Shown here: in pieces, positions 1 to 34,444 of the stretch
How the letters are laid out: the number at the start of each line of letters is the position of its first letter
Position numbering within the stretch: the stretch's first letter is position 1
Origin: Odoribacter sp.
GTDB taxonomy: Bacteria; Bacteroidota; Bacteroidia; Bacteroidales; Prolixibacteraceae
NCBI GenBank assembly: GCA_013824715.1
Contig: PNOH01000044.1
Span: 1 to 34,444, forward strand
Length of the DNA: 34,444 nt
Direction: 5' to 3'
Notes under the pieces: generated by a model
What the model was told of the DNA's origin: nothing
Database searches by the model: none
Seen by the model: only the letters and a program-made list of their open reading frames with translations
Position numbers and translations under genes: made by a program

Positions 1-135
1 TATAAATATAGCTATTATAGCTTGAAATTACATTGTGAAAACGATTGATAAATCTTTTGCTGTTTTTTGCTTAAAATCTATTTTTTCAAATAAGTAGGTA
101 CGCATTTCTGTGAAGAACCATGTTTCTAAAGTGAT

Positions 136-177
136 GCTCCCTTCGATACCCCGAATTCCCGGGGCTACTCAGGGAGC
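136..177. repeat. REP-like hairpin, first of an inverted pair
   Basis: The ends GCTCCCT (136-142) and AGGGAGC (171-177) are perfect inverted repeats, and the interior holds CCCC (149-152) facing GGGG (161-164), so the element can fold as a two-tier hairpin. The outer arms read GCTCCCTTCGA and CTCAGGGAGC, the reverse orientation of the element at 256-286. The sequence from 1 to 135 is AT-rich, and I see no gene or other signal in it. The hairpin may be a REP-type interspersed element; that it recurs elsewhere in the genome cannot be seen from here. Confidence 0.6.
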
Positions 178-255
178 GGTGCTGTGAACGACTGCTGTGG
201 TTGTTTTAAGCTCGAAATAAAATGTTCAAAAAAAAGTAATCAATCGCATACCAAA

Positions 256-286
256 GCTCCCTGAGCGCGAAGCAGTCGAAGGGAGC
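256..286. repeat. REP-like hairpin, second of an inverted pair
   Basis: The arms GCTCCCT (256-262) and AGGGAGC (280-286) pair perfectly around a GC-rich centre. Its outer parts match the reverse complement of the element at 136-177, so the two form a head-to-head pair about 80 bp apart, the arrangement typical of REP doublets or REPIN/BIME elements. The spacer 178-255 shows no gene. Confidence 0.6.
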
Positions 287-303
287 ATGTTAAAGGAGCG
301 GCG

Positions 304-499
<196 letters not shown>

Positions 500-985
500 C
501 TATTCTCCCTCAAAAAAGGCATCAACACCCGGATAATTGTATTTTTCACGTGCATCAGCTTCAGCCAAAAGAAAAAAATGAAGCTCAGCTTCTGCACAAA
601 CCACTCCTGAAGAATTAATCAGTCGGGATTGAATGGTTGCTGTACGTCTTTTTTGTTCAACCAATCTGGCCCGAATAGTTATTTCGCCCTGATCAATCAA
701 TAAAGGCTTTTTAAACCTGACTTTCATTTCAGCCGTCACACCAACTGTTCCGCATTTGACGTAAACTAACCAGCCGGCAATTTCATCGAGCAAAGTTGAC
801 TGTATTCCGCCATGCAATACCTTCGGATAGCTTTGCAAAATTGGGCGGGGATTCCAGTACGAAACTACTTCATCGCCGTCTTCCCAGAATTCCAGGTGCA
901 ATCCAAACTCGTTGTATGGTGAACATCCGAAACATTGATAAAGTTCCGGATCATCGTTCAGGTGAATATTTTTGATTTTTCTCAT
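500..985 (-). CDS. PaaI-type hotdog-fold thioesterase family protein
   Basis: The 161-residue protein resembles small PaaI/YiiD-type acyl-CoA thioesterases. An N-terminal CFGC motif (residues 18-21) followed by N..GL is common in this subfamily. The hotdog helix carries HGG (58-60), with D67-E68 a few residues later in LLDEIAGW; these positions usually bind and hydrolyse the acyl thioester. A beta-strand run with V.F.KPL follows. No signal peptide or membrane segment is visible, so it should be cytosolic. It is transcribed divergently from the nucleoside phosphorylase gene at 1062. A TATTTTTG box sits only a few bases upstream of its ATG. Substrate unknown. Confidence 0.8.
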   Translation of the reverse strand: MRKIKNIHLNDDPELYQCFGCSPYNEFGLHLEFWEDGDEVVSYWNPRPILQSYPKVLHGGIQSTLLDEIAGWLVYVKCGTVGVTAEMKVRFKKPLLIDQGEITIRARLVEQKRRTATIQSRLINSSGVVCAEAELHFFLLAEADAREKYNYPGVDAFFEGE

Positions 986-991
986 GTTTTA

Positions 992-999
992 CAAAAATA
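992..999 (-). promoter_or_regulatory. possible -7 box of the thioesterase gene
   Basis: Read on the minus strand this is TATTTTTG, an exact match to the Bacteroidota TAnnTTTG -7 element. It lies only 6 bases from the ATG at 985, implying a very short or absent leader, and I see no good TTG at the expected -33 position. It may be a chance match in AT-rich DNA. Confidence 0.3.
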
Positions 1000-1061
1000 A
1001 TTTAAAATCATTGACTTTTAGCTTCATTATACCTAGATTAGGCAGTCTAAAAAATTTTAAA

Positions 1062-1931
1062 ATGATCCGGTTGTCCGAACTTATTATAAATGCTGACGGA
1101 AGTATCTTCCATCTTCACCTCAAACCTGAACAAATTGCCGATGACATCATTCTGGTCGGCGACCCCGGAAGGGTTGAACTGATTGCGAAACTACTTACCG
1201 ATATTGAATTTCAGGTGCAGAACCGCGAATTTGTTTCAACTACCGGTAAATACAATCAACAGCGCATCACCATTATCTCAACCGGCATAGGAACCGACAA
1301 CATTGATATTGTAGTCAACGAATTGGACGCTTTGGCAAACATTAACCTGTTGACACGCGAAATCAACCCGATTCACCGAAAACTGAATTTCGTCCGAATT
1401 GGTACTTCCGGTGGATTGCAGGATTTTCTGGGCATTAATTCGTTTGTTATTTCACAAAAAGCCATCGGATTTGACGGTTTGCTAAATTTCTATGCCAACC
1501 GTGATTCGGTTTCTGATTTACCTTTTGAGGAAGCGTTTAAACAACACACCGGATGGGGCAACCAATTAACATCGCCTTACGTGGTTGATTGTTCCGAAAA
1601 TTTACTTGTAAGAGTTCATAAGGATGACACTATTTTAGGAGTTACCATTTCTGCCCCTGGATTTTACGGACCTCAGGGCAGAGTACTCCGGTTACCTTTA
1701 GCTGATGCCAATCTGAACGAAAAGATTGAATCATTCGCGTTTGAAGGATATAAAATCACCAATTTCGAAATGGAATGTTCGGCCATTTACGGATTGTCGA
1801 AGCTACTTGGCCACGAATCGCTTACTATCTGCCTGATAATTGCTAACCGGGTGAAAAAGGAAACAAGCCCGGATTATCATCAGGCGATGGAGACTTTGAT
1901 TAAGCTTGTACTTGACCGCCTCACCAGTTAA
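1062..1931 (+). CDS. nucleoside phosphorylase, uridine phosphorylase-like
   Basis: This belongs to the PNP/UDP phosphorylase family, which splits nucleosides with phosphate into base and ribose-1-phosphate. Visible family motifs are LVGDPGRVE near the start (phosphate site), RIGTSGGLQ in the middle, and NFEMECSAIYG near the C-terminus, where the paired Glu residues around Met normally contact ribose. I take the ATG at 1062 (MIRLSEL, 289 residues). The upstream ATG at 972 in the same frame would add 30 non-conserved residues and overlap the divergent thioesterase gene. The EMECSA box and overall look favour uridine phosphorylase over purine phosphorylase, without certainty. It is followed after 11 bp by the next gene, likely one transcript. 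Confidence 0.85.
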   Translation: MIRLSELIINADGSIFHLHLKPEQIADDIILVGDPGRVELIAKLLTDIEFQVQNREFVSTTGKYNQQRITIISTGIGTDNIDIVVNELDALANINLLTREINPIHRKLNFVRIGTSGGLQDFLGINSFVISQKAIGFDGLLNFYANRDSVSDLPFEEAFKQHTGWGNQLTSPYVVDCSENLLVRVHKDDTILGVTISAPGFYGPQGRVLRLPLADANLNEKIESFAFEGYKITNFEMECSAIYGLSKLLGHESLTICLIIANRVKKETSPDYHQAMETLIKLVLDRLTS

Positions 1932-1942
1932 TACATCAACCA

Positions 1943-2809
1943 ATGAACGAAAACAAACTGGATTTACTGATTACACTGCTTGACGATCCCGATGATTCAG
2001 TCTTTCAACCGGTTTTGGAGGAAATCCTGAAGGCTGACGTATCTGTAGTTGATCATCTGGAGCACATCTGGGAAACCAGTTTGGATGAACTGGTTCAAAA
2101 ACGAATCGAGCTAATCATTCAGCAGATACAGTTTAACGATGCCAAAAAGAAAATAAAAAGTTGGGCCAATGAGCAAGCCATTGATTTGTTTGATGGTTTT
2201 TTCCTGATTTCGCGACACCAGTTTCCTGAATTAAAACTAAAATCAATCCAGGTTCAATTGGACAATATCAGGAAAGACATTTGGCTCGAATTCCGAAATT
2301 CGTTGACATCACTTGAGAAGATCACCATACTCAATCATATTGTTTTTGATCATTACCGTTTTAAAATTGACCGGAAAAATCCAGATTCGCCAAATCTTTG
2401 TTATATAAACCGGATTCTGGAATCAAGAAAAGGAAATCCGGTTTCCTTAACCATTTTATACACTCTGATAGCAAGATCACTCAAGCTTCCAGTTCATTAT
2501 ATAGATATTCCGAATGGTCCATTGGTTGGTTATTTCGATCAGGCAATAGCCCGTTTGGCTCATGGAGATGACTACGGAAATTCAGTTCTCTTTTATATTA
2601 ATCCATCGAACAAAGGCGCTATTATTGGCCCCAGAGAAGTTGATTACATCCAGCCTGTCAGAGAAATGACAAACAAGGCAAAACTAACAGAACCATGTGC
2701 CGACCGGATTATAATCAAACGGTTACTCGAAAAACTCATTTTTGCTTATAGCCAGGCTGGCGCTACTGACAAGGTTTCTGATTTGAGCAAAATTGCAGGA
2801 ATACTTTAG
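1943..2809 (+). CDS. SirB1/transglutaminase-like superfamily protein
   Basis: The 288-residue protein has a helical N-terminal half and a C-terminal half with the signature NRILESRKGNPVSLTILYTLIARSL followed by LPVHYIDIPNG. That pattern is typical of the Transglut_core2/SirB1 (YchA-like) family, whose members keep a transglutaminase-like fold but often lack the catalytic triad. The S in GNPVSL stands where a classical transglutaminase would have its Cys, so enzymatic activity is doubtful. No signal peptide is seen. It lies 11 bp after the phosphorylase gene. The biological role of this family is poorly defined. Confidence 0.75.
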   Translation: MNENKLDLLITLLDDPDDSVFQPVLEEILKADVSVVDHLEHIWETSLDELVQKRIELIIQQIQFNDAKKKIKSWANEQAIDLFDGFFLISRHQFPELKLKSIQVQLDNIRKDIWLEFRNSLTSLEKITILNHIVFDHYRFKIDRKNPDSPNLCYINRILESRKGNPVSLTILYTLIARSLKLPVHYIDIPNGPLVGYFDQAIARLAHGDDYGNSVLFYINPSNKGAIIGPREVDYIQPVREMTNKAKLTEPCADRIIIKRLLEKLIFAYSQAGATDKVSDLSKIAGIL

Positions 2810-2874
2810 TGTTCAGGTAAAGCGATTTATTCTTCATAACAGATTACAGTTTAAAATAAAGACATGACAGAAAC

Positions 2875-3609
2875 ATGAAACTAAAAGCATTCCATAAATT
2901 TTCGTACGGATTGTACATTATTGCCTCAGAGCACCTGGGTAAAAAAGCCGGATACATTGCCAATACAACTTTTCAGGTTACATCGGAACCACCTCAAGTG
3001 GCCATTTCCTGTCACAAGAACAATCAAACTGCAGAAGTAATTCTCAGTTCAGGTGTCTTTTCTGTATCCGTTTTGAAGAAAGAAGTCAATATGAAAATCA
3101 TTGGCGATTTTGGGTTTTCCACTTCAGGAGAAATTGACAAATTTGCTGGCGTGAAATACTTCAAAGGTCAATCCGGCGCTCCGATTGTTATTGACAGCTC
3201 GGTAGCCTGGTTCGATTGTAAAGTGATGAAATCTGTTGATTTGGGAACGCATTACCTGATTATAGGAGAAGTCCTTGATTCAGACGAAATCTCCGGCGAA
3301 GATCCACTGACTTACCAGCACTACCGCGAAAAATATAAAATGTATTCGCCCAAAAATTCACCAACCTACATCGAAAAATCAAAGCTGGAGGAAGAATTAC
3401 CTTCCGTTTCTGAACTATCGGCTGAACCGGAGCATAAGCATGTTTTTGACGGAGAAAGCTATGTGTGCGTGATCTGTGGATTCACTTACAATCCGGAAGA
3501 AGGCGATCCATCCATCGGAATTCCTCCCGGAACCCGCTTCGAAGATTTACCTGAAGATTACAAATGCCCGATCTGCAACGCCTCGAAAGAGTACTTTAAG
3601 AAAGTATAG
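2875..3609 (+). CDS. flavin reductase-rubredoxin fusion (high-molecular-weight rubredoxin)
   Basis: Residues 1-165 form a flavin reductase-like FMN-binding domain ([44 protein letters not shown]). After an acidic linker (residues 170-190) comes a complete rubredoxin: C198-x2-C201 and C231-x2-C234 hold one iron, with the usual [11 protein letters not shown] and [16 protein letters not shown] segments. This layout is known from Moorella Hrb, which uses NAD(P)H to reduce flavodiiron proteins that remove oxygen or NO; that partner is not in this window. It is probably cytosolic. The ATG at 2875 starts the flavin reductase domain correctly. It fits an anaerobe with oxygen- or NO-detoxification needs. 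Confidence 0.9.
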
Positions 3610-3646
3610 AAAGAGTGATCAGTCTCAGTAATCAGAGTAATTCATA

Positions 3647-3744
3647 GTCATTTGCTTCGCGTCATTTGTAGTCATTCATTGCTGACTCACCAAGCATATG
3701 TTATAACAAAATGACTATTGAATGACCCAATGACAATAAATGAC
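3647..3744. repeat. inverted tract of GTCATT repeats
   Basis: The left arm (3647-3680) repeats GTCATT three times; the right arm (3710-3744) repeats AATGAC four times. The arms are imperfect inverted repeats around a 29-bp centre, so the 98-bp tract can form a long, mismatched hairpin. It fills most of the gap between the rubredoxin fusion gene and aguB. It could act as a transcription end for the upstream gene, but it lacks a compact GC stem followed by a T-run. Confidence 0.55.
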
Positions 3745-3785
3745 CAGTCCGAGCACTGAACCTGGAACCATTTCAATCATTTAAT

Positions 3786-3793
3786 TATTTTTG
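3786..3793 (+). promoter_or_regulatory. possible -7 promoter box upstream of aguB
   Basis: TATTTTTG is an exact match to the Bacteroidota TAnnTTTG -7 element, 23 bases upstream of the aguB ATG. The -33 region shows only a weak TGG/TTG-like match. The implied leader is short. Confidence 0.45.
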
Positions 3794-3816
3794 TATCTCA
3801 AAATCATAGAAACAGC

Positions 3817-4704
3817 ATGGAAAACAAGAACTACAACATCGCTTTAATCCAGATTTCATTGGATGCAACTCCTCATGTGAACCTGAAGAAGTGCATGGAA
3901 TGGATCGGGAAAGCGGCGCAACAAGGTGCGAATGTGGTTTGTTTACCCGAATTATACAGTTCGTTCTACTTTTGCCAGAGCGAAAATCACGATTATTTTG
4001 ATTTGGCAGAGCCTTTACACAGCGATTCATACCAAGCCTTCAGTGCTTTGGCTGCAGCACTGGGTATTGTCGTAATTGTTCCCTTCTTCGAACGCCGCGC
4101 ATCAGGGTTGTATCACAATTCAGCCTACATTATTGATACGGACGGATATGAAGCAGGATTATACCGTAAAATGCACATTCCTGACGATCCGGGCTACTAC
4201 GAAAAATTTTATTTCACTCCCGGTGATATCGGGTTTAAAGCGTTTGACACCAAAGTTGGTAAAATCGGAACTTTGATTTGCTGGGACCAGTGGTATCCTG
4301 AAGGAGCAAGGATTACTGCCTTGCAGGGAGCCGAAGTGCTCTTCTACCCCACTGCCATTGGCTGGCACCCTGCTGAAAAAGAACAATACGGAAAAAAACA
4401 ATACGAAGCCTGGCAAATTGTTCAAAGAGGACATGCTGTTGCCAACGGAATTTTTGTTGCGGCCTGCAACCGCGTAGGATTCGAAAAACCGGTTGAATCG
4501 TCGGCCGGAATCGAATTCTGGGGAGCTTCGTTTATTGCCGGTCCACAAGGCGAAATTCTTGCTCAAGCCTCACACGATCAGGAAGAAATCATCCTGGCCG
4601 AGGTAGATCTCACCCTGATGGAAGATGTACGTCGCAACTGGCCTTTCCTGCGCGACAGAAGGATAGATGCCTATGGTGATATAATGAAGAGGTTTATTGA
4701 TTGA
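3817..4704 (+). CDS. aguB: N-carbamoylputrescine amidohydrolase
   Basis: This nitrilase-superfamily enzyme hydrolyses N-carbamoylputrescine to putrescine, CO2 and ammonia, the last step of the agmatine route. The catalytic triad is visible: E45 in LPELY, K118 in YRKMHIPDDPGYYEKFYFTPGD and C155 in GTLICWDQWYPEGAR. The 295-residue length and the PEGAR and YPTAIGWHP segments match plant and bacterial AguB. The partner enzyme, agmatine deiminase, is encoded about 2 kb downstream on the same strand, and the block between them looks inserted or rearranged. A possible promoter box lies at 3786. It is cytosolic. Confidence 0.93.
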   Translation: MENKNYNIALIQISLDATPHVNLKKCMEWIGKAAQQGANVVCLPELYSSFYFCQSENHDYFDLAEPLHSDSYQAFSALAAALGIVVIVPFFERRASGLYHNSAYIIDTDGYEAGLYRKMHIPDDPGYYEKFYFTPGDIGFKAFDTKVGKIGTLICWDQWYPEGARITALQGAEVLFYPTAIGWHPAEKEQYGKKQYEAWQIVQRGHAVANGIFVAACNRVGFEKPVESSAGIEFWGASFIAGPQGEILAQASHDQEEIILAEVDLTLMEDVRRNWPFLRDRRIDAYGDIMKRFID

Positions 4705-4711
4705 AAAAAAT

Positions 4712-4750
4712 TTAAAAAACGGAATTGAAATAGTAAATCATGCAGCCTAA
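4712..4750 (+). pseudogene. remnant: last 12 codons of a second MNT nucleotidyltransferase gene
   Basis: Starting 7 bases after the aguB stop, the DNA reads LKNGIEIVNHAA and then a stop, nearly the same as the C-terminus LKTGIEIVNYAA of the MNT protein encoded at 6433-6750. At DNA level 4711-4750 and 6711-6750 agree at about 34 of 40 positions, and the stretch GGAATTGAAATAGTAAAT is identical. There is no start codon and no remaining domain, so this is a relic of a duplicated gene or of a rearrangement. It precedes the DUF4395 gene by 21 bp. Confidence 0.75.
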
Positions 4751-4771
4751 TGTTCTCCTAAAAATAAATTT

Positions 4772-5434
4772 ATGAAAAACATCATCAGATTTGGCGAAAA
4801 TGTTCCCGGATATAATATTTTGGTTTTGAACGAGCGGGAAGTCAGAGCCGCAGCGGGTATCCTGTTTTTATTTACATATTCGGCCCTGCTGGCAATAGTT
4901 TTCAAGGGTTACTTCCCTCTGATTAAGTATTTGATCACTGGTTTTCTAATTGACTTTATAATCAGGGTGTTCATTAATCCCAAATTCGCCCCCACCCTAA
5001 TTTTAGGCAGGCTGATCGTGAAAAACCAAACTCCTGAATACGTTGGGGCAGCGCAGAAGAAATTTGCCTGGATCATTGGAGTTGTTCTGGCTGCCACCAT
5101 GTTTATCCTGATGGTAATTGTCAATTCGTATAGCCCGATAACTGGTATTGTCTGCCTCATTTGCCTCATTTTATTGTTTTTCGAGTCGGTATTTGGCATT
5201 TGCCTGGGGTGTAAATTTTATACCTTGTTTTACAAGGAAAAAGCACAATACTGCCCGGGAGAGATTTGCGAATTGAAAGACCGACAGCCCATTCAAAAAA
5301 TTTCAGGTTCCCAACTACTTATTCTTCTTGGTTTTATCGTTCTCTTGGTTCTTTTGATTGTATTCTTCCACGAAATATTTAGTATCAGGCCGTTTGACCT
5401 GTTTGGTCTGGAAAGCCATGCAGCAGCGAAATAA
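4772..5434 (+). CDS. DUF4395 family integral membrane protein
   Basis: The 220-residue protein starts with a short soluble piece ending in LNEREVRAAAGI, characteristic of DUF4395, followed by about four or five hydrophobic segments (roughly residues 30-48, 52-66, 98-118, 122-140 and 182-202). A conserved-looking FGICLGCKFY motif holds two Cys, spaced CLGC, at the end of the fourth segment, and a further Cys pair occurs in YCPGEIC. The four Cys could form a thiol or metal site facing one side of the membrane, but this is inference. No function is established for the family. It is separated by only 9 bp from the next gene, suggesting cotranscription. Confidence 0.8.
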   Translation: MKNIIRFGENVPGYNILVLNEREVRAAAGILFLFTYSALLAIVFKGYFPLIKYLITGFLIDFIIRVFINPKFAPTLILGRLIVKNQTPEYVGAAQKKFAWIIGVVLAATMFILMVIVNSYSPITGIVCLICLILLFFESVFGICLGCKFYTLFYKEKAQYCPGEICELKDRQPIQKISGSQLLILLGFIVLLVLLIVFFHEIFSIRPFDLFGLESHAAAK

Positions 5435-5443
5435 TTCCTGAAA

Positions 5444-6274
5444 ATGAGAAGGATAATCGGATTTTTTATCTTGTTTACAGCATTTTCATGCAGCAAACCT
5501 AAGCCTGAAGGATTGATCCTGAAGATTCGTTATCAGCCGGAAAAAACATACAGTATTTCAACCATCAGGGGAACCGAAACCATAATTACCTATTCGGGAG
5601 AGGATTTTGCCATGCGAAAACTGAAAAGCATGCGTGTCAAAAATCCCACGATTTCGAAGGTGAAAACCAAAACCGATACGGAGTTGGTAACCGGTAAAAG
5701 TTCGGCAGACAAAAGCTTTCCGGTTAGCTTAACCTATAAAAAAACAATGAGTCTCAACGGAAAAAATGAAATTCCGGAAGGTACTGTAATACATGGTGAA
5801 ATCTCAGGAGAATCTATGCCAACCTTCAGCAAGGTAATCTCCGGCACGCTTGACTTTGATCAGAAAACCCAGCTTCTGCAAATGGTTCGGAACACCTTCA
5901 CGCAATTTGATTTTCCGGAAAAGAGACTTAAAATCGGTGATCAATTCTCTGCAGATCGTCCTGTTTCGATCCCCATGGAAGGTTCGGTCATCGAAACGGT
6001 AGTTACCACAACCTACAAACTGATTGGAATCAAAAACAACCTGGCACAATTCGAGCTCAGCCAAAGTTACCTGATGACGCCTAAAATAATGGACAATTCT
6101 TTTAAAGGCAGTGGCAGCGGAAAAGGTGAGTTAAGCTACGACATCGGGAACAGCCTGGTTACGGACTACACAATCAAGACGGAACTGGTCATGAATAAAA
6201 AACTCGATTATTTTGAGTTCGACCTGAAAACCATCAATGAATTAAGCCAGACCACACAAATAGTCAAACAGTAA
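5444..6274 (+). CDS. predicted lipoprotein of unknown function
   Basis: The 276-residue protein opens with a short signal peptide (MRRIIGFFILFTAFSC) whose Cys at residue 16 fits a relaxed Bacteroidota lipobox; the next residues are SKPKPEG. The mature part looks beta-rich, with Thr/Ser/Lys-rich strands and no obvious enzyme motif. It is 9 bp downstream of the DUF4395 gene. I do not recognise the family with certainty. It probably sits in the inner or outer membrane facing the periplasm, since the residues after the Cys lack the acidic surface-export signature. It has no visible link to agmatine metabolism. Confidence 0.65.
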   Translation: MRRIIGFFILFTAFSCSKPKPEGLILKIRYQPEKTYSISTIRGTETIITYSGEDFAMRKLKSMRVKNPTISKVKTKTDTELVTGKSSADKSFPVSLTYKKTMSLNGKNEIPEGTVIHGEISGESMPTFSKVISGTLDFDQKTQLLQMVRNTFTQFDFPEKRLKIGDQFSADRPVSIPMEGSVIETVVTTTYKLIGIKNNLAQFELSQSYLMTPKIMDNSFKGSGSGKGELSYDIGNSLVTDYTIKTELVMNKKLDYFEFDLKTINELSQTTQIVKQ

Positions 6275-6308
6275 AAAAGATATCCGGAGAATTTCATATT
6301 TTTGATTG

Positions 6309-6454
6309 ATGGAAAATGAAAAGTTTGATATAAAAAAAAATTTAATCATTGGATTGACACGTCTGACAAGGATTATAAAACAATGATTCATCTTTTCGAA
6401 GTAAAAGATTATCATTTTAAAGAACTTAGATCATGGATAAAGAAGATGCTATAA
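6309..6454 (+). pseudogene. decayed HEPN-domain toxin gene
   Basis: The ATG at 6309 opens MENEKFDIKK and then runs into a 9-A tract (6332-6340), where the frame is lost. One base later in phase the DNA reads HWIDTSDKDYKTMIHLFEVKDYHF, the typical N-terminal helix of HEPN proteins. It then jumps directly to KELRSWIKKML and a stop at 6452-6454, which resembles a HEPN C-terminus. The central part, where the conserved Arg-x4-6-His RNase motif normally lies, is missing. The stop overlaps the start of the MNT gene by 22 bp, the usual HEPN-MNT gene order. So both a one-base frameshift and an internal deletion have inactivated it. Confidence 0.7.
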
Positions 6455-6750
6455 AAATTGCAGAACGATACATCTCTCTGGTTGGCAAGAAGTATAAGAT
6501 TGAAAATGCTATACTTTTTGGGTCGTTTGCCAAGGGAACAAATCATATTGATAGCGATATCGATTTAGCGATTGTTTTTACATCAATCGACGATATCATT
6601 GATTTGCAGATAGAACTGATGAAAATGAGAACTGACGATGACCTTTTAATCGAACCACATCCGTTCAGAGTAATTGATTTTAAAATTTCCAATCCTGTTG
6701 TATCTGAAATATTGAAAACCGGAATTGAAATAGTAAATTACGCAGCCTGA
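6433..6750 (+). CDS. MNT-type minimal nucleotidyltransferase (MntA-like antitoxin)
   Basis: The 105-residue protein has the polymerase-beta nucleotidyltransferase core: LFGSFAKG (G30-S31) followed by DSDIDLAIV, with D42 and D44 as metal ligands. Such small MNT proteins are usually antitoxins that adenylylate a neighbouring HEPN RNase toxin. Here the upstream HEPN gene is broken, so this antitoxin is probably orphaned or serves another partner. Its ATG lies inside the HEPN remnant's last codons, consistent with an ancestral overlapping pair. A scrap of a second copy of its 3' end is found at 4712-4750. It is 24 bp upstream of aguA. Confidence 0.85.
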   Translation: MDKEDAIKIAERYISLVGKKYKIENAILFGSFAKGTNHIDSDIDLAIVFTSIDDIIDLQIELMKMRTDDDLLIEPHPFRVIDFKISNPVVSEILKTGIEIVNYAA

Positions 6751-6774
6751 AGTACTCATAATCACAAAAACACC

Positions 6775-7818
6775 ATGACTAACATATCCCGTCATTTCCC
6801 TGCAGAGTGGGAAAAACATCAGGCAACTTTATTATCATTTCCTTATGAAGGCCGCGATTGGCCCGGAAAGTACCACGCTATCAAATGGGCATTTGTTGAA
6901 ATCATTAAAAAAATCACCACCTACGAACCTGTTATTCTGGTTCTAAAATCGGACGAACTACGCGAAAAAGTCACCGTGATGTTCGAACAGGCGCATATAG
7001 ATTTGACTCAGGTGAGCTACATCATTCATGACACCAACCGCAACTGGATGCGCGATTCGGGACCAGCCATTGTAAAAACCGCCGATGGTGGCCGCGAAGC
7101 CATTCAGTTTGGATTTACCGGATGGGCCAAATACAAAAACCACCTGAAAGATCAGGGCATTCCTGCAGCAGTAGCCAGTCATCTTGGATTACCAATTGTT
7201 CCTGCCATATACAAAAATAAACTTGTGGTTCTCGAAGGCGGTTCTATCGATGTAAATGGCTGCGGAACACTGATTACCACAGAAGAATGTTTGATGGATC
7301 CGGTTCAACAAATACGCAACAAGGGCTTCAAAAAAGAAGATTACGAAAATGTTTTTCGCGAATATTTAGGAGTTACCAACACCATCTGGCTGGGCGAAGG
7401 CATCGAAGGCGATGATACTCACGGACATGTGGACGACATTTGCCGGTTTGTAAATAGAAATACTGTTGTTGCCGTTCAGGAACCAAACACGAGTGACCAG
7501 AACCACCACAAGCTGGAAGCCAACCTCGAAATTCTAAAAAATGCGTGTTTGGAAAACGGCGAAAAACTGAATATAGTTCCCATGCCTATGCCCGGCCGCC
7601 TCGATTTCGAAGACCTCCGTTTACCAGCCAGTTACGCGAATTTCCTGGTAACCAACGGCTGTGTACTGATGCCAACCTTTAACGACAAAAACGATTACAA
7701 AGCTTTGGGTAAGTTAACCGATTTATTTCCCGGTCGCGACGTAATCGGAATCAGCGCGGTTGATTTGGTCTGGGGATTGGGAACCCTGCATTGTTTAAGC
7801 CACGAAATTGCAGAGTAA
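6775..7818 (+). CDS. aguA: agmatine deiminase
   Basis: The enzyme converts agmatine to N-carbamoylputrescine and ammonia, supplying the substrate of AguB (3817-4704). It belongs to the peptidyl-arginine-deiminase-like fold. Visible active-site motifs are NRNWMRDSGP (D94), LEGGSIDVNG (E154), GDDTHGHVDD (H216) and the C-terminal GLGTLHCLSHEIAE with the nucleophile C340. The 347-residue length is normal for the family. The gene starts 24 bp after the orphan MNT gene and ends 117 bp before the convergent permease gene. With AguB it would give arginine-decarboxylase-derived putrescine; the decarboxylase itself is not in the window. Confidence 0.93.
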   Translation: MTNISRHFPAEWEKHQATLLSFPYEGRDWPGKYHAIKWAFVEIIKKITTYEPVILVLKSDELREKVTVMFEQAHIDLTQVSYIIHDTNRNWMRDSGPAIVKTADGGREAIQFGFTGWAKYKNHLKDQGIPAAVASHLGLPIVPAIYKNKLVVLEGGSIDVNGCGTLITTEECLMDPVQQIRNKGFKKEDYENVFREYLGVTNTIWLGEGIEGDDTHGHVDDICRFVNRNTVVAVQEPNTSDQNHHKLEANLEILKNACLENGEKLNIVPMPMPGRLDFEDLRLPASYANFLVTNGCVLMPTFNDKNDYKALGKLTDLFPGRDVIGISAVDLVWGLGTLHCLSHEIAE

Positions 7819-7935
7819 TTTACGTGTTCTTGCTTTAACATTTCTTAAAATTAGCCAAGAATATTGGAATTGGCAAATTGCAGAAACTCCAGAATAAACT
7901 GTATTCTTCAATAATTCAATCCATCAGCCCTTCAA

Positions 7936-9243
7936 TTACCGTTGCCCTTTATTTTTTCTCAGCAGTTTCATAACCATATATATAGCACTCAAAATCGCGA
8001 CAAAGATAACGATACCAATGATTTCGCTGGTTGTCAGTTTCGACAGCACCCAAATAATAATCAGGATTGAAATCACAGGTACGGTATAACCACCCCATAC
8101 CCTGAATGTGCCGGATTCAGCTTTTCCTTTGATCCGTAATTTGATAACAGACATGGCAACCCCAAAATAGATGAGCAATACTGAAGCGCTTGATAGAATT
8201 GCAAGTGTTTTAAATTCACCGGTAATGGAAAACAGGCAACCCATTGTGGCATATAAAATAATGGAATAATGGGGAGTGGCATATTTCTTATGAATATTGG
8301 CCAAACTTAATGGCAGAATTACCTGGTCGCGGGCTGCACTATAAATAACCCTGGGCATGTTTAAAACATCACCGCTTAAAAATCCAAACATTGAAATAGC
8401 GGCTCCAACAAGTATTAAAGTCACACCAAAAGGTCCCATTATGTTTTTGGCGACTTCGGCCAAAGGAGCATCCTTAAAAGTTGACAGTGATGCACCTATA
8501 ATACCCTGAGCAACCAGTTGAATCAATACATACAGCAGAATAACAAAAGAAATGCTGATCAGGATTCCTCTCGGAATGGTTTTTTTAGGATTTATAACTT
8601 CACCTCCGGTATTCAATCCGCTTTCAGCCCCCTGAAAAGCGAAAAAAAGAATAAGTGACATTTTACCCAGATCATTGGTTGACGGGACAGAATCCCATGC
8701 CAGATTTGAAATGGATACTTTGGTTAATCCAATTAGCACTAAAAGGAGCAAGGGCGTCAATTTTGCAATGGTGGTTACAACAACCAGGGAAATTCCCTGT
8801 TTCACACCTTTGATATTTACCAGGGCCAAACCTCCAAAAATGAAGACAAAAAACAGTGATCTGACAATTTCATTTTTAAACACCGGCATAAAATAGGCCA
8901 ATGTCCCGGCCAGGGCATTCGCCACCGCTGCATCGGCCATGATGGTTGCACCTAAAATAAAAAAATTGACTGTCAAAAAACCAAAATATTTCCCGAAAGC
9001 AACTTCAATGTATGAATATGCGCCACCTGACTGAGTCAATTTACTTCCTACCTCGGCGAAGCAAAGCATAATGAGCATGATCAGAAATCCGCAGAATAAA
9101 TAAGCCAAAATGCTTGCAGCGCCAAGTCCTTCGGCCACAATGGCAGGAATTACAAAGATTCCGGCGCCAACAATCAGGTTAACGATATTTGCGCTCAATC
9201 CCAAGACTCCAATCTCTCTCTTTAATCCTTCATTAGTATTCAT
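7936..9243 (-). CDS. APC-family amino acid/polyamine permease
   Basis: The 435-residue protein has about 12 hydrophobic segments and the family signature NLIVGAGIFVIP in the first one (G-x-G-I-F, around residues 26-31), followed by CFAEVGSKLTQSGGAYSYIEVAFG, typical of APC superfamily uptake carriers or antiporters. A short basic C-terminus (LLRKNKGQR) should face the cytosol. It converges on aguA, so the two are not one transcript, but the neighbourhood makes an amino acid, agmatine or putrescine substrate plausible; that is inference. Only a weak AT-rich hairpin (7891-7907) lies between the two genes. Confidence 0.85.
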   Translation of the reverse strand: MNTNEGLKREIGVLGLSANIVNLIVGAGIFVIPAIVAEGLGAASILAYLFCGFLIMLIMLCFAEVGSKLTQSGGAYSYIEVAFGKYFGFLTVNFFILGATIMADAAVANALAGTLAYFMPVFKNEIVRSLFFVFIFGGLALVNIKGVKQGISLVVVTTIAKLTPLLLLVLIGLTKVSISNLAWDSVPSTNDLGKMSLILFFAFQGAESGLNTGGEVINPKKTIPRGILISISFVILLYVLIQLVAQGIIGASLSTFKDAPLAEVAKNIMGPFGVTLILVGAAISMFGFLSGDVLNMPRVIYSAARDQVILPLSLANIHKKYATPHYSIILYATMGCLFSITGEFKTLAILSSASVLLIYFGVAMSVIKLRIKGKAESGTFRVWGGYTVPVISILIIIWVLSKLTTSEIIGIVIFVAILSAIYMVMKLLRKNKGQR

Positions 9244-9366
9244 TTACCCTTTCTGTTTGGTTAATTTCTGCTTTCGGAAAACAAGACTGAAAGCATAAAG
9301 AAAATAATAATATGTGATTTTTTGCTGGTGCAGGGGTTACCTTTTCCTGTTTTTCGGAATATACTA

Positions 9367-9374
9367 TAGTTTTG
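9367..9374 (+). promoter_or_regulatory. possible promoter for the 9422 gene
   Basis: TAGTTTTG matches the TAnnTTTG -7 element exactly. A weak -33-like CTG lies at 9347-9349, 17 bases upstream. The leader to the ATG at 9422 would be about 40 bases. Confidence 0.45.
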
Positions 9375-9421
9375 CACCCATTGCGACACTAAAAAAAACA
9401 AGTTAACCGAACAAACCTTTA

Positions 9422-9988
9422 ATGTTGATGAAGAAAAAAATCTATTCCAGGAGTACCCTGGTATTCTTTCTCTGCTTTGTCCTCCATCTTTCCACCAACG
9501 CCCAAACCCGCAAATATTTTATCATTACCGGAAAATTTATTTCTGAATCTGAATTCATCAATCATGGTGAGATTCAAATCATCAAAAAAGACAAATCTGC
9601 AGTTTCGTCACCAGTGCCCCCTCATGGACGTTTTCGCCTTGAGCTGGATTATAATTCTGACTATCAGTTAACTTTTATTCAGGACGGACGATTGCCTAAA
9701 ACTATTGTTGTAAACACCGAAATTCCTAAAGAGGTTTATCTGCGTTCAGTCAATTTTCCGCATTTTGTAATGGCAGTAAAGCTGTTCAATGATAAAAAGG
9801 AAGTTTCAAATATTTACTATTCAGGCGATCAGAAACAACAAATAAACTACTCAGCACAACAAGATTGTTTTGTCAGGGTTCCCACCATATTTGATGTGGA
9901 ATTGGTAGATAAGGGTAACCAACTTCAGGCGCCAGCTATTCATTCGCAAGAGAATAAATCCAAAATGCAGACCTATCAGGTATTTTGA
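9422..9988 (+). CDS. exported protein, short paralogue of the 1688-residue TPR protein's N-domain
   Basis: The 188-residue protein has a signal peptide ending in STNAQ (an in-frame ATG at 9428 is an equally good start). The mature part, KYFIITGKFISESEF...HGRFRLELDYNSDYQLTF...TEIPKEVYLRSVNFPHF, aligns with residues 28-113 of the protein encoded at 10223: KYFVITGRI, NGRFRFELEF, EYYLTF, STEIPKEVWERDNDFPPF. This looks like a small beta-sandwich domain of the kind found at the N-terminus of many Bacteroidota envelope proteins. The TPR part is absent; the C-terminal 60 residues are unlike anything I recognise. It is probably periplasmic. It may be a separate partner or a shortened duplicate of the next gene. 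Confidence 0.7.
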   Translation: MLMKKKIYSRSTLVFFLCFVLHLSTNAQTRKYFIITGKFISESEFINHGEIQIIKKDKSAVSSPVPPHGRFRLELDYNSDYQLTFIQDGRLPKTIVVNTEIPKEVYLRSVNFPHFVMAVKLFNDKKEVSNIYYSGDQKQQINYSAQQDCFVRVPTIFDVELVDKGNQLQAPAIHSQENKSKMQTYQVF

Positions 9989-10222
9989 AAATCCACCGAC
10001 TCACTTTTTAAGTTTAGTTTCCCCAAAATTCAGATGAGGAATTCACTGTTCAATATTATCTGAAATCTGACGTTATTAGTTAATCAGATTATTGAGATTA
10101 TACATCACGAAATAAACATGTACCCAAATGTATGTCCTTTCGATGATTTATTTAATTTTACGGGGTATTCGCGATGTTTTCAGTATCTAAAACACTACAT
10201 ATTTTATTGAAACTAAACATAT

Positions 10223-13200
10223 ATGCAAAAGATAGGTAGGATAGGGATTTGGTTAATTCTGATTCTTATTTTTTTGTTTCAGCTTCAAACTCAGGCGCAA
10301 AGCAAAAAATATTTCGTTATTACCGGCAGAATAGTACCTGAAGTTGGGGAGGCAGGCAGTGGTGTTATTGAAGTTAAAAAGAACCAAAATGAAATTACCA
10401 ATATTGAAATTCCTAAAAACGGAAGATTCAGGTTTGAACTTGAGTTTTTCAATGAATACTACCTCACTTTCAAATATCCCGGACATTTTAATAAGATTAT
10501 AATCGTATCAACCGAGATACCGAAAGAAGTTTGGGAGCGCGATAATGATTTCCCGCCATTCCCGATGATTGTTCAGATGCAGCAGGAATTTGAAGGAATT
10601 GACAAAAGTTTTACCCTGAAACCCCAGGGAAAAATTTTCTATGGAAAAGAAATTGATAATTTTGAGAAGGAAAGTTACATTTCGGAAATTCAATTTCAGG
10701 AACAGATAGAAACTGCCAAATCCCAGGCCAATCAGGTTCAAAAAGAAGCACAATCAATTTCGAAAGAAAATGCTCAGGATTTAGCCGAAAAACAAAAGAA
10801 TTTTGATCAATTGATTAAAGAAGCCGACACTCATTACCAACGCGGTGAGTATCAGATGGCTTTAATGAAATACATGGAAGCCAGAAAATTATTCCCTGAA
10901 AAAGCATATCCGAACGATCGGGTTGCCGAACTTCAGGATTTGGTAAAAGCCCTTGAAATTACTGCAAAACAAAAAGCTGACCTCGAACTGAAATATCAGT
11001 CAGCCATTACCAAAGCAAATGGATTTTTCGATCAAAAAACTTATATCAGCGCCAGGCCTTTATACGAAGAAGCGCTCCAATACAAACCCGGCGATGTTTT
11101 TGCAAATGGCCGCATCAATGAAATTGATCAGTTACTCGCCCTTCAGGAAAAACAAAAGCAATACAACGATTTGATTGCTCAGGCCGACAACAACTATAAA
11201 TCAAAAAAATACGATCAGGCTATTTCCTATTACAATCAGGCCATACAAGTAGTTCCTGAAGATCAATATCCTAAAAACCAGATTGCTCTGATCAACGCTG
11301 AACGATTACAGCAGGCCAAAACTGAACAAATCGAAAAAGATTTCAATTTTGCTATACAATCGGCCAATACTCAAACGCAGCAGAAAGATTATCTGCAGGC
11401 CTTAAACTCGTACAAAAGAGCGCTGGAGCTGAAACCAGACAGCAAGCTTGCCAAAGATAAAATCGCCGAAACTGAACTTGCCATCGTGGCTGTCGAAACC
11501 GATAAAAAATACCTTCAGTCTATTCAATTAGCAGATCAGGCGATGGCCGTCAACGACTTTCAAAAAGCAAAAATGCAGTATTTGGAAGCCCTGAAGATAA
11601 AGCCCGGTGAAACTTACCCAAAAAACAAACTTAACGAAATTGCACTTTCCGAATCGCAGGAAATCGAATTCAACGGATTGGTAGCCAATGCGGAGAAAGC
11701 TTTTGCAAGCAATAACTTCGACGAGTCGTTCCGATTATTTAACCAGGCCCTTGAAATAAAACCTAAAAATCAGGCTGTTCAGAAACGGATAGACGATATT
11801 CAGAAGATTCAGAAACAGTTGGCTAAAGATCAGGAGCAGAAAGAAAAAAATTACCAGTCAACGATTACCCAGGCCGACAAACTTTTTGAGAAAAAGGATT
11901 ATACCAATGCCCAGACCGAGTACCGTAAAGCAATGGATATAAAACCGGAAGAAATTTATCCGAAAGATCAGATCCGGAAGATTGACGACACACTTGCTCA
12001 AATCCGGAAACAGGAAGAAGAAAACCAGAGGTTGCTGAAAGAAAAATCGGATCAGGAATATTTTCAGGCAATGGCCAATGCTGATAAGGCATTTTCTGCT
12101 AACGACTTTACCCTTGCAAGAACCGGTTACCAGACTGCACTGTCGGTCAAACCCAACGATGCGGTTGCCAAAGAAAAATTAGGTCAAACTGAGGCCAAAC
12201 TGGGTCAGATTGCCAGAATGACTCAGGCATACAACACAGCAATAACCGAAGCAAACCGCCAGTTGACAGCCAAACAGTATAAAGAAGCAAAAGAAAAATA
12301 TCAGGAAGCCCTTCAATATCTTCCTGATTCAGAATACCCTAAAAAACAAATTACAAAAATTGACGAAGTCCTTGCCCAACAGGAGGCTGAAATTAAACTG
12401 AGACAGGACTTTAACCAGGCATTGGCCGAAGGTGAAACTTTACTCAAAAGCAAAGAACTTACCAAAGCAAAAGAAGCTTATTTGAAAGCTTACAACCTGA
12501 TTCCTTCCGAACCTGTTCCACCAAAAAGAATCAGTGAAATCAATGATCTGCTTGCAGAAAAGGCCCGAAAAGATTCAGAATTGAAAGCCACTACCGAAGC
12601 CTATCAAAATGCCATTCAACGGGCCGATAAGCATTTTGGCAACAAAGATTACAGTTCGGCCCGATTGGTTTACAACGAAGCGATACTGATCAAATCCGAT
12701 GAGCAGTACCCGGTTGATCAACTGGCGCTTATCGAAAAACTTATCAACGAACAGAATGAACAGCAATACAAATCTGCGATTACGCTGGCCGACAATTCTT
12801 TCAACGCCAATCAGTTCGACGAGGCAAAAACTTCCTATCTGGAAGCGCTCAAATACAAAAAAGATGATCAGTATGCCACCCGTAGATTAAAAGAAATTGA
12901 TCAGAAAAAAGCCGGTCTTGAAGCTGAAAATAACCGCCTGAAAAAACTTCAGGATGAATACAATGCTGCCATTGCTGATGCAGGGAACGATTTCAAAAAT
13001 AAGGATTACCTGAAATCGAAGGGTAAATATCAGAAAGCCTTGACCCTGAAACCGGCAGAAATTCTTCCGAAAGACCAGATTGCAAAGATTGATCAGATAT
13101 TGGCCGAATTGCAAAAAGAAGAAGATATCAACCGGCAATACGCCCAGCACATCAAATTGGCACAGGAAGCTTTTACCCTGAATAAACTAAAGGAGGCGCG

Positions 13201-15289
13201 GGATGAATATCAAAAGGCCTATAATTTCAAGCCTTTTGAACCGGTTCCGCCAGCCAGAATAGCCGAAATTGACAAAATGCTCGCACTGCTGGCAGAAACA
13301 GCCCAATTGGCCGCAATGGAAGAAGCCCAGAGGTTAGCCAAAGAAAAAGCCGATAAATATCAGTACGACAACGCTATTGCCGCTGCCGATAAATCGTTCA
13401 CCGAAAAACAATATAAAATTGCACGTACGCATTACACCACCGCGCTTATTGCCCTGCCAAACGAAAAGTATCCGAAAGATCAGATTGCTAAAATTGATGT
13501 ACTATTAAGACAACAGGAATTAGATAAGGCTTCAGCCATACAACAAGCCCAAAGGGACTCCCTGCAAAAAGCCCGTGAGAAGTTATTTGACCTTGCTATG
13601 TCGGCAGCTAAAGAGCACGAACAGAATAAGCAGTATCGGCAAGCCATTACCAAATACGGGGAAGCCATTCAGATCAATCCTTCACAAAGGAGTGCAATTC
13701 AGAAATTAATTAATGATGCCGAAGACAAACTGCAATTGATGACCAGACAGGATTTGGAATATAAGAGGATTATCAGGCTGGCCGATGATCAGTTTGCAGC
13801 TTCGAAACTTGAAGATGCATTGGCTCAATACCAAAATGCCATGAAAATAAAACCTGAAGAAGAATATCCTAAAAAGCAGATCACGGAAATTCAGGCAATA
13901 TTGACAACCCGTGAACAAAATTACACCAGCGCCATACAAAAAGCTGACCAGGCATTTGACACATCGGACTGGCAAATGGCCAAAATCAGTTATACAGAAG
14001 CTCTCGCTATAAAGCCAAAAGAAGCATATCCGGCCCAGCGGTTGAAAGAAGTTAACCAGAGAATAGCCGATCTTAATTTGGCCGAACTTAATTTGGCATC
14101 TTTGAATAAGGCCTATGCTGAAGCGCTTGAAAAAGCTGAAAAATCATTTAAGGAAAACCAGCTTACAACAGCCCGGATTCAATTTGAAGTAGCCAGATCG
14201 TTGAAACCAGATGAAAAAGTACCGGTCGCCCGTATCAAAGAAATTGATGGCTTGCTGGAGCAACGGAACAAAGATCGTCTGGCTCAGGCCCAACGCGAAT
14301 TGGACGAAAAATATCTTCAGGCCATTTCGGTTGCTGATAATTCTTTTCGCGCGAAATCATACAGCATTGCCAAACTGCAATATAAACAAGCTTCGATCAT
14401 CAAACCGGACGAATCCTATCCAAAGGATCAGATGACATTGTGTGACAAACTTCTAAGTGAAGTTGTTCCGGTTGAAACTTATGTGTATAAATTGCCTGAA
14501 GTGGAAACTGCAAAACCAGCAGCCAGGCCGGTTTTCAATCCGGCAGAATCGGCTCAGGCCACCGAAGCTCGGGCCAAATCGTACGAAATGATTTCCAATT
14601 ACGATGAAGCTGTTAAACGGGCAGACGATTCATTTGGAATCAAAGACTATTCAGTGGCCCGGTTCTTTTATCTGAAAGCTAGTGACATCAAACCTAAAGA
14701 AGAATATCCTAAAAATCAGTTGGAATTAATCCGGAAACTGATTGACTCGCAATTGTCGGCTAACGATGTTTCGGGATATGACAATGCCATTTCGAAGGCT
14801 GATGACGCATTTGCCAAACAAAATTACACCATAGCCAAATTCTTCTATTACAAAGCCATCGAAATTAAATCGTGGGAAAAATATCCAAAGGACCGGATTA
14901 ATGAAATTTTGTTGCTCACTAACTCCCTGCTTTCAGAAAAAGAAGAAAAAGAATATCGTGATTTTCTTGCCAAAGCAGATGAGGCCTTTTACAACAAAGA
15001 CATGGCAATTGCCCGGTTTTATTATAACAAGGCGATTACAATAAAAAAAGATGAAAACTATCCGCAGATAAAACTTAAAGATATCCAGAAACTGATTCTA
15101 CAGGATAATCAAGATCAGCAAAACCAGGAATACAGTAAGATAATTGAACAGGCAGATCAGGCCTTGCAGGCTGGAAATTTCAGTATCGCCCGTTTTAATT
15201 ACAACAAAGCTTTGACATTGAGACCTGATGAGAAATATCCAAAAGATCAGTTAAAAAGCATCAAAGCAGCGCTGGAAAAGCAAAAATAA
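10223..15289 (+). CDS. giant exported TPR-like repeat protein (1688 residues)
   Basis: A signal peptide (residues 1-26, ending TQAQ) is followed by a beta-rich domain (28-120) shared with the protein encoded at 9422, a charged helical linker (about 145-192), and then 24 tandem TPR-like units to the last residue. Each unit follows the pattern Y..AI..AD..F..K.Y..A...Y..AL.IKP.E.YPK.QI..I, 53-96 residues long including variable coiled-coil-like linkers. There is no C-terminal OmpA, beta-barrel or type IX secretion domain, so it probably works as a long periplasmic or surface scaffold. Lys, Glu and Gln are abundant. The gene starts 234 bp after its shorter paralogue, and a hairpin follows at 15299. 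Its function is unknown to me. Confidence 0.85.
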   Translation: MQKIGRIGIWLILILIFLFQLQTQAQSKKYFVITGRIVPEVGEAGSGVIEVKKNQNEITNIEIPKNGRFRFELEFFNEYYLTFKYPGHFNKIIIVSTEIPKEVWERDNDFPPFPMIVQMQQEFEGIDKSFTLKPQGKIFYGKEIDNFEKESYISEIQFQEQIETAKSQANQVQKEAQSISKENAQDLAEKQKNFDQLIKEADTHYQRGEYQMALMKYMEARKLFPEKAYPNDRVAELQDLVKALEITAKQKADLELKYQSAITKANGFFDQKTYISARPLYEEALQYKPGDVFANGRINEIDQLLALQEKQKQYNDLIAQADNNYKSKKYDQAISYYNQAIQVVPEDQYPKNQIALINAERLQQAKTEQIEKDFNFAIQSANTQTQQKDYLQALNSYKRALELKPDSKLAKDKIAETELAIVAVETDKKYLQSIQLADQAMAVNDFQKAKMQYLEALKIKPGETYPKNKLNEIALSESQEIEFNGLVANAEKAFASNNFDESFRLFNQALEIKPKNQAVQKRIDDIQKIQKQLAKDQEQKEKNYQSTITQADKLFEKKDYTNAQTEYRKAMDIKPEEIYPKDQIRKIDDTLAQIRKQEEENQRLLKEKSDQEYFQAMANADKAFSANDFTLARTGYQTALSVKPNDAVAKEKLGQTEAKLGQIARMTQAYNTAITEANRQLTAKQYKEAKEKYQEALQYLPDSEYPKKQITKIDEVLAQQEAEIKLRQDFNQALAEGETLLKSKELTKAKEAYLKAYNLIPSEPVPPKRISEINDLLAEKARKDSELKATTEAYQNAIQRADKHFGNKDYSSARLVYNEAILIKSDEQYPVDQLALIEKLINEQNEQQYKSAITLADNSFNANQFDEAKTSYLEALKYKKDDQYATRRLKEIDQKKAGLEAENNRLKKLQDEYNAAIADAGNDFKNKDYLKSKGKYQKALTLKPAEILPKDQIAKIDQILAELQKEEDINRQYAQHIKLAQEAFTLNKLKEARDEYQKAYNFKPFEPVPPARIAEIDKMLALLAETAQLAAMEEAQRLAKEKADKYQYDNAIAAADKSFTEKQYKIARTHYTTALIALPNEKYPKDQIAKIDVLLRQQELDKASAIQQAQRDSLQKAREKLFDLAMSAAKEHEQNKQYRQAITKYGEAIQINPSQRSAIQKLINDAEDKLQLMTRQDLEYKRIIRLADDQFAASKLEDALAQYQNAMKIKPEEEYPKKQITEIQAILTTREQNYTSAIQKADQAFDTSDWQMAKISYTEALAIKPKEAYPAQRLKEVNQRIADLNLAELNLASLNKAYAEALEKAEKSFKENQLTTARIQFEVARSLKPDEKVPVARIKEIDGLLEQRNKDRLAQAQRELDEKYLQAISVADNSFRAKSYSIAKLQYKQASIIKPDESYPKDQMTLCDKLLSEVVPVETYVYKLPEVETAKPAARPVFNPAESAQATEARAKSYEMISNYDEAVKRADDSFGIKDYSVARFFYLKASDIKPKEEYPKNQLELIRKLIDSQLSANDVSGYDNAISKADDAFAKQNYTIAKFFYYKAIEIKSWEKYPKDRINEILLLTNSLLSEKEEKEYRDFLAKADEAFYNKDMAIARFYYNKAITIKKDENYPQIKLKDIQKLILQDNQDQQNQEYSKIIEQADQALQAGNFSIARFNYNKALTLRPDEKYPKDQLKSIKAALEKQK
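10796..15286 (+). repeat. 24 tandem TPR-like repeat units in the coding sequence
   Basis: Counting from KNFDQLIKEADTHY (residue 192), 24 units can be laid end to end, the last beginning YSKIIEQADQAL. The most constant positions are AD/AN in helix A, F/Y at the end of helix A, A and Y in helix B, and the turn IKP-x-E-x-YPKDQI. Six units lack the YP turn (for example SKLAKDK, NQAVQKR, SQRSAIQ). Units 21-24 are the most alike (ARFFY/AKFFY/ARFYY/ARFNY), suggesting the C-terminal end expanded most recently. Confidence 0.85.
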
Positions 15290-15298
15290 TTAGAATCT

Positions 15299-15332
15299 AG
15301 TGAGCGGGTGTCCTTTAAGTCAACCGCCCACT
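15299..15332 (+). terminator. possible terminator hairpin after the TPR gene
   Basis: AGTGAGCGG (15299-15307) and CCGCCCACT (15324-15332) pair with one mismatch around a 16-base loop. Only a short CTTTC follows rather than a T-run, so termination is uncertain. Confidence 0.35.
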
Positions 15333-15354
15333 TTCACCTCAGAAAAACAACACC

Positions 15355-16785
15355 TTGGAATTAAAAATAAAAGATCAGCTCATCAGCCTGTTCGAATCAC
15401 ATTTTAAGGAAGAAGTTACCTTTTTCGAACAATTGCCCGGCTCAGGGTCGTATCGCGAATATGCCAGGATGAAAAGCGCGGGTCACCAGGCGATCGGAGC
15501 CTTTAACAACGACATCAGGGAAAATCAGGCATTTCTCTCCTTCTCGGCTCATTTCAGAAATAAAAATATTCCGGTTCCGCAAATCTATGCAGTCAGCGGC
15601 GATCTGAAAACTTATCTCCAGGAAGATTTAGGAAACACAACACTGTTCGATTTTCTCACCCGTACACGCGAAACCGAAGGCTTTTCAGTAAAAATTGTGG
15701 ACGAATACAAAAAAGTACTCCGCCAGCTTCCAAGAATTCAACTGGTAGCCGGGAAAGACATTGATTACAGTGTTTGCTACCCACGTGAAACGTTCGACAA
15801 GCAATCCATGATGTGGGACCTGAATTACTTCAAATACTATTTCCTGAAACTGGCCAAAATCCCGTTCGACGAACAAGCTTTGGAAGATGACTTTCAGGCT
15901 TTCAGCGATTACTTGCTGGCTGTTGATAACCATGCATTCCTGTACCGTGATTTTCAGTCGCGAAATGTGATGCTGAAGGATGGAGAGGTATATTTTATAG
16001 ACTACCAGGGCGGACGAAAAGGAGCCCTTCAATACGATCTGGCATCCTTATTATACGATGCAAAAGCCAATATTCCCGATGCCGAACGGGAAGAGTTGCT
16101 TGAATTTTATCTCGACGAACTAGTCCACTACAAGCACACCGACCGCGAGAAATTCAAATCGCTGTTTGGCGGATACGTGCTGATACGCATCATGCAGGCA
16201 ATGGGGGCCTACGGATTCCGGGGGTTCTACGAAAAAAAAGAACATTTTCTGAAAAGTATTCCGTTTGCCCTGAGAAATCTGGAAACCTTGCTGGCCAAAA
16301 ATACTATACAAGTTCCTTTGCCCGAATTATTTAAAGTACTGAAAGCTGTTACCCAATCCTCATTCCTGAAATCAATCAGCCCGGTTAACGACAGGCTGAC
16401 AGTTCGAATCAGCAGTTTCTCGTACAAAAAAGGTATTCCGAAAGATCCATCCGGAAATGGCGGTGGCTTTGTATTTGATTGCCGGGCCATACACAACCCA
16501 GGAAAATACCAAGAATACAAACATCTCACAGGTAAAGATCCGCAGGTTCAGCAATTTCTGGAAACGAAATCAACCATGTCCGATTTTCTGTCACCTGTTT
16601 TTAGCTTGGTTTCCCATTCGGTTGAAGTGTATTCACTAAGGGGTTTTTCGCATTTGTGTGTAAGTTTCGGATGTACCGGCGGACAACACCGTTCGGTTTA
16701 CGCTGCCGAAAAATTGGCGGAGTATTTGAAAAACAATTATCCGGTCGAGCTTGTTTTACAACACACCGAACAGGATAATAAATAG
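15355..16785 (+). CDS. APH-type sugar kinase fused to a RapZ C-terminal domain
   Basis: Residues 1-320 form an aminoglycoside-phosphotransferase-like kinase fold resembling AmgK (anomeric MurNAc/GlcNAc kinase): LYRDFQSRNVML has the catalytic D199 and metal-binding N204, and FIDYQGGRKGALQYDLASLL supplies D216. Residues 348-472 match the C-terminal domain of RapZ: VRISSFSYKKGIP, FVFDCRAIHNPG and the hallmark GCTGGQHRSVYAAEKLAEYL (439-458). In E. coli RapZ this domain senses glucosamine-6-phosphate, while the N-terminal half is a P-loop ATPase that is absent here. Likely role: phosphorylation of a cell-wall-derived amino sugar with ligand sensing; this is inference. Translation seems to start at TTG (15355), as no in-frame ATG occurs before residue 39. 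The kinase fold needs the early residues. Confidence 0.85.
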   Translation: MELKIKDQLISLFESHFKEEVTFFEQLPGSGSYREYARMKSAGHQAIGAFNNDIRENQAFLSFSAHFRNKNIPVPQIYAVSGDLKTYLQEDLGNTTLFDFLTRTRETEGFSVKIVDEYKKVLRQLPRIQLVAGKDIDYSVCYPRETFDKQSMMWDLNYFKYYFLKLAKIPFDEQALEDDFQAFSDYLLAVDNHAFLYRDFQSRNVMLKDGEVYFIDYQGGRKGALQYDLASLLYDAKANIPDAEREELLEFYLDELVHYKHTDREKFKSLFGGYVLIRIMQAMGAYGFRGFYEKKEHFLKSIPFALRNLETLLAKNTIQVPLPELFKVLKAVTQSSFLKSISPVNDRLTVRISSFSYKKGIPKDPSGNGGGFVFDCRAIHNPGKYQEYKHLTGKDPQVQQFLETKSTMSDFLSPVFSLVSHSVEVYSLRGFSHLCVSFGCTGGQHRSVYAAEKLAEYLKNNYPVELVLQHTEQDNK

Positions 16786-16788
16786 AAA

Positions 16789-16917
16789 ATGTCGAAGACA
16801 CAGTGTAAAAATGAGGATTACAAGGAGAAAGATGATGCTAAATACTTATGCAAACGCTGTGAACGGAAAGCAAAAAAAGAAGATAAAATCTGCAAACCAA
16901 AAAAGATAAAAGACTGA
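16789..16917 (+). CDS. 42-residue Cys/Lys-rich small protein
   Basis: An ORF starts 3 bp after the kinase-RapZ fusion gene: MSKTQCKNED... ending KPKKIKD. It has four Cys (C6, C21, C24, C35), including CKRC, and about one third of its residues are Lys, suggesting a zinc-binding, nucleic-acid-contacting miniprotein. No signal peptide. The tight spacing and biased composition argue for a real gene, translationally coupled to the fusion gene; its short length makes this less sure. No function can be given. Confidence 0.6.
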   Translation: MSKTQCKNEDYKEKDDAKYLCKRCERKAKKEDKICKPKKIKD

Positions 16918-16942
16918 AAACTGTATATTTTCACCAATACCC

Positions 16943-19054
16943 ATGATGAAGTCAGTCTTTACCAATATAATTGTTGCTTTCGTCCTCCTGATCTCATTTT
17001 CACTTCAGGCGAAAAATCCTTCCAAAGGGCGTGTTTCGGATACTGAAACAGAATTGTCACAGCACCTTATTACTTTTCAGCCCGACTCAACCATTAACCT
17101 TCAGGAAATCGTCGTAAAGGCATTTCGATCGGATAAACGATTGCGCGACACACCGGGTTCGATCGGAATCATTACCAACCGGCAACTGTTGCGCGAACCA
17201 GCCTTCACACTTGCTCCTTCGGTCAATAAAATTGCCGGCGTGTGGATGCAAAGCGGATCAATGAACACCAACAGGCTCACCATTCGCGGAATCGGAACCC
17301 GTTCTCCATACGGAAGCAACAAAATCAGGGCATATTACGGCGATATTCCGCTAACTAACGGTGTTGGTGAAACCACACTCGAAGATTTGGATATGGAACA
17401 AATTTCAGATATCGAAATCATTAAAGGCCCTTCCTCAGGTTTTTACGGCTCAGGATTGGGAGGCGTATTGTTGTTTAATCCGACCAAACCTACCAAAGAT
17501 CAGTTGGCCCAACAGGTTTCGGTCGGTTCGTTTAAAACAATCAAATACACCGGCAAACTGGCCGTTGCAAATCAGAATGCCGGGCATTCCCTGGTGTACA
17601 GCAGGATTCATTCGGACGGATACCGCGAAAACAATGAAACCGACCGTCACAACCTGACCTGGACCTCATCGGTTACAAAAAATCACACCTCAATTAATTT
17701 ACTGGCTGCATTCATTAAAATGGATGCCTACATTCCCAGTTCCATCAACCTGAAGACCTATCAGGAAACACCCGAAAAAGCAGCCGCAAACTGGGCAGTT
17801 ACCAGAGGATACGAAGATTACCGGAAAGTTTTCGGAGGCATTTCTGTTCAGCAAACATTCAGTAAAAACTGGCAGGCCAAACTCAGCACATTTGCACAAA
17901 CCAATCAGAACAACGAATTGCGGCCTTTTAACATCCTTCAGGAAAAGAACCATTACTTCGGATTTCGGTCGGTAGCAGAGAAAAAATACACCTCAGAAAA
18001 AATAACCAGCCGCCTGATTTTGGGTAACGAATTTTTTACCGAAAACTACCAATGGCAAACACTTCAGAATAAAAACCGGGTAGCCGGAAACTTGTTGACC
18101 GACAATGTGGAATTTCGCTGGTACAACAATATTTTTTTCCTGGCCGACCTGAATTTCCAGGAGCGGGTTCAACTTTTGGCCAGCCTGAACCTGAACCGGA
18201 CGAGCTACCGTTATGAAGATCATTTCCTGTCGAATGGCGATCAGGGAGGTAAACATCAGTTTAATCCGGTAGTTTCTCCACGATTGGCTGCCAACTGGAA
18301 ATCGTCTGAAAAGCTCAGCATATTTGCGGTGGTGAGCCATGGGTTCTCCCCTCCCACCCTCGAAGAAACCTTGATGCCAGGAGGTTTGCGTAACACAGCC
18401 ATCAAGCCCGAAACCGGATGGAATTTTGAAGTTGGCGCAAAAGGATCGGTCTCCGAATCGCTCTGGTTCGAAATTTCGGCTTATTACATGAAAGTCAAAA
18501 ATCTTCTGGTTGCACGACGTACCGCCGAAGATGAATACATGGGAATCAACGCTGGCAGTACCAATCACCCCGGATTGGAAATTAAACTGGATTATCGGCT
18601 CATCCAACGCCCTGAATGGTCGTCGTTCTTTCGGATAAATGCCAACCTGACGCGATACCGTTTCGCTGAATTTATGGACAACGGAATCAATTATTCAGGG
18701 AACAAACTGACCGGAACACCAGCATCAACCACCAACTGGATGCTCGAAACCATCCATTCCAAAACATTATTCCTGAACCTGCATGTCCAAACCGTTGGTC
18801 GGATGCCCATGCGCGACGACAATACCCTGTTTACCGATGCGTATCAACTGGCCAACCTCATGGCCGGATACGAAAAGTCATTCAGGAAACTGTCAGTCAG
18901 CCTTTCTTCAGGAGTCCAGAACATATTGGACCAGCGTTATGCTTCGATGGTTTTGATTAATGCCACCGCTGTTGGCAGCCAGGCGCCCCGGTATTATTAC
19001 CCTGGCCTGCCCCGTAACTACAAAACAATGATTAGTTTAAAGTATTCGTTTTAG
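16943..19054 (+). CDS. TonB-dependent outer-membrane receptor
   Basis: A signal peptide (about 1-23) is followed by a short extension and a TonB-box-like INLQEIVVKAF. The plug domain (about 55-180) shows TPGSIGIITN, NRLTIRGIGTRSPYG and IEIIKGPSSGFYGSGLGGVLLF. The rest is a 22-strand-type barrel ending RNYKTMISLKYSF with a terminal Phe. There is no N-terminal carboxypeptidase-like domain and no SusD partner, so a metal-siderophore, haem or cofactor substrate is likelier than a polysaccharide, with the actual ligand unknown. At 703 residues it is of usual length. It precedes the cytochrome operon by 148 bp, and an iron or haem role would fit that context, as inference only. Confidence 0.9.
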   Translation: MMKSVFTNIIVAFVLLISFSLQAKNPSKGRVSDTETELSQHLITFQPDSTINLQEIVVKAFRSDKRLRDTPGSIGIITNRQLLREPAFTLAPSVNKIAGVWMQSGSMNTNRLTIRGIGTRSPYGSNKIRAYYGDIPLTNGVGETTLEDLDMEQISDIEIIKGPSSGFYGSGLGGVLLFNPTKPTKDQLAQQVSVGSFKTIKYTGKLAVANQNAGHSLVYSRIHSDGYRENNETDRHNLTWTSSVTKNHTSINLLAAFIKMDAYIPSSINLKTYQETPEKAAANWAVTRGYEDYRKVFGGISVQQTFSKNWQAKLSTFAQTNQNNELRPFNILQEKNHYFGFRSVAEKKYTSEKITSRLILGNEFFTENYQWQTLQNKNRVAGNLLTDNVEFRWYNNIFFLADLNFQERVQLLASLNLNRTSYRYEDHFLSNGDQGGKHQFNPVVSPRLAANWKSSEKLSIFAVVSHGFSPPTLEETLMPGGLRNTAIKPETGWNFEVGAKGSVSESLWFEISAYYMKVKNLLVARRTAEDEYMGINAGSTNHPGLEIKLDYRLIQRPEWSSFFRINANLTRYRFAEFMDNGINYSGNKLTGTPASTTNWMLETIHSKTLFLNLHVQTVGRMPMRDDNTLFTDAYQLANLMAGYEKSFRKLSVSLSSGVQNILDQRYASMVLINATAVGSQAPRYYYPGLPRNYKTMISLKYSF

Positions 19055-19120
19055 CATGTTTGCTACCGATACCCGACCATAGTTTCCTCATCATTGAATT
19101 GCCAAATGTTTTCATTATCA

Positions 19121-19134
19121 TTGACTTATATCAA
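19121..19134 (+). promoter_or_regulatory. FNR/CRP-family-like operator
   Basis: TTGACTTATATCAA matches the FNR consensus TTGAT-N4-ATCAA at 9 of 10 fixed positions (C instead of T at position 5). It is centred about 50 bases upstream of the predicted transcription start of the cytochrome operon, just before the -33 element. Anaerobic activation of the redox genes is a reasonable inference. Confidence 0.5.
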
Positions 19135-19145
19135 TCTATTTCAAA

Positions 19146-19174
19146 TTGTGAAGTAGATTTAATTCATACATTTG
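19146..19174 (+). promoter_or_regulatory. Bacteroidota-type promoter of the redox operon
   Basis: TTG at 19146-19148 and TACATTTG at 19167-19174 are separated by 18 bases, a good fit to the -33 TTG / -7 TAnnTTTG pattern of the Bacteroidota primary sigma factor. Transcription would begin near 19181, leaving a leader of about 20 bases to the ATG at 19203. Confidence 0.6.
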
Positions 19175-19202
19175 GAATTTCCTAACTAAAAAAAATGAGA
19201 TT

Positions 19203-19658
19203 ATGCCTCCTCAGCTAAAGACTTTGCTGCCACTTTTGGCAGTATTTATTTGCATTTTCCTCGTCGCCCGACATTTTCTGATACCGGAGTCGTTTGGAAA
19301 ATACGGGCACTACCGGGCTAACTCGATAGATGAAACTGCAGCGCTTCCGATCAACTATGTAGGAAAAAAGGCATGCGCTGAATGCCATGACACCGAAGCT
19401 GCCCAGCTTGCTTCCGACCTTCACAATGGACTTACCTGTGAAGTTTGCCATGGCCCGGGCTCATTACATATCGAAGATCAGGAAAAAGGAATACTCCTAA
19501 AACCTGGTAGCAGGGAATTTTGCGGGACATGCCATAGTATTAATCCTGCACGCAGAACTGAAGTTATTAACCAAATTGATACAAAGGAACACCATCCGGA
19601 AAAGGAAAAATGTATCGATTGCCATAATCCACATGCAGTATGGGAACTGAAAGATTAA
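19203..19658 (+). CDS. membrane-anchored tetrahaem cytochrome c (module A)
   Basis: The 151-residue protein has one N-terminal hydrophobic helix (about residues 7-27) that should anchor it in the inner membrane with the rest in the periplasm. Four CxxCH haem c motifs are visible at C58-H62, C79-H83, C107-H111 and C137-H141, with extra His residues (H74, H89, H130, H131, H144) available as second axial ligands. It resembles short cytochromes of the c3/DsrJ/NrfH kind. Its end overlaps the next gene, a four-cluster ferredoxin, by 19 bp, implying coupled translation and a common complex. It likely receives electrons from, or gives them to, that ferredoxin. Maturation would need a cytochrome c assembly system outside this window. 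Confidence 0.9.
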   Translation: MPPQLKTLLPLLAVFICIFLVARHFLIPESFGKYGHYRANSIDETAALPINYVGKKACAECHDTEAAQLASDLHNGLTCEVCHGPGSLHIEDQEKGILLKPGSREFCGTCHSINPARRTEVINQIDTKEHHPEKEKCIDCHNPHAVWELKD

Positions 19659-20407
19659 ACGACACGAGGCGAAATTTTTTACGAAAGTCAGCAGCGCTGG
19701 CCGGAACCTTATTGGCAGCTTCGGTTACCAAACCTTTTACAGCAGTCATTTTTGCCGCAAACCAGCCAGATAAAACAAAACCCTGGTATGGGATCGGGAT
19801 TGATATTGAAAAATGTATAGGTTGCGGTAATTGTGCAAAGGCATGCAAATTGGAAAATGATGTCCCCAAAGAACCATTTTATTTCAGGTCGTGGGTCGAG
19901 CAGTATGCCATAAAAAATGATGGTACCGTAAAAGTTGAATCGCCTAATGGCGGGATTGATGGGTTTACTCAAACAGTGGCGGCAGAAGATATATTCAAAA
20001 CATTCTTCGTTCCCAAGATGTGTAATCATTGCGCAAAATCGCCATGCACACAGGTATGTCCGGTTGGAGCAACATTTGAAAGCCCGGAAGGAATAGCGCT
20101 GGTTGATGATAAATATTGTATTGGTTGCCGGTATTGCATTCAGGCCTGCCCATACGGATGCCGTTACCTTCATCCGGTAAAAAATACAGTTGACAAATGC
20201 ACTTTATGTTATCACCGGATAAAAAAAGGTTTATCACCGGCATGTGTAGAAGTTTGTCCTACAGGAGCAAGGATTTATGGTGACCTGAATGATAAGGAAG
20301 GCCTGTTAAACAAGTTTCTGAAAGAACACAACTGCCATGTTTTAAAACCCAATTTAAATACCGGTTCAAAATTATTTTATAACGGATTAAGCGCGGAGGT
20401 ACGATAA
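19640..20407 (+). CDS. Tat-exported four-cluster ferredoxin, NrfC/DsrO-like (module A)
   Basis: The N-terminus carries a twin-arginine signal, TRRNFLRKSAALAG (R10-R11), so the folded protein is exported. Four [4Fe-4S] cluster motifs follow: C59/62/65/69, C128/131/136/140, C160/163/166/170 and C187/190/202/206, arranged as in NrfC, PsrB, HybA and DsrO. In those systems this subunit wires a periplasmic partner to an NrfD-type membrane protein. Here it lies between a tetrahaem cytochrome gene (19-bp overlap) and an NrfD gene (1-bp gap), which fixes its role as the electron wire of a cytochrome-ferredoxin-NrfD complex. There is no catalytic subunit next to it. Confidence 0.9.
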   Translation: MGTERLNDTRRNFLRKSAALAGTLLAASVTKPFTAVIFAANQPDKTKPWYGIGIDIEKCIGCGNCAKACKLENDVPKEPFYFRSWVEQYAIKNDGTVKVESPNGGIDGFTQTVAAEDIFKTFFVPKMCNHCAKSPCTQVCPVGATFESPEGIALVDDKYCIGCRYCIQACPYGCRYLHPVKNTVDKCTLCYHRIKKGLSPACVEVCPTGARIYGDLNDKEGLLNKFLKEHNCHVLKPNLNTGSKLFYNGLSAEVR

Positions 20408-20408
20408 T

Positions 20409-21587
20409 ATGGAACATTTATATGAAATGCTCAAACAGGTTGACGGATACATTTATCCCAACGAAATAGAACTTCATTGGGGCATCCTGATCGTACTTTA
20501 CCCTTATATTACAGGATTGGTTGCAGGCGCTTTTATACTTGCTTCACTTGAACGGGTTTTTAAAATAAAAGTCCTTCGGCCAACCTATCACCTGGCCCTT
20601 TTAACCGCTCTTTCGTTCCTAATCGTAGCAATTCTTCCACTGGTTTCACATCTTGGACATCCGTTCAGGGCATACGAAATAATGACCACACCGCAAATTG
20701 GTTCTGCAATGGCGATATTCGGCTTTGTTTATTTATGGTACCTTATGGTCGTGTTATTGCTCGAAATTTGGTTTGATTACCGTCGTGACCTTGTCATTTG
20801 GGCAGACCAGTCAAAAGGCCTTAAACGGACGATTTATAAAATACTTACTTTGGGGGTAACCGACATTTCGCCAAAAGCTCTTGCCTGGGACGAAAAACTC
20901 GGATACATTGTTACGGTAATTGGTATTCCTTCTGCGTTCCTCCTGCACGGTTATGTCGGTTTTATTTTTGGCTCTATCAAAGCCAATCCATGGTGGTCAA
21001 CCGTTCTGATGCCGGTTATTTTTCTTCTCTCGGCGATGGTTTCGGGCATTGCACTGGTTATGTTTTTATACATGATCATTTCGTGGATCCGAAAAGTGAA
21101 AATTGATATGGCCTGTTTGGACGAAATTGGGAAATTTCTCTTTATGGTATTAATTCTTGATTTCACGCTTGAATCGCTCGATCAGGTTCACCGTATTTAC
21201 GAAGCCGAAGAATCATTCGAAATTTTGCACATGCTGGTCAACGGTAAATTAAATATGACCCTCTTTATTTTTCAGGGACTTATGGGAACGATTATTCCTT
21301 TAGTAATACTTGGTTTATTCAGGATGTACTTACCAAAGGAAAAAATACGAATACCTATGTATTTTCTGGTAAGTAACTTAGTTCTTTTTGGTGTGTTTTT
21401 TATGCGCTGGAATGTTGTAATCGGAGGTCAGTTGTTTTCAAAAAGTTTCCTTGGATTTACCAGTTTCAAATTAGGAATGATTGGAGCAGAAGGTTTTTTG
21501 ATGGCTCTTGTCTGGATGATTATGCCTTTTCTCATTCTTTCATTTATACTTTGGTTGGTGCCGCCTTGGAAAAAACATTCTGAATAA
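20409..21587 (+). CDS. NrfD/PsrC-family quinone-site membrane protein (module A)
   Basis: The 392-residue protein has about ten transmembrane segments and recognisable NrfD/PsrC features: HWGILIVLYPYITGLVAGAF, SHLGHPFRAYEIMTTPQIGSAMAIFG and HGYVGFIFGSIKANPWWSTVLMPVIFLLSA. Such subunits exchange electrons between the quinone pool (menaquinone in most Bacteroidota) and a periplasmic iron-sulfur protein. It begins one base after the ferredoxin gene stop and precedes the DUF2339-like gene by 13 bp. It differs considerably in sequence from the second NrfD protein at 24870, so the two are not a recent duplication. Confidence 0.88.
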   Translation: MEHLYEMLKQVDGYIYPNEIELHWGILIVLYPYITGLVAGAFILASLERVFKIKVLRPTYHLALLTALSFLIVAILPLVSHLGHPFRAYEIMTTPQIGSAMAIFGFVYLWYLMVVLLLEIWFDYRRDLVIWADQSKGLKRTIYKILTLGVTDISPKALAWDEKLGYIVTVIGIPSAFLLHGYVGFIFGSIKANPWWSTVLMPVIFLLSAMVSGIALVMFLYMIISWIRKVKIDMACLDEIGKFLFMVLILDFTLESLDQVHRIYEAEESFEILHMLVNGKLNMTLFIFQGLMGTIIPLVILGLFRMYLPKEKIRIPMYFLVSNLVLFGVFFMRWNVVIGGQLFSKSFLGFTSFKLGMIGAEGFLMALVWMIMPFLILSFILWLVPPWKKHSE

Positions 21588-21600
21588 AATCTGATTCAAT

Positions 21601-23256
21601 ATGCAAATAGAAAAATCTGATTCGCTGGAATTAAAGACTATTCGTGAGGAATTACAGCAATTAAAAACCCGGATCACGCGTCTTGAAGCCTCATTTGATA
21701 TGCAAAAAGGGACAAAAAATCAAATCCCTGCAATTGGTTCTGAACAGCCGGATGATGATTTCGAACTGAATTTTTCATCTAAATCAGATGATTCAATCGA
21801 ATTCCGGGTTGGAGAATACGGGATGGCGTGGCTTGGAAACATCGTTTTACTTTTTGGAATATCCTTTCTTGTTCAATATCTGCAAAATTCAGGGTATAAG
21901 GTATTTTCAGCATTGATTGGATTTATTTTAGTTGGGGGGATATATGCAGGAGCCTACTATACGCGCCAATCATTATCGTACCTGTCGAAACTTTTTGCCT
22001 ATACCGGGCATCTGCTATTGTTTTACATGGCACTGCGGCTTCACTTTTTTCAGGATGAACCTTTGATCCCGAACAAGCTGGCCGGACTTTTCGTTTTAGT
22101 ACTTGTCCCCGGTGTACTGTTATACCTTTCATTCGGACGTAAATCACAACTACTGGCAGGAATAGCTTTGCTGATGCTTTTATTTTCTGGTATTATCAGC
22201 AATTCAATACCATTTGCTTCAGGAATAACAACACTTGTCGCACTCCTGTCGGTAATACTCTTCTACAGGTTGGGCTGGCTTAAAATTGTTTTTATATTTA
22301 TTTTTCTGATCTACCTGAGTCATTTTAACTGGCTGCTGAACAGTCCGTTTGTGGGAAACAAATTCGAATTTATTCAGTCACCCGGGATTGGATATTTCCA
22401 TCTGTTTGCAACCGGTTTCATAATCTCCATTCTAGCCCTGCTACCCAAAAAGGAAGACGTCTCGGATGATTTTATCACTACCTCGGTCGTATGGAACGGA
22501 CTGCTTTTTACTTTAGTCCTTGCATTAACTGTGGTTACGTATTTAAGCCATAACTATGTTCCTGTTTTCGCTGTTCTGGCCATTGTTTGCCTGGTTTATT
22601 CGGTTGTACTTCAATCCCGTTCATATCTGAAAATTACGGCATCAATGTACGCACTGTATGGTTTTCTTGCATTGAGTGTCGCATTTTATGGAATACTCTT
22701 CTTCCCAAAAGTCTATATGCTCCTGGCGCTTCAAAGTTTGCTTGTAGTTTCCATGGCCCTTTGGTTTGGTTCCAGGTTTATTGTAGTAATGAATACAATC
22801 CTCTTTCTGATTTTGATGATATTTTACTTGTCGTCCCAGGGAAATCACAGCCCCACCAATTTTTCGTTTATGCTGGTAGCTATTATTACTGCCCGGATCA
22901 TAAACCTGAAAAAAGAACGGTTAAATATCAAAACAGAGCACATCCGTAACTTATACCTGGTTTTAGGATTTTTAATGACCCTGATAGCCTTCTACCACGC
23001 TTTCCCTCCATCATACATTACTGTTTCATGGATTTTTGCCGCCCTGCTGTTTTTCATAGTAGGCCGCCTAATCAATAACATCAAATACCGGTGGCTGGCA
23101 ATTGGCATATTAATCGTTTCGGCAGTCAAATTAATCTTTGTTGACCTGTCGGATCTGGATATTGGCTTCAGGGTATTGGTTTTCCTTTTGCTGGCAATTA
23201 TTTCCATTTCTGTTTCCATTTTATATACCAAATACCTGGTTAAAAAGAAGGATTAA
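21601..23256 (+). CDS. DUF2339-like polytopic membrane protein
   Basis: A short N-terminal coiled coil (LELKTIREELQQLKTRITRLEASF, residues 9-32) is followed by an acidic stretch and then roughly 14-16 membrane helices, starting WLGNIVLLFGISFLVQYL. This layout, with helix pairs and few soluble loops, is that of DUF2339 proteins, whose function is unknown. The gene lies 13 bp after the first NrfD gene and 84 bp before the second module, so it is probably in the same transcript. Whether it belongs to the redox complex or only shares the operon cannot be told. The family assignment rests on architecture more than on motifs. Confidence 0.65.
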   Translation: MQIEKSDSLELKTIREELQQLKTRITRLEASFDMQKGTKNQIPAIGSEQPDDDFELNFSSKSDDSIEFRVGEYGMAWLGNIVLLFGISFLVQYLQNSGYKVFSALIGFILVGGIYAGAYYTRQSLSYLSKLFAYTGHLLLFYMALRLHFFQDEPLIPNKLAGLFVLVLVPGVLLYLSFGRKSQLLAGIALLMLLFSGIISNSIPFASGITTLVALLSVILFYRLGWLKIVFIFIFLIYLSHFNWLLNSPFVGNKFEFIQSPGIGYFHLFATGFIISILALLPKKEDVSDDFITTSVVWNGLLFTLVLALTVVTYLSHNYVPVFAVLAIVCLVYSVVLQSRSYLKITASMYALYGFLALSVAFYGILFFPKVYMLLALQSLLVVSMALWFGSRFIVVMNTILFLILMIFYLSSQGNHSPTNFSFMLVAIITARIINLKKERLNIKTEHIRNLYLVLGFLMTLIAFYHAFPPSYITVSWIFAALLFFIVGRLINNIKYRWLAIGILIVSAVKLIFVDLSDLDIGFRVLVFLLLAIISISVSILYTKYLVKKKD

Positions 23257-23277
23257 AAGCGGACGAATTGCCCGCTT
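23257..23277 (+). terminator. possible hairpin between the two redox modules
   Basis: AAGCGG (23257-23262) and CCGCTT (23272-23277) pair perfectly around a 9-base loop directly after the DUF2339-like stop codon. No T-run follows at once; the next one starts about 20 bases later. It may end or process the upstream message, or merely attenuate expression of module B. Confidence 0.35.
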
Positions 23278-23340
23278 CAGGCCTATGTGAACAAGTTTTT
23301 TTAATGCACCATTAATATTTATTTCGAAAAAGAATTCAAT

Positions 23341-23922
23341 ATGAAGCATAGAAAAAACGTACTTGTTAAGCTTTCGAATCTTGCCCTGGCATTTTCTATT
23401 TTCCTGTTGACTGGTTGCCAGCAAAAAGAATCTGAAAACACGAAGCTGCCTCAACTATCCGAAGTCAAAGAATCAGGACTAAAGAAAGGCGAAACTTTAG
23501 AAAATGCGATCGAACTGCCGCCTTTCAGCGATGGAATATTTCCCTGTAGCGATTGTCATACAGATTTAACCCCGAATCCGTTGAAAAGAGAATTAGTAGA
23601 TATGCACGATGACATATCGGCTATGTTTGATCATGATAAAGAAAACCGTTGGTGTACCGATTGCCATGATTTGATTAACAGGGACTATCTGAAGCTTGCC
23701 AGTGGAAAATTACTGGATTTCAAGGAATCATATAAACTATGTGGACAGTGCCATGGTGAGAAACTCAGGGACTGGAAAGTTGGAGTTCATGGAAAGAGAA
23801 CGGGTAATTGGAACGGGAAAAAAGAATATCTGCTTTGCGTTCATTGTCACAATCCACACTCCCCAAAATTTAAGCAATTAACGCCAGAACCTCCACCAAT
23901 CAGGCAGGAAGATATCAACTAG
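23341..23922 (+). CDS. tetrahaem cytochrome c lipoprotein (module B)
   Basis: The signal peptide ends in the lipobox LLTGC (C26), so the protein is a lipoprotein. Four CxxCH motifs occur at C69-H73, C105-H109, C134-H138 and C166-H170. The segment LCGQCHGEKLRDWKVGVHGKR and the closing LLCVHCHNPHSPKF are well-spaced, typical bis-His multihaem features, with H98, H150 and H173 as candidate distal ligands. It is unrelated in detail to the module A cytochrome (lipid anchor instead of a helix, different spacing), although both have four haems. It is followed after 27 bp by the second Tat ferredoxin gene. Lipid anchoring leaves open whether it sits in the inner or the outer membrane. Confidence 0.9.
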   Translation: MKHRKNVLVKLSNLALAFSIFLLTGCQQKESENTKLPQLSEVKESGLKKGETLENAIELPPFSDGIFPCSDCHTDLTPNPLKRELVDMHDDISAMFDHDKENRWCTDCHDLINRDYLKLASGKLLDFKESYKLCGQCHGEKLRDWKVGVHGKRTGNWNGKKEYLLCVHCHNPHSPKFKQLTPEPPPIRQEDIN

Positions 23923-23949
23923 ATTTTAGAAATCGAAAATCCGCTCAGC

Positions 23950-24840
23950 ATGAAAAAAGAAAATTCAAGAAGGTCGTTTTTCAAAAATATATCTTTAGCA
24001 TCAATCTCGGCGCTTGCACTCAACGGATGCGACCCGAAGGCTCTGAAGGAGTTTCTTCAACGGAACTTCAGGACTTTGTCGAAAAAAGAAAAAAACGACA
24101 TCGTCAAAAATTTAGAAGTAAAATACAAAGAAACCTACGGAAAAGAATTTCATGTATCGGCTGAACCTGCGATGGAAGGAGTTTTGTTTGGATATGCTTT
24201 GGATTTATCACGTTGTATTGGCTGCCGGAAATGTGTTTATGCCTGCGTTGGTGAGAACAATCAGTCGCGTGAACCACAGATTCATTGGATACAGGTGCTC
24301 GAAATGGAAAAAGAAAAAGGGATTGATCTGGCACATTCAAATGTTCACTATAATCCTGAAAAAGTTCCTGAAAAAGGGAAATCCTATTTTCCGGTAGCCT
24401 GTCAGCAGTGCCGAAATCCACAGTGTACAACTGTATGCCCAGTGAAGGCTACCTGGCAGGAACCTGACGGAATTGTAGTGGTTGATTACAACTGGTGTAT
24501 TGGCTGCAGGTATTGCATGGCAGCCTGCCCTTATGGAGCAAGGCACTTCAATTGGGGACAGCCAAATGTTCCTGCAGAAGAGATAAATACTGAAATGCAT
24601 TACCTGGGCAACAGGCCAAGAGTGAAAGGAGTTGTCGAAAAATGTACATTCTGTATTCAAAGGGTAAGGGTAGGCAAATATCCTTCATGTGTTGAAATTT
24701 GTCCGGTAGGGGCCCGTAAATTTGGGAATCTTTTAGACTCAGAGAGTGAAATCAGATATATTTTGGAAAACAAACGTGTATTTGTATTGAAACAAGAATT
24801 AAACACCCAACCCAAATTTTATTATTTCTTTGGTATATAA
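23950..24840 (+). CDS. Tat-exported four-cluster ferredoxin, DsrO-like, probable lipoprotein (module B)
   Basis: The N-terminus has a twin-arginine motif (S-R7-R8-S-F-F-K), then a short hydrophobic stretch ending in LNGC, with C27 in lipobox position, so it may be a Tat-exported lipoprotein. Clusters are predicted at C89/92/95/99, C151/154/159/163, C183/186/189/193 and C232/235/247/251. The long insert between cluster motifs 1 and 2 (residues 100-150) and IQVLEMEKEKGIDL resemble DsrO and HmeA. It sits between the lipoprotein cytochrome and the second NrfD gene (29 bp), giving the same gene order as module A. Role: electron transfer between haems and the quinone-binding subunit. Confidence 0.88.
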   Translation: MKKENSRRSFFKNISLASISALALNGCDPKALKEFLQRNFRTLSKKEKNDIVKNLEVKYKETYGKEFHVSAEPAMEGVLFGYALDLSRCIGCRKCVYACVGENNQSREPQIHWIQVLEMEKEKGIDLAHSNVHYNPEKVPEKGKSYFPVACQQCRNPQCTTVCPVKATWQEPDGIVVVDYNWCIGCRYCMAACPYGARHFNWGQPNVPAEEINTEMHYLGNRPRVKGVVEKCTFCIQRVRVGKYPSCVEICPVGARKFGNLLDSESEIRYILENKRVFVLKQELNTQPKFYYFFGI

Positions 24841-24869
24841 CCGGTTAGCATATCTAAAAATATATAGCT

Positions 24870-26102
24870 ATGAATTTTATTCGTTTTATAACAGGCAGTA
24901 TAAAAATAATCCTTCAGGGTAGCAAGGCCTATTATGCATGGCTGATTTTCCTGTTGTTATTAATACTTTGGGGCGGATTTGGTTATTTCGGTCAGCTAAG
25001 TGAAGGATTGATAAAAACACACATGCGCGATTCGGTATCCTGGGCTTTTTATATCGGAAATTTCACTTTCCTTGTAGGAGTAGCGGCTGCGGCTGTTCTG
25101 TTGGTCATACCTGCCTATATTTACGACTGGAAACCAATCAAGGAAATTGTAATTTTTGGCGAATTGCTGGCTGTTTGTGCTGTAATTATGTGTATTTCAT
25201 TTATTGTGGTAGATATTGGAAATCCCCTCCGGTTTTGGCACATGCTACCTCTGATTGGCACCATGAACTTTCCATCTTCAATGCTTTCCTGGGATTTTTT
25301 CGTTCTTAACATCTATTTAATAATTAATTTATTTGTAGTGACCTACCTTCTTTATTGTATTTTTTTCAAAAAGGAGTATAATAAATCACTTGTTTTGCCA
25401 CTGGTTTTAATAAGCATACCCATGGCTGTGGCCATTCATACTGTAACCGCATTTCTTTACAATGCTTTGCCTGCCCGTCCATTTTGGAATAGCGCCTTAC
25501 TTGCCCCAAGATTTTTGGCTTCAGCATTCTGTTCAGGCCCGGCTATTCTTTTGATTCTATTTCAACTACTTCGGAAAACTACCAAATTTGAAATTAAAGA
25601 CGAAGCTATCTGGAAAATTGCTGAACTTATGGTATATGCCATGTTCATTTATTTATTCTTTACGATAGCCGAACTGTTTAAAGAATTTTATTCGGGAACT
25701 GAACATCTTCTGTACTGGAAATATTTGCTTTTCGGGATAGGCGACAACAATGAAATTGTTGTTTATAGCTGGCTGTCAATTATTATGGGATGTATTGCTT
25801 TTATACTTTTCTTAATTCCAAAAACCCGTATGAATTTTGTGACCCTTAATATCGGCGCAGTTCTTATTTATGCCAGCGTTTATGTTGAAAAAGGAATTGC
25901 TCTTATTATTCCCGGATTTACGCCTGATGTATTAGGACAAATTTATGTTTATACACCATCAATGACTGAAATAAGAACCGCTGCAATGATATTTTCTCTT
26001 GGATTTTTACTCTTTACTTTTTTAGTAAAAGTTGCAATAGCCATCGTATTTGAAGATTACAACATCGATGTTCTGAATCAGAAAAAAAATGCCTTGAATT
26101 AA
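24870..26102 (+). CDS. NrfD/DsrP-family quinone-site membrane protein (module B)
   Basis: The 410-residue protein has about ten membrane helices. FYIGNFTFLVGVAAAAVLLVIPAYIY, FIVVDIGNPLRFWHMLP and MNFPSSMLSWDFFVLNIYL correspond to the DsrP/HmcC branch of the NrfD family, which handles menaquinol at the periplasmic face. It ends the second module and probably the operon. Its TAA stop (26100-26102) overlaps the stop of the convergent DUF2490-like gene (26099-26101), so no terminator separates them. Compared with the NrfD protein at 20409, it is clearly from another branch, which implies two distinct complexes rather than a duplication. Confidence 0.88.
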   Translation: MNFIRFITGSIKIILQGSKAYYAWLIFLLLLILWGGFGYFGQLSEGLIKTHMRDSVSWAFYIGNFTFLVGVAAAAVLLVIPAYIYDWKPIKEIVIFGELLAVCAVIMCISFIVVDIGNPLRFWHMLPLIGTMNFPSSMLSWDFFVLNIYLIINLFVVTYLLYCIFFKKEYNKSLVLPLVLISIPMAVAIHTVTAFLYNALPARPFWNSALLAPRFLASAFCSGPAILLILFQLLRKTTKFEIKDEAIWKIAELMVYAMFIYLFFTIAELFKEFYSGTEHLLYWKYLLFGIGDNNEIVVYSWLSIIMGCIAFILFLIPKTRMNFVTLNIGAVLIYASVYVEKGIALIIPGFTPDVLGQIYVYTPSMTEIRTAAMIFSLGFLLFTFLVKVAIAIVFEDYNIDVLNQKKNALN

Positions 26103-26755
26103 ATCCGGAATTTAGTACTGATTCCGAATACATTGTATTCTTTCCACTCCAATGTGGGTCTGGTCAAATGGTAACAATAGTAAAGGTCGATACCCATATT
26201 TTTAAGCTTTAATAAGTGCAATCCGCCATACAAACGAATAGTTTGAACCTTCAGGGAATAAATATTCGAGAATATTTCATCCATGATATACGGCTTGGGT
26301 AGCTTGCTGGCCGACCGGACAAAAAAGTCAACATTGGTTATATTATCGAAAGTATATTGGGTTTCAAAAACCTTAAAAGTTCTGATGGCTATTCGGTTGG
26401 CAAATCGTATTTTAACATTTCCGGGTTTGCCAGAATAGACTCCATAAAACATATAAGCTCCGCCTGGATTCCAGATTTCTGATTTATAGGTCTCATTCAG
26501 GCGAAGACCCAACCCTAAAGAAAAATGATCAGATAATTTGCGATAGCCTGCCAAATCGAAATGGAAATAATCGAGCCTGTCGGTCTGTAGGTTGTAATGA
26601 TCCTTATTCGAAAGAACAAATTCAGTTTTATCATTGAGTGAATAGCTGACATTGGTGTTATTCCAAAGGTATGAACCACCATTTCCGGTCTGCCCAATTC
26701 CCTGCGAAGTTAGAATAACCGCAAAGAAGATGACCAGGTTAAAGTATTTTATCAT
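26099..26755 (-). CDS. DUF2490-like outer-membrane protein
   Basis: A signal peptide (about residues 1-21, ending GIGQ) is followed by a beta-rich protein of about 195 residues with alternating hydrophobic strands (LDYFHFDLAGYRKL, HFSLGLGLRLNETY, NVKIRFANRIAIRTF, LYGGLHLLKLKNMGIDLYYCYHL) and a C-terminal strand ending KFRI. The pattern fits the DUF2490 family of small Bacteroidota outer-membrane barrels of unknown function. It is convergent with, and overlaps by four bases, the second NrfD gene. A TATTTTTG box lies 52 bases upstream of its ATG. A link to the redox operon as its outer-membrane conduit is possible but unsupported. Confidence 0.7.
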   Translation of the reverse strand: MIKYFNLVIFFAVILTSQGIGQTGNGGSYLWNNTNVSYSLNDKTEFVLSNKDHYNLQTDRLDYFHFDLAGYRKLSDHFSLGLGLRLNETYKSEIWNPGGAYMFYGVYSGKPGNVKIRFANRIAIRTFKVFETQYTFDNITNVDFFVRSASKLPKPYIMDEIFSNIYSLKVQTIRLYGGLHLLKLKNMGIDLYYCYHLTRPTLEWKEYNVFGISTKFRI

Positions 26756-26806
26756 GAAAAATTGAATTTTTTGGTCTCGAATTATACCTTTAAAGTTTTA
26801 AAAGCG

Positions 26807-26814
26807 CAAAAATA
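26807..26814 (-). promoter_or_regulatory. possible -7 box for the DUF2490-like gene
   Basis: On the minus strand this reads TATTTTTG, an exact TAnnTTTG match, 52 bases upstream of the ATG at 26755. I see no TTG at the proper -33 distance (the nearest is only 13 bases upstream). Confidence 0.33.
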
Positions 26815-26851
26815 CATTTATTAATTTCAAACCACTAAAATAATCCAAATC

Positions 26852-27748
26852 ATGTCAAGATTTTTAATAACCTCTATGGCGCTAGTTTTTGGAATTTCAG
26901 GTATTTGTCAGGAAAACAAAACCCGGAAGGAACTGATTGACAAAGATGCAAAAGTGACCAAAGCCGGTGGTGGATACATTTTTACCGAAGGCCCATCGGT
27001 AGCTCCGGATGGCCGCGTGTTTTTTACCGATCAGCCCAACGACAAAATTGATATCTGGGACGAAGGCGGAACCATTAACACTTTTTTGCAGCCTTGCGAT
27101 CGGTCGAACGGAACCTATTTCAATAAAAAAGGGGAATTGGTTACATGCGCCGACCTGCACAACCGACTTGTTGCAATTAACATGGACAAACAAATGCGCA
27201 CTCTGGCCGAAAATTTTGAAGGCAAACCGTTGAATGCGCCCAACGACTTGTGGATTTCGCCCAATGGCGGAATCTATTTTTCTGATCCCTATTACCATCG
27301 CGGATACTGGGAAACGGGCCGTAAAGAAGTTCAGGATAAACGCGGTGTTTATTACCTAAATCCTGAAGGTAAAGTAATCAGGGTAATCGACGACTACAAA
27401 CAACCCAACGGCCTGATAGGTACTCCTGACGGAAAAACCCTGTATGTAAGCGACATCAACGACGGAAAAATATGGAAGTACAGCATTAATGCCGATGGCA
27501 CTCTCACCAATAAAACTTTTTTCGCTCCTGAAGGATCAGATGGAATGACCATTGACAATAAAGGAAACATATACCTAACCAACAAAGTCGTATCTGTATT
27601 CAATCCGGAAGGCAAAAACATAGCCCGGATTGAAGTTCCTGAACAACCTTCGAACATTTGTTTCGGGGGCAAAAAACGAAATATTCTTTTTATAACTGCC
27701 CGAACTTCGGTTTATACCCTGAAGATGAAGGTTAAAGGAGTACAATAA
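26852..27748 (+). CDS. exported SMP-30/gluconolactonase-like beta-propeller protein
   Basis: A signal peptide (about 1-20, ending GICQ) precedes a six-bladed propeller of the SMP-30/gluconolactonase/LRE family. Family marks are [17 protein letters not shown] (metal-ligand Glu), [20 protein letters not shown] (ligand Asn) and [16 protein letters not shown] (ligand Asp). These enzymes hydrolyse sugar lactones using a divalent metal. The periplasmic location and the closely spaced glycerol kinase gene (2 bp) suggest use of sugar-acid lactones or sugar alcohols from outside the cell. The exact substrate is not visible. Length of 298 residues is normal. Confidence 0.85.
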
Positions 27749-27750
27749 TT

Positions 27751-29247
27751 ATGAAAAAATTTATACTGGCACTCGATCAGGGCACTACCAGTTCGCGGGC
27801 CATTGTTTTCGATCATCGTGGAAGGGCGCTTGCCACTGCACAGAAAGAGTTTAGACAATTCTATCCTCAGTCAGGTTGGGTAGAGCACGATCCTGAAGAA
27901 ATATGGTCAACCCAGGCTGGCATGGCAGTCGAAGCCATCACTAAAGCCGGGTTGGAAATAACTAACATTGCAGCCTTTGGAATTACCAACCAGCGCGAAA
28001 CAACTGTAGTTTGGAACCGGAAAACAGGCAAACCCATTTACAACGCTATCGTTTGGCAGGACCGCCGGACAGCAAACCTGTGCGACCAGCTCAAAGCCGA
28101 TGGGTTGAGTTCGTTGGTTCTCGCGAAAACAGGCCTGATCATTGACTCTTACTTTTCGGCGACCAAGATCAAATGGATTCTTGACCATGTAAAAGGGGCC
28201 CGAAAGCAGGCCGAAGCAGGAAAACTGGCATTTGGAACCATTGATAGCTGGTTGGTTTGGAACCTTTCCCGTGGAAAACTACACATTACCGATGTTTCGA
28301 ATGCCTCGCGAACCATGCTTTTCAACATTAACACCCTACAGTGGGACAAGGAATTGCTTCACATTTTCAACATTCCTGAAAGTATGCTTCCTGAAGTCAG
28401 GTCGTCAAGCGAAGTTTATGGTTATTCTTCCAGTCACCTTTCTCCTCAAATTGCCATTGCCGGAATTGCCGGCGACCAGCAGGCTGCCCTGTTCGGTCAG
28501 ATGTGCATCGAACCGGGAATGGTAAAAAACACCTATGGCACAGGCTGTTTCATGATGAAAAACATTGGAAGTAAACCTATCATATCGAAAAATAAACTGC
28601 TCACCACTGTAGCCTGGAAAATAGGTCAGGATACTACCTACGCCCTCGAAGGCAGCATTTTTATTGCAGGGGCAGTAGTTCAATGGCTGCGAGACGAACT
28701 AGGAATCATCAAAAAATCGGCGGATATCGAAAAACTAGCGGCCAAAGTAAAGGATAGCGATGGGGTTTACTTTGTACCTGCTTTCGCCGGATTGGGCGCT
28801 CCCCACTGGAATCAGCATGCCCGTGGAACCCTGGTTGGCATTACAAGGGGAACGACTGCGGCCCACATTGCCCGGGCTGCCCTCGACAGCATTGCCTATC
28901 AAACCTATGATGTGTTGCTGGCTATGCAAAACGATACGGAAATCGAAATCGGCGAATTAAGGGTTGATGGCGGAGCCACAGTGAATAACAAACTACTTCA
29001 GTTTCAGGCCGACATCCTTCAGAAAAGGGTGATCCGTCCCAAATATACCGAAACCACAGCCCTCGGGGCAGCCTACCTTGCCGGACTTGCAATTGGCTAT
29101 TGGAGTAACGTTAAGGAACTGAAACAGCATTGGCAACTTGGTCGCACTTTTACTCCTGAGATGGAAAAAGAAGAAACCATTCACCTGATTAAAGGCTGGC
29201 AGCGAGCTGTTAATGCTTCTAATGCCTGGGCCGACAATTCAGATTAA
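27751..29247 (+). CDS. glpK: glycerol kinase
   Basis: This FGGY-family kinase phosphorylates glycerol to sn-glycerol-3-phosphate. The N-terminal ATPase strand is [15 protein letters not shown]; substrate contacts are in [14 protein letters not shown] (R83-E84) and [31 protein letters not shown] and [18 protein letters not shown] complete the signature set. 498 residues is the normal length. It begins two bases after the gluconolactonase-like gene stop, so translation is likely coupled. No glpF or glpD is nearby, which is uncommon for glycerol kinase genes; another polyol as substrate cannot be excluded, but the motifs are those of GlpK. Confidence 0.93.
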
Positions 29248-29283
29248 TTTCCTATTTTTCTGATTGTCATTTCACTTTTTTGG

Positions 29284-29297
29284 AGTTGAGTTCAACT
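29284..29297. promoter_or_regulatory. short palindrome, possible operator
   Basis: AGTTGA and TCAACT are perfect inverted arms separated by GT, about 50 bases upstream of the DUF5009-like gene. Size and position would suit a repressor site, but no regulator is known and the match may be chance. Confidence 0.25.
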
Positions 29298-29347
29298 AAA
29301 AAGCAGATCATAACTTCAGGAAAATAATAAAAAAAAAATGATTCAAT

Positions 29348-30469
29348 ATGGACAAAAGCTCAACAAATCCTGATCTTGCAATTACAGGAAGGATCGCATC
29401 AGTAGATTTCTTTCGTGGTCTAACCATGTTTCTTTTGATCGGCGAAAGCACCCATTTGTACAGCCGCATCAGTCAAATTGAAGGGAGCAGCATTATGCAA
29501 TTTATTGGCACTCAACTCGATCATCACGAATGGCACGGAATGTATTTTTGGGATCTGATACAACCTTTTTTCATGTTTATTGTCGGAGTGGCGATCCCGT
29601 TTGCAGTGGCCAACCGGATCAAAAAAGGAGACTCCGATCAGACCATATTGCACCATGCTATCAAGCGATCGTTCCTGTTACTGTTTTTAGGATGGGCTTT
29701 GTATTGTATTGAACCCGGCGAAATCGTTTTCAGGTTTCAAAACGTATTGGCGCAATTATCAGTTACCTATATGGTTGCCTTCCTGATATTTAAAAGAAGC
29801 TTCACTTTTCAACTGATTTTCACTTTGGTAGTTCTTTTACTCACAGATCTGGCTTACCGGTTTTTTCCTGTTGAAGGTTTTAATCACCCCTGGGTAGCTT
29901 TTGAAAACCTTGGGGCCTGGACCAATAATAAAATTGAAGGCGTTGATAAAGCAAGTATCTGGGCATCAATTAACGCCATCCCAACCATTGCACATACGGT
30001 TTGGGGTGTTCTCTTCGGACAACTCCTGATGAGCGCACGGCCAGTAAAAAAGAAAATCCAGATCATGTTGATTGCCGGTCTGGCTGGCTTACTGATAGGT
30101 TACTCGCTCGATTTTTTGAATATCACCCCAATCATTAAAAAAATTTCAACCTCCTCATTTGTGTTTGCCAGTGGCGGCTGGGCTATACTTGCACTCTGCT
30201 TCTCATACTGGTTAATTGATGTGAAAAAGCTATTTGCCCAAGGTTCAAAATTCTTTATCATCGTTGGGATGAACTGCATCTTTATTTACCTCTTTTTTCA
30301 TATCGGAGGAGCCAACCTGGTCAGCTCTATATTCGTGCCTTTTGCCAAACTATTCTTTTCATGGGCCGGCGACCTGTCAGTAAAAATTGCCACAAGCCTG
30401 GCAACCTGGCTGGCTTTGTGGTATATCTGTTATTGGTTATATAAATACCGGTTATTCATTAAAATCTAA
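29348..30469 (+). CDS. DUF5009/NagX-like membrane acyltransferase family protein
   Basis: The 373-residue protein has about 10-11 membrane helices. It begins GRIASVDFFRGLTMFLLIGES and continues with HHEWHGMYFWDLIQPFFMFIVGVAIPFA, both typical of the heparan-alpha-glucosaminide N-acetyltransferase-like (HGSNAT/YeiB-related, DUF5009) proteins common in Bacteroidota. Family members are thought to move acetyl groups across the membrane to amino sugars, although for most, including this one, this is not shown. It lies in a block of sugar-catabolism genes, 100 bp after glpK. Conserved H residues (H63-H64, H67) near the second helix could be the acetyl-accepting site. Confidence 0.8.
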   Translation: MDKSSTNPDLAITGRIASVDFFRGLTMFLLIGESTHLYSRISQIEGSSIMQFIGTQLDHHEWHGMYFWDLIQPFFMFIVGVAIPFAVANRIKKGDSDQTILHHAIKRSFLLLFLGWALYCIEPGEIVFRFQNVLAQLSVTYMVAFLIFKRSFTFQLIFTLVVLLLTDLAYRFFPVEGFNHPWVAFENLGAWTNNKIEGVDKASIWASINAIPTIAHTVWGVLFGQLLMSARPVKKKIQIMLIAGLAGLLIGYSLDFLNITPIIKKISTSSFVFASGGWAILALCFSYWLIDVKKLFAQGSKFFIIVGMNCIFIYLFFHIGGANLVSSIFVPFAKLFFSWAGDLSVKIATSLATWLALWYICYWLYKYRLFIKI

Positions 30470-30484
30470 AAAACTAAACCCATT

Positions 30485-30655
30485 ATGAACGACCATTTTT
30501 CGCGCCGGAACGAGATATTCCTTTCGTCGAAAGTAGCCAGCCGCGACCCGGATGAAGCAAAAATGAAGGAAATGGCCCAGCAACTTACACCTTTTTTCAA
30601 ACACGAAAATTTTCCGTGGATGAATCCGGCATATTGTGATAGTAATTGGGCCTAA
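30485..30655 (+). CDS. small hypothetical protein (56 residues)
   Basis: An ORF with ATG at 30485 and TAA at 30653-30655 encodes MNDHFSRRNE...ENFPWMNPAYCDSNWA. It has no signal peptide or membrane segment, is charged at the start and aromatic-rich at the end (FPWMNPAY). It sits 15 bp after the DUF5009 gene. It is well composed for a protein, but I recognise no family; it could be a real small gene or the remnant of a larger one. Confidence 0.4.
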   Translation: MNDHFSRRNEIFLSSKVASRDPDEAKMKEMAQQLTPFFKHENFPWMNPAYCDSNWA

Positions 30656-30725
30656 ATATATCTGTGGTATTTATCTTACTTTTAAACCATCAGGATTGAT
30701 CAGAAATAAATAACCCATATCCACC

Positions 30726-31745
30726 ATGACCAGAATCAGATTTGATGAAATGAAAGCAACCATTAAACTTGCTTTTATCCAGGCTGGAATGTCTGAAGAA
30801 AAAGCAGACGTGTGTGCACAGGTTCATACCGAATCGAGCAGGGATGGAGTTTATTCTCACGGATTAAACCGTGTGGAACGGTTTGTTGATTATATCGGAA
30901 AAGGCTGGGTCGATATTGATGCGGAGCCTGAACTTGTATTAAACTTAGGCGCCATGGAAATATACAACGGCAACCTGGGTCCTGGCATATTAAACGCCAT
31001 TTTTGCCATGAACCACGCTATCGAAATTGCTGGAAAAAACGGACTTGGTTTGGTCAGCCTGAACAATACAACACATTGGATGCGGGGCGGCGCTTACGGT
31101 TGGCAGGCTGCCGAAAAAGGGTATATCGGCATTTGCTGGACCAATACCGAATCGTGTATGCCGGTATGGGGCGCTAAATCCTGTGGCATTGGCAATAATC
31201 CTTTCATCATGGCAGTACCGCGCGTTGACGGACATATCGTACTCGATATGGCTATGTCGCAATATTCATACGGTAAACTTCAGGTTACCCGCCTCGAAAA
31301 CCAAAAGCTTCCATATCCGGGTGGATTTGATCAGGACGGGAACCTCACTGACAATCCTGGCCAAATTGAGAATACGAGAAGGATATTACCAATGGGCTAC
31401 TGGAAAGGTTCAGGTTTTGCCGTCATGCTCGATCTCATTTCAGCCCTTCTTTCAGGCGGGTTAACCACAGCGGCCATCGACAGGGCAGGTTTGGGAAGCT
31501 GCGGAAGTTGCTGCCAGGTTTTTATTGCTATCGATCCCTTAAAATTCAATTCGCAGGAATTTATTGATCAGGCCATTAACGAAACCATTCAACAGGTTAA
31601 AACCTCGGAATTGGCTGAAGGAACCAGCGAAATATTTTATCCCGGCGAGCAATCGTTGGAAACCAGGCATAAAAATATGGAAATGGGTATTCCTGTTGAT
31701 GATGGAATCTGGGCAAGGGTAAAAGAGCTGGCCAATCAAATCTGA
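30726..31745 (+). CDS. yiaK: 3-dehydro-L-gulonate 2-dehydrogenase (malate/L-lactate dehydrogenase family)
   Basis: The enzyme interconverts 2,3-diketo-L-gulonate and 3-keto-L-gulonate with NAD(P)H, within the Ldh_2 family. Near-identical blocks to E. coli YiaK are visible: GVYSHGLNR (H at about residue 44), NNTTHWMRGGAYGWQAAEKGYIGICWTN (catalytic His), NTESCMPVWGAKSCGIGNNP, and RRILPMGYWKGSGFAVMLDLISALLSGG. 339 residues fits. Its stop is 12 bp before the end of the convergent TerB-like gene, leaving no room for separate terminators. Neighbouring exuT and KDPG-aldolase genes on the other strand support a sugar-acid pathway. Confidence 0.9.
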   Translation: MTRIRFDEMKATIKLAFIQAGMSEEKADVCAQVHTESSRDGVYSHGLNRVERFVDYIGKGWVDIDAEPELVLNLGAMEIYNGNLGPGILNAIFAMNHAIEIAGKNGLGLVSLNNTTHWMRGGAYGWQAAEKGYIGICWTNTESCMPVWGAKSCGIGNNPFIMAVPRVDGHIVLDMAMSQYSYGKLQVTRLENQKLPYPGGFDQDGNLTDNPGQIENTRRILPMGYWKGSGFAVMLDLISALLSGGLTTAAIDRAGLGSCGSCCQVFIAIDPLKFNSQEFIDQAINETIQQVKTSELAEGTSEIFYPGEQSLETRHKNMEMGIPVDDGIWARVKELANQI

Positions 31746-31757
31746 AACCAGATATTT

Positions 31758-32201
31758 CTATCTGGCCAATCTTCTTTTTTTATACAGAATGAAAAGATCA
31801 TCTTCGTCGTCACCGTTTCTTATGCCGTTAATCAACAAAGCTAAAAGAACAGGTAATTCTTCTTCCAGAAATCCTGATTTCAAAGCAATTCCGGTTGCCA
31901 ACCTCATTTCGTTGTCGTCAATTTTCCCATCGGCGTAAACCATCTTTAAAACATCGTATAGTTGTCCAAATCGTTTCGACAATTCATAAGGGGGAATGTA
32001 CGCCGATTTTTTGTTAATCTCCAACAAGTCGTCAACTTCAGCGGTAGTTATTCCCAATTTACTCCCTAATTGGTAAAGCATTTCCAATTCAGCATTTTCA
32101 AGGATACCATCGGCCATTGCCATTTGTATCAGATGACTAAAATGCTCCTTATCTTGTTTTCTTTCCGGATGATCAAAATGCTCTAAAAAATTCATAGTCA
32201 T
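31758..32201 (-). CDS. TerB-like (tellurite-resistance/DnaJ-type helical) protein
   Basis: I take the ATG at 32201 (MTMNFLEHFDH..., 147 residues; 32195 is an equal candidate); the longer frame to 32297 adds residues with no visible homology. The protein is a helical bundle with two paired acidic motifs, MAMADGILENAELEML and MVYADGKIDDNEMRLA, the characteristic TerB repeat that binds metal ions. Such proteins are often fused or linked to stress functions, yet the role of solitary copies is unknown. It is about 100 bp downstream of exuT in the same direction, so cotranscription is possible. No signal peptide. Confidence 0.75.
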   Translation of the reverse strand: MTMNFLEHFDHPERKQDKEHFSHLIQMAMADGILENAELEMLYQLGSKLGITTAEVDDLLEINKKSAYIPPYELSKRFGQLYDVLKMVYADGKIDDNEMRLATGIALKSGFLEEELPVLLALLINGIRNGDDEDDLFILYKKRRLAR

Positions 32202-32303
32202 ACTTTTAAGTGTTATTTTTTTTATACTTTCTGGAAAGCCAGGAAACAGACCAAAATACCTGCATATTGGCTTTATTTCTGTCAACATTATACTCAAAAG
32301 AGT

Positions 32304-33638
32304 TTATTCCAGGTCAATTTTCTTAAATTTTGGAACTAAAGCATGCATCACAAACCAGGCAATCAGATAGGCAGTAGCACAAATCATAAACATGATTCCA
32401 TAACCAATTTTAATATCGCCTAAAGCTTTGTAATGGTCGAATAATAAACCTGCTGACTTTGCGATCAGGATGCCGCCAACAGCTCCGGCCATACCTCCAA
32501 TACCGGTTACCGAGGCGATAGCACGTTTCGGAAACATATCTGAAACAGTAGTGAAAATGTTGGCCGACCATGCCTGATGGGCTGAAGCTGCAATACCAAT
32601 AATTATAACTGCATACCACATGCTAAACCCGCCCATGTACTGAGCTGAAATTACCGTCAATGGGAATAATGCATAAATAAACATAGCTTTTTTACGTGCT
32701 TTATTGGCATCCAGTCCATGTTCGATAAAATATTTGGGTAACCAACCGCCAAATATACTTCCAAAAGTTGTCATGGTATAAACCAAAGCAATCGGGAAAC
32801 TAACCTGTGTACCAGTCAAACCATATTCTTCCTTCAGGAAAGCTGGCAACCAAAACAGGAAGAACCACCAAACGGGATCGGTCAGAAGTTTTCCCAGAAA
32901 GAAAGCCCAGGTTTGTTTGTAGGTCAGTAATTTAAACCAACTGATTTTTTTAAGTTCCGAACCATCAGCGGCTACTGTTTCATCTTTATCGCTCATGATA
33001 TGGTCGTACTCGGCTTGTTTCAACTGTCCTTTTGCCAATTTTTTTTCAGGAGTGTCATACATGATTTGCCAGAAAATCAACCAGATTAAACCAACAGCGC
33101 CGGTAATAATAAATGCCCATTGCCAACCCATTGTTACAGCAATCAATGGAACAACCATCGGCGCTATGATCGCACCCACATTTGTCCCTGAATTAAAAAT
33201 ACCAGTTGCCAGCGCACGTTCTTTTTTGGGAAACCATTCGGCAGTTGTCTTAATCGCAGCAGGAAAGTTGCCGGCTTCAGGAACTCCCAATGCAGCACGG
33301 GCAACTCCAAATCCGAACGGAGTTCTTGCAAACGCATGTCCAATAGCTGCAAGGCTCCAGGCCAATAAAGAAGCTGCATAGCCTATTTTGGTGCCAAACT
33401 TATCAATGATTCCACCAACCAAAAGCATACCCGAGGCATACGCCACCTGAAAAGCAATTACAAGATTGGCATAAATTGATTCATAATGGGCCGGATCAGT
33501 CCCGAAAAGGCCACCTTCTTCCAGATATGGTTTTAGCAGGCTGATAACTTGCCTGTCTAAATAGTTGATAGTTGTTGCAAAAAAGACCAGTGCACAAATC
33601 GTCCACCGATAATTTCCAATTTTTCTAAGTTCGTTCAT
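32304..33638 (-). CDS. exuT: hexuronate-type MFS transporter (ACS family)
   Basis: The 444-residue protein has 12 predicted membrane helices and the anion:cation symporter signatures: YLDRQVISLLKPYL near the start, ARAALGVPEAGNFPAAIKTTAEWFPKKERALATGIFNSGTNVGAIIAP in the first half. These features fit ExuT-like carriers of galacturonate and glucuronate in Bacteroidota. It follows the KDPG-aldolase gene by 25 bp in the same direction, a standard uptake-catabolism pair, which supports hexuronate or 2-keto-3-deoxygluconate as substrate. The precise substrate is inferred. Confidence 0.85.
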   Translation of the reverse strand: MNELRKIGNYRWTICALVFFATTINYLDRQVISLLKPYLEEGGLFGTDPAHYESIYANLVIAFQVAYASGMLLVGGIIDKFGTKIGYAASLLAWSLAAIGHAFARTPFGFGVARAALGVPEAGNFPAAIKTTAEWFPKKERALATGIFNSGTNVGAIIAPMVVPLIAVTMGWQWAFIITGAVGLIWLIFWQIMYDTPEKKLAKGQLKQAEYDHIMSDKDETVAADGSELKKISWFKLLTYKQTWAFFLGKLLTDPVWWFFLFWLPAFLKEEYGLTGTQVSFPIALVYTMTTFGSIFGGWLPKYFIEHGLDANKARKKAMFIYALFPLTVISAQYMGGFSMWYAVIIIGIAASAHQAWSANIFTTVSDMFPKRAIASVTGIGGMAGAVGGILIAKSAGLLFDHYKALGDIKIGYGIMFMICATAYLIAWFVMHALVPKFKKIDLE

Positions 33639-33663
33639 TAAGTTTTTTTTAGTATTTGCTTGC

Positions 33664-34335
33664 TTATGTTTTTAACTTTTGAATAATGGCCAACGCCTGA
33701 CGACATTTTTCGGTAATATTTTGATAGCTTCCTGATTCGATTACTTCTTTTGGAAACAATTGCGAACCCATCCCTACACAATGAACCCCTGCATTAAACC
33801 AGCCTTTCAGATTAGCTTCATCCGGAGAAACACCTCCGGTTGGCATAATGCTTGCCCACGGCATCGGGCCTTTTACTCCTGAAACAAAATCAGGACCGCC
33901 GACTGATGAACCAGGGAATACTTTTACCACTTCAGCGCCCAGTTCGTGCGCGAGATTGATTTCTGTCACCGAACCGCAACCCGGGCTCCAGGCAATTTTC
34001 CGGCGGTTGCAAATTCGGGCAGTAGCTGGGTCTATGACAGGCGAAACAATGAAATTGGCGCCCAGTTGAATGTAGAGTACAGCAGTTGCGCTATCAATCA
34101 CCGAACCAGCTCCCAGAATCATTTCCGGAGCTTCTTTGGCTGCCCATTTCAACAATTCGCCAAACACTTCGTGGGCAAAATCGCCCCGGTTGGTGAATTC
34201 GAAAACACGCACACCACCATCATAACAAGCCTTCACAACCTGTTTGCAAACCTCTGCATCCTTGTGATAAAAAACCGGGACCATGCCGGTTTCTTTCATT
34301 TTTAATGCGACTTCAATCCGTGTAAACCTTGCCAT
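33664..34335 (-). CDS. eda: 2-dehydro-3-deoxy-phosphogluconate (KDPG) aldolase
   Basis: The enzyme cleaves KDPG to pyruvate and glyceraldehyde-3-phosphate. I choose the ATG at 34335 (MARFTRIEVALKMKETG, 223 residues), as the 31 residues upstream to 34428 are low complexity and encoded by a repeat-like tract. With this start the Schiff-base lysine is K138 in GAEVVKVFPGSS, and the catalytic Glu is E46 in VFEFTNR. FIVSPVIDP, SPGCGSVTE and IMPTGGVSPDEANLKGWF are also family blocks. It is upstream of exuT in the same direction. It would finish breakdown of hexuronates by the ketodeoxygluconate route. Related aldolases with other keto-acid specificity (for example KDPGal) cannot be excluded. Confidence 0.88.
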   Translation of the reverse strand: MARFTRIEVALKMKETGMVPVFYHKDAEVCKQVVKACYDGGVRVFEFTNRGDFAHEVFGELLKWAAKEAPEMILGAGSVIDSATAVLYIQLGANFIVSPVIDPATARICNRRKIAWSPGCGSVTEINLAHELGAEVVKVFPGSSVGGPDFVSGVKGPMPWASIMPTGGVSPDEANLKGWFNAGVHCVGMGSQLFPKEVIESGSYQNITEKCRQALAIIQKLKT

Positions 34336-34346
34336 TTCATTATAAA

Positions 34347-34381
34347 TTGTTGCGGGTTTCGGGTTACGAGTTCCGCGTTTG
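34347..34381. repeat. short heptamer tract upstream of the KDPG aldolase gene
   Basis: Five consecutive 7-bp units share the core xxGTTxx: TTGTTGC, GGGTTTC, GGGTTAC, GAGTTCC, GCGTTTG. The period is the same as in the array at 304-499, although the unit is different. It occupies the leader region of the aldolase gene; the remaining bases to the window end are AT-rich and show nothing. Confidence 0.45.
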
Positions 34382-34444
34382 TTTTTCAATTTTGATTTGA
34401 TATTCTTCGCGACTTCGAGTCTTAGCATTTTATAATTTATAATT

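Follow-up and report, generated by a model that had tools for sequence, protein, structure and literature searches.

Most of what is known about extracellular respiration comes from Geobacter and Shewanella, and in Geobacter the proteins ImcH, CbcL and CbcBA are used for acceptors or quinol states that differ in potential. To our knowledge, the route by which electrons leave the quinone pool for envelope haem proteins is known in metal-breathing Geobacter and has been little studied in Bacteroidota. The closest described systems are Cbc4 (CbcSTU), found in Geobacter, and a comparable trio already published for Shewanella (PMC11434368). Cbc4 consists of a c-type cytochrome, an iron-sulfur protein and a membrane subunit; their genes form one operon, in which no catalytic subunit is encoded, and the system is implicated in extracellular electron transfer. 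CbcU carries the same annotation as NrfD in the text of that paper and is a b-type cytochrome in a figure legend. SirCD of Shewanella, a ferredoxin with an NrfD/PsrC-type protein, is described in the same paper as a stand-alone general quinol dehydrogenase that is able to replace CymA.

The locus presented here comes from an Odoribacter sp. genome (assembly GCA_013824715.1, contig PNOH01000044.1), of which a stretch of 34,444 nucleotides, referred to as the window, was analysed. Seven co-directional genes on the + strand (19203-26102) comprise two cytochrome/iron-sulfur/NrfD trios, modules A and B, and a DUF2339-like gene between them (Table 1). These side-by-side membrane gateways probably pass electrons from the quinone pool to envelope haem proteins. 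In our main reading, to which we give a probability of roughly 0.58, they are two independent membrane-bound quinol:cytochrome c oxidoreductases with an accessory membrane protein, resembling Cbc4 and SirCD and feeding an envelope cytochrome network.

Gene content of the two modules

Table 1. Genes of the seven-gene run, with positions in the window.
Gene	Position	Strand	Product and features
cytA	19203..19658	+	tetrahaem c-type cytochrome, N-terminally anchored; 4 CxxCH, hydrophobic segment 9-27, Pfam Cytochrome_C7
fesA	19640..20407	+	Tat-type signal RRNFLRK; four predicted [4Fe-4S] clusters: 4 x 4 Cys sets + two extra Cys
nrfD-A	20409..21587	+	NrfD-type membrane quinone subunit; PF03916, 122.2 bits
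DUF2339-like gene	21601..23256	+	DUF2339-like polytopic membrane protein; 551 aa, ~16 hydrophobic segments
cytB	23341..23922	+	tetrahaem c-type cytochrome, predicted lipoprotein; 4 CxxCH, lipobox-like LTGC
fesB	23950..24840	+	Tat-type signal RRSFFKN, lipobox-like ALNGC; four predicted [4Fe-4S] clusters, 4 x 4 Cys + lipobox Cys
nrfD-B	24870..26102	+	DsrP-type membrane quinone subunit; PF03916, 121.5 bits

The preliminary description of this DNA had read the order cytochrome, iron-sulfur protein, NrfD twice, which the open reading frames, motifs and PF03916 matches bear out. It had also called the modules consecutive; both trios are there, with the DUF2339-like gene intervening. Its third claim, that the window lacks a catalytic partner, agrees with the Pfam scans, limited to the 21 other main ORFs, in which no respiratory catalytic subunit was found; three of these ORFs (5444-6274, 9422-9988 and 29348-30469) have no Pfam match at E 1e-5. 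Among the ORFs of the whole window only cytA and cytB contain at least two CxxCH motifs, and no further multihaem gene was found there. The intergenic gaps, computed from the ORF coordinates, are in order -19, +1, +13, +84, +27 and +29 bp, and a terminator scan of the gene run gave two + strand terminator-like sites, inside cytA and fesA, and none between genes. Judged by this layout the seven genes are likely a single operon, and the 84-bp gap between the DUF2339-like gene and cytB could hold a promoter.

The features of the individual subunits recur in their families. Four CxxCH motifs are found in 31/34 members of the cytA family (eight in the other 3/34) and in 57/58 of the cytB family, where a crude pattern detects a lipobox-like motif in 29/58. 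The RRx[FL] motif is present in 34/34 fesA family members and in 56/61 of the fesB family; 53/61 of the latter have a lipobox-like motif, and FesB is probably lipid-anchored. FesA itself gives matches of the NrfC/PsrB/TtrB type. Searches of plasmid sequences led to Flammeovirga and to haloarchaea; with nrfD-A, 11 haloarchaeal records were found, the ten listed being 24-30% identical and annotated as molybdoenzyme anchors. The protein encoded between the trios scores 25.7 bits against the DUF2339 Pfam model, below the cut-off of 33.6. Its gene travels with the modules, being near them in 28/80 B loci and 10/14 A-only loci, and the product is best read as a putative accessory membrane protein.

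NrfD branches and quinone-site residues

The two NrfD proteins are only 18% identical over 351 aligned columns and are thus not the result of a recent duplication; the assignment to different NrfD branches in the preliminary description stands. In nrfD-A, whose NrfD fold is a prediction, the quinone-site residues His81/Ser99 (E. coli NrfD His74/Ser92) are observed in 34/34 sequences, and His74/Ser92/Arg306 of the E. coli protein are all preserved in module A; of the 18 E. coli reference residues nrfD-A keeps 8, which counts against our main reading. Asp115/Ser137/Lys341 of nrfD-B, the first two being its quinone-site residues, occur in 8/8 aligned sequences, and one relative of module B (L062) has Ala in place of the quinone-site Ser. 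The functional roles of these residues are taken from PMC8076601. With key quinone-site residues kept in both NrfDs, each module resembles a quinone-reactive complex in its own right, with an NrfD of a different branch, and the two do not look like an ActC/ActF pair.

Alternative complex III (ACIII) holds ActC and ActF, and modules A and B could in principle form one supercomplex in that style. They adjoin each other in one run in more than one arrangement, and 4/4 structures matched by nrfD-B in the PDB are ActC chains. We regard a single ACIII-like complex as very improbable, given the quinone-site residues and the separate occurrence of the modules. The site is present in both NrfDs and lost in ActF: the genome's own ActF, confirmed by a PDB match, has neither quinone-site residue. 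Each trio brings its own iron-sulfur and cytochrome subunit, no ActB-like subunit was found among the Pfam-scanned window proteins, and a separate ACIII-type locus lies elsewhere in the genome. At the thresholds used, B is absent from 15/19 A genomes of the order and A from 3/7 B genomes; in seven genomes (L157-L163) A is present and B was not found.

A remnant of DsrJOP, the part of DsrMKJOP that shares the gene order cytochrome, iron-sulfur protein, DsrP with module B, would place this module in sulfur metabolism. nrfD-B scores 405.5 bits against the NCBIfam DsrP model NF045798 (cut-off 350) and has Lys as gate residue, as in DsrP1. The remaining tests make this role scarcely credible: FesB stays below the cut-off of the DsrO model NF045797 (183.9 against 200 bits), CytB has four haems, not three as in DsrJ, and does not match the DsrJ model NF038038 at E 0.001, and the genome contains neither a DsrM match (NF038037, E 0.001) nor a dsrA above cut-off. 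The DsrP model itself is not specific to sulfur metabolism, because proteins encoded beside napA also pass it (405.4-419.3 bits). Automatic DsrP naming of module-B-type proteins would thus falsely point to sulfur metabolism, as in a Flammeovirga record where such a protein, within a nitrate reductase gene run, was named "DsrP of sulfate reduction".

NrfBCD likewise shares with the modules a cytochrome, a 4x[4Fe-4S] protein and NrfD. A role in the Nrf system is disfavoured because the genome's NrfA sits elsewhere, on contig C6 and outside the module cluster, next to an NrfH above cut-off, and because the NCBIfam NrfD and NrfC cut-offs (347.6 and 377.6 bits) are missed by module A (47.3 and 152.4) and by module B (26.0 and 109.2).

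Gene neighbours in relatives

We surveyed 14 A-only loci of the order and 80 B loci, many of them cut by contig ends. The genes cytB, fesB and dsrP share a strand in 78/80 loci, both misses lying at contig edges, and the cytA-fesA-nrfD-A trio is intact in 14/14. The preliminary description had made the joint conservation of all six genes a test of its reading. They stand together on one strand in 19/80 B loci, and A adjoins B in 4/4 genomes of the order with both (a set overlapping with the 80 loci); usually, however, only one module is present. A cultured strain among the relatives with both is Maribellus sediminis Y2-1-60 (locus L019). Where both occur they are on the same strand in 19/20 loci, in two orders, and on the NrfD-A tree the arrangement has changed several times: A and B have been brought together more than once. 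The earlier idea of two quinone-linked complexes with a periplasmic or envelope acceptor as likely partner is supported, and that of complexes acting "in series or in opposite directions" is not; parallel entry points fit better because most surveyed genomes carry a single module.

Could a soluble periplasmic reductase encoded at another place in the genome, for nitrate, nitrite or an N- or S-oxide, receive electrons from one module or from both, with the cytochrome acting like NapC or NrfB? Trios of a divergent B branch lie directly downstream of napA on Flammeovirga kamogawensis plasmid p1 and on contig 14 of genome G588, and another (L141) has as its neighbour a TorA/BisC-like enzyme encoded on the opposite strand. 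Since this branch serves NapA, a reductase elsewhere is possible for the window's modules too, and NrfA is present in their genome. We consider this rather unlikely. In the tree the Nap-linked trios group apart, as a clade at the end of a long branch (SH-aLRT 100); they are 45-47% identical to the window's NrfD-B and coexist in G588 with a trio of the window's type, and the NrfA of the window's genome adjoins its own NrfH. Around modules of the window's type, 0/80 B loci and 0/14 A-only loci contain NrfA, NrfH or NarG, and 2/80 and 0/14 a PhsA-like molybdoenzyme. A catalytic subunit in the operon of relatives, named beforehand as evidence against the preliminary description, is thus nearly absent around modules of this type and is present, as NapA, in the divergent B run, so that the description withstands this check only in part.

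The position of that branch behind napA suggests quinol oxidation as the direction. The opposite flow would make the modules Qrc/Nhc-like quinone reductases, fed by periplasmic cytochromes with electrons from outside or from syntrophic partners. Complexes of the NrfD type can work in either direction, and Qrc and Nhc are cytochrome c3:quinone oxidoreductases (PMC8076601); CbcL-family proteins also occur in Fe(II) oxidisers (PMC6295460). Reverse flow nevertheless seems improbable, as the divergent branch is linked to NapA and hence to a respiration that consumes quinol, and the Qrc models give 156.5 bits for FesB (QrcC cut-off 400) and 39.8 for NrfD-B (QrcD cut-off 570).

Multihaem partners and comparison with known systems

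On contig C33 of the same genome we found an ImcH-like protein (three hydrophobic segments, CX3CH and six CX2CH), a CbcL-like protein (19 CX2CH and a C-terminal b-type cytochrome domain), a beta-barrel and lipoprotein-type cytochromes. The names "ImcH-like" and "CbcL-like" follow the architecture described in PMC6295460, not a comparison to the Geobacter proteins. Among 295 genomes of the order, an ImcH-like gene is present in 18/19 genomes with A against 39/276 others and a CbcL-like gene in 12/19 against 16/276, and each is present in 6/7 B genomes, figures that ignore relatedness (L158-L161 are one genus).

In some lineages A stands in one run with ImcH/CbcL-like genes, together with a Rieske/cytochrome b pair and genes for a putative porin-cytochrome set. 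Two genomes (L162 and L163) share the run 13-haem, 19-haem, ImcH-like, A, Rieske, cytochrome b, 11-haem, and in L163 this run is extended by genes for a barrel-like protein, a 14-haem cytochrome and two 6-haem proteins whose N-termini are lipobox-like; a Planctomycetota genome (L056) has h19b, A, CcsBA, c554 and B on one strand (CcsBA and c554, like ActA, ActD, ActE, NarH and NapC6h, are working labels from position, Pfam or eye). Further observations count against our main reading: the ImcH/CbcL-like cluster of the window's genome is on another contig than the modules, in 12/14 A-only loci of the order and 53/80 B loci the neighbourhood lacks all eight listed cluster genes, and no outer-membrane conduit of proven type was identified in the genome.

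In the reading of two independent oxidoreductases, the NrfD subunit of each complex would oxidise menaquinol, the presumed donor, at a periplasm-facing site, and the exported iron-sulfur subunit would carry the electrons outward through its four [4Fe-4S] clusters. The tetrahaem cytochrome would then hand them to other multihaem cytochromes and not to a dedicated reductase. The modules may be extra entry points to an envelope cytochrome network, like Cbc4 of Geobacter or SirCD of Shewanella, a network that in this genome would include the proteins of C33 and whose likely final acceptor would be located at the outer membrane or outside it. The two gateways may serve acceptors or quinol states differing in potential, a division of labour seen in Geobacter among ImcH, CbcL and CbcBA.

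As a more tentative possibility, we speculate that this is a Bacteroidota-type respiratory gateway. In it, two quinol dehydrogenases of different NrfD branches and the DUF2339-like protein would act together as parallel, potential-selective entries to a trans-envelope cytochrome conduit, the DUF2339-like protein being a new subunit of the NrfD complexes or a factor in their assembly, and the A and B parts would recombine with ImcH-like, CbcL-like and Rieske/cytochrome b partners in Bacteroidota, Planctomycetota and Lentisphaerae. If, more generally, the modules are what they resemble, various sediment and groundwater members of the Bacteroidota and Planctomycetota would have a comparable inner-membrane apparatus with interchangeable parts, and it would become testable why a bacterium that exports electrons maintains several quinol dehydrogenases.

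No paper on these modules was among the matches listed in the open-access literature. The catalytic-subunit-free trio, which the preliminary description had treated as an anomaly, is already known from Cbc4, the similar Shewanella trio and SirCD (PMC11434368). Two features of this type are found here, a trio without its own catalytic subunit and NrfD quinone-site residues; ImcH and CbcL, as inner-membrane quinol oxidases, are possible partners of the modules and not homologues. The likeness to Cbc4 and SirCD is drawn from their published descriptions. In contrast to SirCD, each unit here has its own tetrahaem cytochrome, and in contrast to Cbc4, one run holds two units, with NrfDs from different branches and the DUF2339-like gene between the units. 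What is new is this double arrangement, its linkage and the DUF2339-like partner.

The seven-gene run

The window is a complete contig of a 4.6 Mb genome in 85 contigs; the nearest fetched locus is that of the Prolixibacteraceae MAG UBA9940 (L068), with a 100% identical NrfD-B. The six genes of the preliminary description are present as two trios, module A (cytA, fesA, nrfD-A) and module B (cytB, fesB, nrfD-B, the last called dsrP in relatives), but a seventh gene between them, for a DUF2339-like membrane protein, had been missed. We read the run with high confidence as two predicted stand-alone quinol:cytochrome oxidoreductases whose NrfD subunits belong to different branches, accompanied by the DUF2339-like protein.

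Features and their coordinates
Feature	Position	Strand	Content
Seven-gene run	window 19203-26102	+	cytA, fesA, nrfD-A, DUF2339-like membrane protein, cytB, fesB, nrfD-B, in this order
DUF2339-like membrane protein	window 21601-23256	+	between the two trios
Repeat protein	window 10223-15289		1688 aa, many TPR-like repeats
NapA-linked trio	L166:6904-13083 (NZ_CP076130.1)		DsrP-family trio directly downstream of napA
NapA-linked trio	L168:5059-10977		DsrP-family trio directly downstream of napA
Mutase pair	L019:11435-15627		genes for two methylmalonyl-CoA mutase subunits, immediately after module B
Interrupted frame	G279:C242:12172-13392 (L112)		DsrP-like reading frame, one in-frame TAG
NarG neighbourhood	L088:1-9983 (contig C2)		NarG with c-type cytochromes and another NrfD/FeS pair beside it
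Fusion gene	L087:1-2664 (contig C10)		Rieske-like gene, and a cytochrome b fusion with nine or more c-type haem motifs

Pfam finds cytochrome c7-type domains, 4Fe-4S dicluster domains and NrfD (PF03916) in the trio proteins. Both cytochromes carry four CxxCH motifs, and both iron-sulfur proteins carry 16 cysteines, enough for four predicted clusters, and RR motifs; fesB and cytB have lipobox-like motifs, cytA instead an N-terminal hydrophobic anchor. The earlier claim that the window holds no catalytic subunit is borne out, as Pfam reveals no respiratory one among its 21 other main ORFs (three without a Pfam match); no further ORF in the window has two or more CxxCH motifs. The DUF2339-like protein is predicted to fold into an N-terminal helix and a large all-helical membrane domain (pLDDT 80.9); no PDB entry matches it at E ≤ 0.001.

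The two NrfD proteins are 18% identical. At 405.5 bits NrfD-B exceeds the 350-bit cut-off of the NCBIfam DsrP model; NapA-linked relatives pass this model too, so it is not specific. FesB falls below the DsrO cut-off (183.9 vs 200 bits), cytB, with four haems, does not match DsrJ, and the window's genome yields no match to DsrM and no dsrA over the cut-off. NrfD-A passes none of the NCBIfam cut-offs; the highest-scoring model is NrfD, at 47.3 of 347.6 bits.

Conservation and association of the modules

Each trio holds together, by counts that are lower bounds where contig ends cut loci. In the best 80 of 127 confirmed relatives of nrfD-B, cytB, fesB and dsrP stand together on one strand in 78, and the two exceptions (L025 and L052) end at a contig edge. 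A search found nrfD-A in 19 of 295 Bacteroidales genomes, 15 of them without B; cytA and fesA adjoin it in all 14 A-only loci fetched (G046 was left out). The DUF2339-like gene, present at 28 of the 80 B and 10 of the 14 A-only loci (again lower bounds), lies on either side of the modules, which argues for loose membership. Several Maribellus and Draconibacterium loci have, after B, genes similar in size to the mutase pair of L019. The in-frame TAG in L112 could be a sequencing error or mark a decayed gene.

In the same 295 genomes B occurs in seven and both modules in four, adjacent every time (Fisher p 0.0004; 0.003 without the window's genome). A is also present in 20 of the best 80 B loci, on the same strand in 19 (A-B in 9, B-A in 10); the two sets overlap (L007, L031 and L048, for example, match contigs of G022, G107 and G263 in length), and L156 likewise matches L033. 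On a quick NrfD-A tree of 42 proteins, which has SH-aLRT support only, a few long branches and an "A only" label judged from the locus, the A-B label requires five changes, four of which well-supported branches make unavoidable, and the B-A label three, two of them unavoidable. This repeated joining in different orders suggests an association under selection. The six genes do occur together in relatives (in 19 of the 80 B loci on one strand, and in all four genomes with both modules), but most carriers have one module only, three of the seven B genomes lacking A and seven phylum-level genomes (L157-L163) having A without B.

Probable multihaem partners and other acceptors

Contig C33 of the window's genome encodes a 500-aa NapC-type protein (three N-terminal hydrophobic segments, one CX3CH, six CX2CH) and one of 924 aa that combines 19 CX2CH with a C-terminal b-type cytochrome domain. 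By architecture, as outlined in PMC6295460, we liken them to ImcH and to CbcL/MtrH/MtoC, respectively. Alongside them are encoded a DUF5777 beta-barrel, a ResB/CcsA-type assembly protein and several haem proteins: a 7-haem cytochrome, a cytochrome b561, a tetrahaem c554-type protein, and mono- and pentahaem proteins whose N-termini look lipobox-like by eye. Across the 295 genomes, in comparisons that ignore relatedness, an ImcH-like gene occurs in 18/19 with A vs 39/276 without, a CbcL-like gene (a few matches partial) in 12/19 vs 16/276, and each in 6/7 with B.

One or more of eight cluster genes accompany B in 27 of its best 80 loci (the 19-haem type in 13, ImcH-like in 10, either in 16). 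None is nearby in 53 of the 80 or in 12 of the 14 A-only Bacteroidales loci, which weakens the link. In a Planctomycetota locus (L056) a gene of the 19-haem type, A, CcsBA, c554 and B share one strand. Phylum-wide, A occurs in 11 of 395 genomes; eight of the ten beyond the window's were fetched, the two most distant matches being left out. In seven, A belongs to a co-directional multihaem cluster whose other members are cytochrome b-like, Rieske-like or of 9 to 11 haems; these seven represent about three lineages, since four are one genus; the eighth (L156) has B then A, and six of the eight have an ImcH-like gene. The L162 and L163 runs comprise 13- and 19-haem cytochromes, an ImcH-like gene, module A, Rieske, cytochrome b and an 11-haem cytochrome; L163 continues with a 425-aa protein without Pfam match, barrel-like by eye, a 14-haem protein and two 6-haem proteins with lipobox-like N-termini, an extension that resembles a porin-cytochrome set. 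Both complexes probably feed an envelope multihaem network of the extracellular-respiration type, a reading we hold with moderate confidence.

The window's genome encodes other acceptors. NrfA on C6 (678.3 bits, cut-off 595) adjoins an NrfH over its cut-off and so would not need the modules; NarG on C2 exceeds its cut-off, and C10 carries a PhsA-like enzyme below cut-off and an ACIII-type locus. The NrfD/FeS pair on C2 leans to Dsr-type models, with 146.8 bits for DsrP and 182.5 bits for DsrO, both below cut-off, and the C10 fusion, whose frame extends past the locus, resembles ExtM/ExtP models below their cut-offs.

Direction of electron flow and known systems

A divergent B branch (three members, 45-47% identity, one clade with SH-aLRT 100, its placement unsure on a long branch) adjoins molybdoenzymes in all three. 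On plasmid p1 of Flammeovirga kamogawensis the run is napD, napA, a tetrahaem cytochrome, cytB, fesB and dsrP, with NapA over both NCBIfam cut-offs; on contig 14 of G588 it is napA, tetrahaem, cytB, fesB and dsrP, with napA passing one cut-off and missing the other by less than 1 bit. In the third locus (L141) the opposite strand encodes a TorA/BisC-like enzyme that scores below cut-off. The NapA-linked trios at L166 and L168 apparently each belong to a nitrate reductase gene run that comprises two tetrahaem cytochromes, one FeS protein and a DsrP-like membrane subunit. Nitrate reduction by NapA depends on quinol oxidation, so this branch most likely passes electrons from quinol to the periplasm, and by analogy the window's module would do the same; reverse flow through the modules is a less likely alternative. 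G588 has both kinds, the NapA-linked trio and an adjacent window-type pair.

The preliminary description took a trio without catalytic subunit as a departure from known systems; such trios are already known, not new. In PMC11434368, Cbc4 (CbcSTU) of Geobacter and a comparable Shewanella trio have no catalytic subunit, and SirCD acts on its own as a quinol dehydrogenase; CbcU is a b-type cytochrome in a figure legend there, an NrfD annotation being implied by the text. PMC12307469 assigns Geobacter ImcH, CbcL and CbcBA to different potential ranges, and it is plausible, by analogy, that the two modules are kept for a similar split.
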